Shown here: positions 1 through 64,000 of the stretch, one piece after another
Position numbering within the stretch: position 1 is the first letter of the stretch
Layout: the number at the start of each line of letters is the position of its first letter
Source of the DNA: Spiroplasma endosymbiont of Cantharis nigra
GTDB lineage: Bacteria; Bacillota_I; Bacilli_A; Mycoplasmatales; Mycoplasmataceae
Length of the DNA: 64,000 bases
NCBI RefSeq assembly: GCF_964019925.1
Contig: NZ_OZ026470.1
Coordinates: 868,001-932,000 of the forward strand
Direction of reading: 5' to 3'
The notes under the pieces: generated by a model
Databases searched by the model: none
Seen by the model: the letters and a program-made list of their open reading frames with translations, nothing else
Told to the model about the DNA's origin: nothing
Translations under genes and position numbers: made by a program

Positions 1-688
1 CCATGATAATTGATTTGAAGTTAAATTTTCTAATAAAAAAAAGAAAAAATATAAAAGAATTCTTTTTACAGATGGTATGGGCTTATCTAAACCAATACCA
101 CTAGTTAAAAAAGATTATGATAATATATTTTATTCAATTACAAATATGAGTGGTTTTAAAGACCATAATGTATTAATTTTTGGTGGAGGTGACTCATCAC
201 TTGATTGAGCAAATGAACTTAGCAATAATATTGCTAAATCAGTTACTATAATTCACAGAAGAGAAGAATTTAGAGCAAAACCAGCAAGTATTGAAGAGGC
301 ACAAAAAAATAATGTTGTATTTTTAACACCATATAATTTTGTTAAAATTTTAGAGCATAATAAAGATATTGCAAAAAAAATAAAAATAAGCAATATTAAT
401 ACAAATGAGGAGTTAGATCTAGAATTTGACTCAATTATTGTTCAATTTGGACAAACAATTGAGAAGCAAAAATTTGAAAATTTAAAATTAAATATAAATA
501 ATTTAAATAGATTTGAAGTAGATTATACTATGCAAACTAATGTAGTTGGAATTTATGCAGCTGGTGATTGTTGCATTTATCCTACAAAAGTTAGAAACTT
601 AGTTTCTGGAGTTTATGAATCTATGCAAGCAGTTATACATATTGAAAAAACTCTAAAAAATAGAAAAGTTGTAAATAATGGTTGATAA
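1..688 (+). CDS. Ferredoxin/thioredoxin reductase-like flavoprotein, C-terminal part (5' end outside window)
   Basis: Frame 2 is open from the window edge to TAA at 686-688, so the N-terminal FAD-binding part is missing. The visible part has the NADP-binding motif GGGDSSLDWA, then a basic HRREEFRA stretch typical of NADPH-binding reductases, and the FAD-contact motif GIYAAGDCC near the end. In thioredoxin reductases a CxxC redox pair lies just before GGGDSA; here the preceding segment (YSITNMSGFKDHNVLI) has no cysteine. That, and the DWA after the GGGDS motif, match the YumC-type ferredoxin-NADP reductase (FNR2) branch rather than TrxB. The likely role is electron transfer from NADPH to a small redox protein in the cytoplasm. 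The next gene starts 51 bases later on the same strand. The family call is firm; the substrate is inferred. Confidence 0.8.
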
Positions 689-739
689 AAAATAAAAATT
701 TAATGTTCAATAAAAATTTAATTAGAGGTAGAGAATAAA

Positions 740-1918
740 ATGAAAAACAGAATGAAAATAATAGCATGATATATCTTTTTTATTTATTTTTTTGCTTTTT
801 TAATGCTCTCTGCAACTATGGCTCAGATTGATCCTGCACCTAGATATCATATTTTTGCATGATGAAATAAGATTTTTGCAGATATGGCTTTTTGAACTAC
901 GCAAACAAACTGAATGTTTTTTATATTCTTTTTATTTGTTGCTTTAAATGGAAAATGGGGTTTATGAAAACCAGGAAAAGTTGCCTGAATTAATTTTTTA
1001 AGTTATTTTACTTTAACAATGGTGCTCTTTTGGTCTGCTTTATCAGGTTCAAAAGAATATCCATTAGTATTATGATCTAATCAATATAATACTTTTATTA
1101 AGTGATTTATTACAGTTACTACACATCTTGTAACATATTTAATTGCTATGGGTTACTATTTTTTTATAGTAAAAAAAGAACAAATTGATATAAAAAGTTG
1201 ATATAAAAAAAATTTATTAATAGGTTGAATATATCCAATGTTTTATTTATTTTTTGTTTTAATTAGAATGCTGATAATGAATAATTTAGGTACTGAGCAT
1301 TTTATTATGCAAACTCCAAATAATGAAATTATTTGGATTCAGGAAAACCATGAATGAGTTTTAGATTTATCTGTTAGTGTTCTGTCAACCCCCTATTTTT
1401 TCTTTAACCCATTTGTTCTTAATGGATTAGAACTTATTGTAATTGGTTCTATAGGTTGTTTACTTTTAATTACTTTGTGTCAATATTTATTAATATGAAT
1501 TAATAATACTTTTTTAAAAGAAAAAAAAGTAACTAAAAATAAAGAGATAATTGTTTTATCTCAACAAGAAAAAATAATTGCTTATTCAAAAATTTTTCTG
1601 GGTTTAATTTTTATCTCAACTTCAATTTATAAGTTAACAATATTTTCAAATTATAACTTCAGTGAAAAAGACAATCAATTATATTATATAGCATATATTC
1701 TCTTATACTTATTCTCATTGGGAACTAATCTCATAATGACAATAGTTACAATATTAAAATTACTTAAAATATATGAAAATAAAAATATTGAATTCGTCTC
1801 ATCAGCTTTTTCTGGTTTCTTTTTAATACATATTTATTTTTTATCTTTAATAATTTTTATTCCTATTATCTTTGACAGAGTTACAGAAAATAAAAAAAGT
1901 TTGTTACTCAATAAATAA
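740..1918 (+). CDS. Multi-pass membrane protein of unknown function (392 aa)
   Basis: The ATG at 740 follows a GAGGTAGAG ribosome binding site; the stop is TAA at 1916-1918. The frame needs many TGA-Trp codons and the protein is rich in tryptophan. It has about eight hydrophobic segments separated by short loops, with a long acidic/polar loop around the middle (residues roughly 185-215) and a lysine-rich loop near residue 260. There is no signal peptidase site, so it should be a polytopic protein of the cell membrane. The motif WTTQTNWMFF in the second hydrophobic segment recalls the T-x-Q-[ST]-N motif of Pr6Pr/DUF1600-like mollicute membrane proteins, but this is from memory and unverified. 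It probably shares a transcript with the flavoprotein upstream. No function can be given. Confidence 0.75.
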
Positions 1919-1949
1919 CAAATTTTTTAAATAAAACTTTAAAATTAAT

Positions 1950-2650
1950 TTAAAACTCGCCTTTTAGTATCATTTTAAGTAAAATTTTATCAATAGCTGA
2001 GTTAATATCATTGTTATAAAAAATTACACTAATTTCTTTTCCAGCTAAAGAATCATTATAAGTATACATATATTTATCAATTGATGTTTTATTTACATCA
2101 CCATTGACTCTAGCATTTGAAAGAGCTGATTTTAAAGCCATTTCCTGAGAAGCATAATAAATGTAGCTATTAGTTTTTATATCTTTTAATTTATAAACTA
2201 AATACATTCAATCAGAAATAACTGAATCATAAGACTTTTTAACATTACTGTATGAATTTATTTCTTTTTTATACGTTATTTTTGATTGTAATGAAATAGT
2301 AATTTTTAATATTCTAATTGTTTTTTCTTCTGAATTTCCTCTTTCTATTGATTGACAAAAAATTATAAGCAATATATCTTTTTTAAGACTCAGGTTACTT
2401 TTTTCTTTAGTTTATTCATAAATATTTGTAAGTAATTTACCATTGTGGCAAAATAATTCTGGTCTTGAACTCTATGATATTTTAAAACATCCTTAAATTA
2501 TCCTTATGCTTGTAGAAAATTATTAAATTGTTCACTTATTGCATAGAAATTAGGTTTTAATTGATATTGATTTTCTTCACCCACTATTGCTTCATTTTTT
2601 AATAAATCATAATAATATTTAAAAAATAAGTTTTTATTATAAAAATTTTT
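1950..2650 (-). pseudogene. Decayed gene, unknown product
   Basis: Reading leftward, a frame from about 2411 to TAA at 1950 encodes a helical, charged stretch (for example QEMALKSALSNARVNGD, and KEISVIFYNNDINSAIDKIL near the end). It has no convincing start. Upstream, between about 2650 and 2412, the same strand encodes fragments such as NQYQLKPNFYAISEQFNNFL and FATMVNYLQIFMNKLKKK, interrupted by stops (TAA at 2412-2414) and frame changes. The pieces look like one secreted or lipoprotein-type gene that has been broken. It lies opposite the lipoprotein remnant that follows. Family not recognised. Confidence 0.45.
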
Positions 2651-2663
2651 TAAGAGGTGAATT

Positions 2664-3209
2664 TTGAAAAACTTATTATAAACATTATCTTCTATATCAT
2701 TAGCAGTTATGCCCAGTTTAAATATTATTAGTTGTGAAAGTGCAATTGAGGATGAAGGCTACTTTATAACAACTGATTAACCAAAAAATATTGAAGAAAT
2801 TGAAAAGTCTTTCATATTAACTGTAGAAAAATCTGATAATTTCAAAAATAGAGTGCATGAAGATTGAAAGAAATATATTTTAGGAATTGATTATGCAAAT
2901 ATCACAGATAAAGAACAGGAAAATGAATGAATTAAATATAATTATAACTCAGAATATTCGCAGAAAGATGATATATATGTTTTGACAGACAGTATATGAA
3001 TATAAAATATATCAATTTAATGAAAATTATGAAAAAGAACTAGAGAATAAAAATGGAAAAAAATTAAATTTAAAGCATTAAATAAAGAAATGTTGAAAAA
3101 GTTTAGGTTAGGCTCTTGAAAGTGTATGAATTAATCATAAAACAAAAGACCATCTAAATAAAATGTATGATTGAGCAATCCAAGATAACCCAAATGTAAG
3201 TGAATAATA
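2664..3209 (+). pseudogene. Decayed Spiroplasma-type lipoprotein gene
   Basis: A GAGGTGA ribosome binding site precedes TTG at 2664. The translation gives a textbook mollicute lipoprotein signal peptide, LAVMPSLNIISC, with a lipobox cysteine, but TAA interrupts it at codon 6 (2679-2681) and again after ITTD (2778-2780). Further pieces continue in the same or shifted frames: VEKSDNFKNRVHEDWKKYIL, ITDKEQENEWIKYNYN and, in another frame, INHKTKDHLNKMYDWAIQDN, ending with TAA near 3209. At least two nonsense codons and one frameshift show that the gene is dead. The predicted ancestor was a surface lipoprotein of about 180 residues with no recognisable domain. Confidence 0.65.
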
Positions 3210-3255
3210 GATTATAATACAACCATTGATTTAGTATATAGTCTTTTAAAAAGAA

Positions 3256-3296
3256 AAATAGAAAACCTTATGCGATTTGTATCAGGTTTTCTATTT
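3256..3296. terminator. Bidirectional terminator between the dead lipoprotein gene and gpmI
   Basis: A 13-bp inverted repeat (AAATAGAAAACCT at 3256-3268 with AGGTTTTCTATTT at 3284-3296) is followed by T on the plus strand and preceded by A (T on the minus strand). It lies just past the gpmI stop codon. Confidence 0.85.
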
Positions 3297-3298
3297 TT

Positions 3299-4885
3299 TT
3301 ATTTTTCAATTAATGATGGTTGTGTCATTTCTTTTGGAGTTTCTACTCCAAGAATTTCACATATTGTTGTTGCTACATCAGCAATTGCAGCATCATTTTT
3401 TCTAATTTTAATTGACTTGTCTGTTATTATAATTGGTACTGGCTGGCTTGTATGTTTTTTGTTAGGTCCACCTTCTTTATCAATCATAATTTCAGCATTA
3501 CCATGATCAGCTGTAATAATCATTGTTGAGCCATTTTTTTCACATGCTTGATAAACTCTTTCTAATTGTTTATCTAAAGTTTTTACACCTTTAATTGCTG
3601 CTTGTAAATCACCTGTGTGTCCAACCATATCACAATTAGCATAGTTTAAAACAATTAAGTCAAACTCTTGTGACTCTATTCTTTCAACTAATTTATCAGT
3701 AATTTCAACTGCAGACATTTCTGGTTTTAAATCATAAGTTGCGACTTTAGGTGAAGCAATTAAATCAATTGAAGCACCTTTAAGTTTTATTTCTTCTTGT
3801 GTTGCTAAACCATTTTTAAAATAATCTTTTCCTCCATCAAAAAAGAAAGTAACATGAGCTATCTTTTCAGTTTCAGCAATTCTTAATTGTTTATAACCCT
3901 TTTTACTTAATCATTCACCTAAACCATTGATTACCTCAATTGATTTAAAAGCAATATGATTTGATTTAACTGAATCTGAATATTCCATCATACATAAGAA
4001 ATATATTTGATCACCTAAGAAAGTTAAATTTTTAAAGTCTGGATCACTTCACGCTTCATAATTTTTATTTGTAAATGTACTTGCCATTTGAATTGCTCTA
4101 TCTGGTCTAAAGTTTATAAAAACCAGTGTATCACTTTTTTTTACAAAACCATTTTCACAAGTTTTATTATAAGCTGGCAAGATACCTTCATCATCTTTTC
4201 CTAAATCATATTGAGACTGAATATATTTTGCAGGATCTGTAAATGAATTTTCACAATTTCTATCTACTAATGATTTGTAACCCTCTGCAACTCTTTCCAT
4301 TCTTTTATCTCTATCCATTGAAAAGAATCTTCCTGAAATTGAACCTACTTGTCCAACTTTATATTCTTTAAATAAAGCATTTAATTGTTCTAAGTAATTT
4401 AAAGCAACAGTTGGTTTTGTATCTCTTCCATCTGTAAATAAATGAATATAAATTTCTTTAACTCCTGCCTTTGCAGCAGCTTTAAAAGTTGCAAACATAT
4501 GATTCATATGTGAATGAACTCCACCATCAGAAAATAACCCCATTATATGAAAAGCACTATTTTTATCTAATGAGTTTTTAATTGCCTTTTGAATTTCATC
4601 ATTTGACTCAAATTTATTATCACTAATTGCTTTATTAATTAGTGTTAATGATTCATACTTAATTCTTCCCGCTCCTAAGTGAATATGACCTACTTCAGAA
4701 TTCCCCATTTGTCCTTCTGGAAGTCCAACTCATTCACCACTTGCATGAGAACTTGCTCACGGATATTGCTTTTTAAGACTTTCTACAAACTCCATGTTTG
4801 CTTGAAAAACAGCATTACCTTCTTGTTGTTCTGCAATTCCTCATCCATCTAATATTGCCAATACTACTGGTTTTTTTGTTTTCAT
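3299..4885 (-). CDS. gpmI: 2,3-bisphosphoglycerate-independent phosphoglycerate mutase
   Basis: This enzyme interconverts 3- and 2-phosphoglycerate in glycolysis, in the cytoplasm, using two metal ions and a phosphoserine intermediate. The 528-residue protein has the usual family length. It begins VVLAILDGWG (metal ligand Asp), carries the catalytic serine in QMGNSEVGH (Ser63), has HLFTDGRDT, and the C-terminal metal-binding motifs NYANCDMVGHTGD and ITADHGNAE. The start ATG at 4885 follows AGGAGAG; the upstream phosphatase gene stops inside that ribosome binding site (TAA at 4888-4890), so the two are translationally close. tpiA lies upstream in the same direction, making tpiA, phosphatase and gpmI one glycolytic operon that ends at the terminator at 3256-3296. 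Confidence 0.97.
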
Positions 4886-4887
4886 TT

Positions 4888-5706
4888 TTACTCTCCTAGT
4901 ATATATTTTTTTATTGCTTTGGCCACAGCACCTTCTAAATTTGTATATTGAGATACTTCAGTTGCCTTTGCCTTAATTTCATCATGTGCATTTGCAGGAG
5001 CTATTGATAATCCTGCAAATTCAAACATTGGAACATCATTTGCACCATCACCCATTGCCAAGATTTCTTCTTTTTTAATAGAAAACTTTTTAGATAAAAA
5101 TTCTAATGCATATTTTTTATTAATACCTTTTTTAGTAACTTCTCCTGCTAATGAACCTTCTGTTCAAGAAACCTCTAAACCAATTTCTCTTAATTTTTCT
5201 ACATATTTTTTATTAGTATTCATTGTCAAGATTTTATGACAATCTAACATTTCCATCCTTGAATTATAAACTACAGGTTCATAGTCAAAAAAATGAGTTT
5301 CATGTTTTAAAACTTTTCCTTTTTCAATTGGCATATTAATATAACTCAATTTATCATTTACAGTATATGCTCAAAGTTCTATTTCGCTAAAGTCTTTATC
5401 AGTTTTTAAAATTTCAAAAGCTTTAAGAGCTATCTTTTTATCAATTGGATTTGCATCGATTACTTTATTCTCTTTTAAATCATAAATTAATGCTCCATTA
5501 AAGGCAGCAAAAATAGCTCCATCATTTTTAAAATTAAATAACTCTAACCTATTTAATTTTGTGTGAATTGGTCTTCCAGTTACAAAAACCACTTTTATAT
5601 TTTTTTCAATGGCTTGATTGATTGGTTCAACATTTTCCATTACAATATCATCTAAAGATTTAAAAGTCGTACCATCCATATCTAAAGCTAAAATTTTATA
5701 ATTCAT
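4888..5706 (-). CDS. Cof-type HAD-superfamily phosphatase
   Basis: A 272-residue haloacid-dehalogenase hydrolase. Motif I is LDMDGTTF near residue 9 (nucleophile and general-acid aspartates), motif II is VFVTGRP, and motif IV is MGDGANDVPMFEFAG near residue 220, followed by the AxxxEIKAKA tail of the Cof/YidA group. A C2-type cap domain lies between motifs II and IV. Such proteins dephosphorylate sugar phosphates, flavin mononucleotide or similar metabolites; the substrate cannot be read from sequence. It starts only 9 bases from the tpiA stop and its stop lies in the gpmI ribosome binding site, so it belongs to the tpiA-gpmI transcript. Two other HAD genes occur in the window (45.3 and 46.5 kb). 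Confidence 0.9.
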
Positions 5707-5715
5707 ATTTATAAA

Positions 5716-6465
5716 TTAACCTTTGTAATTTACTAATCCAAGATAAGAATCTTCAATTAATGATGCACCACCAACTAGTGCTCCATCTATATCTGCTTGC
5801 TCTAAAATTTCTTTAATATTTTCTGGTTTAACACTTCCACCATATTGAATTAAAATTTCATCTGCAACTTCTGGATTATAAAGTCCCTTTATAATATCTC
5901 TTATTTCTTTACAAACATTTTGAGCTATTTGTGGAGTTGCAACTTTTCCAGTTCCAATTGCTCAAATTGGTTCATAAGCAATAACTACTTTTTTAGCATC
6001 TTGAGCTGATATTCCTGCAAATCCATTAGTAATTTGATTTTTAACTCATTCAATTGTTTTACCACTTTCATAAGTTTTCAAACTTTCTCCGCAACATAAA
6101 ATTGCAGTTATATTTGCTGCTAATAAGCTTTTTGCTTTATTGTTTATCATCTCATCAGTTTCACCAAAAAGATCTCTTCTTTCTGAGTGACCAATAACTG
6201 CATATTTAATACCTAAATCTTGCAACATTGGAACTGATATTTCACCAGTAAATGCTCCTTCTTTTTCAAAGTAACAATTTTGTGCTGCAATTGCTATATT
6301 CTTAGCAACTTTTTGTACATCGCTTAGCATAATTGAAGGCACAGCGATACCTGCAATAATATTTTTATCTACTTTAACTTTTGAATCCACAGCTTTAATA
6401 AATTTGATTGCTTGTGAGTTTGTTTTGAACATTTTTCAGTTTCCTACAATAATTTTATTTCTCAT
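5716..6465 (-). CDS. tpiA: Triosephosphate isomerase
   Basis: Interconverts dihydroxyacetone phosphate and glyceraldehyde 3-phosphate. The 249-residue protein shows all active-site segments of this TIM barrel: GNWKMFKTN (catalytic lysine near residue 12), AVIGHSERR (electrophilic histidine), the AYEPIWAIGTGK segment with the catalytic glutamate, and the phosphate-binding loop GGSVKPEN near the C terminus. The start ATG at 6465 follows GAGGAGC; the Trp in GNWK is a TGA codon. It heads a leftward operon with the Cof-type phosphatase and gpmI, which links two steps of lower glycolysis. Confidence 0.97.
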
Positions 6466-6488
6466 TTTTATATGCTCCTCTAATGATT

Positions 6489-6526
6489 ACACTATAATTT
6501 TACACCATATTATAATGTTGCAAATT
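6489..6526 (-). promoter_or_regulatory. Likely promoter of the tpiA operon
   Basis: On the minus strand the gap before tpiA contains TTGCAA and, further on, TATAAT-like and TAAAAT-like hexamers within about 40 bases of the start. Which -10 is used is unclear because the best TATAAT lies too close to TTGCAA. Confidence 0.4.
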
Positions 6527-6536
6527 AATTAAAATA

Positions 6537-6556
6537 AAAACCCCTTAAGAGTTAAC
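6537..6556 (-). terminator. Weak terminator after nagB
   Basis: On the minus strand AACTC-TTAAG-GGGTT forms a short stem with one G-T pair, directly followed by TTTATTTT. It is the only candidate stop between nagB and tpiA. Confidence 0.45.
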
Positions 6557-7282
6557 TTATTTTAATAACCTAGCAGCTTCATTGTCAATTACTACTGTTA
6601 CATCTTTGTGATTTAACAAAATTGAACAAGGTCAATTTTTTGATATTGGCCCTTCTACTAAGTTTTTAACAGCTTCTGCCTTTGCTGAACCCGTTGCAAT
6701 TAAAATGATTTTTTTTGCATTCATGATTGATTTCAAACCCATTGATATAGCTTGAGTTGGTACTTCATTTTCATTTTCAAAAAATCTTGAATTTGCTTCA
6801 ATAGTAGATTTTGTTAATTTAACTATTGAAGTTAGTCCCTCAAAATCACTTCCAGGTTCATTAAAACCAACATGACCATTAATTCCTAAACCTAAAAGTT
6901 GTAAATCAATTCCACCCTTTTGTGAAATTAATTCGTCATATTTTTGTGCTTCATTATTAGTTTCAATCATTCCACTTGGTACAAAAGTATTTTTTTGATC
7001 AATATTAATATGATCAAAAAGTTTATTGTTCATAAAGTATCTATAAGATTGACTATGTTCTGAACTTAATTCTTTATATTCATCCAAATTAAAAGTTGTA
7101 ACTTTACTTCAATCAATATTTAGTTCTTTTGATTTAACAATAATATTTTCATAGGTTGTAATAGGTGAGCTTCCTGTTGCTAAACCTAGAACAATATTAG
7201 AATTAGACTTAACTTCATTTAATATTAAATCACTTACAATTATACCTGCTTCATTGTTATCACTAATTTTTATAATTTTCAT
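6557..7282 (-). CDS. nagB: Glucosamine-6-phosphate deaminase
   Basis: Converts glucosamine 6-phosphate to fructose 6-phosphate and ammonia, feeding amino sugars into glycolysis. The 241-residue protein has the phosphate-binding LGLATGSSP loop near residue 35, TTFNLDEYKEL with the ring-opening aspartate, and LGINGHVGFNEPG with the catalytic histidine. The C-terminal segment KNLVEGPISKNWPCSILLNH matches the family. The start ATG at 7282 (MKIIKISDN) lies after a GGAGAAGGA-type site. It follows an unknown gene with a gap of 29 bases and is probably co-transcribed with it. Together with the predicted surface glycosidases elsewhere in the window it fits a cell that uses N-acetylglucosamine or its derivatives, though this link is only inference. 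Confidence 0.95.
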
Positions 7283-7311
7283 AAGTATCCTTCTCCTCTT
7301 ATATTCATATA

Positions 7312-8037
7312 TTAACTAATTTTTGAAATTAATTTATTTCAAAAATCAAAATAATTATATAACCCTTCTGTGGCTTCTAATTTAAGACCTAATCTTGGAA
7401 TCATTCTTTGTAATAATACATAGGTAAGCAATCTATTTTTTCCTCTAAATAAGTATTTTTTATTTTTAATAGAGATGACCACTCCAAATGTTTCAATGGA
7501 TACATCTAAAATTGAAGAAAATTCAATTGTTTTAAGAACATTTTGATTACTATCAGTTAAAAAAATATTTTGATTTGAAAAATAACAATCATAAGTTCCC
7601 ATTAATTGAATCTTTTTTTCAGCAACTTCTGGATTATAGTTGTGGATATTTACACTAGTTTGAATTAAATTTATTCTTTCTTTCTTTTCTAGTTGAAATC
7701 TAACTGGAAATTGTTTTAGGGGCCTTCAAGAGTTAAAAACCAATTCTTCCATATCTCTAATAAATCTTTCTTCTTTAGAATTTAAAGTTAATTCTAATTT
7801 TTTTAAATTTCTTTTTAGTTTACCAATAAAACCTTCTGAAAGTTTAAAGTTGGCATTTATTCATCTTCAAAGAATTCAATGTTTAAAATAAGTAAATGTA
7901 TTTTTATCATTTATTTTCTTTTCAACTCTTTTAATATATCACTTTGATTTTCTAGAAAGATTATTTTCATCAAAATACTTAATAAAACTTGATCTTTTTA
8001 GATAATAGCTTATATCTCCATTTACTCTTAAAAACAT
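7312..8037 (-). CDS. Hypothetical cytoplasmic protein (241 aa)
   Basis: The start ATG at 8037 follows a strong AAGGTGG ribosome binding site; the stop is TAA at 7312. The protein is basic and mostly polar, with no signal peptide or membrane segment. The N-terminal two thirds are alpha-helical and rich in Lys/Arg (SRKSKWYIKRVEKKI, KLKRNLKKLELTLNSKEERF); the C-terminal third looks like a small beta domain (YDCYFSNQNIFLTD, IETFGVVISIKNKKYLFRG). I do not recognise a family. It lies 29 bases upstream of nagB on the same strand, and back to back with nox. The good ribosome binding site, full-length frame and codon use say that it is a real gene. Confidence 0.8.
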
Positions 8038-8112
8038 TTTTTACCACCTTTTATTTAAAAAATTATTTACATTCATTTTTATTTTAAAGAAATTCTTCCA
8101 ATTCTTTTAAAA

Positions 8113-8141
8113 TTGCTACATTATTCATATATTATTATAAT
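8113..8141 (+). promoter_or_regulatory. Promoter of nox
   Basis: A -35 TTGCTA (8113-8118) and a perfect -10 TATAAT (8136-8141) are separated by exactly 17 bases. The nox ribosome binding site AAGGAG follows 12 bases later, giving a short 5' leader. Confidence 0.9.
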
Positions 8142-8166
8142 GTAAAAAGATTAAGGAGCAAAACAA

Positions 8167-9525
8167 ATGAAAACTATAGTAATTGGAACTAATCATGCTG
8201 GAACAACAGCAGTTAGAACTTTAAGAAGATTAGATAAAAACATGGAAATTACAACTTATGATCAAAATGATAACATATCATTTCTAGGTTGTGGAATCGC
8301 TTTATGAGTTAGAGGAGAAGTAAAAGACCCAAATGGTTTATTTTATGCTTCACCTGAAATTCTAGAAAGTGAAAATATTAATGTTAAAATGCAACACCAA
8401 TGAATTGGTATGGATGCAAAGAAAAAAACAATTAGAGTAAAAAATTTAAAAACAGGAGAAGAATTTGATGATAATTACGACAAATTAGTAATAGCATCAG
8501 GTACATGACCAATATTCCCTCCAATTGAAGGAATTGATTTAGAAGGTGTTCAAATTTGTAAGAATTTCCACCATGCAAAAGTTATTAAGGCTGCTAATGA
8601 TAATCCTGCAATTAAAAAAGTTGCTGTTGTTGGAGCTGGATACATCGGAGTTGAATTAGTGGATGCTTTTGTTGAAAACAAGAAAAAAGTATCATTAATC
8701 GATATTGCAGATAGAATTATGCCAGTTTATTATGATAGTGAATTTACTGGATTAGTAGAAGAAACAATGAAGGAAAAAGGAGTTAACTTAGCTCTTGGAC
8801 AAAAAGTTGTTAAATTTGAAGGAAAAAACGGAAAAGTAACTAAAGTTATTACAGACAAAGGTGAAATTGCAGTTGATTACGTAGTATTCTCTGTTGGAGT
8901 TATTCCTCAAACACAATTATTAAAAGGTGTAATTGATCTTGATGAAAGAGGAGCAATTAAAACAAACGAATTTATGCAATCTTCTAACAAAGATATCTAT
9001 GCAGTTGGTGACTGTGCTCAAGTTTACAACTGTTCAATGAAAAAAGATACTCAAATCGCATTAGCAACTACTGCTGTAAGAACTGGTATCCTAGCAGCAG
9101 CTAACATTACTCAAGGAAATAAATTAAAAAGCCCAGGATTCACTGGAGCAAATGGAATTGAAGTATTTGGATGAAAAATGGCTTCAGTTGGTATTTCTAT
9201 GGAAGCATGTAAACGCTTTGGACTTGATGTAGAAGAAGTTATGTTTAAAGATTCTGATAGACCTGAATTTATGTCAACTTATAAAGACGTATGAATTAAA
9301 ATTATTTGAGAGAAAAAATCAAGAAGAATTATTGGGGCACAAGTTGCTTCTGTAAATAACCATACAGAAGTTATGTATATGTTTGCTTTAGGAATTCAAA
9401 AAGGACTTACAATTGATGAATTGCCATTAGTTGATATCTTCTTCTTGCCTCACTTTAATAAACCATATAATTTTATTACATTAGCTAGTTTAGAAGTTTT
9501 AGGATTAAATTATTTTAAAAAATAA
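8167..9525 (+). CDS. nox: NADH oxidase (flavoprotein, CoA-disulfide-reductase family)
   Basis: Oxidises NADH with O2, most likely to water, regenerating NAD+ for glycolysis and removing oxygen in a cell without a respiratory chain. The 452-residue protein starts with the FAD-binding segment MKTIVIGTNHAGTTAV, has the single redox-active cysteine in FLGCGIALW (Cys42), the NAD-binding GxGYIGVE motif (VVGAGYIGVELVDAF near residue 160) and a second FAD contact, IYAVGDCAQV. The C-terminal dimerisation domain is complete. The start ATG at 8167 is set by AAGGAG. The codon use is the most biased in the window (many GGA, GTT and GCA codons and few rare ones), which suggests high expression. It is transcribed alone, from a strong promoter to a perfect terminator. 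Confidence 0.95.
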
Positions 9526-9537
9526 TTTATAAATAGT

Positions 9538-9569
9538 AAAAAAAATGGAATTTGAATTCCATTTTTTTT
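9538..9569. terminator. Bidirectional terminator between nox and fhs
   Basis: A perfect 15-bp inverted repeat, AAAAAAAATGGAATT (9538-9552) and AATTCCATTTTTTTT (9555-9569), serves both converging genes. Confidence 0.95.
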
Positions 9570-9573
9570 ACTT

Positions 9574-11136
9574 CTATTTTAATCCTAAAACTATACCATT
9601 TTGTAAATCAATATCTTTTGAATTTGGAGTTTTATTTAATCCAGGCATGCTCATAACATTATTGGTATAAACGAGAATAAATTTAGCTCCACTATTTACA
9701 ATTACATCCTCAACAATAATTCTATAGTTTTTTAGTTTATCATCATTTCCATCAATTGAATTTGCTGATTTAACCATACATACTGGAAGATTTTTATATA
9801 CTGTTTTATTAATAGAATTTATTTTTTCTTGAGCTTTTTTGCTAATTTCAAAATCATTCAAATAATAAAAATCATTGATTATTTTTTTTATTTTTTCTTC
9901 TATTTTTTCTTTCTCCTTAATTAAAATTTTAAAATTTTGTTTGATATCACAAATTTCAGCTACTTTTTTAGCCAAGGCTTGAGCGCCTACTGCTCCTTTA
10001 ATATAAGCTTCATTCATTTCTCATAAATAGTTATTATCATCTAATCATTTTTTCAATTGCTCCAATTGCTCTAAACTATCATTTTCAATAAAATTTATTG
10101 CAACAATTAAATTTAAATTATATTGGCTAACATGTTTTAAATGTTTTTCTAAATGATCAAAATTATTTTCAAAATCTTTGTGCAAATTTAGTGCTCTTAA
10201 AGTGACAACCATTACTGTGCAATCTGGGATTAAATCATTATCTTGATTTACTACATTGATGTATTTTTCAAATCCTAAATCACTGCCAAACCCTGATTCA
10301 ACAATGCAATAATCTGATAAATTTAATGCTAAATTTGTTGAAATAATTGAGTTTGTTCCTGTAGCAATATTTGCAAAGGGACCACAGTGAATTAAAGCCG
10401 GAGTATCATATTTTGTTAAAACTAAATTTGGTTTAATTGCATTTTTTAAAATAGCCATTAGAGATCCTGTAATTTTTAATTGCTTTAAAAATATCTCTTT
10501 CCCTTTTAAATCATAGGCAATTAGAGAATTATCTAATCTAATTCTTAAATCTTCTAAACTTTTAGATAAGCTTAAAATTGTCATCATATTACTTGCTGCA
10601 GTTATTGTAAATTGTTCTTTTCTAGAAATTTTACTACTTATTTTAATATCAACATTTCTTAGAGCTCTATCATTTAAATCCAAACATCTTTTTCATATAA
10701 CTTGATTTGGATCAATTTTAATATCACTATTTCAATAAATTTCAGAGTCTATCTGTGCTGAGATTAAATTATTTGCTGTTGTAATAGCGTGAATATCTCC
10801 AGTAAAGTGTAAGTTAATTTCATCCATTGGAATAACTTCACTTTCTCCTCCACCAGTTGCAGTTCCTTTTCTACCAAATACTGGTCCTAAACTAGGTTCT
10901 CTAAGAGCTAAAATTACATTTTTACCAATATGAGTCATTCCATCAGCTAAACCAATTGCTGTAGTTGTTTTACCTTCTCCTGCTGGAGTAGGATTTATTG
11001 AAGTCATCAATATTAACTTACCCTTTTTATTATTCATATACTTTTCATAGTTAATTTTTACAATATTTTTGCCATAAAAATCAAAATCTTTTTGATCAAT
11101 TTTTAGCTTATTTAATACTTTTAAGATTTTTTCCAT
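9574..11136 (-). CDS. fhs: Formate-tetrahydrofolate ligase
   Basis: Makes 10-formyl-tetrahydrofolate from formate, tetrahydrofolate and ATP; the product is needed for formyl-Met-tRNA and purine synthesis. The family-specific P-loop [10 protein letters not shown] lies at residues 49-58, followed by [19 protein letters not shown] and the substrate segment [15 protein letters not shown]. The C terminus ([16 protein letters not shown]) also matches. At 520 residues it is slightly shorter than the usual 550-560, mainly in the middle. I start it at ATG 11136, which has AAAGGTG at the right distance; a GTG nine bases further upstream lies inside that ribosome binding site and is less likely. It is divergent from folD with only 41 bases between the starts, so the two one-carbon genes may share control. 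Confidence 0.95.
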
Positions 11137-11177
11137 TATAATCACCTTTAGAATGTTTCTTAGAAAGGATTTAAGTC

Positions 11178-12020
11178 ATGAATAAAATAATAGATGGTAA
11201 ATTTTATGCTCAGGAATTAAATACTCGTCTCAAAAATAGTATAGAGCAAATAAATGGAAAAAGAAAACCAAAATTAACAATAATTCAAATTGGCGATAAT
11301 TTTGCAAGTAATAAGTACATAAAAAATAAGTTGAATGCTTGTAAAAAAGTAGGAATAATTGGAGAGTTAAAAAAGTATCAGGAAAGTATTAAACAAAGTG
11401 AAATAATTAGAGAAATTGAAAAATTAAATAAAGATTTAACAGTTGATGGGATAATTGTACAACTTCCATTGCCTTCACATATTAATGAAAGAGAAATTAC
11501 AGATACAATTTCTCCTTTAAAAGATGCTGATGGCTTCAGTCCTGTAAATTTAGGAAACGTAATGTTAAATAAATCAAATATTTACCCAGCAACACCTTAT
11601 GGAATTATAAAGTTACTAGAGTGAAAAAAAATTAATTTAATTGGGGCAAATATTGTAATAATTGGAAGAAGCAATATTGTAGGAAAACCTCTTGCTAATA
11701 TGCTTATTAATAAATCAGCTACAGTTACGGTGTGCAATACTAAAACAAAAGATCTAAAAAGTATTTGTAAAAATGCAGATGTTCTAATTAGTGCTGCTGG
11801 TGTTGCAAACTTAGTTACTAAAGATTTTGTGAATAATAGAATGACAATAATTGATGTAGGTGCTAATTTCGTGGATGGCAAGTATTGTGGAGATGTGAAA
11901 TTTGATGAGGTATTTAAAATTGTTAAATATATTACACCTGTTCCAGGTGGCGTTGGTCCTATGACTATATCTTGTTTATTAGAAAATACATTTAATCTTT
12001 ATAGTCAAAAGGAGAACTAA
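11178..12020 (+). CDS. folD: Bifunctional methylenetetrahydrofolate dehydrogenase/cyclohydrolase
   Basis: Interconverts 5,10-methylene-, 5,10-methenyl- and 10-formyl-tetrahydrofolate with NADP+. The 280-residue protein has the catalytic Y-x3-K pair (Tyr47/Lys51 in YIKNK), the folate-binding VQLPLPSHI and DADGFSPVNLG segments, the dinucleotide motif IGRSNIVGKPLANML and the C-terminal TPVPGGVGPMT signature. The start ATG at 11178 follows AGAAAGGA. The gene is divergent from fhs, which makes the same 10-formyl product by another route; having both gives the cell two ways into the formyl pool. Its TAA stop (12018-12020) sits in the loop of the terminator that it shares with the converging membrane transporter gene, and overlaps that gene's stop. 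Confidence 0.96.
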
Positions 12021-12033
12021 TTGTTCTCCTTTT
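12007..12033. terminator. Terminator containing both stop codons of converging genes
   Basis: Stem AAAAGGAGAAC (12007-12017) and GTTCTCCTTTT (12023-12033) with the loop TAATT. The plus-strand T-run (about TTTTTATT) suits folD. The folD stop TAA (12018-12020) and the opposing gene's stop TAG (12017-12019) lie in or next to the loop. Confidence 0.9.
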
Positions 12034-13846
12034 TATTATTTTTTAATAAAGAATTTGTTATTAATAAAACTGAAGCAATAACTACAAAAGAGGACATAAG
12101 TAAAATCATCCCTAATATAGAAGCCTTAGTTAATAAAATAATCATAAAAAATATACTAGCAATAATTAATGAAAAGAAAGCATTCCCCATAACATGATCA
12201 ATAATCATAGCTAATGAAAACTCTTCGTCGGTGACAATACTTTTAAATCTTTTAGCTTTAGTTTTTTCAATTAAAGCATAAGCAGTTCCAAATATAAACA
12301 TTAGAATAATTAATAAAGAGTAGTAAACATTATTTATACTTGAGAAATTGACATAAATACTTGCTATTAAAAAACTTATAAACCCAATAACAGATATTAT
12401 AGTTAATAGCATTGCTATTCTATTTACATTACTATTTTTAAATTTAATTGTTCCAAAAATTGCTTGAGCTAAATATTTTGAAATAAATCCAAAGATTAAA
12501 AATAATAATAATGACGTATTTTTTATTTCAGTGCTTATAATAATTTTATTATTTTCAAAACTTAGAAAAAAGAACAATACTAGGGATCAATCTAGAAATT
12601 TAAAAAATCCTATAAAATAATTTTGAATAAATATCTCAGTAAAAAATTTCTTATTACTTTTTAATGTTTTAAAAGAATCCTTATTAATATTTAACACATT
12701 TCCCTCAGACATAATATTTGCATTAAATAAGAATAAACTAATAAGAATAAACATTACTGCTATAAATAAGAATAATATGTATAAACTTTTTGAGTAATAA
12801 TTTATTAGAAAAGGTATTGGTAGTAATAAAAAACCAAAAATAGAATTATATTTAGAGGTTTTATTTTTTAATCCATTCCTTCTTTCAAAACTTTTTATAA
12901 TCTCAATATTTATTGGTAACAGCCCTGCTACAAAAATTCCAAACATAATTAATCCAGTAAATAATAATGAATTAGCCAGAGTAAAATTATTTGTTTCAAA
13001 TGAACTAAATGTAAATACCAAAGCAAACAATAATCCAATTGAGTTAATTTTTAAAATATTTAAATTACCAACTTTTTTAGCTAATTTAATTCACGATGGA
13101 GTTATAAATAACATCATTATAGGAACAATTATTATTGCTGCCAAATAATTAATATCATTGAATTTAGTTACCATTTTATATGGAACAAAACTAAAATAAC
13201 TTATTAAAATCATCATTGAAATAATCATAGATGCCAATTGAATATTATAATTCATTTTTTTATCTGAAATCTTCAAAATGTTATTCTCACTTTCTTCAAT
13301 ATATTTTTTGAATGAAATATTATATATAGATGAATATCTTCCTTCAATTTTTAAAAATAGATTTTGAAATCTTTTTAATAAGAAGGGTGTTATTACACAG
13401 TACATAAAAAATATTATATAAGCCTCATGTAAATGTGTTAAATATAATGAGTAACCTTCAGTCTTACCATACGTAAAAATTGATACTAGCAAATATAAGG
13501 ATGTAATCATTAGAGCAAATACTGGTGCAATTATATAAACTACAATTTTGTTTTTTAATAAAAAATGTCTAAATAAAATTATAGTTATATTAAAAAATAA
13601 GTAAATTGCAATTGTACAAATGCTTAAAATAATATCTATTGGCATTAATAAACTTAATAGTGATATTCCAATTGTTGATAAAATTGAAATATTAGCTTTC
13701 AAAAACAATGCCGTTAGTAGAATAATTAAAAGTGTTAAGTCTACACCTGGTAAAGGTGAAAAAATTAGTTTTAAACACATTGCTAATGAAATCATCATAG
13801 CACTCGAAGTAAGATCTAAAATCTTATTACTGACATTTTTATTCAT
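12017..13846 (-). CDS. Large membrane transporter: N-terminal S-component-like part plus MFS-like part (609 aa)
   Basis: The start is ATG 13846 (MNKNVSNKIL) after GAGAGG; the stop is TAG 12017. Residues 1 to about 185 form five or six membrane segments beginning ISLAMCLKLIFSPLPGVDLTL, a layout like the substrate-binding S-component of ECF vitamin transporters. After a charged cytoplasmic stretch (KIEGRYSSIYN...EESENNILKISDKKMNY) the remaining 400 residues hold about twelve segments with the loop KSFERRNGLKNKTSKYN, as in major-facilitator transporters. I infer an uptake protein for a small metabolite, possibly a vitamin, but no substrate motif is visible. It is the last gene downstream of the helicase/AAA+/radical SAM cluster, and is preceded by a 17-codon leader ORF whose stop lies in a palindrome that also contains part of this gene's ribosome binding site. 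Confidence 0.75.
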
Positions 13847-13857
13847 TTTCTATATCC

Positions 13858-13883
13858 TCTCTTTTATAAATTTATAAAAGAGA
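13858..13883. promoter_or_regulatory. 26-bp perfect palindrome over a ribosome binding site
   Basis: TCTCTTTTATAAA at 13858-13870 is followed directly by its exact reverse complement (13871-13883). On the minus strand its 3' arm ends in AAAGAGA, which merges into the GAGAGG ribosome binding site of the transporter at 13846. Folding the RNA would hide that site. The stop codon of the upstream leader ORF lies at the centre (13872-13874), so a ribosome ending the leader would open the hairpin. Confidence 0.7.
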
Positions 13884-13925
13884 AAACGAAAAGAAGTTCA
13901 CCATACTCTTAACTAAAAAGCTCAT
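13872..13925 (-). CDS. 17-aa leader peptide upstream of the transporter
   Basis: ATG at 13925 has the strong site AGAAGGA eight bases upstream, placed just after the stop of the radical SAM gene. The peptide is MSFLVKSMVNFFSFSLL and is hydrophobic and Phe/Ser/Leu rich. It ends with TAA in the centre of the palindrome at 13858-13883. The arrangement resembles translational attenuators of the erm/cat type, where ribosome position on a leader controls exposure of the next start. Function is inferred from layout only. Confidence 0.6.
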   Translation of the reverse strand: MSFLVKSMVNFFSFSLL

Positions 13926-13937
13926 AATTATTTCCTT

Positions 13938-14534
13938 CTATCTTATTTTAAAGTTAAACTCTCCATTTTCATTATCAAATATAACACCATCTCCATTCAT
14001 TGAAAGTCTATCATTATAGATTTGAATCTCAACTTCTGAATGTGGTTGTTCAAAATAATCACAATTTTTATATCTATCTGTTATTTTTATTACTCTTTGA
14101 TTTTTACTACCAATAAGTCTTCTATTTTTATCTAAAAGTTTCATAATAAATGGTCCATCAATTAAAATATCTATATTTTTTAAAATATCATTATGTTCTT
14201 CTAACATTTGTTCATAAATATATCCTGTAAAGCAAATTACTGATAAATTATTTTTTTGACTTCAAATAACAAGTTCCTTTAAACCATCCGGTTGTAAAAA
14301 AGGTTCCCCACCAATTAGAGTGATACCTTCAATATTAAATAAAGTCTTTGCCTCTAAGATTTTCTCATAAATAAACTCATTTGGCATAAACATCTTTTTT
14401 TCTAAACCTAATAATTCCTGATTCGAACATCCATTACATCCTATAGTGCAACCTTGAAATCAAATAACAAACCTAATTCCTGGTCCTTCAATTTCACTAT
14501 TCATAAGAAATTTTCCAATATTTAAATTAGCCAT
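13938..14534 (-). CDS. NrdG-like radical SAM protein (198 aa)
   Basis: A small radical S-adenosylmethionine enzyme with one 4Fe-4S cluster: Cys29, Cys33 and Cys36 form CTIGCNGC (CX3CX2C), and LIGGEPFLQ is the SAM-binding GGEP motif. Length and order of motifs match the activases of glycyl-radical enzymes, chiefly NrdG of the anaerobic ribonucleotide reductase. No glycyl-radical partner is in the window; instead the gene overlaps the AAA+ gene by 8 bases (ATG at 14532-14534, AAA+ stop at 14527-14529), so the two are translationally coupled and probably act together. The C-terminal 60 residues form a short beta-rich tail (EVEIQIYNDRLSMNGDGV). I infer that it modifies or activates a component of the cluster rather than a reductase. 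Confidence 0.85.
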
Positions 14535-16338
14535 TAATATTAAATATTATTTTTCCTTCATTTGTTGAAGTTAAAATTTTAGTTCCAGTTCTTATGTTTT
14601 TTAAATTCTGAAATATAAATTCTGAAAGTGGATCTACTAAATTAGTTTCAAGAGAATTTAAAACATCTCTTCCACCTCTTCTTTCATCAGCATTTTTTAA
14701 TATAATTTCAATTAAAGTTCTATCAGTTAAATCAATATGCAGTTCAGCTTTATACTTTTCATAAATTGCAATTTGAATTGGTTTTACTTTTTGACGTATT
14801 ATTTTTGCCTTTAAATTTAAATCCTTTATAAAATTGAAAGGAACTATATTATTTCCAAATCTACCTAAAAGCTCAGGTCTATTTAATTCATTTGTAAAAT
14901 GATTTTGAACTTTTTTTATAAATTGATTATGAACTTCGCTTGCACTTTGATTGGGATCAACTTCTGCTGCTCCAATATTTGAAGTAAATATTATAAACGA
15001 CTCACTAAAACTAACTGTTTGGCCAGTATTATCCGTTAATCTCCCATCTTCAAGAATTTGTAAAAATTTATCAAATATTTTGGGGCTTGCCTTTTCGATC
15101 TCATCAAATAAAATTACACTAAATGGCTTTTCTTTTACTGAATTTGTTAATTGTCCTCCACCCTCAAAACCTACATATCCAGGAGGTGCTCCAATTAATT
15201 TCTGATCTGCATTTTCTTGTCCATACTCTGACATATCAAACCTAATAAGGTTTGCCTCATCATTAAATAAAAAAGTTGTAATAGCTTTTGCAAGTTCTGT
15301 TTTTCCAGTTCCTGTTGGACCTACAAAAAATAAAGTTCCCTTTGGTTTACTTCTTTTTGAAGAAAAAGTTATTCCAGTAAGTCCAGTATAGGCCTTATAA
15401 ATTACTTTTGCTACTTTTGCAACAGCCTCATCTTGTCCAATAACTTTTGAAGAAAGTTCTTGTTTTATAGTCAACATTTTTTCATAACTTAATTCTTCTC
15501 ATGGTGAAGTCTTTTCTCCATAATTATATATATTAAACATTTTATTAAAAGTAAGTGGTGTTGCAAAATTACAGCTAAACTTTGCAAAATGAGATAATTC
15601 TTTAAGTGTTCAACCTTCTGTTGCATCAACTATATTTTCAAACTCAGTTGATATATCTGTAACTTGAATTCTTAATTTAATTGTAGATAAAAATTGCTTT
15701 CTTTCAGCTCTACTTGGTTTTGGTAATGTTGAAATAATAATTTCAGGATTATCTAAGTATAAACTAGGTGGTAATTGATTTATTTTCTTAGTTAAAAAAA
15801 CAATACAATTTGTTAGTTCATCAATCCTTGAAATTGAGAATTTAGATTCTTTTAATGTCTTTGAAAATTCTGTTAAAATAGCTCTATCATCAACATCTAA
15901 TCCTTGGTCACTAAAAACAAAATTAGTATAATCTGCTACAAAACCAATTTTTCTTTCATCTTCTCTATTAATATTTTTATTTAAAAGAGTAAAGAAATCA
16001 ATTGGTTTTTTTAGAACTAAATGATCTTTAAAATCACTTTTATCAATATCACCACTAAATAGCTCATCGAACTCATTACCAATAAATTCTGCGCTACTTA
16101 ATTTACTTGAAGAACTAGTTATTAGACTAGTTATTTTTTTTCCTTTTAGGCCAGAATTTTGGTCAAAAATAAATTTATCAGAGTATTTTTTTTGATCAAA
16201 AATACTAAAAATTATATCGTGGATGTTTACATATTTACCCTCGAATTCATAAATATCATCTATATTACCCTCAATTATAATTGCCTTTTTAATACCTATT
16301 AAATTTTTTAATTGGTTTAATTCTCTATTTACACTCAT
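14527..16338 (-). CDS. AAA+ ATPase: degenerate N-terminal domain plus ClpB-like AAA domain (603 aa)
   Basis: Residues 1 to about 270 resemble the non-catalytic N-terminal domain found in some paired AAA proteins (AIIIEGNIDDIYEF, then FIFDQNSGLKGKK); there is no Walker A there. The second domain is a complete ClpA/B-type (AAA_2) module: Walker A GPTGTGKT (340-347), DMSEYG and GAPPGYVGFEGGG (pore-loop region), Walker B ILFDEIEKASP (about 408-417), sensor 1 FIIFTSNIG, arginine-finger region NRPELLGRF, and the D2 small domain ending DERRGGRDVLNSLE. It should form a hexameric ring that threads or remodels proteins. The ATG at 16338 follows the stop of the coiled-coil gene at 16347 and it overlaps the radical SAM gene downstream. 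It is not ClpB itself: it lacks the N and middle domains. Confidence 0.85.
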
Positions 16339-16346
16339 AAATTCAC

Positions 16347-17438
16347 CTACTTACTTGAGTTATTATTTTTTTTGTTATTTATATTTTGCTTGTTTTTAGC
16401 AATATATTTTGGTTCTCTATACTGCTTATTAAATTCTTTACTTGAATGTAAGTTAAATTCTTTAAGCCTATTTAAAAAAGCCTGAGCATCAGCATCATGC
16501 TCATGACCTTCAAATCCCTCTCAATTATAAACAAAACTTCCATCTAATTTTACAACAAAGTCTGCTGTTTCACCAGTCAGTTTTTCACCATGAATAAGGA
16601 TTAGATTTTTTTCTTCTATTTTTCTTATATTTTCTTCTTTTACTATATAACCAACTTCTCTTATTGACTTAACGATTTTTATTACATTATCTTTTCTAAT
16701 TGCTTCTTGTTCTGCCAATTTTGATGAAATTATAAAATAATCTTTTATATCTTTTTGATAATTTTTTGTTTCTTTTAAAGAAATTAATTTATTAGCCTGA
16801 TCTTTAATAGCAATTAATACATCCGAATCCTCTTTATATAATTGAATTGAATTTTCAACTATTTCCTTACTCATTACTCTGTTAGAAGTTTTAAACTGCT
16901 TTAGTTCTTCAGTTATCAAATTAATTATTTCTTCAGGTTTTTTATTAATTATTATATGCTGATTTTTTTCAAACATTTCTTTAATGTAAATCTTATCTTT
17001 TTCATTTTTATATTTACTAATTAATTCATTTTTAAAATTTATTAGATCCTTAAAATTATCTTTAGTAAATACTTTTAAAATATTTTCTTGTTCTTTTATT
17101 AATACATCTCTTTTTAAACTAACCACCTGAGCTTTAAATTCAGCTATCGTATCACGTTTTCTCTCTGCATATCTTTGAATCTCATGATAAGTTTCAATTG
17201 CAACATGCGTATTTGTAGAAAGTTCTCTTTCATAAGTATTTCTTGCTAAATCCTTTTCTTCTTTTCTTAATTCTTCTAACAATTTTTCAATTTCTTTTTT
17301 ATAGAATCCTGAATTATCAATTTGTTCACAATGTGATATTAATTCAATAATATATTCGATTAATACATCAATATCTTTTTTGATAAATGAAAACTGTTTT
17401 TCACAATTAATTAAAATTTCTTCAGCTGACATACTCAT
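16347..17438 (-). CDS. Coiled-coil protein of the AAA+/helicase cluster (363 aa)
   Basis: The start ATG 17438 has GGAGG upstream, placed inside the end of the preceding gene; the stop is TAG 16347. Residues 1-260 are almost entirely charged helix with heptad-like repeats (for example KEIEKLLEELRKEEKDLARN and KDNFKDLINFKNELISKYKN). Near residues 285-325 a small beta unit appears, LDGSFVYNWEGFEGHEHDAD, followed by a basic Asn/Lys tail. That unit resembles, from memory, the short DUF2997-type domain found in operons with AAA ATPases, but I could not check this. It lies between the 757-residue protein and the AAA+ protein; the end-to-start spacing is a few bases on each side. It may be a scaffold or an adaptor that feeds the AAA+ ring. 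Confidence 0.75.
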
Positions 17439-17440
17439 GC

Positions 17441-19714
17441 TTATTTTCCTCCAAACATATTAGTATACTTTGATAAATCAGTTTGTGTGTATTTTCTTTC
17501 TTTTCCAAAAATAATATTTAAAGCCTTTTTATAATAGTTATCATTATTTTTTAAAATCTTATCTACAATTTCAGGCCTATTTAAAACATTTTTAACTCAT
17601 ATTAATTTTAACTCAATTGGCATATTATATATTTTTTTATCTATAAATTCGTTTATATCATTTTCTATTTTATTTATATAATTTCCAGCCATAATTTTAA
17701 CTTTATAATCTATTATCTCTTCTGTTTTCTGAAGAAACTGTTCACTTTTATATTTGTAATAATATCTATAAAAATCTGTTAATGAGTCAGATAAGTTTAA
17801 AAGATACTGATCAAAATTTTCAATATCTAATGAGTTACCAACCAACTCTATAATAGAATCCAATAAAAATTTATAATTTTCTTCTACAAATTTATAGTTA
17901 GAAATATATAATTCTTTAGTTATTCTTCCAATGATATTTAAAGTTTGAGCATGTTGAGCTCATACATCAGAGTTATATTTATTATCAACAAACATCTCTG
18001 CTCTATTATTTGTTTTGAAGTATTTTGTTAAGACACCTAAAGAATCTCTAACATTATATTTTCAACCATCAATTGAATTTTTTTCTAAATAACTATTAAT
18101 TCTATAAATATTTTCAATTGTACTTTGCATATTTATTTTGTCAAATATATCCAATATATTTTTTGTATCAATAAATTGATAATTTTCTAATATATCAAAC
18201 AACTCATCATCTGTTCTTTCATTAGATATTTTTATAATTAAATTTTTTGCAACTCTTTCTAATATTAGAGATAATTTTCTATCGGTTTTTTCTGCTAAAT
18301 ATTGCTTCATAGCATTATAATTTTGTCCAAAATCAACTGTCTTAAGTAAAAACTCTTCAAGAATTACAGATACCTTTTCTTCTAAACCAAGACGTTCCAA
18401 AATTAAGTATATATTCATTGATATATCATATTTTTTATTTATAAGTGAGTCTTCAAATTTTTCTAAGACATTATCTATACTAGATATAAATAAATTTGCT
18501 AAATCAAGCGGCTCGGTTGGGTTTTTATATTTATAAATAACAGGAATATTAATATTAATAGAATCAAAAGATTTATTTGCCAATAAAAAACTGTTCGCTA
18601 TATTTTTTGAATCCAAATAAACAAAAGAATTATTTTGAAAAATTTCATTTTCAATATGACCAACATAAAAAATTAGTTTATTATCTATTACACTTATTGT
18701 TTTTGTATTTCTTTTGGAATTATAGAAAATAATTATTTCAATATTTTTTGCTAACTCTTTACTCTTTATAATCTCATCATCTGATTTTATAAATTGATCA
18801 TTTATTAGCATTAAATTATAGCTTGTTTTAATATTTAAATTTGAAAATAAGTCTGGGTTAGACATAAAGTCATTTTTATTTTTTATGTGTAACTCTGGCA
18901 TAAATAATTTTTTTATTTTTTCATCATACTTACTTAAAATACTTTTTAAAATATCTAATGCCATATTAGGATTGAATCTTAAATAGTCATCAAAAAAAAT
19001 ACTTTCAGTTTTAATTTTATAAGTACCATTATCAAATAACTCAATTCAAGCTTCTATTGCTGCTGTATCATTTTGAATATACTTTTCAAAATTACTAACA
19101 TCATTTATTGATTCCTGACCTTCATTTATAACATCCCTTAAAAAAGAGTTATCTCCAAAAATGTCAGGATTTTGGCTTATAAAGTCAGAACATGAATTAT
19201 AAAGTCACTCATTATTTGAAAATTCTTTTTTATCAATTGTTGTGGAAAGTTTGTGAGTAAATTTAACATCTTTTACTCTTTTTTTTCAATTAATTTCTTT
19301 AATAACTTCTTTATTCTTATAAACAGGATCTATATAAAATTTTATATCTTGAAATTTATTATCTTGAGATATTGTATAAGTTCCCTTTTTAAACTCTTCT
19401 TTTAATTTTAAATCAATTGAAAAATTATTAATTGGTGTATTCATATTTAATAGTCCCACGCCAACTTTATTTTGACCAATTTCTATTACCTTAAAATTTA
19501 TTAACTCTCTTAAAGCTCTCTCAAAAAGAATTTTATTTTTAATATTAAAATCTTCTTCCAAAATATCATTAATATTTTTATTTTTATTGGGATGTTCTAT
19601 TATAATTAATAAAATTAAAAATTCCATAAATGTAGGTTTTCTTATTTCAGAATACTTTATTTTTAATGGTATATAAAATTTTTCATATTGAATTTCAATT
19701 TTATTAAATATCAT
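17441..19714 (-). CDS. Unknown 757-aa protein of the AAA+/helicase cluster
   Basis: One frame runs from ATG 19714 (GGAGG upstream) to TAA 17441, crossing several TGA-Trp codons. The first 90 residues (KPTFMEFLILLIIIEHP...KILFERALRELINFKVIEIGQ) look like a winged-helix-type helical domain with a short beta hairpin. A central region (about 250-400) is mixed alpha/beta (NIEIIIFYNSKRNTKTISVIDNKL), and the last 350 residues are helical and charged, ending KYTNMFGGK. There is no signal peptide, membrane segment or catalytic motif that I recognise. Starts and stops are tightly packed: the helicase stop lies 4 bases upstream of its start, and its own stop codon lies in the spacer between the next gene's ribosome binding site and start. 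It is a core member of the cluster, possibly the sensor or target-recognition part. Confidence 0.75.
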
Positions 19715-19718
19715 ATCT

Positions 19719-22700
19719 CTATTCCTCCATTATTTCATTGGGTTTAAGTAAACAACCTTCAAAGTCAAGTTTTGATATTATATCAGCATAAACTTGATAA
19801 CTATTTGAAACACTTGGGTCATCAATAGTTGGTATCTTAACAGTTATATCATTAACTGCTCTTTGAGCTCCTATTATTATTAATAATTCTCTTGCTCTTG
19901 AAAAAGCTACATTTATTCTTTCATATTTTTTTAAAAAGTCTCTTCCAGATTTAGTTGATAATTTTTCTGGATTTCTTACTAAGTTTACTAAAACATAATC
20001 TGCTTCTTTTCCTTGAAAATCATCAACTGTATTAATTACTATATTGATATTTTTAAAGTTAGCAATATTGATCTCTCTTTTTAGTTTATTTACATGTAGT
20101 CCATAAAAACTAATTACAGCAACACTTGGTTTTAATTTTTGTTTTTTTTCTAAAACTGCTTTATCAATTTTAATTAACAATTGCTTGGTTAATTTTATTT
20201 CTAAATCATTAAATAAACTAGTTGAAAAATCTTCAGTTTGTTCATAACTAATTTCATTTTTTGCATTATATGTAGAATCAACTCAATAAGAAGAATTCCT
20301 TGAGTTAATTATTTCTTTATTAAAATGATTAATAATTTTTAAGTCATGTCTTTTTTGTTCGCTTACTTGTGACTCAACTTTTAGCTGACCATCATAAAAT
20401 TTATTTACAATTTCCATAATCTGCTCATGACTTCTATATTGAGTTTTAAGAATAGTAGTTATATTTTTATTTTTTGCAGATATAAGTTTCTTAAATGCGG
20501 AATCATCTAATAATTCATACATTAAATTATAATTGTAATCTTTATTAAAATGTTTATTAACATCTTCAACATCATTTGGTTGTAATTTTAATATTGGTGG
20601 TAATTGTCTGTAATCACCTACTAATATTAAAGCTTTACCATAGATTAAAGGCATTAAGATTTCCAATATAGTAGCCTTTGAAGCCTCGTCAATTATAACT
20701 ACATCAACATCCATGTTTCTTAAATTTAATTCCTCCAACCCTAATTTATTGGCAAAATTATCTTTTGTAAATTTAAATAAATTTGTAGATGTTAGTGTCA
20801 TTGAATATACGTTAACTAAGTTATCCAAAATAGTTTTTATGTATTTTTGACTATCTTTAAAAGTTTGGCCTGTAAAATTCTTTGATGCAAGTTCTTCCTC
20901 AAAATTATTTGTTATTTTATAATTGTCATTTAAATATTTTATTATTGAAGAGTACATTTGCGAAAAGTTTTCCTTTCTTACTCTACCATGTTTCAATTTT
21001 TTCTCTAAATTTTTTAATTCCGATTTTACTTGCTCTTCTAAATCAATATCAGTTAGACCAAGGTCTAATGAAAATTTATCATTAACTACTTTTATTAATT
21101 CTCTAAGTTCCCTAGCACTTGAACCAGCATTTTCAGCTAGATTATTTTTTGTAACTATCAATTGATTTTTTTCAATTTCAAATTTATCTAAATCAAAATC
21201 TGAAAATACTTCATTCTCTTTATTTTGTAATCTTAATTCTATTTCTACTTTTAAATTTCTTAGACTAACTAAAAAAGATTCAAATATTTTATTTAATTCA
21301 TTAACTTTAATATCAGTTCTTAAAATTTGCTCCAGACCTTCAATTCTGCTTTCTTCTTTTTCAGCTAAATCAAAATCAGCATTTCTTTTGTACTTGTTTA
21401 AAATTAATTTTGATTTTTTAATCTCTAAAAAAGATTCATTTTTATAATAAACTTCATTTACAATTTCCTTTATTAATAAGTAAGGGTTTAAAAAATCCTT
21501 TGGATCAAAATTTAAATTTATATAAACAAAATTATTTAATTCAAATTTAATTGAGTTTTCATAACAATTAATTATTTTTTCACCAACATTAATTAAGGCA
21601 TCAAATTCTTTTGTCCCTATAGTTTCAATTAAATTTATTACATTTATTAATTCCTCTTTTAATAAATTTTTTGATCTAACCTTCTCCAGATTTTTTTCTT
21701 TAAAGGCTGTTATTTGATTATTTAAATCATCTATTTTTTCTTGAATACTTCTAACCTGATTATTATTTTGATAAAAACTTTTATTCGCGTTTATTAATCT
21801 TTCTAATTCACTTTTATAATTATTAAACTCATTTATTAAATTTTCATCATTGTTCATATCATCAAAAGCTCTTTTTCCAATAGCCTTATAGTAATTGTAA
21901 AGAACTCTATCTGGTGAATAACCATTTGAAGATTGTGATTTTATATTTAATTGATTTGTTAATCTTATTTTATTAATATTGGGGTCAATTGGTAATCTAT
22001 CAACAACATTTTTAATGGCTTCATGATTCTGACTTGATATAAGAACCTTTCTGTTCATTTTTGCTAATTGAGTTATTATTTCACTAATTACTTGAGTCTT
22101 TCCAGTTCCAGGAGGTCCTTGTAAAAGAAAAATATCTTTTGTATTAACAGCTTTTCTTACCGCATCCTTTTGTTCAGCATTTAAACTAAAATTAAATTCT
22201 GTATCTTCTATTTTAATATCATTTGAAACCTCTGATAATTCTACTAGCTTCGTATTAAATAAATAATTTATTAAATAAGGATTTTTTGTATTTCCCTCTG
22301 AAACTTTTTTTATTACTTGTTTAGATCTTTCGATTAGAACATCTTCACCAATTCCAGTATATGCAATGTATCCTGAACTTAAAGATTCTAAATTACTATT
22401 TGAAAATATTGCCTCATCAAAATCTTGCTCAATTTCAAAGTTTATTTTTTTGACTTTTCATTGTTGCATTTCTTTTGGGTTATTTTTCATTAATATATCA
22501 AACTCATTTTTTTCTCCAAGAAAAATATTTTTGCTATTTTTCATTCAATAATTTGCAAAACTTATTTCTTCCTCTCAAACACCTAGCATATTTGATACTT
22601 GCAATATATTTTTAATTTCATTAATTTTATCCAGATCGAAATCAAAAATTTCATGAATATTTTTAATAAGTTCATGCGTAGTTAAAATATTTTTATTCAT

Positions 22701-23576
22701 TTTTATTGGTACAAGAGATAAGTCTTTTGTTTTTTTAATTCTATTAATTTTTTCTAATTCATCAGTTAAAAGGTCCAAAGTAACTACATAAGAAATTTGA
22801 TATGGAATTCTTTTATTTTTTAAATAAGATTCTGAATTTACTAATAAATATTTATATGCTCTAGTTTTAAATTCTTTAATCTCATATTCGAATAAGTTAG
22901 AGTCAAAATAAATTTTATCTATTCTCATTACCTTTTGATAGTTTAAACCCAAATAAGGTAAAGATTTTTTTCTATCTAGTTTTAATAAATCGTCACTAAA
23001 TTCTAAATAGTTTAGTCATTTATCTTTTTCTTCTTCAAATGTAGATAGTAACTTTCCTATTTCAGAAAGATTAGAAGAATTTAAAACATTTCTTCTAATT
23101 AACTCTTCATCTTTAATTTGACCTTGATTTCTAATTATTAGAATTTGTGATTCTTGTATTATTGTTTCAAATTCTTGAGCTACTGGTTTTAATCTTGTCA
23201 TAAATATAGAACTTATAATAAGAGAAGCATTCATAGTATCAATGTTTACATAAAATCCAAGATAAGTTCCTTCGGGTAAAAGACTTTGATTTTTTGAGTC
23301 CAACTCAATTCTTATAATTCCATTATAAGAAGATTTGTTTTTATCTTTTTTAGAGAACTGTCTAGTTTTGTTGTCCAAAAGACAGATAAAAGATTTTTTA
23401 GCAAGAGAACTTCTCAAAAAGTTTTGAAACTCCACACAAGTGTTTATGCCTCTTATATCTAGTTGCTCTATTATTTGATCTAAGCTAGATGGATTTTCCT
23501 TAAATTGAACATTTTGTAAAAAAGAGAAGTCTAATATTATTTCTTTAACTGAATTATTTTCAATAATATTTGACAT
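19719..23576 (-). CDS. SF1 (UPF1/Dna2-like) helicase with long coiled-coil insertion (1285 aa)
   Basis: Residues 1-460 form an unfamiliar N-terminal region without a nuclease motif that I can see. The helicase core then has motif I LLQGPPGTGKTQVI (Walker A about 487-494), motif II VVIIDEASKATI near 960, motif III LVGDYRQLPPI, TQYRSHEQI (motif IV region), VNTVDDFQGKEADYVLVN (motif V) and NVAFSRARELLIII (motif VI). Between motifs I and II lies an insertion of about 400 residues, largely coiled coil (DDLNNQITAFKEKNLEKVRS, EIELRLQNKENEVF). This is the AAA_11/AAA_12 type of superfamily 1, which moves 5' to 3' on nucleic acid. The start ATG 23576 has GAGGG. It heads the leftward cluster that continues with the 757-aa protein, coiled-coil protein, AAA+ ATPase and radical SAM protein. 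Confidence 0.9.
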
Positions 23577-23599
23577 AAATTAGCCCTCACTTTTGTCTT

Positions 23600-23613
23600 A
23601 AATTATTATAACA
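23600..23613 (-). promoter_or_regulatory. Likely promoter (-10) of the helicase cluster
   Basis: On the minus strand a perfect TATAAT lies about 25 bases before the helicase start, just after the terminator of the ferritin gene. No good -35 hexamer is visible at 17 bases. No other promoter-like sequence is seen before the next genes of the cluster. Confidence 0.5.
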
Positions 23614-23626
23614 TTTTTAGTTAATT

Positions 23627-23654
23627 AAAAAATATCAACCAAAAGGCTGATATT
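23627..23654 (-). terminator. Terminator after the ferritin-like gene
   Basis: On the minus strand AATATCAGCC and GGTTGATATT pair around TTTT (two G-T/A-C imperfections) and are followed by a T-run, six bases past the ferritin stop. Confidence 0.8.
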
Positions 23655-23659
23655 AGAAT

Positions 23660-24184
23660 TTAATCTTGATGTGGTGCAAATGGGTCAATCACTGCCAAAG
23701 TATTTGGGTTTTCTCTTTTTAATACTTTTTTATCTACTTCATAATGATTTCCATTAGACATTCTAATTCAATCAAGTAAATCATTTGTTTCTGAGATTTC
23801 TTCAAAGAAATCAATTGCAAATCATTCATAGAATTTCACTGTTGTAAAATCTGATTTTTCCTTTGCATTTTTTGTGAATTCATCTGTAATTTTTGCAAAA
23901 TGTGTTCTACAACTAATGTACTCTTGCAAAATTTCTACAATGTTTTTAAAATCCTTATTTTTAATTTCTATTGAAGATATTTTATATCCTTGACCCTTAT
24001 CTAAAAGGTAATTCATTATTCTTCTCTGATGTAAAAATTCATCTTGAGCTTGTACTTGAAAAAAGTGTGTAAAACCTGGATAACCAAGTTCATCACATTT
24101 TTTACTCATATTAAAACAATTTAATTGCATCTTAATATGTTCGTTAATGTAATCTTGAAGATTACTTAAAATTAATTTATCCAT
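23660..24184 (-). CDS. Ferritin-like iron-storage protein
   Basis: A 174-residue four-helix protein. Helices A and B carry the ferroxidase-type pattern: CDELGYPGFTHFFQVQAQDEFLHQRRIMNYLLDKG, written in pieces here as GFTHFFQ then QDEFLHQRR, where E and H form the ExxH metal site; later helices hold FEEISE with further acidic residues. Length and pattern fit the non-heme ferritin (FtnA) family, though the usual first-helix glutamate is not clear, so ferroxidase activity should be treated with caution. The start ATG 24184 follows AAAGGAGGA, one of the best ribosome binding sites in the window. It lies downstream of leuS in the same direction, with its own TATAAT-like sequence in the 81-base gap. 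Likely role: iron storage and protection from oxidative stress, alongside nox. Confidence 0.82.
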
Positions 24185-24265
24185 AAAAATCCTCCTTTAA
24201 TAATTTTATTATAATCTCTTGAAATTATAAAATATGTAAATTAAGTAAAAAACTTTTAAGTTAAC

Positions 24266-26683
24266 TTATTTAATAACAATATTTACAATTTTATCTAAAA
24301 CAGCTATTTCTTTTAATGTTTGCTTGTTTTTAATTTGCTCTCTTATGACATCTAGAGATTTAGCTTTCTCTATTAATTCCTCTTTTTGAGTGCCTTTATC
24401 AACTTCAAAAGTTGCTCTTAACTTACCATTTATTTGAACAGCAATAGTAACAACTGAAAGAGATAATTTAGATTCATCATAATTTGGCCATGTTTCTAAA
24501 CATACACTTGATTTATTGCCCAATTTTTCTCATAATTCCTCAGCTAAATGTGGAGCATAAACAGAAAGCATTTTAATAAAGTTAAAAATATATTCTTTAT
24601 AAATTGGTTGAGTTTCCTTATAAACTGAATTTACAAACATCATTAATTGTGAAATTGCAGTATTAAATTTGCAATCTTCAATCATTTGAGTTGTTTTTTT
24701 AACAACATCATTATAAATGAAATCAAGGTTATGATTATTTTTATCTGTTAATTTAATATTTTCAATCATTCTATATACTCTATCAAGTCATTTTCTAGCT
24801 CCGTCAAGTCCTTTATAACTTCAAGGTAAAGAAGCCTCTAATGGTCCCATAAATACCTCGTATAACCTTAATGTATCAGCTCCATGTGACTCAATAATTT
24901 CATCAGGGTTAATTACATTACCCTTAGACTTACTCATTTTTTCACCATTATCTGCCAAAATCATTCCTTGATTTATTAATTTTTGAAATGGTTCTTTTGT
25001 TGGAACAACTCCTAAATCAAATAATACTTGATGTCAAAATCTTGCATAAAGTAAATGAAGAACTGCATGCTCTTGACCACCAATATAAAGGTCAACTGGT
25101 AATCATTTTTTAAATAATTGCATTGCCTCTTTTGATTTAATATCTACTAAGTTGTTAGGACTTGTTGTCAAAATGTAGGCTAAATAATATCAACAACTTC
25201 CAGCTCATTGAGGCATTGTATTGGTTTCTCTTTTTGCTGACTTGCCTTTAAAATCTATATTTACTCAATTAGACAAATTTGCTAATGGTGATTCGCCAGT
25301 TCCTGAAGGTTTAATATAGTCTGTTTTAGGTAACTCTAATGGTAAATCCTTTTCATCAATTAAAGCTATTTGACCATCTTCTAAAAAAACTATTGGAAAT
25401 GGTTCACCATAAAATCTTTGTCTTGAAAATAGTCAATCTCTTAATTTATAGTTGATTTTTTTTTCAGCTTTTTTTATTTTTTCTAATTTATTAATTACTA
25501 AATCAATAGCTTCTACTTTTGATAAACCATTTAAAAAATCTGAGTTAATTATTTTCGACTCACCCACAAAGGCTTTTGATTCATCTTTGGTTTCTAATAC
25601 AAATTTTATTGGTAGATTATACTTTAGTGAGAATTTTCAATCCCTTTCATCATGACCAGGCACAGCCATTACTGCACCTGTTGCATAATCATTTAATACA
25701 TAATCTGCTACCCAAACAGGTAATTCTTCTTTTGTAAAAGGATTTATAACATAACTTCCTGTAAAGATACCAGTTTTATCTTTTGAGTCATCTTGTCTTT
25801 CAATTTCAGTTTTACTTTTTGTTAAAGTAATATATTCTTGAACTTTCTTTTTATTTTCTGAAGTAGTTAATTTTAAAGTTAATTCATTTTCTGGAGCAAG
25901 AACAATATATGAAACTCCAAAAATTGTATCTGCTCTTGTTGTAAAAACATTTATTTTTTCCTTATTATCTTTAACATCAAATTTTATAATTGCTCCTTCA
26001 GATTTACCTATTCAATTTTTTTGTAATTCTTTTACTGAATTTGGTCATTCTAATGAATCTAAACCTTCTAATAATCTATCTGCGTATTTTGTAATTTTTA
26101 AAACTCATTGCTTCATTGGTTTTTTCACTACTTCAAATCCACCAATATCAGAAACCATTTTTCCATTCATTGAAACAACTTCTTCATTTGCAAGAACAGT
26201 TCCTAGTCCTTCACATCAATTTACACTTACTTGTCTAATTTCAGCTAATCCCTTTTTATAAAGTTGTTGAAAGATTCATTGCGTGATTTTATAATAATTT
26301 GGGTCGCTTGTATTTACTTCTTTATTGTAATCATAACTAAAACCCAATTTTTTTAGTTGTTTTCTAAAAGTAATAATATTTTTAGCTGTAAATTCTCGTG
26401 GATCATTTCCAGTTTTTAAAGCATATTGCTCTGCTGGAAGACCAAAGGCATCTCACCCAATTGGATGAAGTACATCATATTGTTGCATTCTTCTCATTCT
26501 TGCAAAAACATCTGTTGCAGTATAACCTTTAGGATGACCAACATGAAGTCCTGCTCCACTAGGATATGGAAACATATCTAAAATATAAGCCTTTTTATCT
26601 TTATTGCTAGTTGTTTTATATGTATTATTTTCTTCTCAAAACTTTTGTCATTTTTTTTCTATTGCTTTATGTGAAAATTCCAT
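24266..26683 (-). CDS. leuS: Leucyl-tRNA synthetase
   Basis: Charges tRNA-Leu with leucine. The 805-residue class I synthetase has [17 protein letters not shown] (HIGH motif near residue 46), the [16 protein letters not shown] segment typical of LeuRS, the CP1 editing domain ([16 protein letters not shown], and [10 protein letters not shown] with its conserved aspartate), and [11 protein letters not shown] (KMSKS). The C terminus is the usual anticodon-binding and C-terminal extension region ([21 protein letters not shown] in part). The start ATG 26683 follows GAGGT. The 102-base upstream gap shows no T-box-like element. A tRNA-Leu(TAG) gene is present further along in the window. Confidence 0.97.
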
Positions 26684-26760
26684 TTTATTACCTCTTTTAT
26701 TAACTTTAAATATTTTACATTAAATATTAATTAGTGGTAATGTTTAATGATAACAAAAAA

Positions 26761-26784
26761 AAACTTAAACATAAGTTTAAGTTT
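26761..26784 (-). terminator. Terminator after mgtA
   Basis: A 10-bp perfect stem, AAACTTAAAC (26761-26770) and GTTTAAGTTT (26775-26784) around ATAA, with eight or more A on the plus strand just to the left (T-run on the minus strand). Confidence 0.9.
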
Positions 26785-26785
26785 T

Positions 26786-29479
26786 CTATAATCATTCTTT
26801 AAATATTCTTATATATAACATTTTTACAGCTTGTGCTAAAAGCATATATGCTGCAACAAAACTTAATGCAATTGGTAAGAATGATCATTTTGGTACACCC
26901 ATTTTCATACCATCACTAATTGCATCAATACTCATAAATCCATATGGCACAATTATAGCCATAGAACAAACAAAGATTGTTGACACTGTAACTTGTCATG
27001 AACCATTAGATTGAATAAATGGAATTTTTTCAGTTCTATACATTTGCATTACTGCAGTTTGTGTCATTAACCCAACAACAAATCAGCTACCATTAAATAT
27101 TTCTAATCCACCTTCACTAGGAGGTTGTACCCCAGCACCTATTCCTGGATTAACAATATGATATCCATATAGTAAAACTAAGAATGTTGAGATATCAAAT
27201 ATTGAACTTACAGGTCCATTTATGACTGTAAACCATATTATATTTTTTGTTTTTAATGGTCGAGGTTTATCAGTAAATTTACTATCTACTTTATCAAAAA
27301 TAAATGCAAACATTACTATATCATATAATAAATTTTGAGTTAATAAATGCAAGGGTTGCATTGGCTCTGACATTGTTAAAAATAGGGCAACCAAAACACT
27401 AAGAACATTACCAAAATTTGAAGCAATTGTAACTTTAATATATTTTAAAATATTTGCTAATGAAACTCTTCCTTCATGAACTGCGTGACTAATTGGAAGT
27501 AATGATTCTTCCATTAAAATAATATCTGCAGCTTCTTTGGCTATATTTGATGCTTCATCAAAAGAGATTGCAACATCTGACTCTCTTAAAACCGGAGCAT
27601 CATTTATTCCATCTCCCATAAATCCTACAACATGTCCTTGCTCTTTAAGAGTTTTTATTATTGTTGATTTATTTATCGGACTTAATTTAACAAAAACATT
27701 TCCTTTACGAACTGCTTTATGAAGTTGGTCTTCATTCATTGCTTCAATTTCTTTTCCTGTATATAATTTTTCAATTTTAAAATCTACTTTAGAACAAATA
27801 GCTCTAGTAATAATTTCATTATCACCTGTAAGAATTTTTGTTGAAATTCCTTTTTCAGCTAATTCCTTAATAATTTTTTTTGATGTTTTTTTTGGTTCGT
27901 CAAAAAATGTACCAAAACCATAAAATACTAAATCTTCTTCAATATCTTCATCTTCTAATTCATTATGTGCAATTCCAATAACTCTAAACCCATCATTATT
28001 ATAATCATTAGATTTTTTCATAATTTTATCAATGTGATCTTGTTTTAATTTTACTATTTCGCCATTTATATAAATACGATCACATACTTTTAAAACTTCT
28101 TCAATAGCTCCTTTTGTAAAAATTTGTTTTTCTCCATTTTTTGAAAGGATTACTGATAATATTTTTCTTTGAAAATCAAAAGGTACTTCTCACTCTTTTG
28201 AATATTCATCAAGATTTGGCATACTAATTTTTTTACTTAACAAAACAGCTTGATCAATTGGATTTTGAAATCCTGTTTGGAAATAACTATTTAAATATAA
28301 TATATGTTCAATCATTTCATTCTTTTGACTTTTTATATCAAAAACATGATCAAGATTAATTTCTCCACTCGTGATTGTTCCTGTTTTATCTGTACATAAA
28401 ATATCAATAGCTCCCATATTTTGAACAGCATTTAGATTTTTTACTATAACATTTTCTTTTTTTATTTTTGAATAACCTCTAGAAAGATTTGCAGTAACAA
28501 TTACTGGTAACATTTCTGGTGTTAACCCTACTGCAATTGATATTGCAAATAATGCTGCTGAAAGTCATCTTTGATCAATTGTTGCTGGTCTTAATCCAAA
28601 AACTAAAAAAACTATTGGTGTTACTGCTAACATAAATGAAATTAACAACATTGTAATTTTTCAAACTCCCTTTTCAAAAGAGTTTTTACTTCTTTTTTCT
28701 GTAACTTTATCATTAATTGCAGAAAAGAAAGTTTTCTGTCCAGTTTGAATAACTAAACAAAGTGCAGAACCTGAAACTACTTCGGTTCCCATATAACAAA
28801 CATTTTCATACTCTAAATAATTTTCTTTATTATTTATTGTTTTCTTTTGTACTGGAAAAGATTCTCCTGTTAAAGATGATTGATTTAAATATAAGTTATT
28901 TGATCAAATAACTTTTACATCAGCTGGAATTAAATCTCCATTTGAAACATATATTAAATCTCCAGGAACAAGCTCTGATGTTTCAATTTGTTCACTTTCT
29001 TTAATTAATTTTATTGAGTTCGCATTATCAATATCTTTAATGACAAAGTCAACATCTCTAATAACCTTTGTCATATGTTTATTTTCAAATGTCATTTTTT
29101 TAATAACGTGAAAGGATCTTATTTCTTGAACAAAATAAATAGTTCCACTAATTATAATCATTGTTAAAACTAATAATGCTCCAACAAGATCTGATAGTTC
29201 TGGATCTGTTGCATATTGATAGAAACTGAATGTATCAATTACAATCAGTATTAAGTTAAATGGACTGAAAAATGCCTTAATAAAAGACAAAACATAATTA
29301 AATTTTTTCTCCTTTAGTAAATTATCTCCATATTTATTTTTTTGAGCTTCTACCTGTTCTTCTGATAAACCAAAGTTAGAAATCTCTAATTTTTTTAAAG
29401 TTTGTTGCTGATCTAATTCAACAAACTTTGCTAGTTGATTATTATAATTGTTATTTACTTTTTTATTTTTAGTTTTCAT
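26786..29479 (-). CDS. mgtA: Magnesium-transporting P-type ATPase
   Basis: The 897-residue protein is a P-type ATPase of the MgtA/MgtB group, importing Mg2+ across the cell membrane. It has the actuator-domain NQSSLTGES, the phosphorylated aspartate in CTDKTGTITSGE (Asp364), the nucleotide-domain FTKGAIEEVL, the hinge motif GFMGDGINDAPVLRESDVAI, and the MgtA-type segment GLTPEMLPVIVTANLSRGY in membrane helix 4, plus about ten membrane segments. The MgtA-like TPEMLP (instead of PEGL) marks the Mg2+ subgroup. The start ATG 29479 has AAGGAG. Upstream is a 31-codon leader ORF with an internal terminator-like hairpin, so expression is probably attenuated in response to some signal, most simply Mg2+; that signal is inference. 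Confidence 0.94.
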
Positions 29480-29518
29480 AACATCGTTCTCCTTATTTAT
29501 GAAAGCTAACTTATAATC

Positions 29519-29614
29519 TTATTTTGACAATACAAAAAAAAGCGATAAATTAGCATTACTTCTTATCTTGCTTTGAATAATTAAACTTCGTACCTGTTCG
29601 GAAGGAATACTCAT
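29519..29614 (-). CDS. 31-aa leader peptide of mgtA
   Basis: ATG 29614 has a very strong site, AGAGAGGTGG, five bases upstream, and follows a TATAAT at 29644-29649. The peptide starts MSIPSEQVRSLIIQSK and ends LSLFFVLSK; its stop is TAA 29519. The second half of the ORF contains a terminator-like hairpin (see 29534-29574), so translation across it would block the hairpin. The stop is 40 bases from the mgtA start. Leader-peptide control of Mg2+ ATPases is known in enterobacteria (mgtL), but this peptide is not similar in sequence. Confidence 0.65.
   Translation of the reverse strand: MSIPSEQVRSLIIQSKIRSNANLSLFFVLSK
29534..29574 (-). terminator. Terminator-like hairpin inside the mgtA leader ORF
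   Basis: On the minus strand AAAGC-AA-GATAA pairs with TTATC-GCTTT (arms at 29563-29574 and 29539-29548, two-base bulge), followed by eight T. It lies inside codons of the leader ORF and before the mgtA start, which is the layout of a transcription attenuator. Confidence 0.6.
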
Positions 29615-29643
29615 ATTTACCACCTCTCTTTAAATCTTTAATT

Positions 29644-29649
29644 ATTATA
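29644..29649 (-). promoter_or_regulatory. -10 box of the mgtA leader
   Basis: A perfect TATAAT on the minus strand, 30 bases before the leader ATG. The -35 region overlaps the T-run of the tRNA-Ile terminator and is poor in consensus. Confidence 0.55.
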
Positions 29650-29661
29650 CATATATAAAAT

Positions 29662-29687
29662 AAAAAAAGACACCTTAATGGTATCTT
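29662..29687 (-). terminator. Terminator after tRNA-Ile(GAT)
   Basis: AAGATACC and GGTGTCTT (arms at 29680-29687 and 29667-29674, one G-T pair) followed by a T-run on the minus strand. Confidence 0.85.
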
Positions 29688-29697
29688 AAAATCTAAA

Positions 29698-29774
<77 letters not shown>

Positions 29775-29787
29775 TAAAACAATATTA

Positions 29788-29816
29788 ATTATAAAATATT
29801 ACCTTTTAAAATTCAA
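29788..29816 (-). promoter_or_regulatory. Promoter of tRNA-Ile(GAT)
   Basis: On the minus strand TTGAAT (29811-29816) and TATAAT (29788-29793) are separated by 17 bases, with the tRNA starting 13 bases downstream of the -10 box. Confidence 0.85.
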
Positions 29817-29850
29817 TAAAAAAAGCATTTTTAATTAAAAATATTTCATT

Positions 29851-29873
29851 AAAAAAACGTCATTTAATGACGT
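29851..29873 (-). terminator. Terminator of the nine-gene tRNA cluster
   Basis: ACGTCATT-T-AATGACGT (29857-29873) with seven T on the minus strand, 16 bases past tRNA-Phe. Confidence 0.92.
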
Positions 29874-29888
29874 CTATTATTCATTTAA

Positions 29889-29964
29889 TGGTGGTTTTGG
29901 ACGGAATTGAACCGCCGACACATTGAGCTTCAATCAATTGCTCTACCAACTGAGCTACAAAACC
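29889..29964 (-). tRNA. tRNA-Phe (anticodon GAA)
   Basis: Acceptor GGTTTTG/CAAAACC, anticodon loop TTGAAGC giving GAA, encoded CCA. Last gene of the cluster. Confidence 0.95.
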
Positions 29965-29969
29965 AATAA

Positions 29970-30046
29970 TGGCGACCCCAACGGGACTCGAACCCGTGAT
30001 CTCCTCCGTGACAGGGAGGCGCGATAACCAACTTCGCTATGGGGCC
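29970..30046 (-). tRNA. tRNA-Asp (anticodon GTC)
   Basis: Acceptor GGCCCCA/TGGGGTC, anticodon stem CCTCC/GGAGG with loop CTGTCAC giving GTC, encoded CCA. Confidence 0.95.
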
Positions 30047-30051
30047 AAAAA

Positions 30052-30127
<76 letters not shown>

Positions 30128-30134
30128 ATAAAAA

Positions 30135-30227
30135 TGGCGGAAGATGAGGGATTCGAACCCCCGCTCGGGTTTCCCCGACTCTCGGTTTTCAAGACCGACC
30201 CCTTCAGCCAGGCTTGGGTAATCTTCC
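30135..30227 (-). tRNA. tRNA-Ser (anticodon TGA)
   Basis: Class II tRNA of 93 bases with a long variable arm (AGTCGGGGAAACCCGAGC). Loop CTTGAAA gives TGA, read as UCN serine codons. Encoded CCA. Confidence 0.94.
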
Positions 30228-30272
30228 GTATTTTGTTTTGCCCCATCCTGATCATTATAGAGTCATCATGAA

Positions 30273-30349
30273 TGGTGGACCTTATTGGACTCGAACCAAT
30301 GACCATCCGGTTATGAGCCGGATGCTCTAACCAACTGAGCTAAAGGTCC
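30273..30349 (-). tRNA. tRNA-Ile2 (anticodon CAT, probably lysidine-modified)
   Basis: The anticodon is CAT, but the body (GGACCTTTAGCTCAGTTGG, acceptor GGACCTT/AAGGTCC) matches what I remember of Firmicute/mollicute tRNA-Ile for AUA rather than tRNA-Met. It would need TilS to convert C34 to lysidine. Two other CAT tRNAs in the cluster already account for initiator and elongator Met. Confidence 0.8.
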
Positions 30350-30374
30350 AAAATAATAAAAACAATAAAATATA

Positions 30375-30451
30375 TGGTAGCGGGGAAGAGACTTGAACTC
30401 TTGACCTCCCGGGTATGAGCCGAGCGCTCTAACCAACTGAGCTACCCCGCC
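30375..30451 (-). tRNA. Elongator tRNA-Met (anticodon CAT)
   Basis: Acceptor GGCGGGG/CCCCGCT-type pairing, loop CTCATAC giving CAT, a fully paired first acceptor position, encoded CCA. The body is the known elongator type. Confidence 0.88.
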
Positions 30452-30456
30452 ATATA

Positions 30457-30532
30457 TGGTGGACCCGAACGGGTTCGAACCGTCGACCCCCTGCGTGCAA
30501 GGCAGGTGCTCTCCCAGCTGAGCTACGGGCCC
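30457..30532 (-). tRNA. tRNA-Ala (anticodon TGC)
   Basis: Acceptor GGGCCCG/CGGGTCC, with the G-T pair at position 3-70 typical of alanine, anticodon loop CTTGCAC giving TGC, encoded CCA. Confidence 0.95.
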
Positions 30533-30558
30533 ATATATAAAAAATATTAAATTATAAA

Positions 30559-30635
30559 TGGTCGGGAAGACAGGATTCGAACCTGCGACCCTTCGGTCCC
30601 AAACCGAATGCTCTACCAAGCTGAGCCACTTCCCG
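30559..30635 (-). tRNA. tRNA-Pro (anticodon TGG)
   Basis: Acceptor CGGGAAG/CTTCCCG, anticodon loop TTTGGGA giving TGG, encoded CCA. Confidence 0.95.
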
Positions 30636-30676
30636 AAGTATGAATATTTAATAATATTCATGGTAATTTTCAATAA

Positions 30677-30753
30677 TGGCGCGCCCTAAGGGACTCGAAC
30701 CCCTAACCTTTTGATCCGTAGTCAAACGATCTATCCAATTGATCTAAGGGCGC
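30677..30753 (-). tRNA. tRNA-Arg (anticodon ACG)
   Basis: Acceptor GCGCCCT/AGGGCGC, anticodon loop CTACGGA giving ACG (inosine after modification), encoded CCA. First gene of the nine-gene cluster. Confidence 0.95.
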
Positions 30754-30779
30754 ATTTTTGTGTGAAAACAACCAAAAAT

Positions 30780-30810
30780 ATTATATTACAATTTGTAAGT
30801 TTTTTATCAA
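30780..30810 (-). promoter_or_regulatory. Likely promoter of the tRNA cluster
   Basis: On the minus strand TTGATA (30805-30810) and TATAAT (30780-30785) are 19 bases apart, a longer spacer than usual. A second TTGTCA lies further upstream. Confidence 0.55.
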
Positions 30811-30889
30811 CTTTGCATAAAATTGACAATATTTATTATAGCAAATAAAAAGATAATTTGTGTCTTTTTACAAAAATAAATAAAATAAA

Positions 30890-30908
30890 AAGAAGTATTT
30901 AAACTCCT
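30890..30908 (-). terminator. Terminator after tRNA-Cys
   Basis: AAGGAGT and ACTTCTT (7 bp, one G-T pair) with TTTTTATTTT on the minus strand. Confidence 0.7.
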
Positions 30909-30919
30909 TTATTTCAATA

Positions 30920-30995
30920 ATGGAGGTACCAGTCGGAGTCGAACCGACGATCAGGGAGTTGCAGTCCCATGCCTTAGCCTCTTGGCTATGGTACC
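30920..30995 (-). tRNA. tRNA-Cys (anticodon GCA)
   Basis: Acceptor GGTACCA/TGGTACC, loop CTGCAAC giving GCA, discriminator T, encoded CCA. It is transcribed alone, between its own promoter and terminator. Confidence 0.95.
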
Positions 30996-31007
30996 ATTAC
31001 CTAAATG

Positions 31008-31037
31008 ATTATACTAAAAAAAATAAAGGAATTACAA
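31008..31037 (-). promoter_or_regulatory. Promoter of tRNA-Cys
   Basis: On the minus strand TTGTAA (31032-31037) and TATAAT (31008-31013) are separated by 18 bases; the tRNA begins 12 bases beyond the -10 box. Confidence 0.75.
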
Positions 31038-31093
31038 ACATAATACCTTTTGGTTTTAAAATTAATTATTATAATTAAAAAGTAATTTAGTAC

Positions 31094-31918
31094 CTATTTA
31101 AGTGAATTTGAAAATAGCATAAATGAAATTGATGACAATGGAATAATAAATAAAAATGAACTTATTATTGGAATAGTTATATTTTCAAAATATACCACTG
31201 TATTAATTTTATTGATAAATAAATATATCATAGTTTTATCTAAAAAAGCATCACTAAAGCTAAGATAAAAAATTCAATTTAGATATTTTTGTGGAGACGT
31301 AAAACTTAAACTACTACAAAAAACATTATCATATAAAATTGTTTCTAAGAAAAAATCCGAAAATATAAGTATATATATAATAAATATTAATATTAGTGAA
31401 TTTGATAAGTATACATTAGTGATTTTTCCTGCAATTAAAAGAGATATAGAAAAATATAATAAAATCATTAAAAAAATTGAAAATAAAAATATAATAAAGC
31501 CACCAATACTCTTAAATTCAAAGATAAGTTTACTATAATTACCAAAGCTAAAAGTAGCATCTATTAGTAATAAAAATGAGTTTGAAATGGTATAACTTAA
31601 AATACTATAAATAAAAAATATTAAAAGAAATGAAAGAAAAAAACATATTTTAGTTATACCAAAATTATTAAGTTGCCTTAAAAAAACTGTCTCTCTTCAC
31701 GTAATAATAAAATGTGCAGAGAAAAAAGTCATAAAAATTAGTGGTAATGTAGAAAAAGTAACACTTTTTTGTACATTTTCATTATTAATAAGATTTTTTA
31801 AAAATAAAAAATACAAACTTGTAATAAAAAATAAAGGAATAAAAATTACAAAAATATAAGTTCAAGTAGATAATATTGTACTTCTAAAAATATAGGAAAT
31901 TGTTTTTTTAAATTTCAT
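31094..31918 (-). CDS. ABC-2-type membrane permease, second of the GH85 operon (274 aa)
   Basis: About six hydrophobic segments with little polar loop; the N terminus is MKFKKTISYIFRSTILSTWTY, and a conserved-looking amphipathic helix TWRETVFLRQLNNFGITK follows the second segment, where ABC-2 permeases carry the coupling helix. It is similar in size and layout to the permease at 34.6-35.4 kb, so the two probably form a heterodimer with the ATPase at 35.4 kb. It starts 6 bases after the stop of the GH85-like gene (TAG 31925-31927) and has no obvious ribosome binding site, which suggests translational coupling. The transported molecule is unknown. Confidence 0.75.
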
Positions 31919-31924
31919 TAGATT

Positions 31925-34606
31925 CTATAAATTTATATTAAATTTATATTCCTCACCTTCTATTGATTGATTTTTATTTCTTGGTCTTATGCTTAACAGG
32001 ACCTTATTATTTTTTGCTTTTAAATCTCTTAAAAAATAATTTGTAGAGGTAGTTTCTCCAACTCTATATCACTTTTTCTCATAATATACAAGAATATCAA
32101 AATAATCAAAATCATTATCTTTTAAATAATTTCATGAGAAGCGAATATTATAGGTATCAGAATTATCTCTTTTTATTGCATACTCTACATCTAAATCAAC
32201 TTCTTGAGACGAGTTATTTTTTTCAGAATTAATATTCATTATATTATTTATTTGAATTTCTCCAACATTAATTTTAAAAATTGATTTTTTATTTGGATTT
32301 ATTGACAAACCCACTTTTGAGATAGTTTCAAATTCTGAAGATAAATTTAAATCATTTAAATTCACTTTTAACTCCACTCAATCATTTGTTAAATAGGTTC
32401 TTGATAATAAGTTATCCACTTTAATTTTCTTTGAAATCTTACTATTTTTATTAATACCTGTTAAATTAAGGTTAATATCTATATCATCTAAATTATCAAC
32501 TTTGTAGACTACTTTTATTTCTTTATCATTTGATAAAAAGTCAGTTCCCAAAATATCCCATTCGTAGTTTTTAGTATCTCATTCTGTTGAAAGTATTCTT
32601 CCTTCCTCATCAAAGCCACTACCAATTGCTATTGAGTTCCCCTTATTATAAACTTCATCATAATCAAAACCTCCATAAAATTTATTTATAGGTAGTGCTT
32701 GATTTGAATTTTGTGAATCATAAATTCTTCATCTATATGTAGGTAATACATCTGCAAGTCTTCTATTTGTTCATGGATAATTTTCAACAGTATAATTTTC
32801 ATTTTTAAATTTAATTCCATTACCTGTAGAAAAGTTAGTCTTAAAATTTCTTTGATTTAAATAGTTATCTGTTATTATTGTTTTTTCAGGAATTAAATCT
32901 CCAACTCCAAAACTATTGCTGTTTATTGAACTGCTATTTTTTGAGTAATCATAAACAAAATCATATATTTTTTTAGTATCTTCGTTTTCCTTTAATTTTT
33001 TTTCTAATTTATTTTTATTTTTAAATTTAATTCTTGGATCTGCTATAATAGCATTTTTATCATAGTTACTTTGCTTTAAATTATTTGAAAGTAAATTTTT
33101 TGATAGACCCTTGTTATTTTTAGAAACAAATAAATTAGTGCCACTAAATTGAATATCATTAAATAAATTACCAACTTGATTTGCAAATAAGTAATTTCTT
33201 AATTTGTCTGTATTTGGTATAGTTTTGATATAGTTATAAGCTTCATTTGCAAAAATTCCAGAACCGTTGTCTAAGTAAGTTGCAAAAGAAGAATAAATAT
33301 CCTTGTCAAATTTTTGTTCTGATTGAGAATATTTATATGCTAGATCTTTAAAATCCAAAGACCCATAATAAAAAGAATTTGCTCCCTGATCTATTAATGT
33401 AAAAACATCTTCAGAATTATATTCTTGGTGTTGTTTTAAAAAGTATTGAGAATTTTCTGGCAATTCTCCAAAGTTAACTTGCATTTTTATCTTTTTCTGA
33501 TTTTCTCCCATCAAATAATTAGCCTGAGCCATTTTAACCATTTCTTTATCAACATAGATTCCATTATTTTCTTTTAAAGTTGCATCATTTCTATAGTAAA
33601 ATAATTCTAATTTATTTATTTTATCATCATTTGACTTTGCAACTGTTTCCTGAAACTGTTTTATAATTTCAAACATTTCATTATAATTTAATATTGTTCC
33701 ATTTGGTAATTGACCATTTGCTTCATTATTAATGAATCACCCATCAAAACCCATATAGGCTGCAATATCAATTAAAATATCAACTATTTTATACCTACCA
33801 CTTTTATCTTTCTGTATGAAATCTCTTAGCATTTCTCTTGTTAAACCATGATATCCATCAAGAAAAATATTACCATATACCTCTGAGCCATTTTTATGAG
33901 CAAACTCTACAGTATCAGCTGGGGGAGGAATGATAGGACCTTCAAATCATGAGCCTGATCAGTTTATAAATTGATTAACATATTGTCAATTAGTTGTAGA
34001 ATTCTCAAAAGGGTTTTTTGTACCAACAATTGTATTATCAAAGGTTCTATGTTTTCTAGTTGAAAAACCTAAAGCATTATACTTTAGTCTTTCATCTTGA
34101 TTTTCAGAAATTTTGGTTGGAACAAAAACTCTTTCTGTTATATTTGAATTTGATACATTAAATTTTGCATCTTTGTCTTTACTTGAATCTCAATCAAGTA
34201 TACTGTTTAATCTACGAAAGGCTTGAGCCTTTGACTCTATTCCAAAATCAGAAGCATAATTTCCATTAGGCATAAATCCCTTATTTAAAGGAACTCCAGT
34301 AACAGCTTGCTTATTTATATTTTGATTTCATTGAAATCCTGTATTAAATTTATTGTAATTAATGTAAGAACCTTGCAATTTTGGTTTTACTTCTTTTATT
34401 GTTGGACCAGTAGCATTTTCTTCAATACTTTGAAAGTAGTTATTAAAGATTATTCCATCACCTACTTCAGAATCTGCTCAATTAAAATCTGATAAATTAG
34501 ATAAAAACTTATTTGAATCTACATTACCAATTGAACAAGATATTATAGAGATTGTTGAAGATATAACTAATGATCCTGCTAATAAAAATGATACTAATTT
34601 TTTCAT
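31925..34606 (-). CDS. GH85-like endo-beta-N-acetylglucosaminidase lipoprotein (893 aa)
   Basis: Residues 1-24 are a lipoprotein signal, MKKLVSFLLAGSLVISS...SIISC, with the lipid-bearing cysteine at 24. Residues about 60-330 resemble the GH85 catalytic barrel: WSGSWFEGPIIPPPADTVEFAH, HKNGSEVYGNIFLDG, and GFDGWFINNEANG, whose Asn293/Glu295 correspond to the N-x-E catalytic pair of that family. A long middle region follows, and residues about 690-890 form beta-rich carbohydrate-binding-like domains (VELKVNLNDLNLSS, FDILVYYEKKWYRVGET). GH85 enzymes cut between the two GlcNAc residues of the N-glycan core, so this surface protein could release host glycans. The ATG lies 2 bases past the permease stop. 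The call rests on motif memory; no alignment was run. Confidence 0.78.
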
Positions 34607-34608
34607 AA

Positions 34609-35451
34609 TTAATTTTTAACTCCAATTCTAAAAAAATATTTGTAAAAGACGAATGCTAAAACTATAAAAATTATTTCAAAGGGTATTGTTATATATATAC
34701 CCTTAAAAGACACTCAGTCTCCTTCTTTATAATTTGGTAAAATCTGAGTAATACCATATTTATCTATAAATTGATAAGATGTAACTAACATATTTGTTCA
34801 AACGAAATATTTAATAGGATTTAAATAGCCCAGAACCTCATAACTAATATTTCCACTTAAACTATATGGAGGAATTAATATTTCTGAAGTTATTAATAAA
34901 TAAATAAAAACTAGAAAAATATAAATCATACAAAGTGGTACTTTTGTGGATAAAGAAGTTAATGCAAAAAATAGGCAAGATATAAATATTGTTTGAAGTA
35001 CTAAATTAATAATTAAAATAAGTCAAATAAAAAATTCTATATTACCAAGAAGATTATAATCATATCTAATTACCTTTGTTGCATCAAATATAACATGTAG
35101 AAGTATATTTAGTGTAAAAGATGAAAAACCTAAAATTAAGGATATCACTATTAATGAGATTAATAAATTTAATTTATTAATTATCCCAAAGTTTATCTTT
35201 ATAAGATAATTTCGTTTTTTTCATTCTAATAAAGTTAGAGATACATATAAAGGTGCAATTATAAAAGATATTGATAAATAATTTAATAATTGTGGAGGTA
35301 ATAATAAATAAATTGAATAGTTCATTCAAACGTATATGAATAGAAAACATAATCCTGCAGATAATAAATATACATATATATAAGTTTTAAATGAAGTAAA
35401 TATATTTCTTAATAATAAGAAAAATAACTTGTATAAACTACTATTTTTCAT
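34609..35451 (-). CDS. ABC-2-type membrane permease, first of the GH85 operon (280 aa)
   Basis: A polytopic protein with six to seven hydrophobic segments and the amphipathic coupling-type helix LLEWKKRNYLIKINFGIINK after the second. Its ATG (35449-35451) overlaps the end of the ATPase gene by 11 bases, which ties the two together as an ABC transporter. The GH85-like lipoprotein follows after 2 bases, and a second permease after that. The transporter type suggests export or movement of a lipid-linked or polymeric substrate, not classic sugar uptake, but nothing in the sequence names the substrate. Confidence 0.75.
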
Positions 35452-36136
35452 TTTCATAATAGTAAATCAATCTTTCTCTTAAACTCTTATATTTCTTTTT
35501 TATTTCAGTTACCTTTTTATCTTCAAATATAACTCCATCTTTTAAGATTATTACTCTGTCACATAGTGATTCAACTTCTTCAGGAATATGAGAAACAATT
35601 AACAAAATAATATTATTTGTTGCCTTATAATTTTTAAAAAAACTAATTAATCTTATTTGCATTTCCAAATCCAAACCTGTGATAAGTTCATCAAGTATTA
35701 GAATATCAGGTTTATTTATAATTGATAAAAAACAGTTTGCTCTTTGCCTTTGCCCACCTGAAAGAGAGAACATATCTTTTTTAATTATTTCTTTTAAATT
35801 AAAAGCTAATGATAGCTCTTGAAATTCTTCAGTGTCAAAGTACTCTTTATTTCTAAAAAATTTAACTAAATCATACACTCTTGTTCCTATTGGTCAACTT
35901 CCATCTTGAAATTGCATTCCTATTTTCTTATTAATTTTGTTTTTTTCATTATCTAAATATTCAATCTCACCACTTGATGGTTTTATAACTTTTGCAATAA
36001 TTTCTGCTAACGTTGTCTTTCCACAACCATTGGAACCCAATATGGCAATAGACTCATTATCTAAAATATTTAAATTTATTCCTTTTAATACTTCATTTTT
36101 TTTATATTTTTTACAAATATCTACAAGTTCTATCAC
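35441..36136 (-). CDS. ABC transporter ATP-binding protein (231 aa)
   Basis: Compact ATPase with Walker A GSNGCGKTT near residue 36, Q-loop MQFQDGSW, signature LSGGQRQRA, Walker B ILILDELITGLD and H-loop IVSHIPEEV. I start it at GTG 36136 because MIELVDICKKYKKNE is the normal N terminus, AGTAGG lies about ten bases upstream, and the previous gene's stop (TAG 36148-36150) leaves no room for an earlier one. It energises the two permeases downstream. Part of the phase-variable-looking operon that begins at 37155. Confidence 0.92.
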
Positions 36137-36147
36137 TTTAAATAAAC

Positions 36148-37155
36148 CTACTTTCTAAAATATATAAAATTATATACATCTTCTATATATGGTTCTAATA
36201 CTTTATTTACTTTTGCAATAGGTTGTGGTGTCAAAGCTTGACAATCATTTACTTCTTTAATGCCACTTTGCATATTTGAACCTATTTTTAATTCAACCTC
36301 ATTATTAATACTTGAGTAATAATAATTATTGTAATTTTTAACTTTTGCAAAATAATTATTTGATGATTTTAATATTTCTATCTCATCAATTTTTAAATCT
36401 TTATTATTTTCTTTTAATTGTTCTTTAATTTTATCCTCATCATCTTCATTTATAATAGTTGGATTTGTTAAATCACATGTCATTTTTCTTCTTAAAGTAT
36501 GGGGCTTAGTTCAATCACTATTACCCTTATTATCAAATTGTCTATAACTTCCAAAAGTATAGAAATCCAAATTAAAATCCTTTTCAACATTTTGTCCAAG
36601 CTCTTGAATTCATATTTTTACTCATTGAAAATATGTTATTGCTGAAAATTCTTTTAAAGCTCAAATAACTACATTTTTATCAGTTGCAATAAGAGGCAAA
36701 TCTGGTTGAGTCAAATAATTTATTCTAGACTCTATAAAAAGTGTTCTCAAATAATATGCAGTGAATATTTGTAAATCATCACTTTCAGCTGCTTTCAAAA
36801 TTATTTGATCAATATCTTCTTGAGGAATTTCTACAATTGGATTCTCGTAAGCATTTGGATTATATTTATAAAAAAGGTCAGAATAACTTTTCTTATAAAA
36901 CTCTATTAGATTATTATTATATTTGTTTTGTTCCTCGATCGATTCATCTGCTAATTTTTTTCATAAATTTAAATTATTATTATTAAGTTCAGGAAATTCT
37001 CTTTTTGGATTTATTATAGAAATTAGTCTATTTTCCAATTTATTAGAGAAAGAGTTATTTATAAAAAAATAACTTAAATTAAAAATGAAACATACAATTA
37101 TACAAAGCACTGAACCAATCAAAAAAATTTTTTTTGTAGTAAAATTTTTCTTCAT
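36148..37155 (-). CDS. Membrane-anchored extracellular protein (335 aa), first gene of the GH85 operon
   Basis: An N-terminal hydrophobic segment, KKIFLIGSVLCIIVCFIFNL (about 8-28), anchors a polar, mostly helical domain of about 300 residues outside the cell. No lipobox, catalytic motif or repeat is evident. It has a Cys at about 238 and another near 305 (MTCDLTNP and VNDCQALTPQP). The start ATG 37155 follows AGGAT; a 10-codon ORF with its own good ribosome binding site sits just upstream. The gene leads the operon with an ATPase, two permeases and the GH85-like lipoprotein, so it may be an outer subunit of that transporter. No family is recognised. Confidence 0.7.
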
Positions 37156-37166
37156 AAATTTTTATC

Positions 37167-37199
37167 CTATTTTTTTCTTTTATTTATATTTTTTTTCAT
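37167..37199 (-). CDS. 10-aa leader peptide of the GH85 operon
   Basis: ATG 37199 follows AAAAGGA at a good distance. The peptide is MKKNINKRKK, ending TAG 37167 where the stop itself overlaps the TAGGAT ribosome binding site of the next gene. The very lysine-rich code could also be chance in AT-rich DNA. Confidence 0.4.
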   Translation of the reverse strand: MKKNINKRKK

Positions 37200-37255
37200 A
37201 ATATTCCTTTTGCTTAAATTTTTAATAAATTTAAACACACACAAACTTTTTTAAT

Positions 37256-37289
37256 AAAAACTATATTTATTTTCATAAATATAGTTTTT
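37256..37289 (-). repeat. Inverted repeat at the predicted transcript start of the GH85 operon
   Basis: AAAAACTATATTTA pairs exactly with TAAATATAGTTTTT around a six-base loop, placed right after the -10 box. In RNA it would be a 14-bp 5' hairpin that could stabilise the message or act as a terminator for plus-strand readthrough. Confidence 0.6.
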
Positions 37290-37314
37290 ATTATATGCTT
37301 TTTTTTTTTTTTTT
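37290..37314 (-). promoter_or_regulatory. Promoter with 16-base poly-A spacer (candidate phase-variable switch)
   Basis: On the minus strand 16 A (37299-37314) run up to GCA and a perfect TATAAT (37290-37295), so the homopolymer fills most of the -35/-10 spacer. Slippage in the A tract would change the spacing and switch the operon on or off, as known for the vlp promoters of Mycoplasma hyorhinis. No good -35 hexamer is visible. Confidence 0.6.
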
Positions 37315-37337
37315 CCACATAACAAACTTTTTTTATA

Positions 37338-37376
37338 TAAAAATGCAAAAAAATGCAAAAAAATGCATTTTTTAAT
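37338..37376 (-). terminator. Repeated AAAAATGC units and terminator after potCD
   Basis: A 10-base unit (AAATGCAAAA) occurs twice and a third time partly. On the minus strand AAAAAATGC-ATTTTTT forms a palindrome followed by repeated T-runs, directly after the potCD stop. It is the only stop signal between potCD and the next operon. Confidence 0.6.
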
Positions 37377-40300
37377 TAATGTTTAGTTGAAATTATCTGA
37401 TTGAATTTATCAACTAAGTAATTGTCAAATTTTTCATCAAAACTAAATGAATCTCCTTCTTGAGGCGTAAATCATTTCTCTCATTCATCGCCTTTTGTCA
37501 TTCCATATTCTAATATCTCTTGAAATCCAGTAGGCATCCCAGTTTCATCAACAAGAGCCTCTTGAGAGTCTCTACTATAAATAAAGTTTATAAAAGCATA
37601 AGTTGCTTCTAACTCTCTATTTCCACTTGAAATAACAAGATTATCACTTCATAGATTTGTTGATTCTTTTTTAACTTCTTTATCTAAAATTTTAATATTT
37701 TTATGTGTTAAATCTTTTCTAGGTACTTCTGATATTATTGTAAAATCAAAATTATTTGATTGAACCTCTTCTCGATTGACTATTAAGTTATCTTCTTCAA
37801 CTTCACTTTCATAGTCATCTTGAGTTGCATAAATTAAATCTCCATTATACATTACTGCAATATCAAAATCTTTATCATGAACTTTATCTTGAAGTTGATC
37901 TCCATATAATCCTACATTTCTATAGCTTACAAGATTTTTAATTTCATTTGACACATTATCAATTTGTTGCTGTTTACTTAATGCAACATTGCTAACTGTA
38001 AGACCATCTTTTGCCTCAACATTTCCATATAGCTTTTCAAAACCATACATAAATACATTTTTGGGGTCTTCATTTAATGCAAGATTAAATCCAGCTTCTG
38101 CACCTTTTCATAAGATGTCCCATGATAATTTATTAGGATCTATTTCATAAAACATGCTTTTTTGATTTATTTGTTCTGTGAATATATTTTGCTCCTTTAA
38201 GAAATTTACTAATTTTGTATTTTCCTTAAATTGACCATTCACCATATCCCCTAAGTTAAATACAATTCTAACATCTCCTCAAAATCAAGGAATTGAATAA
38301 TCTAATAAGTTAGAAGAAATATCATCAGCATCTTTGAATTTATGATTTTCATGAGCGTCTAAAATATTGCAATTATAGTGTAATATTTCTTTCTCTATTT
38401 CGTCCTCTTGAAATAAAGTATCATTACAAACTTTAGAGCTAGGATTTTCAATTGGATTTTCAATTGTTTCAACTTTATCTCAATCAATTTTTTGTAAGGC
38501 ACCTTCTGTAGCTAATTTTTCAACCATGTAATCACTTGGCACCATTATGTCATAGTTAAATGTGTATGTTTTATTATATAGAGACTCATTTGAATCATAT
38601 TGTTGATAGTTAACTTTATACCCTGTTTCTTTTTCAAACTTAGTAATTAAATTAACATCAATATAACTTCCTCAATTTCCAATTACTAAATCATAAATAT
38701 TATTCATTACATATGCTGTTGTTAATAATGAAAATGAGATTAATAGAGCTGAACCCATAGTAAGTTGCTTTCAGTTTCTTTTAATTCATCTATTTGACTT
38801 AGGAACATAAGTTTCTTCTAATACATCAGGAAAATACTTATCTTTTTTAGCTTTGACATAATTATTAACTTTTTCTAATTTTTCCTCTTTTATAGCTAAA
38901 TTAGAATTAATTGATTGAGTTGCTTCTTTAAGTTTTTCTTCTCTAATTTTTTGTAATTCAGCTAACTTAGATGAGTAACTTTCATCAACTTTATTTAATA
39001 AATTAATTTGCTTATCTATAGAATCCACAAGTGATATTTTTCTAAATACTTTTTCCTTAATTAATTTTAATTGTTCATATTTTTTTCTTGATTTTTCTTC
39101 ATTTTCTTTTTGTAATAAAGCCAATTTTTCAATAGTCATTCTTAGTTTATATTGATTTCTTCCCTCAAGTAAACTGTCTCTTTTAATAGAAAGTTCTTTT
39201 ATTTTTTTATTGTATCAAGAAATTTCTTTTGAGTTTGGATACTCTAAATTTGCCAACTCTTCTTTTAAATCAATTACTTGTTGACCAATTTCCAAAGCCT
39301 TATCTTTGTCATTTTGATTTCTTTCATTAATTCATTCAATTTCTTTTTCGTACTTATAAATTTTTCTTTCTAATTTACTTAAAACTTGCTCAAATTTTCT
39401 TATTTTTTTCTCATTTGTCATTTTTTTAATTTTTAATTCAATTTGTGATTTCTTAATATTTAACTTTTTAAATATTGTAAAATATCTTTTTTCTGTTTTA
39501 ATTTCTGATGAAATTAACTCTTTCTTTCACTCTAATTTACTAATTTTTTTATTGTTATTTTTACTATTTAATAACTTAAATTGAATTTTAAGCAATTTAA
39601 ATTTAGCCAAAAGTTTTAAATTTTTAGTCTTTTGTGTTCTAGTACCAGTTGAAAGACAACTTTGAAGATACTTAATTTCACTTTCAATTCTACTAATCAC
39701 TTTTATTTTATATTCACCTTTTTTAATTTGAACTTTCACATCTTTTGATTTCTGTAAAGCAATTTGAATTATATTTCAAATTAAAACTATAAGCACAATT
39801 GAAGCTACCAATAAAGTTCCAAAAGCATTTATATAGGGTTGCATTCTTTTAGCAGTATAAATAAAAGTAGATACGTTAGTTTGTCCTCCACCAGTAAAGT
39901 AAGAAATAATAAAATCATCAAAACTCATTGCAAAACAAATTGCTGCTGCTGTAATAATACAAGGTGTTAAAATTGGAAGAACAACTTTATAAAAAGTTTG
40001 TCTTTGATTTCCACCAAGATCTTTAGAAGCTTCAAGAATGTTTTTATCAATTCTGTTCATAAATGGAAGAACTGTAATAATTACATAAGGCACATTAAAA
40101 GAGATGTGCGCTGCAATTAAAGTAACAATTCCAAATTTTAATCCTGCAAGAACAAATAATAACATTAATCCTACTGCAGTAATAACATCAGCATTTACCA
40201 AAGGTATATTTGCTATCCTTACTCAATTATCTGCTGATCTCTTTTTAATTTTTGTTAATCCTACAACAGCCATCATACCAATTAGTAGTGACATTATTGT

Positions 40301-40507
40301 AGAAACCATTGCTACAAATAATGATACAGTTATTGATTTCATAAATGGAGAGTTATTGACTAAGGCACTATATCATTCCAAACTAAATCCACTTCAACTT
40401 GTAACACTACTACCAGAGTTAAATGAAAATATAATCATCACTGCAATTGGTACATAAATAAATAACATCATTATTAAGAAGTAACTTGATTTGATGAATT
40501 TTTTCAT
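37376..40507 (-). CDS. potCD: Spermidine/putrescine ABC transporter: PotC permease fused to PotD binding protein (1043 aa)
   Basis: Residues 1-260 are a PotC-type permease with six membrane segments and the EAA-like loop EASKDLGGNQRQTFYKVVLP. Residues about 270-590 form a long, strongly charged coiled coil, mostly K/E/L (for example KKYEQLKLIKEKVF and LQKIREEKLKEA). One membrane segment, MGSALLISFSLLTTAYVM near 600, brings the chain outside, where residues 620-1043 are a PotD-like binding protein (VIGNWGSYIDVNLITKFEKE, NYDIMVPSDYMVEKL, WDILWKG). The fusion ties the binding protein to the permease, as in other mollicutes lacking a periplasm. The start ATG 40507 lies inside the end of potB. The coiled-coil linker is unusually long. 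Confidence 0.92.
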
Positions 40508-41481
40508 TTTTTTGACCCCCTAACTTCAAATTTATTTGAAATTAATTTCATAATTCCCATGATTGCAAATAAAAGTAATGCCAAAGCAATCGCTATTGTT
40601 GCTCCAAAAGTGAAATCAGTTCCTCTAAAGAAATAGTTTTCAATAATTGAAGTAATTAAATTTATTTTTCCATCACCCATATATCTAACAATTAAAAGCG
40701 ATGTGGCAGCTTGAATTAATACTAATGTAAATCCAGCAAAAACCCCTGGCAATGATTGTCTAAAAGTTGTATGTCAAAACGCTTTTGACTTACTTGCTTT
40801 TAAATCTAAAGCAGCCAAATAATAGTTTCTATCTTGATTTTCAATTGCATTATAAATTGGTGATATCGCAAATGGTAAAAACATATAAACCATTCCAATA
40901 ATAACTGCTATTGGTGTTCCCAAAAAACTTGGTGAAATCACTAAGAATAAACTTCGCAATCCAAGAATTTTTAATATCATACTTATTCAAATTGGTAATG
41001 TAACAAGCACTCATACATTTTTTGCTAATAATTTATTTTTTAATTGAGCCATTATTAAAGCTATTGGATAAGCACAAGCGACACATATAATACTTGCTAT
41101 AAATGCATACATTAACGATAAAAATAAAACATATAAAATTGACCCTGATGTTAAAAGCTTAACAAAGTTTGAAAAATCAAGTTTAAATTTAATACTATTA
41201 CCTGTTGCTTCAATTATTGAAAAAATAATTATTCCTAATAATGGAAGAACAACTAAAAATCCCATTACAACCATAAATGGTAACATTATTGGTCAAACTT
41301 TTGATTTGATTCCTTTTACAATTTTAAATTCCTGAATTTTTTCTTTTAATTTTATTTTTGGTATTTCTGTTTCTATTTCTGTTCCTTCAGATTCTATATT
41401 TTCAATATCATCTAATTCTTTTTCGACTTCAACATTATTTTTTTCTTCTATAATGTCTTTATCGTTATTTAAATTATTCAT
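40474..41481 (-). CDS. potB: Spermidine/putrescine ABC transporter permease
   Basis: A 335-residue permease. An acidic cytoplasmic N-terminal extension of about 55 residues (EKELDDIENIESEGTEIETE) precedes six membrane segments; the EAA loop for contact with PotA is AALDLKASKSKAFWHTTFRQSLPG. The start ATG 41481 overlaps the potA stop by 8 bases. Its 3' end is notable: the TGA at 40504-40506 that would end the gene in the standard code overlaps the potC start (ATGA), but here it is read as Trp, and the frame continues WKNSSNQVTS to TAA 40474. The overlap with potC is therefore 34 bases. Confidence 0.92.
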
Positions 41482-42529
41482 CTATCTCTTTTCACATAAT
41501 ATGTAAATCGTCGGGATTTCATTTAATAGAAACTTCTTTATCAAAATCATGGAATTCAGTTGTGTGTACAATATAACTTCTATTTTTTGTTTTAATAGTG
41601 ATTTCATAATGGACACCTTTAAATATAATATTTTCAACTATACCATTAAAGAAGCCTTTGTCTGGTTTTTGAATTTTTAAATCTTCAGGTCTTAACACAA
41701 TATCAATATTTTTTTCATTTTCTCCAAAACCTTTATCAGTACATTCAAATTCTTTACCATCAAATTTAACTTTTAAATCTTTTATAAATTCACCATCTTC
41801 AATAACATTTGATACACCAATAAAATTAGCAACTCAGTTATTTTCTGGTTCATTATAAATTTCTTCTGGAGAACCAATTTGTTGAATTGCTCCATCATTC
41901 ATAACAACTATTCTGTCACTTAAAGTTAAAGCTTCTTCTTGATCATGGGTAACTAAAATAAATGTTATTCCAATTTCTTCTTGAAGCTCTTTTAATTCAT
42001 CTTGCATTCTTTTTCTTAATTGAACATCAAGAGCTGACATAGGTTCATCCAAAAGTAGAATTTTTGGTTTCAAAATAAGTGCTCTAGCAATTGCAACACG
42101 TTGCTTTTGACCACCACTTAATTCATGAACCCTTTTATTTTCCATACCTTCTAATGAAAATTTTTTGATATATTGCATTACTTCTTTAGTTATCAAATCT
42201 TCTTTAACTCTTTTAACTCTTAATCCATAAGCAATATTATCGTAAACATCATAATGAGGGAAAAGTGCATAATTTTGAAAAATTGTGTTTATTTGTCTTT
42301 TATTACTTGGAATTGGAGTAAGATCTTTTCCTTCAAATAATAAATCACCAGAGTCTTGTTTTTCTCTTCCCCCAATGATATTTAAAGTAGTTGTCTTACC
42401 ACACCCAGATGGTCCTAAAAGAGTTATAAACTCTCCTTCTTTAATATTAAAACTAACACCTTTTAAAACAACTTTTCCATCATAACTTTTAGTAAGATTT
42501 CTAATCTCTAAAATATTATTGTTGTTCAT
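41474..42529 (-). CDS. potA: Spermidine/putrescine ABC transporter ATP-binding protein
   Basis: The 351-residue ATPase has Walker [10 protein letters not shown] (about residue 38), Q-loop [14 protein letters not shown], signature [10 protein letters not shown], Walker [13 protein letters not shown] and the H-loop VTHDQEEA, followed by a C-terminal regulatory TOBE domain ([24 protein letters not shown]). It powers import of polyamines by PotB and the PotC-PotD fusion. The start ATG 42529 has AAGGAGAC. It leads the potA-potB-potCD operon, which is preceded by a leader ORF and a promoter with a 28-bp palindrome. Confidence 0.96.
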
Positions 42530-42566
42530 AATATGTCTCCTTTTAAAAAAATATTAAATTTTTAAC

Positions 42567-42592
42567 GCGTAATTTATTAAAACTAATTACGC
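42567..42592 (-). promoter_or_regulatory. Hairpin at the end of the potABC leader ORF
   Basis: GCGTAATT (42585-42592 on the minus strand) pairs exactly with AATTACGC (42567-42574) around a ten-base loop. The leader stop codon TAA is inside the first arm, so a ribosome finishing the leader would disrupt the stem. A T-rich run (TTTAATATTTTTTT) follows after about 12 bases rather than directly. Confidence 0.55.
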
Positions 42593-42712
42593 AATCAGGA
42601 GGAGCATTTCAGTCTCTAAGACTTTTTCAAATCATTCTACACGAGTAATTACTACGTTAAATCATTCAGAAATTAAGTACTGGTTAATATTTATTATTGC
42701 TTGTAATTTCAT
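42587..42712 (-). CDS. 41-aa leader peptide of potABC
   Basis: ATG 42712 follows AAAGGAGAATTACT, a strong ribosome binding site. The peptide begins MKLQAIININQYLISEWF and ends ETEMLLLIA; three of its codons are Glu-Trp or Glu-X pairs and it uses TGA for Trp twice. The stop TAA at 42587 lies within the hairpin at 42567-42592. The leader lies 58 bases before potA. A control by polyamine level acting on translation of this leader is a plausible but untested reading. Confidence 0.6.
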
Positions 42713-42734
42713 AGTAATTCTCCTTTAATTTTTA

Positions 42735-42762
42735 TAACATTATTATATATATAATAATGTTA
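42735..42762. promoter_or_regulatory. 28-bp perfect palindrome over the potABC -10 region
   Basis: TAACATTATTATAT is followed by its exact reverse complement. A TATAAT (minus strand, 42742-42747) lies within it, 30 bases before the leader ATG. It could be an operator for a dimeric repressor, or a stem that stops plus-strand transcripts since T7 follows on the plus strand. Confidence 0.5.
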
Positions 42763-42790
42763 ATTTTTTTATAAACTTCAAAGAAAACTA

Positions 42791-42815
42791 AAAAAGATTT
42801 TATTAGTAAAAATCT
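42791..42815 (-). terminator. Terminator after the GH123-like gene
   Basis: On the minus strand AGATTTT and AAAATCT pair around a loop of about seven bases and are followed by TTTTT. Confidence 0.8.
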
Positions 42816-42838
42816 AATTTAAGTAAACACAATTATTT

Positions 42839-45250
42839 TTAAAATTTATAGTTTTTAATTAATCAATTTATATAAGTTGCTTGACCTGATAAACTTTTAC
42901 TTGAAAAATTCTTATTATAGTCATAATAATTTAAATTTCATTTTTCACTAATATATCTATTTTCATCATCTGTAACGAATTGCAATACCTCTTTATAATT
43001 AACAAAGTTTGGATTATCTTGCAAAATAACTTTTGCCTTATTTACAAGATTAACTCCCTTAACCATATTAGTGTATCTTAAACTATCTAGCATTTCATTT
43101 CCATCACCAGGATAAATATAAAACGAATCTCCCGGCTCTTTTGTTGCATCTAAAACTTCACCATCTAATGAAATATCATTTTTATAACCATCTACTTGAT
43201 ATCTATCATAACCATCTGCTCCAACTTTACTTGAGAATAGCATTGCTCATAACATTTCATATCCATTACTATTTAAATAAGTAGCTGGATAATTATTTCA
43301 TGAAGAGTATATATGAGTTTTTTTATTTTGATAGTTTCTCTTATTAAAATATTTAATTAAATCATCTAGTTTTTTTTCTGTTTTACTAAATTCATAAATA
43401 AATTCTCTTTGCTGTAAAGTAACATAATCATAAACATCTAAAGCATTTTCAAGTCCTTCAAAATCTTTTGAATCCAATTTAAATTCTCATCCTCCATATA
43501 AATGACTTTTTCAAAAATTTTTATATTTATCATTAATTTCTTTAAAAATATCTATTGATAAATTATTTACTTCCGCTGAAAATTCATCATATGAATAGTA
43601 TATATTTATATCTTCATAAATATCACTATTTTGACTTGCATGTACTGCAAGTTGATCACGCAATAATGGGATCATTTGATTTATTATTGAAACACCATCT
43701 TCTGTTATTTCACCTTTATTATTTACATATAAACTATTTGCAGCAACTTGATAAGCTCTTTGATCTGAATCCTTGACAAAAAAATTAAACATATTAGAAG
43801 AACCCCTTGAGCCAATGGGTATTAATATATTTTTAACTCCACTATCTTTTAAAAACTTAACATATCTATCAAAAACTTTAAAATCTAATTTTCAAATTCC
43901 CTTATTATTGATTTGATTAAATATTTCTTCTAAATTATCTCCCATAAATTTATTTATAATATTTTTTTCACCTTCATTAGGTAAAAAAACATACTTTATA
44001 AAATTACCCAAACCAAAATTAGGCACTGAGATACTTTCATAATTTGATTTTTCAGACATTTCCTTTATTTTTCTTCCCAAGATATTATTTCTTGTAATTA
44101 AAGGGTTTGAATCTAAATACTTTGGCAAAGTTCTTGTAATATCATCTACTATTGCATAGTCATAATTGCCAATAATTTTTGTAGCCTGAGATTCAGTACT
44201 TAAAACCGCAGATTCTGTTAAATTATTCTCCTTATAAAAGTCAATATTTATATAATTAATTTGTTGACCTGCAGTTGTAACATATTTATATGTTTCTGAT
44301 TTTAATCAAACTCTTATAAATTCATCTTTTTGCTCTACATTATATACTTCAGAATCCTTTGGTAATAATGGATTCTCAATTCCAATTATATTTTTTAATT
44401 TTTTATAATCCTTAAAATCTATATTATCATCGTCTTTATAATCTACTTTTCTTTTAGTAACCACTTCATTTAGATTTTTTAAAATAAACTTTGAAGAAGT
44501 ATTTGGAAAAAACATTGCACTAGAACCAAAATCTGAAGTTTCATACTGCAAATTATCATTAATTATATATTCTTTATCTATGAAAATTTCTTTTTTAATA
44601 TTATTAATAATATAACTAATTTTTATTTTTAATAAACCTTCAGCAGCTTTATTATTACTAATATATCTAATTAATATTGGTTGAAAGCTTAAAGGCATCT
44701 GATCAAGATTATTATCATTAGATACTTGATCAAATGTATAAAATTCTCCAAGTGGAATTAAATCATTATTTGCCATTGTAGTATTATTACTTTTAATTGG
44801 ATTAATAACGTGAGCTGAAACATTGATATTTTCATTTTGATTTAAAATTTCTACATTAATATTTTTTATAGTATCTTGATTAATATTTTTAAATAATATA
44901 ATTTGCTCTTCAAAAATATCATTTTTTCAAAGTTTTACTTTATTATTGTAAATTTTTGTTCTTTTAACATTCACTTCATCTCCATAAAAATTATATTGAC
45001 TGTTATTCTTTTTATAAGTCACATAATTAAATTCTGTTTCACCAAAAAAATAAGATAAATCATTAGAGTATTCTAATTCTTTCTTATCTTCTTTTTTTAA
45101 AGGACCACTTTGTCAAACAGCAGATTGCTTATTATTAATAATAATATTTTTATTGTTTTTTAAAATCATAAATGTCATTGCAGTAACTATTGAAGTTACC
45201 AAGATTAAACTCATAAAAATTATTATTATGATCTTTGGTTTTCTTTTCAT
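42839..45250 (-). CDS. Membrane-anchored glycosidase-like protein (GH123/DUF4091 type, 803 aa)
   Basis: A single N-terminal membrane segment, IIIIIFMSLILVTSIVTAM (about 7-27), anchors a large extracellular protein. Residues 50-350 are beta-rich, as in the N-terminal domain of GH123-type enzymes. The middle holds a barrel-like region with INIYYSYDEFSAEVN, where Asp555-Glu556 match the D-E catalytic pair of that family. The region around residues 665-725 (LWAMLFSSKVGADGYDR, then GDSFYIYPGDGNEMLDSLRY and MVKGVNLVNKAK) follows the DUF4091 pattern GD-x-F-x-YPG...SLR. Known GH123 enzymes remove beta-GalNAc from glycolipids. The start ATG 45250 follows AAAGGAG. Assigned by motif memory without a search; the activity is inferred. 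Confidence 0.65.
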
Positions 45251-45350
45251 TTTAACTCCTTTGGAATAAAATATTACCCCTATTTTTAGAATTAAAAATT
45301 CTAATTTATTAATAAATTATAAAATAAGTTTCATTTAAATTACAATTTTT

Positions 45351-46166
45351 TTAGACTAGTACTGTTTTTTGAATTCAGTAACCAACTCCATGTTTCTTGT
45401 TCGTTTTTGTTGAATCTGATGCAAGATCCTTTAAGTGCTTTTTAGAATTTCCCATTGCAATTCCTTGTCCCACTCATTCAATTGCTCTTTGATCATTATC
45501 ACTATCACCAAAATACATTATTTCTTCTGCTTTTATTCCATAAGATTTTGCCACATTTTGAAGTGAGTATAATTTATCTACACCTTTTGGATTAATTTCA
45601 ACATTAGATGAATGCGGGACATAACTCCATGAAAACATTTCAAATTGCTTATCTTTTAATTTTTCTTTAAGATCAGAAATACCATTTGGTTTTCCATATA
45701 CAACAATTTTATATGAAGTATCTTTTACTGTATCACGATTATATCTAATAAGTTTTCTGTGAGAAAATTTTTTTAACACATATGTAAATAAATCCTTTTT
45801 TAACACATATGCAATATTTGGATCTTTTGCATAACTAAAACAGCTTAATTTATTTTCTTTAGCAACATCATAAATGTATTTAAAATCTTCTAACTCAAAT
45901 AAATGTTCTTCAACCATAATTGGTTCAGCTTTTTCATTGTATTTAAAAGTAGCTCCACCGTTTAAACTTATTAAAAATTCTTGAGCTGAATCAAGACCAA
46001 TTGCTTTTGCAATATTTTTAGCTCTTGATATATTTCTACCTGTGGCAATACAAATTTTTATTCCTTTTTTTCTTGCCTCTTTAATGGCCTTAATATTTGT
46101 TTTCGATACTAAATTTCTTCTTTTTACTAAAGTTCCATCTATATCAAGTGCTATTAACTTTATCAA
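45351..46166 (-). CDS. Cof-type HAD-superfamily phosphatase
   Basis: The 271-residue protein begins MIKLIALDIDGTLV (motif I), has ICIATGRN (motif II) and YFGDSDNDQRAIE (motif IV), with a C2 cap between. The start is TTG 46166: no ATG lies in frame upstream before the trx stop, the DIDGTL motif is at its normal distance, and GGGGGG sits nine bases before the TTG. It follows thioredoxin by 15 bases. Substrate unknown; candidates are sugar phosphates or nucleotides. Confidence 0.88.
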
Positions 46167-46181
46167 TTTCCTATGCCCCCC

Positions 46182-46487
46182 TTATTTAATAAATTGTTTT
46201 AATATATCTTTTGGCATAAAACCACTATTTTGCTTAACAACTTCACCATTTTTAAACATAATAATAGTTGGAATTGACATAACATTATATTTTAATGCTA
46301 CTTCCTTTAATTTATCAGTATCCACTTTAATAAAATTTACTGTTTCTTCTTCGTTTGATGTTAAATCAAAAATTGGTGCAAACATTTTACAAGGTCCACA
46401 TCATTCTGCATAAAAGTCAACTACTGTTGCTTCTTTTGATATTTCTTGATTAAATTCTTCTACTGTTTCTATTACTTTAACTGCCAT
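46182..46487 (-). CDS. trxA: Thioredoxin
   Basis: A 101-residue thioredoxin with VDFYAEWCGPCK (Cys30 and Cys33 are the redox pair, the first Trp is TGA), KVDTDKLKEVALKYNVMSIPT (the cis-proline is in IPT) and IIMFKNGEVV. It reduces protein disulfides in the cytoplasm. The start ATG 46487 has AAGGAGAG, which contains the stop codon of the upstream HAD gene (TAA 46500-46502). It lies between two HAD genes in one leftward transcript. Confidence 0.95.
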
Positions 46488-46499
46488 ATTTTTCTCTCC

Positions 46500-47333
46500 T
46501 TATAATATATTTTTAATTATATATTCTGCTACTCCATTTTCATCATTTGTCTTAGTGACAAACATAGCTTTTTCTTTTAGTTCTTTTAATCCATTTTCCA
46601 TTGCTATAAAATTGTCAACTTGTTCAGCTAATTCAAAATCGTTAAAACTATCACCAAATCCAAATGTTGTTGTATTTGATTTATCTAAACTTAAATAGTT
46701 TAGTACATCTTTAACTACAGATCCCTTATGAATTCCTTTAATTGCTAATTCATAAACTCTATCTGTATATTTGATTATATCAAGTTCATTACTTATAATA
46801 GCAAAATTTTTATAAAATAATTCAATACTTTCCTGAGATGGTTCTTTTTCTAAAACTACTGTAATATGATTAATTTCCTTATCAATTTCTTCAAAAGAGT
46901 CAATTACTTTATAATCAATTTTCATAATTTCTGATCAATATATTGAATTTTCACCTGGCCCATAAACAAAATATGCGTCGTCACTAATAAAGTGAACTTT
47001 ATATTTTCCAATTTTTCCATAAGTTATATTAAAAATTTGTTTTAAAGTTTCCTTAGAAATATATTCTTTTTTTATTCAATTATTCTTTTTGAAATCATAT
47101 ATATGAGTTCCATTATTTGCTGCAGCAATTCCACCAAGCTTGTCCAACTCTAAGTATATAGATTGTTGTTCAAAGGTATCTTTTGTGCATCTTGCAGTTA
47201 CTGGTATAAAATAGTAGTTTTTTTCATAAACTTTTTTTACAACTTCTTTTGTAAATTCACTAAATTCATGTGTACTCGCCAAAGCACTACCATCTAAATC
47301 TGAAAAAATAAGAACATTTTCTTTTAATTCCAT
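46500..47333 (-). CDS. HAD-superfamily phosphatase with DLDGS motif
   Basis: The 277-residue protein has LIFSDLDGSALAS as motif I, where Ser replaces the usual Thr after the second Asp, then IPVTARCTKDTF (motif II, with A-R instead of G-R), and FGFGDSFNDFELAEQVD as motif IV. A C2 cap lies between. The start ATG 47333 follows GAGGTGAT; a start 21 bases further upstream is possible but its ATG lies before the ribosome binding site. It is co-transcribed with trxA and the next HAD gene. It differs from the other two HAD proteins in the window, so each probably has its own substrate. Confidence 0.85.
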
Positions 47334-47394
47334 AATATCACCTCGATTTATCAATAATGATTATAAATCAAATATATTAGTTTATGAAATCAAT

Positions 47395-47424
47395 TAAAAA
47401 ATGATTCCTTTAATTTGAATCATT
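47395..47424 (-). terminator. Terminator after uraA
   Basis: On the minus strand AATGATTC pairs with GAATCATT around a nine-base loop and is followed by TTTTTT. Confidence 0.9.
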
Positions 47425-47438
47425 TCCTATTTTTATAT

Positions 47439-48884
47439 TTATTTATTTGATTTTTTAGTCTTTTTTTTCTTTAATTCAACATTTTTCACATTTTGATTTT
47501 CTTTCTTTGTTTTTAACCCATGAAATATTGTTAAAATTCCCGCATTGTCATGCTTTGGAAGTAAAAGGTTTAAAATTACTCCAGAGAATGTTGCTAAGAA
47601 TAATCCTGTAATATGGAATGAACCAATTATAATATCTTCTTTCATAATTGACATTCCAATTCCTATTGCAAGAATAACTGATATCACAACTAAGTTTTTA
47701 GCATCTTTAAGGTCAACTTTTGCATCAATCATAATTTTTATACCATTTGAAGCAATCATTCCAAACAGCATTAAACTAATTCCACCCATCACAGGAACTG
47801 GAATCATTTTTATTACTTCATTAATAGGAGCAATAAAACTCATTATTATTGCAAATATTGCAGCTAACCCAGTTACTCAAACACTTGCCACCTTTGTCAA
47901 ACCAACAACACTTGTATTTTCTGCATAGGTTGCATTTGCAGGACCTCCTATTAATCCTGCAAAACTCATTGCCACTCCATCAGCCATTAAGGTTCTACTT
48001 ATTCCAGGATTTTTAATAAAATCTCTTCCTGTCATTGTTCCAATATTTATATGATCTCCTAAATGTTCAACCATTGTAACCAATGATATTGGCACAATGG
48101 CAACTAATGCTGGTCCAATTGTATTTGGATTTACATCTCATATTTTTTTAAAACTTGGGTATCACTCTCAATTACTCGGATTTGAAATATCTTGTGTATT
48201 CAAGATTGTTCAGTTAGTTTTAGCAAGAGAGAAATGTAAAATTATACAAACAAGATAGCCAACACTTAAAGCTATAAGTATTGGAATAACTTTAACAAAA
48301 CTTTTTGCCTTTAACATACAAATAGCAGCTACAAGAAAAGTTAAAACTCCAATTAAAATTGCCAATCATTGAGGATAGTTTCCTCAAGCATTATTTTTTG
48401 CAACAAAACCAATATTTTCTAAAGCACTAGGAACAGCACTAAGGCCAATAGTTATTATTATTGGTCCAACAACTATTGGAGAAAAGGCTTTTTTAATTCA
48501 TTTAACACCAGTTCAATGAATTAAAAATCCCATGAATATATAAACCATTCCTACAACAAATATAGCTATAAAAATTGAGTTTCCTCATTGATTTCAACCT
48601 ACTCCTAAAACGGTCATATAAGCAAAACTACTTCCCAAATATATTGGTACTTTTGCCATTGTGAGTGCAATATAAATTAAAGTTCCAACTCCCGAACAAA
48701 ACAAAGCCATTGATATATTTATAACTTCACCATTTTCAGACAAACTATTTATAATAATTGGAACCAATACTGTAGCTCCAAACATTGCAAATACATGTTG
48801 AAGTGATAGTACAGTCCACTGTCCAATATTTTTTGGTCTCTGATTGGGTTCTAAAACCAAATCAAGTTTTTTAATTTCTTCCAT
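47439..48884 (-). CDS. uraA: Uracil permease (NCS2 family)
   Basis: The 481-residue protein has about 14 membrane segments. Conserved NCS2 features are LSLQHVFAMFGATVLVPI near the N terminus, LVTMVEHLGDHINIG, with the substrate-binding glutamate of the family, and GGPANATYAENTSVVGLTKVAS, which corresponds to the TTYGENTGV segment of UraA; this favours uracil over xanthine. The C-terminal tail is very basic (KTKKENQ...ELKKKKTKKSNK). The start ATG 48884 has AAGGAG. A promoter, a 33-codon ORF and a strong terminator precede the gene, the layout of an attenuator. In an organism lacking pyrimidine synthesis this permease would be a main source of uracil. Confidence 0.9.
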
Positions 48885-48913
48885 ATTATTCTCCTTTTAA
48901 ACTAAAATATTTA

Positions 48914-48945
48914 CAAAAAAAAATCAACCATTAAAATGGTTGATT
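48914..48945 (-). terminator. Terminator in the uraA leader
   Basis: On the minus strand AATCAACCATT and AATGGTTGATT (arms at 48935-48945 and 48922-48932) form an 11-bp stem followed by nine or more T. It lies 30 bases before the uraA start, between its promoter and the gene, and begins at the stop codon of the leader ORF. Confidence 0.85.
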
Positions 48946-49045
48946 AATTAAATATAAATAATTTAGAAAATTGAAAAGATTGAGAAATATAAAAATCTCT
49001 AAATTTTAATTTTTTATTTTTTATTTTTGAACTAAAATTTTTCAT
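48944..49045 (-). CDS. 33-aa leader peptide of uraA (candidate)
   Basis: ATG 49045 follows GAG at six bases, a weak ribos­ome binding site. The peptide begins MKNFSSKIKNKKLKF and ends FSKLFIFN; it is rich in Phe and Lys. Its TAA stop (48944-48946) overlaps the first bases of the terminator stem, so a ribosome at the stop would prevent terminator formation. It may be chance in AT-rich DNA. Confidence 0.45.
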   Translation of the reverse strand: MKNFSSKIKNKKLKFRDFYISQSFQFSKLFIFN

Positions 49046-49072
49046 AAATTACTCAAACTTTTCTTAAAAAAG

Positions 49073-49101
49073 AATATACACAATATAAATAAAAATTGCA
49101 A
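49073..49101 (-). promoter_or_regulatory. Promoter of the uraA leader
   Basis: On the minus strand TTGCAA (49096-49101) and TATATT (49073-49078) are exactly 17 bases apart, giving a transcript that starts about 25 bases before the leader ATG. Confidence 0.75.
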
Positions 49102-49113
49102 TAAGAAAATAAT

Positions 49114-49146
49114 AAAAAAAAAAAAAAAATCACTGGCAAGTGATTT
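49114..49146 (-). terminator. Terminator after tRNA-Leu
   Basis: AAATCACT-TGCC-AGTGATTT (49127-49146) followed by 16 T on the minus strand. Confidence 0.95.
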
Positions 49147-49157
49147 AAAATTCTTTA

Positions 49158-49242
49158 TGGTCCGGAATAAGGGACTTGAACCCCCACGTGTTACCACGCC
49201 AGATCCTAAGTCTGGTGCGTCTGCCAATTCCGCCAATTCCGG
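49158..49242 (-). tRNA. tRNA-Leu (anticodon TAG)
   Basis: Class II tRNA of 85 bases, acceptor CCGGAAT/ATTCCGG, loop CTTAGGA giving TAG, a long variable arm and encoded CCA. Confidence 0.94.
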
Positions 49243-49247
49243 ATGAA

Positions 49248-49323
<76 letters not shown>

Positions 49324-49386
49324 GATTAAAATAACAAATTTATAATAACATTTTTTTTGTTTTAATCAAATAATTAAATGCAAAAA

Positions 49387-49761
49387 TTATAAGTATTCTC
49401 TTGTTGTTTTTAAATGTATTGATCCAGTAATAATAAAACCCAGACCACAAATAATATTTATTATTCCAAATATTCAAGTAAAAGAAATAATAGTAAAGAA
49501 TAATATACTTCCCAAAATTATTAATATAATTGATCCCACAAAAGTGGATTTAATTGTATTCCTACTAATAAATACTAAAGCAATACACCCAATTATTAAT
49601 AAAAATACTATTGATAAAATAACAATTATATAAACTATATCATCTAAATTTTTATCATTAAGTTTATAATAGATGTTTTTAATAAAACTGATTACCAATA
49701 TTTGATTTAAAAGAAACATTGCTAAAAAAATATAAATAATTAAAGATAAGCTTTTTTTCAT
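49387..49761 (-). CDS. Small membrane protein of unknown function (124 aa)
   Basis: The start ATG 49761 follows AGAGGAACAAATGC-type sequence (AGAGG); the stop is TAA 49387. It has four hydrophobic segments: LIIYIFLAMFLLNQILVI, IVYIIVILSIVFLLIIGC, STFVGSIILIILGSILFF and IFGIINIICGLGFIITG. The loops are short, and the C terminus is basic. No motif links it to a family. It lies between two tRNA groups, and there is no clear partner gene. Confidence 0.7.
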
Positions 49762-49802
49762 GCATTTGTTCCTCTAATAATATAATACATATATTTCAGA
49801 AT

Positions 49803-49825
49803 AAAAAAACAACCAAATATGGTTG
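49803..49825 (-). terminator. Terminator of the four-gene tRNA cluster
   Basis: CAACCA and TGGTTG pair around a short loop, followed by seven T on the minus strand, 16 bases past tRNA-Thr. Confidence 0.85.
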
Positions 49826-49840
49826 ATGATATTTTCCTTA

Positions 49841-49916
49841 TGGTGCTGATGATAGGACTTGAACCTACAACCTACTGATTACAAGTCAGTTGCTCTGCCA
49901 ATTGAGCCACATCAGC
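49841..49916 (-). tRNA. tRNA-Thr (anticodon TGT)
   Basis: Acceptor GCTGATG/CATCAGC, loop CTTGTAA giving TGT, encoded CCA. Last gene of the cluster. Confidence 0.95.
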
Positions 49917-49926
49917 ATAAAAAAAA

Positions 49927-50002
49927 TGGTGGAGTGTGACGGGCTCGAACCGCCGACCGCCTGCTTGTAAGGCAGGAGCTCTCCCAACTGAGCTAACACT
50001 CC
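49927..50002 (-). tRNA. tRNA-Val (anticodon TAC)
   Basis: Acceptor GGAGTGT/ACACTCC, anticodon stem CCTGC/GCAGG with loop CTTACAA giving TAC, encoded CCA. Confidence 0.95.
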
Positions 50003-50020
50003 AAAGAAAAATATAAAAAA

Positions 50021-50096
50021 TGGTAGCCTGTACGGGGTTCGAACCCGTGTGTGCACGGATGAAAACCGTGTGTGTTAACCGCTTCACCAACAGGCC
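50021..50096 (-). tRNA. tRNA-Glu (anticodon TTC)
   Basis: Acceptor GGCCTGT/ACAGGCT, loop TTTTCAT giving TTC, encoded CCA. Confidence 0.94.
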
Positions 50097-50103
50097 ATCA
50101 AAA

Positions 50104-50179
50104 TGGCGGCTTTTGCAGGACTCGAACCTGCGACCAACCGGTTAACAGCCGGTTGCTCTACCAACTGAGCTAAAAAGCC
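50104..50179 (-). tRNA. tRNA-Asn (anticodon GTT)
   Basis: Acceptor GGCTTTT/AAAAGCC, loop CTGTTAA giving GTT, encoded CCA. First gene of the cluster; a TTGATT and TATTAT pair 18 bases apart lies upstream as the likely promoter. Confidence 0.95.
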
Positions 50180-50274
50180 ATAGATAGATTTCTACCTATT
50201 CATAATAGCATATTAATATTATTAAAATCAATCTTTTTTATTAAATTTTTATAAAAAAATGCTTTTTTTATAAA

Positions 50275-50304
50275 AATAAAAAAAACAAATAGTTTTATTT
50301 GTTT
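50275..50304 (-). terminator. Terminator after the ABC exporter
   Basis: AAACAAATA and TATTTGTTT (9 bp, loop of four) with a T-run on the minus strand, six bases beyond the stop. Confidence 0.9.
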
Positions 50305-50310
50305 TTAATA

Positions 50311-52143
50311 TTATTCAATTAATCCTGCCTTATAAAGTTTTTGGAAATGTCCTGGTTGATCTCTTAGCTCATTAAACTTACCTCTTTGAACTATCCCAGC
50401 TCCATTACCACCTAAAACAATGATTTCATTAGCATTTTTTATTGTGCTCAATCTATGTGCAATAGTAACAGTTGTTCTACCCTTCATCAATAAGTCTAAT
50501 TTTGCTTGAATCTCTTTTTCTACAATATTATCCAGTGCAGAAGTTGCTTCATCAAGAATTAAAACTTGTGGATTTTTTAAGAACATTCTTGCAATAATTA
50601 ATCTTTGTTTTTGACCACCACTTAATAAGAAACCACGCTCTCCTAAAATGGTTTCATAGCCTCCTGGTCAAGTCATAACCAACTCGTGTAATTCTGCCTT
50701 TTTACATGCTTCAATTACTTCTTCATCTGTTGCATCAAATGAACCATACTTTACATTTTCAAATACATCACCATAAAGGATTTGAGGATCCTGTTCTACA
50801 TATCCAACATGTCTTAAATAACTTGCTAAATTTACATCTTTTAAATTTGTTTTACCATTAATAAGAATTTTACCTTTTGAGGGGTCATAAAATCTTAAAA
50901 GTAATTTTGCTATTGTTGACTTACCACTTCCAGTTTCACCAACAAAAGCATAAGATTTTCCTTCTTCAAAAGTAAAGCTAAATTTAGGTAAAATAACTTT
51001 ACCTGGTTTTTCTGGATATTCAAATTCTAAATCTTTAAATTGAATATCGCCTTTAACTTCCTTAACAATCTCACCATCAAAGTAATGAGAATTCATAATT
51101 GATTTAGCATGGATAGTATCATCAACTCTTTGTGAAGCAACAGATGCTTGAGCTAGTCCAAATAGTGCTGCCATTATATTAAATAACGGTCCTATCATTA
51201 GGCCTTGAGCTAAATTATATGATGCAAATGTAGTTCCAAAGAACTCTTTTGAGACATTTTTATCAGCATTACCATAAATTAGCATAGCACTTACAACTGT
51301 TGAAAATTGAAGCACAAATATTCCACCTCACATAATTGTCAACATAAGTGCAAGTCTTGTACCAACTTTTTTTGATTTTTTATAGAAATCTTTGTGAACT
51401 TCTTTAAATCTTTCTGTTTCATAATTTTCTGTTCCACTTGATTTAATTAATCTTACAGTTGCAATTCTATCAGTTACATTACCATTTATTTCTGTAATAC
51501 TTTCTCTTACTTTAATTACTTTTTTTCTTGTTGCAAAGAAACAAATCATCATTAAAGCCATTATTATTGCAAAAGTAATTACAGTAACTGTTGCTAATTG
51601 TCAACTTAATATATACATTAAAATTGCTGCACCAATAATTTCGAAAAAAGATAGTCCAAATTGCAATGGTACTTGAACAGCTTGATCTCCTACTATTTGA
51701 GTATCAGAAACAATTTTTGTTAATATTTCTCCAATTTTTTTATCTGAATAATAAGAAATATCTTGTCTTACTAAGTTTTCTAAACACCTATTTCTTAAAC
51801 TAATTTCTATTCTTCTTCCTAATATAAATGCTAAATAATCATATATATAAGAAAAGACACAATATATAAGAACAACTGCTATAGAAATATATACTAATAG
51901 CAATCAATCTTCAGTTCATATTTTTGTAATAATATTTGTTCCTTGAACTACTTTTTCCGGATCATTTTTTAATCCTATAGCTCCTGTCATCTGAAATGTT
52001 AGTATTGGTAAAAGTAAAGCTAATATAACAATAATTATACAATGAGCTAACATTACTAATGATAATTTTCATTCTTGTATAAAGTAGTAGACTAAAGTTT
52101 TAACAAACTTACCTCCACCAACTTGTAATTCAAAATCTTCCAT
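50311..52143 (-). CDS. ABC exporter half-transporter (MsbA/MdlB-like, 610 aa)
   Basis: Residues 1-330 form a six-helix type IV exporter domain (for example [20 protein letters not shown], with the coupling region [19 protein letters not shown]). Residues 360-610 form the ATPase: Walker [11 protein letters not shown]-loop [11 protein letters not shown], signature [10 protein letters not shown], Walker [13 protein letters not shown] and H-loop AHRLSTI. It would act as a homodimer, since no partner gene lies nearby, and exports a lipid, peptide or drug. I start it at ATG 52143 (MEDFELQ). Another ATG eight bases upstream is closer to the AAGGAAA ribosome binding site but is in a different frame with only a 19-codon ORF; it may act as a coupling ORF. 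It follows the Ca2+-type ATPase gene in the same direction. Confidence 0.92.
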
Positions 52144-52223
52144 AATTCCATTTTTTCCTTCTTTATATTAAATACAACTCTTATTATATAGTAAAAAGAA
52201 TACTATAAACTTTTCTTATCAAC

Positions 52224-54977
52224 CTAAATTCATTTAAAAACTAATTTATATGTAAAGTAAATAAATATTGTAGGTAATAAAGAATTTACAAAAAATATCA
52301 TTGCCAATATTGGATTTAATCCTATTGTTGTAAAATCAAAAAAGTCATTAATTATTCCTACGGGAATTAAAGTTAAGGTTGTCACAACAAAAGCTACTCC
52401 CATTAAAATTAATAATCATTTATTTGGTCGATATTTATCAACATCACTAATATTTTTTGTTGATTTAATTGGTAAGAAAAAATTATTATATAGTATTGAG
52501 TAAAATATTGGTGAATACATAATTGCTATATAAACTCCTGTCTTACCAAAAGCTAATGAACTTTCACTACCATAACCAAATCATAAAACTGCAATTTGAT
52601 AATTTAAAACAGCAAATAAGGTATTAAAGAATGTGGTTATAAACATTTGAACTCAAATTCCTTTTAGTAAACTTTCATGCTTACTTGTTGGAGGTGGGTT
52701 CTTCATAACGCCTTTTCTTTCTTTTTGCATTCCAATAGGAACTGCAACAATAGTTTCAATAATAAAAATATGAAATAAAATATTAACTGAGTTTAAAGCA
52801 ATATCTTTATTTATTACAAGTATTAACAATAGTGTAATTATCTGACTAATATTTGCTGCAAGTAGAAATGATATTGAATATTTAATTTTTTCATAAACAT
52901 TTCTTCCTGAGTTAACTCCAGATATAATACTTTTAAAATTATCATCTGCTAAGATAACATCACTTACACTTTTAGCAACTTCTGTACCTGTAATTCCCAT
53001 TGATATACCAACATCAGCTTTAACTAGACTTGGTGCATCATTAACACCATCACCTGTCATGGCAACAATATTTTTATCTTCTTGAAGTAAATCCACAATT
53101 AATGCTTTATGTTCAGGATTTACTCTTGCAAAAACGTTGGTTTTTTGCAATCTTTCTTTTAACTCAGTTCTAGATAACTCATTAATATCTTGGCCTGTTA
53201 AAACTCCATCAAATATTTCATCTGCAATTCCTAATCTTGATGCTATTTCAAAAGCAGTTATTTTGTGATCTCCTGTAATCATAATTACACGAATACCACC
53301 TTTTTTAGCTTCTTCAACTGATTTTTTAACTTCTTCTCTTGGTGGATCAATAATTGCCACACAACCTAAAAAAGTTAAATTACTTTCATAAGTATCTTTA
53401 GAGTCTTTATACTCTTTTTGAGCAAAACCTAAAACTCTTAATCCACTTTTAGCAAACCTGTAAAGTTGTTCATTTAAAATATTTCTATCTTTTTCTGTTA
53501 AAGGAGTTACTTTACCATTTACAAGTTTATTTGTACAAATATTTGAAAGATAATCAACTGCTCCTTTTACATAAATTATTTCTTTTTTATCAACATAATT
53601 TAAAGTAGTCATTAATTTTCTTTTTGAGTCAAAAGGAATTTCATCAACTCTTTCATTATTTTTTCTAATTTTAATATAATCAATATCAAATTTTTTTATA
53701 AATTCAATTGTAGCTATTTCAGTTGCACTTCCAATTTTTTCTTTTTCTACAATTGCATCACTACACAATGATATACAATTTATTAATTCTTTATGTTTTG
53801 CTTTATCAAAATCCTTTAAATCTTTTTCACAAAAATCAATAAAAATTTTATCTACTGTCATTTTATTTTGAGTTAGTGTTCCTGTTTTATCTGAACAAAT
53901 TACATTAACATTTCCTAAAGTCTCAATTGATTTTGGATTCTTTATAATAACATTTTTTTTGGCCATTTTTTTAGTAGCCACCATTAAACAAATTTTTACA
54001 ATAATTGTCAGCGATTCTGGGATTAAAGATATTGCAGCTGAAACAGCAACTAATAAAAGATTTTTTATATCTGCTCTTCCCCCAGATGAAGGATGGATTG
54101 AATCTCTTAAAAATCATGCTGTTAAAAATAAAATTAATCCTAATATAATTGATGTTAAACCAATAATTGCAGTTAATAAAGTTACTTTTTTTTCTAATGG
54201 TGTTTTTTCAGGTTTATGAGAAGTAATCTTATTTGCAATTTTTCCAATTTCAGATTCCTTACCTGTTCCAAAAATAACACCCATCATTTTACCTTCAATA
54301 ACCAATGTAGACATAAAAGCTATGTTTTTTTGATCTCCTAGCATTAAGTTTTTATCTTTAATAGAATCTGAAATCTTTTTAACAGGTTCATTTTCTCCAG
54401 TTAAAGCTGACTCATCAATTCTAAGCAATTGATTATCAATGATTCTTGTATCTGCTGGAACAAATCCTCCTGAATTAACAAAAATAATATCTCCTGGCAC
54501 AAGTTCTTCAATATTGATTTCAATTTTCTTTGAATTTCTTAAAACAATTGCAAATTGTTTATTTTCATTCAAATTAGATACTTGATTTAGAGACTTAACT
54601 TCTTGTATTGTTGCTATAATAGAGTTAGTTAAAACAATTATTGCAATAATAACTAAACCTGTTATATCAACAGTTTCAATTTTTTGTGAAATTGCAGATA
54701 CTAAACCAGAAGCTAAACCAGATAAAATCATTATTAAACTTAAAGGATCTAAAAAGCTCTTTAAAAAAATTATAAATCAATTAGGTTTCTTGCTTTTAGG
54801 AAGATTATTTTTACCATATTTTTCTAATCTTAATTTAGCTTCATGATTTGATAATCCTGTTTGCGGATTTGTTTCTAATATACTACATATTTTTTTATTT
54901 GATAGTTTATACCAATCGTCGCTTACAGCGACATTTTTGGAGTCTGCTATCTCTTTATTATTTTCATTTATATTCAT
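52224..54977 (-). CDS. Cation-transporting P-type ATPase (Ca2+ type, 917 aa)
   Basis: A P2-type ATPase with PGDIIFVNSGGFVPADTR and IDESALTGENEPV (actuator), ISLIPESLTIIV (membrane helix 4 ion-site motif, PESL in place of PEGL), phosphorylation site ICSDKTGTLTQNKMTVD (Asp363), FTKGA-like YVKGAVDYL, and hinge MTGDGVNDAPSLVKADVGI, plus ten membrane segments. The N terminus (WYKLSNKKICSILETNPQTGLS) is the usual cation ATPase N-domain. The set of motifs matches Ca2+ or Na+/K+-type pumps rather than MgtA, so export of Ca2+ is the likeliest role; the ion is not proven. The start ATG 54977 follows GAGGTGC. A 16-bp perfect palindrome lies directly upstream of this ribosome binding site. Confidence 0.92.
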
Positions 54978-54988
54978 TATGCACCTCA

Positions 54989-55004
54989 GAGATTTTAAAA
55001 TCTC
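54989..55004. promoter_or_regulatory. 16-bp palindrome before the Ca2+-type ATPase
   Basis: GAGATTTTAAAATCTC is its own reverse complement and ends two bases before GAGGTGC. As RNA it would be a hairpin next to the ribosome binding site; as DNA it could be an operator. The remaining bases from 55005 to 55245 hold no gene that I can support. Confidence 0.4.
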
Positions 55005-55244
55005 AATATTTAAATCTTACTACTTTAAATATATAAGTCAAATATAAGTTGAATTTTTTTAAAATTTATATAATTTAACCTCTTGTTTTTGCCTTTCACT
55101 TTGAATATTTCTTTGTTTTTGCTCTATTTTTTTTATAATTATAAACTCTTGATGAGCTAAAAATATTAACCTCATAATTTTGATTAAACAGTGTAAATGT
55201 CTTAATAAATACAAATATAAGAAAAATAAGTATGATAAAGAGTA

Positions 55245-55268
55245 TAAAAAAGTCCTACTATGGACTTT
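55245..55268 (-). terminator. Terminator after the small lipoprotein gene
   Basis: AAAGTCC and GGACTTT pair around ATAGTA, followed by a T-run on the minus strand, 38 bases past the lipoprotein stop. Confidence 0.85.
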
Positions 55269-55305
55269 AAACATACTTATTAAATTTAATATTATTATTA
55301 AAATG

Positions 55306-55662
55306 CTACTTAAAATTCAAAACAATATTTGATATAAAACTTTCTTCTTCATATCTAATAGATTCACTAGTTACTGTTATTTTTGCTTCGTATTTCATTT
55401 TTTGTTCATCTATTGGTTTTACCTTCGAAACAGAAATACCTTTTTGTAGCTCTACTGTATCTAGTCCTCTAGAAGCAAAAATGTAATTTAATATAAATTC
55501 TTCATTAATTTCTGTATTTTGATCTACTGTAATATTCATATCTTTAATTGCAGAACTTAATTTTGATTTAAAAGTAATGGGTCCAGTAGAACAAGAAGCG
55601 CTTAAAACTGGTGTACTTGAAATTAAAAGTACTGATGATAAGAATGAAAGTATTTTTTTCAT
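55306..55662 (-). CDS. Small lipoprotein (118 aa)
   Basis: The signal peptide MKKILSFLSSVLLISSTPVL ends in the lipobox SASC (lipid-modified Cys24). The mature part of about 94 residues begins with serine/threonine-rich sequence and has one repeat-like unit of the kind seen in spiralin-related Spiroplasma lipoproteins: alternating helix and strand such as LSSAIKDMNITVDQN, then SRGLDTVELQKGISVSKV and KMKYEAKITVTSES. The ATG 55662 follows GGAG at 11 bases. It is the downstream partner of the frameshifted secreted-protein gene (stop 18 bases upstream). Function unknown; it should sit in the outer leaflet. Confidence 0.8.
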   Translation of the reverse strand: MKKILSFLSSVLLISSTPVLSASCSTGPITFKSKLSSAIKDMNITVDQNTEINEEFILNYIFASRGLDTVELQKGISVSKVKPIDEQKMKYEAKITVTSESIRYEEESFISNIVLNFK

Positions 55663-55680
55663 AATTATATTATCTCCATA

Positions 55681-56375
55681 TTATTTTTTATTATAAGCTG
55701 ATTGTATTGCAATAACACCAGCAAATGTTGTATTACATAATCCAAAACAAAAGAAACTTTTCGTTTTTGCAAGTGTAATGTTTTTTCCTAATATATTTTT
55801 ATATCTTATTTCTCCTCTTATGCCCTTAAAAATATTGTAAACTCCTTTTAAATTTAATTTACTTTTTTTATGTGAGACACCTGTAGTCGCAACAAGATTT
55901 AAATCGGTCATTATTAATGGTTCATTTAATATTTCAAATCCTGCAAAGCCTATTTGGGTTATTCAATCCAACATTATTGGACCACTTGCAATTGCTTCAT
56001 AACCAATTATAGAAGGATTTGCTTTATCCTTATCATCATAAAGACTTTTTGCAAATGAAAATGTTTGACTTGTTTGCAAGTTTGATTCTGCTCCAGCAAA
56101 TCATTGAAAATAATTTAATATTGGTATTACTTTGGTTTCTAATTTGTAACCATTTTCTAAAGTTTCAATACCTTCTCTTAAATATAATTCATCTATTTTT
56201 ATTTGTATTTCATTATGAAAATTTTCACTATTATGACTTTGAAAAATAGTATGACCATCTTCAAAATTTCTTTGTATATTAATATTAGACGAATTTAAAT
56301 TATAAAAGTCTACCTGTGTTGTGGTATTAATGTTGAAACAAATAGAGAAGAAGTTAATAAAATTGATTTTAGCAT
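55681..56375 (-). pseudogene. Secreted protein gene with a frameshift after the signal peptide
   Basis: ATG 56375 has AAGGAG and encodes a signal-peptide-like start, MLKSILLTSSLFVSTLIPQ, that stops after 21 codons. In another reading frame the code continues without interruption from about NTTTQVDFYNLNSSN to TAA 55681, about 210 residues, including IDELYLREGIETLENGY, FAGFEILNEPLIMTDLN and FCFGLCNTTFAGVIAI. The long frame has no start of its own, so one base was gained or lost near 56340, or there is a sequencing error or programmed slip. The protein is of unknown family; it would be secreted or surface-bound. Confidence 0.65.
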
Positions 56376-56529
56376 ATATTTTTCTCCTTATAAAATTGTA
56401 TTAATGATTTATATCAATAATTAAATTTATAATTTATATATTGCTAAAGTTTTTTATCAAATTATCTACATCCTTTCATAAATATTTTAATACCTTTTAT
56501 ATTAAATAATAGCTTTCAATAAAAAAATT

Positions 56530-57010
56530 GTAATGTTCCTTTTTTTTCAGACACCTATATTTTATAACTAACTCTATTATTATAAAAATATTTATTTACA
56601 ATGTTGCATTTATATCCTTTCTTAATTACTTCGTTTTTAAGAGTACTTCAAAAACCTTCAATATATCCATTGTCTATAGATCTGCCTACTCTAGATATAC
56701 TTAAATCAAAACGAAATCACATTGTAGCTAAGTGATATTGATAAGATATAAATTATGAACGATTATCAGAGTGAATAATTAAGATTGACTTAAATATTCG
56801 AAATTCATTAACCATATTAAAAAATGACTCTAATAGTACATACCTTTAATATTTTTAGTTACCAAATCATAAACTTTTTTATTGTTTACATGATAAAAAG
56901 CGCAAGTATATAGTTTTCATCCTGCTATTATTTTCTCTGTAATTCTATAGAGAAAATATCCCCATATTTTTTTAAATCTGTTTTAAAGTAAAAAAATCCC
57001 CTATAAATAT
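56530..57010 (-). pseudogene. Remnant of an IS3-family (IS150-like) transposase
   Basis: Leftward fragments match the catalytic domain of IS3 OrfB: IIAGWKLYTCAFYHVNNKKVYDLVT (written in pieces: IIAGWKLYT, then VNNKKVYDLV), IHSDNRS, and SRVGRSIDNGYIEGFWSTLKNE, in which the D-N-G-x-I-E pattern is the third catalytic acid. Several stops and at least two frame changes break it. No terminal inverted repeat is clear in the AT-rich flanks. The stretch from 56376 to 57083 holds nothing else that I recognise. Confidence 0.7.
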
Positions 57011-57083
57011 TTTACATGGAATTTCTAGATAATAATTACAAGATTATTTACTTAATTTATTAGAAATTTTTATAGACGGTTTT

Positions 57084-60000
57084 TTAAATAATTCTAATTT
57101 TTTTTACATTAAACCAACTAATATAAAAAGTTAAGATATATAACCAACTTAATAAAAGGAAAACTAACAATGGATGTCATCATATAAAAGTTGTGAAAAA
57201 GACAAGACTTGTAGATAAGGAAGCAAAATTAATAACCCCACTTAGTAATAGCAATCCTAATAAAAAACCAATAGAGAACATAAATAATATAACTCCATTA
57301 TATACATTGAATATTTGATTAATTATATAAAAGTTTGAGTAACCCATTATCTTCATACCATTTATAAACTCTTTATTATCAGTAATTATTAAAGTTGTAG
57401 CCAACATTAATATAATAAAAGTTATTATTAATAAAATAATAATAAATATATATATTGAAAAGTTAAGAGTAGCAATTAAGTCCTTTGTTATTTCAGTCAC
57501 TGAGTTAACAGGCAATAGACCTTTTAATGTTGAAATCGAGAATCCCTCATAATAGTTATTTTTATCTATAATAGGTTCACACTCTTCTTCTGTTTCACAA
57601 TTTTCTGGATAAATTAATCCATAACTACCCCTTGTTCCAAATTGACTATAATCTCCATATCTTTGTGAGTTGGATAATCCAGAAGTTAAATCAAAGATCT
57701 CTGCTTTTGAAGAGAGTTTATAATTAAATATTGGATATTGATTTATAAAAAATTCATACATATTTTTTCATTTTTCATTTTTATTTCTACTAGCTTTAAA
57801 TTCTTTATAACTAATATTTTTAAGTTTATTTTTCAACTCATCATCATTAAATTGTTCAAAAGTATATATCTCTTCAACATGCGCTCATTCAGGAATAAAG
57901 AAATTATTAAAGTTAAATTCCTCTACCTTATCATATCCAATAATTTCATTTGCATTATCATTTGTTATTCAAGCTTTTGGTGTACCATAACTTTTTTCAA
58001 TACCCACAATTTTAAATTTTTTATTACTTTTATAAATATTATTTGTTATTTGTAAGTCATTGTCTGTAACTCGTTTATGAATTGGTGGCTGGTTAGAAGC
58101 TCCTACAGCTCCACCATTTGTTATTGCAAAATCTACTCCACCTATCTTGGCTGAATTAAAACTAACAGGTATACCTAAACTTGTATCTGAAAAATTTCTA
58201 TAGTCTGACATAGATTTTGGAGCAGAATAATAACTTCTACTTGACTGGGTTCTAAAATCTTTGAAAGGACTTTTTGATCATCCCATCTCTAAATCATTTA
58301 TACCAATATCACTATATTTGTTATTAATATATTTTTCTAATTTTTCAATGTATACATTGAAATCTATAACATTACCTTCTTTGATTTTTAAATTTTCAGA
58401 AAGAGCTTTATTAATTATTAGAGGATAATAGAAATTTGAATCATTAAATAACTGATTATTAATAACTTTATTTTTTTTATTTTTAAGTAAATTTAATTCT
58501 GATTTTTCATTTACTCCATAAATATTGAAATCTTGATCTTTATAATTTGCTTTAAAGTACGTTCCTAACTCATCGGATTTTTTATCATATGGTACTAAAC
58601 TATTACTTACATTATAATTTTCATTTAACTCAATTGACTTAATTATTTTTTGTTGAATAAAGTAGGGAGAATTTGTATAAGTTAATAATAATATTCCCAT
58701 ACCTAATCTTCATTCAAATACTGAAGCAAATCACAATGTAAGATTATTATTTAATCTAATAATGTCTTGATTTTTTCAATCGCTTATTACTGATGACTTT
58801 AGATTTTTTACATCTACTAAATTATCATTATATGTAAAATTAAAATCCGCTATTTCTGAGTTCTTTATTTCATAAAAGTCATTGTAATCTTTACTTATTT
58901 TCCAGTATTTATCATAATTAGAAAAATAATCACCTTTATAAATAGTTTCCTTCTTTAAAATCTTATTAATTTCTTTTATGTTAATTTGATAATTTTCTAC
59001 TATTTTTGAATTATATTTTAATGGTAATCCTCCAATATATTTTTTATAAAAATTTAGAAGTAAATTATTATATTTTAACAATTGCTCTTTTCCAGGATTT
59101 TTATTTTTTAAACTTACTAATTCTTGTTTAAAATTATCATAATCTTTTCACTGAGAATAAATATTTTTAATAGTTTGTTTTGACCCTATACTTCCTATTA
59201 ATCCTGATGAGTCAATCTCTGCATTATCCAAATCCAATAAAAAACTTGTAGAAAGATTTTTTCAGTTTAATCAACTAAATTCGGCTCATGCCGTATTATT
59301 TTTTTGAGCAATATCATATGAATAGTACTCTGAATGTATATCAGAGTTTAAAATATTTTCAGTAACTTTATTTCAGTTAATAGTTTTTTTATCTTCTAAA
59401 AGAGGATATGCGGTACTTACTTTATCCTTATTTTTTGATCCAACATATTGATCTATTATTTTATTTTTAAAATCAAATCCTCATTCATCATCTTTAAAAT
59501 TTGGATTATAGGTTTTATAAAAACTTAACGGATTATTTGGTAAAGGACTAGTATACTCAATCTTATTTTTATAATAAATATTTGAAAATACAGATTCATA
59601 ATTTCTCTCAATTTGTTTTGGAATAACTATTGTTGCAGTTGTTAATGTCGAACACAATAGCATAGCAGCTGCTATTCCTGTTATTTTTGTTAATGAAGAT
59701 AAGAAAAGAGCAGACCTTAATTTCTTATCAAATTTAGAACTCTTATATAATTTTTTATATTGTCTTGCTAAGTATGAAATTTTTAATATTTTGACACCAT
59801 TATTTAAATAAATAATTCCTTTATTCAAAATTGTAAAAGAGATTATTTTTATAACAAAAATAAATATTAATATAAAAAAAATTAAAATAGTGAAAAAAAT
59901 TAAAGGTAAATAATTAAAATTTTTAAAACTAAAATTAAAAAATCCTGAAAAAATATTAAGTACAATTATTTCTAAAGAGTAAAATAATATTAAAGAAAAA

Positions 60001-61277
60001 ATAAAACCTACTAATATTGAAAATATTATAGTTGCTAAATAATTGATAATTATATTTTTATTTTTATATCCCATAGACTTTAAATAACCAATTTCATTTA
60101 GTGAGCCTTCAAAATCTTTTTTTGTTACTAAATAAATTATAAATAAGCAAATTGAAAAAATTAAAGTTAGTAAAAGACTTGAGAAAATATTAAATAATAG
60201 AATAACTTTATTAGGTCCGTTTACACGTGAATAACTTTTAGAATTTTTGTCATTATTATTATAAAAGTAAGTTGAATTATTGCTTAAGTTTCCATATTCT
60301 TTATATTTTTTATTTATAAAATCTAAATTTCAATTTCTATCTCTATTATTAAATTTAATAGAAAAATAGGAATTACCATCATATTCAGAAGTTAAAGATA
60401 TTAAAGAATTTGAAGAATTATATATTTTCATATTTCTTTCTTCATTTTTATCATCTCCATATTTTACATTAAATTTATAATCACTGAATCCCATATTTCT
60501 ATAATCTAAATAAATAATAGATTCTTTATTCATATTTGGTAAAAATGACATATCACCAAATATTGGGTATGCAAAATCTGCGGAACTACCAAATCCAATT
60601 ACTTGGTATCAGTTTAATCCATAATATTGGTTAAGCTCAAGTAAATCTTCAATACTTGTAGTTTTTGAAATATCCAAAGCCACTTTTTCATTCTCTTTTA
60701 CTAAAAGAGAATCTCCATATTCATCTGGGTGTAATCTAATAATTTCTCCTATTTTAATATTATTTTGTTTAGAAAATTGCTTATTTATTATTACTTCTCT
60801 TTTAGATCTCTGATATGAGTTAGAGAAACTTCTTCCCTTATCAATTACTAGACAATCTATACAATTATTACTAATTGAATGAGTTTTAGATAATACCTTT
60901 AGTTTTAATATCTCATCTTGATTTTTAATATTATTAATATTTCATTCTTCTGTCTTACTTCATTCAAAGTCATTTTCTAAAGCTAATCTATTTAAAATAT
61001 ATTGTTGATACAATTCTTGATTTTCAGGGAGATTCTCTTTTTCTTCTTTTGAAGGATCTATTAAACGATAACTTTTATCCACTTCCATTACACTATCTCT
61101 TATATTACTATTTTTTTTAAATTCATTGTAACCTCAAAAAACTTTTAAATTAACAGAAAATATTGAGAAAATAATAAAGAATGTCAAAAAAAGCAAAAAA
61201 GAAACAGCAACAACTGAAATAGAATTATTCCTAATTTTTCTTATTGAATTTTTAAAAAATAATATTTCTGTTTTCAT
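57084..61277 (-). CDS. Giant FtsX-like ABC permease (1397 aa)
   Basis: A single frame with many TGA-Trp codons runs from ATG 61277 to TAA 57084. The first membrane segment (about 20-45) is followed by an extracellular domain of about 330 residues. A first FtsX-like membrane unit begins near residue 365 (LLTLIFSICLFIIYLVTKKDFEG, then GYLKSMGYKNKNIIINYL). A second long extracellular domain of about 600 residues follows, and the C terminus holds the second FtsX-like unit (IIILLIITFIILMLA, MKIMGYSNFYIINQIFN). This MacB/FtsX type is common and large in mollicutes, where it may move lipoproteins or surface substrates. No ATPase gene lies next to it here. The extracellular domains have no recognised fold. 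Confidence 0.82.
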
Positions 61278-61439
61278 TTTTAACCCTTAAAAAAATTTGT
61301 AAAATAATTATTTTTATAAACTTTTAAATAAGATTTTTTATTTTTTATATTTATAAATAAAGTTATTTTTTAATTAAATAATTATAAAAATTATAACATA
61401 TTTATTGAAATCTTTATTTATAATTTTTTTGCTATATAT

Positions 61440-63113
61440 CTATCCAATTGTTACTTCCTCTTCTAAATAACTAAAGTTCTGCTTATTTTTAGGTTTTACA
61501 AAAGCTAATAAGGTATTAGATATTCCCAATTGACCTACAAACATTGTCATTACTAACATTATTTTACTTATTACACCTAACTGAATAATTTGTTCATTAG
61601 GGAATGGTTGAAAGCCAACTGTACCAAAAGCGCTACATACATACATTATTAATTTAATAATTGTGGCCTCTGTATTTTGAGTTTCATCTGTTCTAAATAG
61701 CATTTTATTACTATCCAAATAAACAATAAATATACTTGTTGTTACAATAAAAAATGAAATAAATACTACAGCAAAGGCTCTTTTAACAGTTTCATCTGGT
61801 ATTTTTCTTTTAAACACCTCAACTGATTTTTTATTTCTCATAATTGAAAATATTGCTAATACACAGATGGCAAAAGTTGTTGTTCTTATTCCCCCAGCAG
61901 TAGATGATGGTGCAGCTCCAATAAACATTCAAATAGATAATAAGTATTTACTTCCAGCAGTAAAGCTATTAACATCCACTGTTGCAAAACCAGCATTTCT
62001 AGTTGAAGAGACATTAAAAATTAAATCCATCATTCAAACATGAGTTGGTTTCCAAGCCCCACCATCAGATACTCATTTATGAGAAATATTAATCTTTTCA
62101 TTTCCCAATAACTTATAAGTCTCTTGATAATGACCACTTAATAATATTTGACTTTCTTCAACAGTAAGATACTCTGTTAAAAAAACTAATATGGGTCCTA
62201 ATATAAATAAAGTTATATAAGTTATAAAATTTAGTTTTGTGAATAAAGAGAATTTAACTTTTTTTCCTTGTTTTCTTGCTTTAATTTTTTTCTTAATATC
62301 ATGATATGTTGGATATCCTAATCCACCTATTACTCATTGACATAAGAAAGTAATTTGAATTAAATAAGCATGTGAACTTCCTTGATTATAAGGAAGTAGT
62401 GAGTTACCACTTACAATATCAAAACCGGCATTATTTGTTGCACTTATTGAATGAAATATTGCAAATCAAAGTGACTTTCCAAAATCATTATAAGGATTTG
62501 TAACAGTTGATGGATCTAATTTATGAGTTCCTTCAAGTGAAATTGGAGTGAAATAAAATCCAAAAAATAAGACTATTGAACCTACTAACTCCAATATTAA
62601 TAAAAATACAAAAGCATCTTTTATCATTTCTACAGTGTTTGATAAACTATTATTTCCTCTTTCTTTTTGAGCAATATTTTGATCATCTAAGGAAATTTTT
62701 CTTCCTATCATCACTAAAAGAGTAATTTTAATTGTAAGAATTCCAATTCCTCCAATTTGACACATTATTATTATTAGTAATTGCCCTAAAAACGAATAAC
62801 CTGTATTTGTTTGCACCATAGTTATTCCTGTATCAGATATAGCACTTGAAGCTGTGAACATTCCCGTAATGAAATTTCAATGATTTTTTGAATCAACAAC
62901 AACTCCCGGAATTGAAAGTAAAAAACCCCCTAATATGATAGAAAGTAAATAAGCTAAAATTATTTTTCCACTTATTCTAGAAAAAGGTAATCAGTTTTTT
63001 AACTTATTAAAGAACTTTTCATTCTTATTTTCTACACTTTTTTTTACTTCTGTCTTTTTTTTATTAGATTTACTTTTAACAATATCTTTTTCATCAGTTG
63101 AAGAATTTTTCAT
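61440..63113 (-). CDS. ktrB: Potassium uptake protein KtrB
   Basis: The 557-residue membrane subunit of a Ktr/Trk K+ channel. Its four repeated pore loops with the selectivity-filter glycine are SAISDTGITMV, SATNNAGFDIV, SSTRNAGFATV and SAFGTVGFQPF; the loop after the third repeat has the GGIRTTT-type gate segment (STAGGIRTTTFA). An N-terminal lysine-rich tail of about 40 residues precedes the first membrane segment. The start ATG 63113 follows AGAGG. It is divergent from ktrA, with 89 bases between starts. Confidence 0.95.
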
Positions 63114-63143
63114 AAAAATAGCCTCTTTTTAAATCTATATTAA

Positions 63144-63176
63144 ATTATACATTAAAGATTAAAAGAGTTGTATAAT
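63144..63176. promoter_or_regulatory. Divergent promoters of ktrB and ktrA
   Basis: TATAAT on the minus strand at 63144-63149 serves ktrB, and TATAAT on the plus strand at 63171-63176 serves ktrA. The close, back-to-back placement fits balanced expression of the two subunits. Confidence 0.7.
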
Positions 63177-63202
63177 TAATAAGTTAGAAAGTTGGAGAAA
63201 AT

Positions 63203-63898
63203 ATGGCTAGAAAAAAAAGTTTTGCTATATTTGGAGCAAACTACTTTGGTCTATCAGTGGCACAAACACTAGATGAAAGAAAACAATTAATAAAGATTTT
63301 TGACTATGATGAAGAAAAATTAAATTTATATATTAATCAATTTGAATCAGTTGAAGGAGTTGTATTAGATGCAACAAATAAAAATGCTTTAGAAAAAAAT
63401 GGTATTTCACAATATGATGGAGTTATAGTATGTTTTGGTGGAAATATGGAGTCGAGTATTTTAACAGTTCTAAATTTGATAGATTTAGGTGTTGAAAATA
63501 TTATTGTTAAAGCAAGAGATGAGCGACATAAAAGAATCTTATTAGCACTTGGTCTTGAAGAAGACAAAGTTATCATTCCTGATGTTATTACAGGTAAAAT
63601 GGTTGCAACAAAATCCTTATTTGATATTGAAAGTGAAGTTCAATCAATTGACAACGAATATGTTTTTACAAGTATTACTGTTTATGAAGAAGAAATTATT
63701 GATAAATCAATATTTGATGCTGGTTTAGTTTCCAATAAGGACTTTAATATTATTCAAATAAAAAGAAATGGTAAAACTATTTTACCGGATGAATATACAA
63801 TTCTTAAAGAAGGAGATATTCTTGGAGTATATGCAAAAAATAATGTTGTAAATGATCTTGTTTTAAAAATTAGAGGAGAACAGGAAATAGATGAATAA
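63203..63898 (+). CDS. ktrA: KtrA potassium-channel regulatory subunit
   Basis: A 231-residue cytoplasmic RCK protein that gates KtrB in response to nucleotides. The Rossmann fold starts FAIFGANYFGLSVAQTL with the G-x-x-x-x-G pattern, the acidic residue DYDEEKL binds the ribose, and VEGVVLDATNKNAL and YDGVIVCFGGNMESS follow. The C-terminal TrkA_C domain is ITVYEEEIIDKSIFDA to GVYAKNN. The start ATG 63203 has GGAG. A terminator follows directly. Confidence 0.95.
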   Translation: MARKKSFAIFGANYFGLSVAQTLDERKQLIKIFDYDEEKLNLYINQFESVEGVVLDATNKNALEKNGISQYDGVIVCFGGNMESSILTVLNLIDLGVENIIVKARDERHKRILLALGLEEDKVIIPDVITGKMVATKSLFDIESEVQSIDNEYVFTSITVYEEEIIDKSIFDAGLVSNKDFNIIQIKRNGKTILPDEYTILKEGDILGVYAKNNVVNDLVLKIRGEQEIDE

Positions 63899-63931
63899 AA
63901 AAGGTTAACCTTAAAATATGGTTAACCTTTT
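63899..63931. terminator. Bidirectional terminator after ktrA
   Basis: AAAAGGTTAACC (63899-63910) and GGTTAACCTTTT (63920-63931), loop of nine bases, between converging genes. Confidence 0.92.
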
Positions 63932-64000
63932 TTATAATTTTTCTTTAATTTTTTTAATTATTATTTCTGTTGCTATTGTAGGATTTACATTACCACCAGT
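63932..64000 (-). CDS. C-terminal end of an unidentified gene (start outside window)
   Basis: The minus-strand frame enters from the window edge and ends TAA 63932. Only 22 residues are visible, TGGNVNPTIATEIIIKKIKE plus KL, with a GG turn followed by a helix. This is too little to name a family. Confidence 0.6.
   Translation of the reverse strand, partial: TGGNVNPTIATEIIIKKIKEKL

Follow-up and report, generated by a model that had tools for sequence, protein, structure and literature searches.

Several described systems share parts with the locus reported here. Mokosh consists of the RNA helicase MkoA together with the kinase MkoB, or of the helicase-PLD protein MkoC. The vWA-MoxR/FtsH NTP-dependent conflict systems are built from a vWA protein and a MoxR/FtsH ATPase; as described by Kaur et al. 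2020 (PMC7159879), the AAA+ ATPase is joined by variable effectors, among them PIN, SF1 helicase and radical SAM. The occurrence of an SF1 helicase alongside PIN has been noted there as a conflict theme (PMC7159879).

The window analysed here is a stretch of 64,000 nucleotides from the Spiroplasma endosymbiont of Cantharis nigra, the genome of which is 1.24 Mb in one contig, and its open reading frames were read with genetic code 4. Five minus-strand reading frames fill positions 23576-13938 in the order HEL-U-CC-AAA-rSAM, and the five genes have the fixed order and orientation by which the HEL-U-CC-AAA-rSAM system is defined. The earlier note, made from this DNA alone, had described five leftward genes separated by gaps or overlaps of a few bases, and its coordinates are exactly reproduced: the spacings from HEL to AAA are 4, 2 and 8 bp, and the AAA and rSAM genes overlap by 8 bp. 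The ribosome binding sites that it had placed there are seen as purine-rich, Shine-Dalgarno-like runs ahead of each of the five starts, and its view of the genes as one unit agrees with their conservation together in 63 ordered loci. Between the upstream ferritin gene and the operon lies a terminator-like hairpin (23654-23631, minus strand), a weak feature with 2 such hairpins found against 1.2 expected by chance.

HEL (19719-23576, minus strand) is a protein of 1285 residues, which Pfam and NCBIfam place among the SF1 helicases of the UPF1/IGHMBP2 type. It contains AAA_11 at residues 465-631 and AAA_12 at residues 1023-1238, and it scores 198 bits to TIGR00376, below the cut-off of that model. 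The helicase motifs GPPGTGKT, DEASKA, QYR and DFQGKE are invariant across the HEL family and intact in the window protein. The large insertion that had been noticed in this helicase is located between motifs Ia and II, and is long and poorly conserved.

The AAA protein (14527-16338, minus strand; 603 residues) is a AAA+ ATPase of the ClpB-D2 type, matching AAA_2 of Pfam with 169 bits. Conserved in the window protein and its relatives are Walker A and Walker B, the pore loop GYVGF, the GRFGNN and RGGRD motifs, and the arginine and sensor-2 residues; Walker A of the C-terminal AAA+ domain is present in 62 of the 63 loci. The N-terminal ~285 residues have a Walker A motif in none of the 63 loci and give no Pfam match. 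Thus the ClpB-like ring proposed in the earlier note stands as a ring of the ClpB-D2 type, while the degenerate first AAA domain that it also proposed is unconfirmed and is a plausible description of this N-terminal part. Identity with the ClpB disaggregase was rejected, as the score to TIGR03346 is 260.5 bits against a cut-off of 1232, D2 alone is matched (residues 285-599), and the first 280 residues are without Walker A.

The radical-SAM protein, rSAM (13938-14534, minus strand; 198 residues), matches Fer4_12 (112 bits) and Radical_SAM (36 bits) of Pfam. Its CX3CX2C and GGEP motifs are found in 63 of 63 loci, the cysteines are invariant and the motifs are intact in the window protein. The description of this gene as NrdG-like and overlapping the ATPase gene was accurate, since the best NCBIfam match is NrdG (TIGR02491) with 100.5 bits; this is lower than the cut-off of 126.1. 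The class III ribonucleotide reductase NrdD is encoded elsewhere in the genome, at ~414-417 kb of contig C1 (L070:6392-9015), with an adjoining NrdG of 166 residues, and no glycyl-radical enzyme was found among the genes of the operon. Because NrdD carries this separate adjacent NrdG, and the score is below cut-off, rSAM was rejected as the reductase activase. Identity with viperin or pVip was likewise rejected, the score of 26 bits against the viperin_w_prok cut-off of 180 reflecting weak superfamily similarity alone. In one genome (G212) a frame break (L066:11609-12176) divides the rSAM gene, the operon being otherwise complete. A gene with an RNase III domain follows rSAM immediately at L062:12875-13375, and a reading frame of similar size follows it at L064 12901-13410.

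CC (16347-17438, minus strand; 363 residues) has no Pfam or NCBIfam match. Alignments show a helical, variable N-terminus and a C-terminal domain that is strongly conserved across phyla, with the motif LDGsf.Yn.EGfEGhehD in the group of the window and GKF.YkFdgYEGqACxKDI elsewhere.

Scanning of 84,980 species genomes with an alignment of the AAA N-terminus yielded 80 loci. Profiles of all five families reveal the full order in 63 named loci, four plasmids included, from nine phyla: Bacillota, Mycoplasmatota, Campylobacterota, Bacteroidota, Spirochaetota, Planctomycetota, Pseudomonadota, Actinomycetota and that of the archaeon Methanimicrococcus, with the phylum labels taken from record titles, which may be wrong as many of the records are metagenome-assembled genomes. 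The median gaps across these loci are -4, -4, 9 and -17 bp. Most of the remaining loci are cut off at contig ends or represent the variant arrangement described below. A class-wide sample shows the identical five-gene order in other Bacilli. The earlier note had allowed for the genes not being conserved together elsewhere, and what was found is this recurrence in ordered loci. Recurrence of the order across phyla, together with the selection described below, shows that the operon is not a chance neighbourhood. The apparently broken operon of Malacoplasma (L080) was dismissed as arising from translation with code 11, as L198, a contig of equal length, is intact when read with code 4.

Outside the Spiroplasma family the system is patchy, and E. 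coli gave only cross-matches to the Clp family. On the AAA tree the phylum label changes 17 times against a minimum of 8, a mixing which fits horizontal transfer without proving it. Plasmid carriers belong to Photobacterium, Acinetobacter, Moellerella, Polaromonas and Leisingera, and several of the plasmid neighbourhoods include integrases, transposases, TIR, DarT, MazF or ArdA genes.

The U protein of the window (U757; 17441-19714, minus strand; 757 residues) has no Pfam or NCBIfam match. Its relatives have a common body of ~550-600 residues, followed at the C-terminus by HEPN or PIN, two unrelated RNase domains. Among the 63 complete loci HEPN is present in 40, PIN (PIN_4) in 16 and neither in 7, the last being two Spiroplasma, four Treponema and one truncated U. 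The HEPN type occurs in most Bacillota loci and in several others. Its motif R-x2-RN-x3-H is invariant in 24 aligned U proteins, down to 17% identity, and the U protein of L062 matches DUF4145 of Pfam with 24.0 bits (cut-off 23.1). DUF4145 is a HEPN family (PMC3710099). The AlphaFold model of the C-terminal region of the HEPN type is all-helical with a pLDDT of 90; Foldseek returned no significant match for it, HEPN structures having the best probabilities (top 0.54). In the plasmid records gene 2 is annotated as a PIN domain-containing protein, and Pfam places PIN_4 at its C-terminus.

Neither the HEPN motif nor PIN is present in U757 and its relatives in the Spiroplasma family, and Pfam detects no PIN match in U757. 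The window protein is matched to both the HEPN-type and PIN-type U (hhalign, 97.0-97.5%, columns ~6-655 and ~6-573), and in profile-profile comparison the similarity stops before reaching the nucleases, near column 604 for the HEPN type and near column 545 for the PIN type. In the AlphaFold2 model of U757 (pLDDT 89) the N-terminal part is winged-helix-like and beta, and the C-terminal part forms an alpha-solenoid; a Foldseek search with U757 gave only helical-repeat matches, none significant. Since the Spiroplasma-family branch of the unrooted AAA tree clusters with the HEPN-bearing clade, the simplest history of the family would be the loss of HEPN. A second apparent loss of a nuclease lies outside the mollicutes, in four Treponema loci (L121, L125, L127 and L129), where U belongs to the PIN clade yet has no PIN.

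Two further arrangements share components with this system. The genome of the window carries a second cluster of four genes, HEL-U'-CC'-AAA, without rSAM (C1:283050-291561; L193 4050-12561), in which an in-frame stop breaks U', the downstream portion of which sits in the gap before CC'. The same rSAM-less cluster is found in the mycoplasma loci L194, L196, L199 and L200, and decayed copies of it lie in L159 (Mesomycoplasma hyorhinis) and L197. Of these mycoplasma clusters L196 retains the HEPN motif, which is degenerate in the others; one U' still has an RNDISH motif. The C-terminal domain of CC' is homologous to that of CC (97.3%, E 1.6e-11). In the third arrangement, known from Bacilli and Clostridia, rSAM and AAA are accompanied by FHA, PP2C and/or Ser/Thr kinase genes (L067-L069 and the rumen plasmid of Aristaeella, L158), and one such cluster includes an LRR_5 protein; rSAM and ClpB-like AAA genes of L201 are likewise part of a different cluster. 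As both an rSAM-less cousin and an FHA/PP2C/kinase variant exist, AAA is the common hub, CC-U-HEL is one set of outputs, and rSAM is a frequent partner that the core can dispense with.

In the genus of the window organism the operon behaves as a core locus and not as an accessory one. U was found in 19 of 19 other sampled species and AAA in 20 of 20, and the five-gene order is the same at every locus of the genus whose neighbourhood was examined. Distances of all five proteins follow those of LeuS (r 0.90-0.96 over 13 genomes; none of 2000 permutations as high), and the operon is therefore vertically inherited within the genus. All five genes are under purifying selection, with dN/dS of 0.04-0.16 relative to two close relatives, close to the values of LeuS. 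In the wider family, which includes Spiroplasma phoeniceum, the AAA protein is present in 39 of 60 genomes, and in the genus that holds S. phoeniceum (g8) in 13 of 14.

The flanks of the loci contain genes of Abi_2/AbiD, Csx1, type IIG restriction-modification, DISARM and BREX. Regions of matching size, taken as controls from the same genomes, contain 53 PADLOC families and the flanks 54, so there is no enrichment, and the association with defence islands was discarded as support on account of these equal counts. No copy of the system was found in phage records, and one viral contig carries it. A phage-defence role of the operon in this organism is doubtful, because here it is a vertically inherited core locus from which the nuclease domain is gone.

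The complete form, judged from its protein families, would be an RNA-targeting system of the conflict type, probably directed against invaders. This reading draws on the two RNase superfamilies, the UPF1-like helicase, the swappable effectors, the plasmid copies and the spread across phyla; an NTPase, a helicase and an enzyme had already been compared with the make-up of conflict systems, and the exchange of PIN and HEPN, the plasmid copies and the cross-phylum mixing strengthen that comparison. In its usual form the helicase may engage nucleic acid, probably RNA, while U would serve as the scaffold bearing the C-terminal RNase, PIN or HEPN. CC and the ClpB-type threading ring would control assembly or release of the complex, and one of the partners might receive a radical-type modification from the rSAM activase. 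Invasion or stress could then lead to the cutting of RNA, either as defence of the conflict type or as growth arrest. In the lineage of the window, where the RNase is lost, the remainder is probably a vertically inherited device for remodelling or surveillance of ribonucleoproteins, or may act with an RNase supplied in trans; the remodelling role is suggested by the retention and selection of the helicase, AAA and radical-SAM active sites. The loss of the nuclease with everything else kept and under selection speaks for a function that has changed in the Spiroplasma family and is perhaps core there.

We consider it about evenly balanced whether the operon belongs to a five-gene conflict system of the RNase type that has been widely transferred, as its Spiroplasma-family branch, in which the nuclease is lost and the remaining machine repurposed. 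A bolder version is put forward tentatively, that this is an undescribed immunity or stress system of at least nine phyla in which rSAM and a Clp-type unfoldase license a helicase-guided RNase, and which the Spiroplasma family has domesticated as a core function without the killer nuclease. Conflict would play no role if the UPF1-like helicase, PIN or HEPN and AAA+ dismantled stalled or damaged complexes in housekeeping quality control of RNA or ribonucleoproteins, with rSAM maturing one of the parts. The presence in every sampled species of the genus and nearly all of g8, the LeuS-like selection and distances, and the flanks without excess of defence families are all in line with such a role, but the patchiness outside the family, the plasmid copies and the mixing of phyla are not, and housekeeping RNases are not usually swapped or lost; we regard this as rather unlikely, though to be taken seriously. 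The view of the earlier note that the cluster matches no familiar housekeeping pathway holds in that it is neither a ribonucleotide reductase nor a standard repair system, given the separate NrdG of NrdD and the five-gene order in 63 loci.

It is less probable still that AAA and rSAM form the centre of a module for protein modification or stress signalling, with the helicase and nuclease as its clients or outputs. The FHA, PP2C and Ser/Thr kinase genes beside rSAM and AAA in L067-L069 and L158 speak for such a module, whereas the HEL-U-CC-AAA cousin, present without rSAM in mycoplasmas and in the genome of the window, indicates that rSAM is dispensable for the core. That rSAM is an ordinary NrdG serving the class III reductase within a chance cluster we consider next to impossible: NrdG is indeed its best NCBIfam match, but the match is below cut-off, NrdD at C1:414 kb has an NrdG of its own, and loci of nine phyla have the five-gene order. 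The anaerobic ribonucleotide reductase, which the earlier note had named as a known pathway whose finding would speak against its reading, has its own activase in this genome. The Spiroplasma family is a natural experiment, in which the machine is kept minus its nuclease in genomes down to 0.9 Mb. As named isolates and plasmids of Photobacterium, Moellerella, Vibrio and Slackia hold complete copies, the system can be tested directly. We know of no explained chemistry that joins a radical-SAM protein to an AAA+ ring of the protein-threading kind.

Comparison with known systems shows likeness mostly at the level of single proteins. The HEL core matches the MkoA models of PADLOC (314 and 255 bits), which cover UPF1-type helicase domains, but the match is limited to this core, the four other genes are absent from Mokosh, and as Pfam finds no kinase or phospholipase-D domain in the five proteins, membership of Mokosh was rejected. 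The AAA protein resembles DolB of Dodola in being a ClpB-D2-type ring with a pore loop (75 bits to the DolB model); however, it scores higher to ClpB (~260 bits) and lies in a helicase-nuclease operon, and it differs from ClpB and ClpC in having neither the ClpB N-domain nor a first active AAA. Membership of Dodola and of the PADLOC candidates was rejected because the similarity is that of a generic helicase or AAA. The NTP-dependent conflict systems, with their PIN-plus-SF1-helicase and radical-SAM effectors (PMC7159879), come nearest to the operon in concept. The vWA-MoxR/FtsH systems are ternary, while here none of the five proteins has a Pfam match to vWA, which excluded membership, the AAA is of the Clp type and the five-gene order is fixed.

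rSAM is similar to the NrdG/PflA activases in its small size, CX3CX2C, and GGEP and NQR motifs, but it has an extra C-terminal segment, is below the family cut-offs and has no glycyl-radical enzyme in its operon. The same RNase superfamilies stand beside a UPF1-like helicase as in HEPN and PIN toxins and in UPF1-PIN RNA decay, but here the nuclease is a fusion with a large scaffold, and the window lacks it. No model of Pfam, NCBIfam or PADLOC names the five-gene unit, and no description of the operon was found in the open-access literature. Conflict systems made of such parts are known, while the HEL-U-CC-AAA-rSAM combination itself appears to be undescribed. Its gene order is strictly kept in organisms as different as Veillonella, Vibrio, Spiroplasma and an archaeon, yet none of the curated families searched gives it a name, so that it is a strong candidate for a prokaryotic system hitherto unrecognised.

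Follow-up and report, generated by a model that had tools for sequence, protein, structure and literature searches.

The only intergenic gap in front of a five-gene operon encoding a GH85 lipoprotein carries a run of sixteen A, which we read as a slippage-set tract; as it grows or shrinks, the promoter spacing of that operon would change with it. This is the most likely of the explanations weighed here, with a probability of roughly 0.45, and it makes the tract a good candidate, though no more than that, for switching the operon on and off at random. The tract belongs to a genome-wide set, many members of which are lipoprotein promoter spacers, and this class with its missing lengths is more surprising than the GH85 locus. 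The evidence for the class is strong and that at the GH85 locus is thin. The window, that is the whole stretch of 64,000 nucleotides analysed, covers positions 868001-932000 of a single-contig genome of 1,237,520 bases (here G000; 25.3% G+C, frames read with code 4). The genome holds five strong MreB_Mbl matches, and a sixth, weaker one sits in a 622-aa frame that we presume is probably DnaK. The five matches fit Spiroplasma, for which five MreB isoforms are named in PMC12337190. That the frames stay open under code 4 also speaks for Spiroplasma. Within the window, the operon and the sequences before it are laid out as follows.

31094..31918, minus strand: membrane protein closing the operon; orthologue at the same place in G019 (63%)
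31925..34606, minus strand: lipoprotein of 893 aa, GH85 (endo-beta-N-acetylglucosaminidase family); PF03644, E 4.9e-24; lipobox-like ISCS at the N terminus
34609..35457, minus strand: membrane protein, probably the permease partner; relatives have homologues in the stretches fetched
35441..36136, minus strand: ABC transporter ATPase; PF00005, E 2e-24
36148..37155, minus strand: first gene, 335 aa, with a membrane anchor at the N terminus; 11 of 60 genomes, its own included, have a homologue
37255..37290, minus strand: perfect 16-bp inverted repeat with a loop of 4 nt, where the mRNA is predicted to begin
37290..37295, minus strand: TATAAT, putative −10 box, read directly from the sequence and a promoter-like site in the scan; 3 nt past the tract
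37299..37314, minus strand (the operon's coding strand): A16 tract, read directly from the sequence
37312..37317, minus strand: TGGAAA, best −35-like hexamer (4/6), 16 nt before the −10 box; weak, not above shuffles
37376..40507, minus strand: upstream gene, a permease fused to a solute-binding protein (PotCD-like); PF00528, PF13416, PF02030

The first-pass annotation had described sixteen A, three further bases and a perfect TATAAT, and the minus strand reads exactly so, in the order ATGTGG-A16-GCA-TATAAT, with A16 running from 37314 to 37299 and TATAAT from 37295 to 37290. The PotCD-like gene ends 61 nt before the tract. The operon that was said to follow, with a GH85-like lipoprotein in it, is borne out in its gene order: a membrane-anchored protein, an ABC ATPase, a membrane protein, the lipoprotein with its PF03644 match as the fourth gene, and a second membrane protein. 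The first protein has no match in Pfam or NCBIfam, and the membrane protein at 34609-35457 none in Pfam. By sequence, the surface proteins of the row would be the membrane-anchored first protein and the GH85 lipoprotein, their co-transcription being predicted. A few genes upstream of the operon, a GH123-like protein (42839-45250, minus strand; PF13320, E 1.2e-15) is probably a second glycan-cleaving enzyme in the neighbourhood.

The length of the tract is beyond chance. A/T runs in the window number 41 at length 8, three at length 9 and two at length 16, so that the only runs longer than 9 are A16 at 37299-37314 and another A16 at 49114-49129; runs of at least 16 are absent from 60 Markov sequences of 64 kb (order 6, trained on the window). 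The second of these, A16 on the plus strand, is on the minus strand a T run preceded by a short hairpin behind a tRNA-Leu, apparently a terminator that has the locked length of the class.

The promoter geometry at the GH85 locus, by contrast with the tract's length, is not by itself more than chance. No TTG-type −35 abuts the tract, the best hexamer being TGGAAA, which overlaps the start of the tract with its final AAA. In a promoter scan of the region TGGAAA-16-TATAAT, with 10/12 matches, is one of two sites found, against 3.3 ± 2.0 in shuffles. The spacing of −10 box and start was taken from the S. melliferum promoter description, as given in passages of PMC5138195. The predicted leader, 135 nt long, folds at −23 kcal/mol against −9.3 ± 2.5 for shuffles (z −5.45). 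It also holds, just upstream of the first gene (37167-37199, minus strand), a ten-codon open frame, MKKNINKRKK, preceded by an AAGGA site.

A16's own genome contains 34 A/T runs of at least 11, this one included. Their lengths are 15 (one), 16 (27) and 17 (six), and A16 falls inside the 15-18 range of a class that extends well beyond this genome. We compiled 201 such tracts from five genomes of the genus (34/34 in G000, 83/83 in G019, 22/25 in G018, 29/34 in G001 and 33/54 in G015). Nine are 15 long, 101 are 16, 71 are 17, 15 are 18 and five are 19-21, and not one of the 201 has a length of 11-14. Shorter runs in the same five-genome DNA number 291 at length 8, 14 at length 9 and one at length 10. 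Across 20 genomes of the genus, 526 of the 539 runs of at least 11 reach at least 15, and the figures are 212 of 229 in 17 genomes from other genera of the family and 32 of 78 in 23 genomes from other families of the order. In samples of individual loci, lengths were 15-18 plus one 24 at a further 30 loci across the genus, 15-18 with a single 13 in other genera of the family (30 loci, six genomes), and 11 to 16 in other families (30 loci, six genomes). In this family A/T runs of 10-14 are nearly absent, those of 9 depleted and those of 15-18 common, a pattern that the order's other families do not share. One genome of the genus, G010, lacks A/T runs of at least 11. A literature search, with most subscription journals outside its reach, found no paper on length-locked tracts in Spiroplasma. 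Some tracts of the class come in pairs: T15-18 is followed directly by A15-18, forming a palindrome of 32-35 bp out of two locked tracts, at L109, L119, L131 and L157 in G019, at L164, L171 and L174 in G018, and at L186, L187 and L189 in G001.

On the coding strand, most tracts of the class show T instead of A. A gene starts within 200 nt in T orientation at 118 of the 201 tracts. TTG lies within 3 nt before the tract at 65 of these 118 starts, against 155 of 1618 controls (9.6%), and TAWAAT within 10 nt at 42 of them (control 128/1618). Lipoprotein-like genes follow 59 of the 118 T-side tracts and four of 38 on the A side, against 62 of 338 controls, these calls coming from a home-made pattern that also flags the first gene of the GH85 operon, probably wrongly. 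In one lipoprotein family of G019 the promoter reads TTGAC-T16-ATAAT, and the tract itself is the spacer. Of the 29 tract-adjacent proteins of G000, 17 match a tract-adjacent protein in one or more of the other four genomes (at least 35% identity over 60% of the length). These include what read as an SDR-like enzyme, a protein resembling the MBL fold and RpiR-like regulators.

In A orientation 38 tracts have a gene start, of which 28 remain once ten in IS copies are left out. TTG stands within 3 nt before 11 of these 28 tracts, one of the 11, L146, being a double-tract artefact (control 217/2349), and TAWAAT occurs at four of the 28 (P 0.08). On these counts the A tract as a promoter spacer is real in the genus and a minority form, of which the GH85 locus carries just the −10 half. 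Two of the four TAWAAT cases (L158 in G019 and L175 in G018, with A16 and A18) precede genes that, from reading their sequences, are cytosine-methyltransferase-like; both have TTGC before the tract and a −10 box after it, and phase-variable methylation is possible there.

MutS1 is absent at the curated cut-off from all 60 genomes searched, in which there is one weak fragmentary match (G049), and 11 of 14 controls were positive. Among 11 copies of an IS in G019 that are near-identical (0-5 differences in 600 bases), eight have T16 and three T17, so slippage happens; two duplicated lipoprotein promoters have T15 and T17. The IS-like element, with its hairpin-T16/T17 near the end, recurs in G019 at L113, L115, L134, L142, L144, L145, L150, L153, L154 and L155, and forms a natural replicate series for tract length. 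Selection for spacer length was considered and rejected: tract length does not compensate for the offset of the flanks (rho 0.06, P 0.68, n = 53, the rows including 11 from a single IS, in which the TTG is part of the hairpin). Tracts at gene starts and tracts elsewhere are also of similar length; their length is therefore not adjusted to the promoter's needs, and this argues for mutation over promoter selection as what sets it. Nor do consensus lengths seem to fluctuate wildly, to judge from passages of PMC5034139, according to which one strain of S. turonicum, sequenced twice, differed by a single 1-bp homopolymer indel among 13 differences.

On the preferred reading, A/T tracts would arise by replication slippage and be held near 16-17 bases in a genome without MutS, and A16 would fill the spacer of the one promoter that is plausible for the GH85 operon. 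With one or two A more or fewer, the distance between TATAAT and the weak −35-like TGGAAA would alter, from a spacer of 16 at A16 to 17 at A17 and 18 at A18, and expression of the operon would as a result differ from cell to cell within a population. Use of this TATAAT for transcription, a variable length of A16 and any response of expression are what we infer. A bolder version seems to us possible, though less likely than not: that A/T runs in this one mollicute family are bistable, nearly absent at 9-14 and, once past a barrier, driven to and held at 15-18; that they may serve as promoter switches genome-wide, tens per genome and on either strand, for lipoproteins, transporters and regulators; and that the GH85 operon would have been drawn in on two occasions, through A16 in one species and through T17 in a relative.

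The main rival, a quite possible one, is that the same slippage-made tract has no regulatory effect here, the operon being transcribed from a −10-only promoter, from another promoter or by read-through. The pairing of A16 with TATAAT is not beyond chance: over all 201 tracts, TAWAAT is no commoner than background within 10 nt of the A side (13/201, against 141/2349 for short A runs). The lack of a proper −35 points the same way, as do the tracts of equal length found at terminators, at IS ends and between convergent genes. Orthologous operons divide on the question. The closest, in G019, comprises the same five genes at 55-77% identity and has AATTG-T17-GATTATTATTATATAG 91 nt before its first gene, with T on the coding strand, opposite to the A16 studied here. 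A tract in this orthologous promoter region as well would be expected by chance at about 5% (our own estimate, from 83 tracts and ~1200 genes), which speaks against a tract without effect, as does the perfect TATAAT 3 nt away in the only gap before the operon. In the other nine genomes with a homologue of the first gene, however, the fetched stretch has no run above 9, and these nine operons without a tract favour the rival.

An unlikely alternative is that the tract is a fixed structural element, a stretch of stiff A-tract DNA at about −31 to −16 that would help RNA polymerase at a promoter without a good −35, its length mattering little. This would suit a tract that spans the whole spacer next to a poor −35, and an A-side tract before an ABC ATPase gene is common to G000 (A16, L058) and G001 (A17, L180). 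A structural role sits less easily with the distribution of the tract: just two of the 11 genomes that have the first gene carry one, and the second of these two has T on the coding strand. We think it very improbable that the inverted repeat and T16 of the plus strand form an intrinsic terminator halting antisense transcription. The plus strand does read inverted repeat, ATATGC, T16, and hairpin-T16 terminator-like sites exist in the genus, for example after the tRNA-Leu and at IS ends; here, however, 6 nt separate stem and T16, so that the plus strand lacks a GC-containing stem followed directly by a T run, the region scan returned no terminator-like site, and no plus-strand gene ends at this place. 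That the strikingly uniform lengths are an assembly artefact is hardly credible, since the pattern recurs in many genomes of one family, the same search yields 11-16 in other families of the order, lengths do differ (15 to 21), and the S. turonicum resequencing, in the passages cited, altered one homopolymer only.

In the vlp genes of Mycoplasma hyorhinis, the poly-A tract lies between the −35 and −10 boxes. The first-pass annotation had likened the GH85 promoter to these genes, and the likeness, surface lipoprotein gene(s) whose promoter region contains a homopolymer of A, holds in part. The slip-prone length stands, as do the missing MutS1 and the existence of class tracts that abut TTG-type −35 and −10 boxes on their two sides at promoters of surface-protein genes; the comparison finds no support here in that no such −35 abuts A16, the class is mostly T on the coding strand, and the nine orthologous operons have no tract. 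Passages of PMC10502178 describe phase variation of the vlp surface lipoprotein genes through their poly-A promoters. That system is a paralogous gene family with ON/OFF clones, whereas here we have a candidate only, in a single-copy operon with an enzyme and no good −35, and the tracts of the genus are nearly all 15-18 long. Tandem paralogous lipoprotein genes, each with a tract, were not found at the locus, the first gene having one copy in its genome. By analogy A16 is a candidate switch that may work as in vlp.

Other mycoplasmas offer looser parallels. In Mycoplasma mycoides, repeats likewise lie within lipoprotein gene promoters: Vmm and other Lpp promoters contain poly-TA tracts whose repeat numbers vary by locus and strain. 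According to passages of the same source (PMC3053259) those are dinucleotide repeats of 10-16 units at five or six loci, whereas the tracts here are mononucleotide and occur at tens of loci. For Mycoplasma hyopneumoniae, passages of PMC5179023 describe runs of A or T, 8 to 25 long and for the most part near putative promoters, and mention neither a gap at 10-14 nor a length lock, both of which are present here. In mammalian genomes, as set out in passages of PMC12769509, short runs follow substitution and those above ~10 nt reach a separate, rapidly mutating balance without selection; the outcome there is an excess of long repeats, in contrast to the narrow peak at 15-18 with an empty zone below it seen here.

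An analysis by Mrazek in 2006 reportedly placed long runs both upstream and downstream of genes. If the class works as it looks, these would be MutS-less bacteria with tens of slippage-prone promoter spacers of nearly equal length everywhere, and a culture's expression mosaics could then be predicted from sequence and counted in reads. The absent lengths of 10-14 are a clean natural gauge of how slippage behaves where mismatch repair is missing, one that this family offers and its sister families do not. If the preferred reading is true for the GH85 operon, cleavage of host N-glycans would be a choice made cell by cell.
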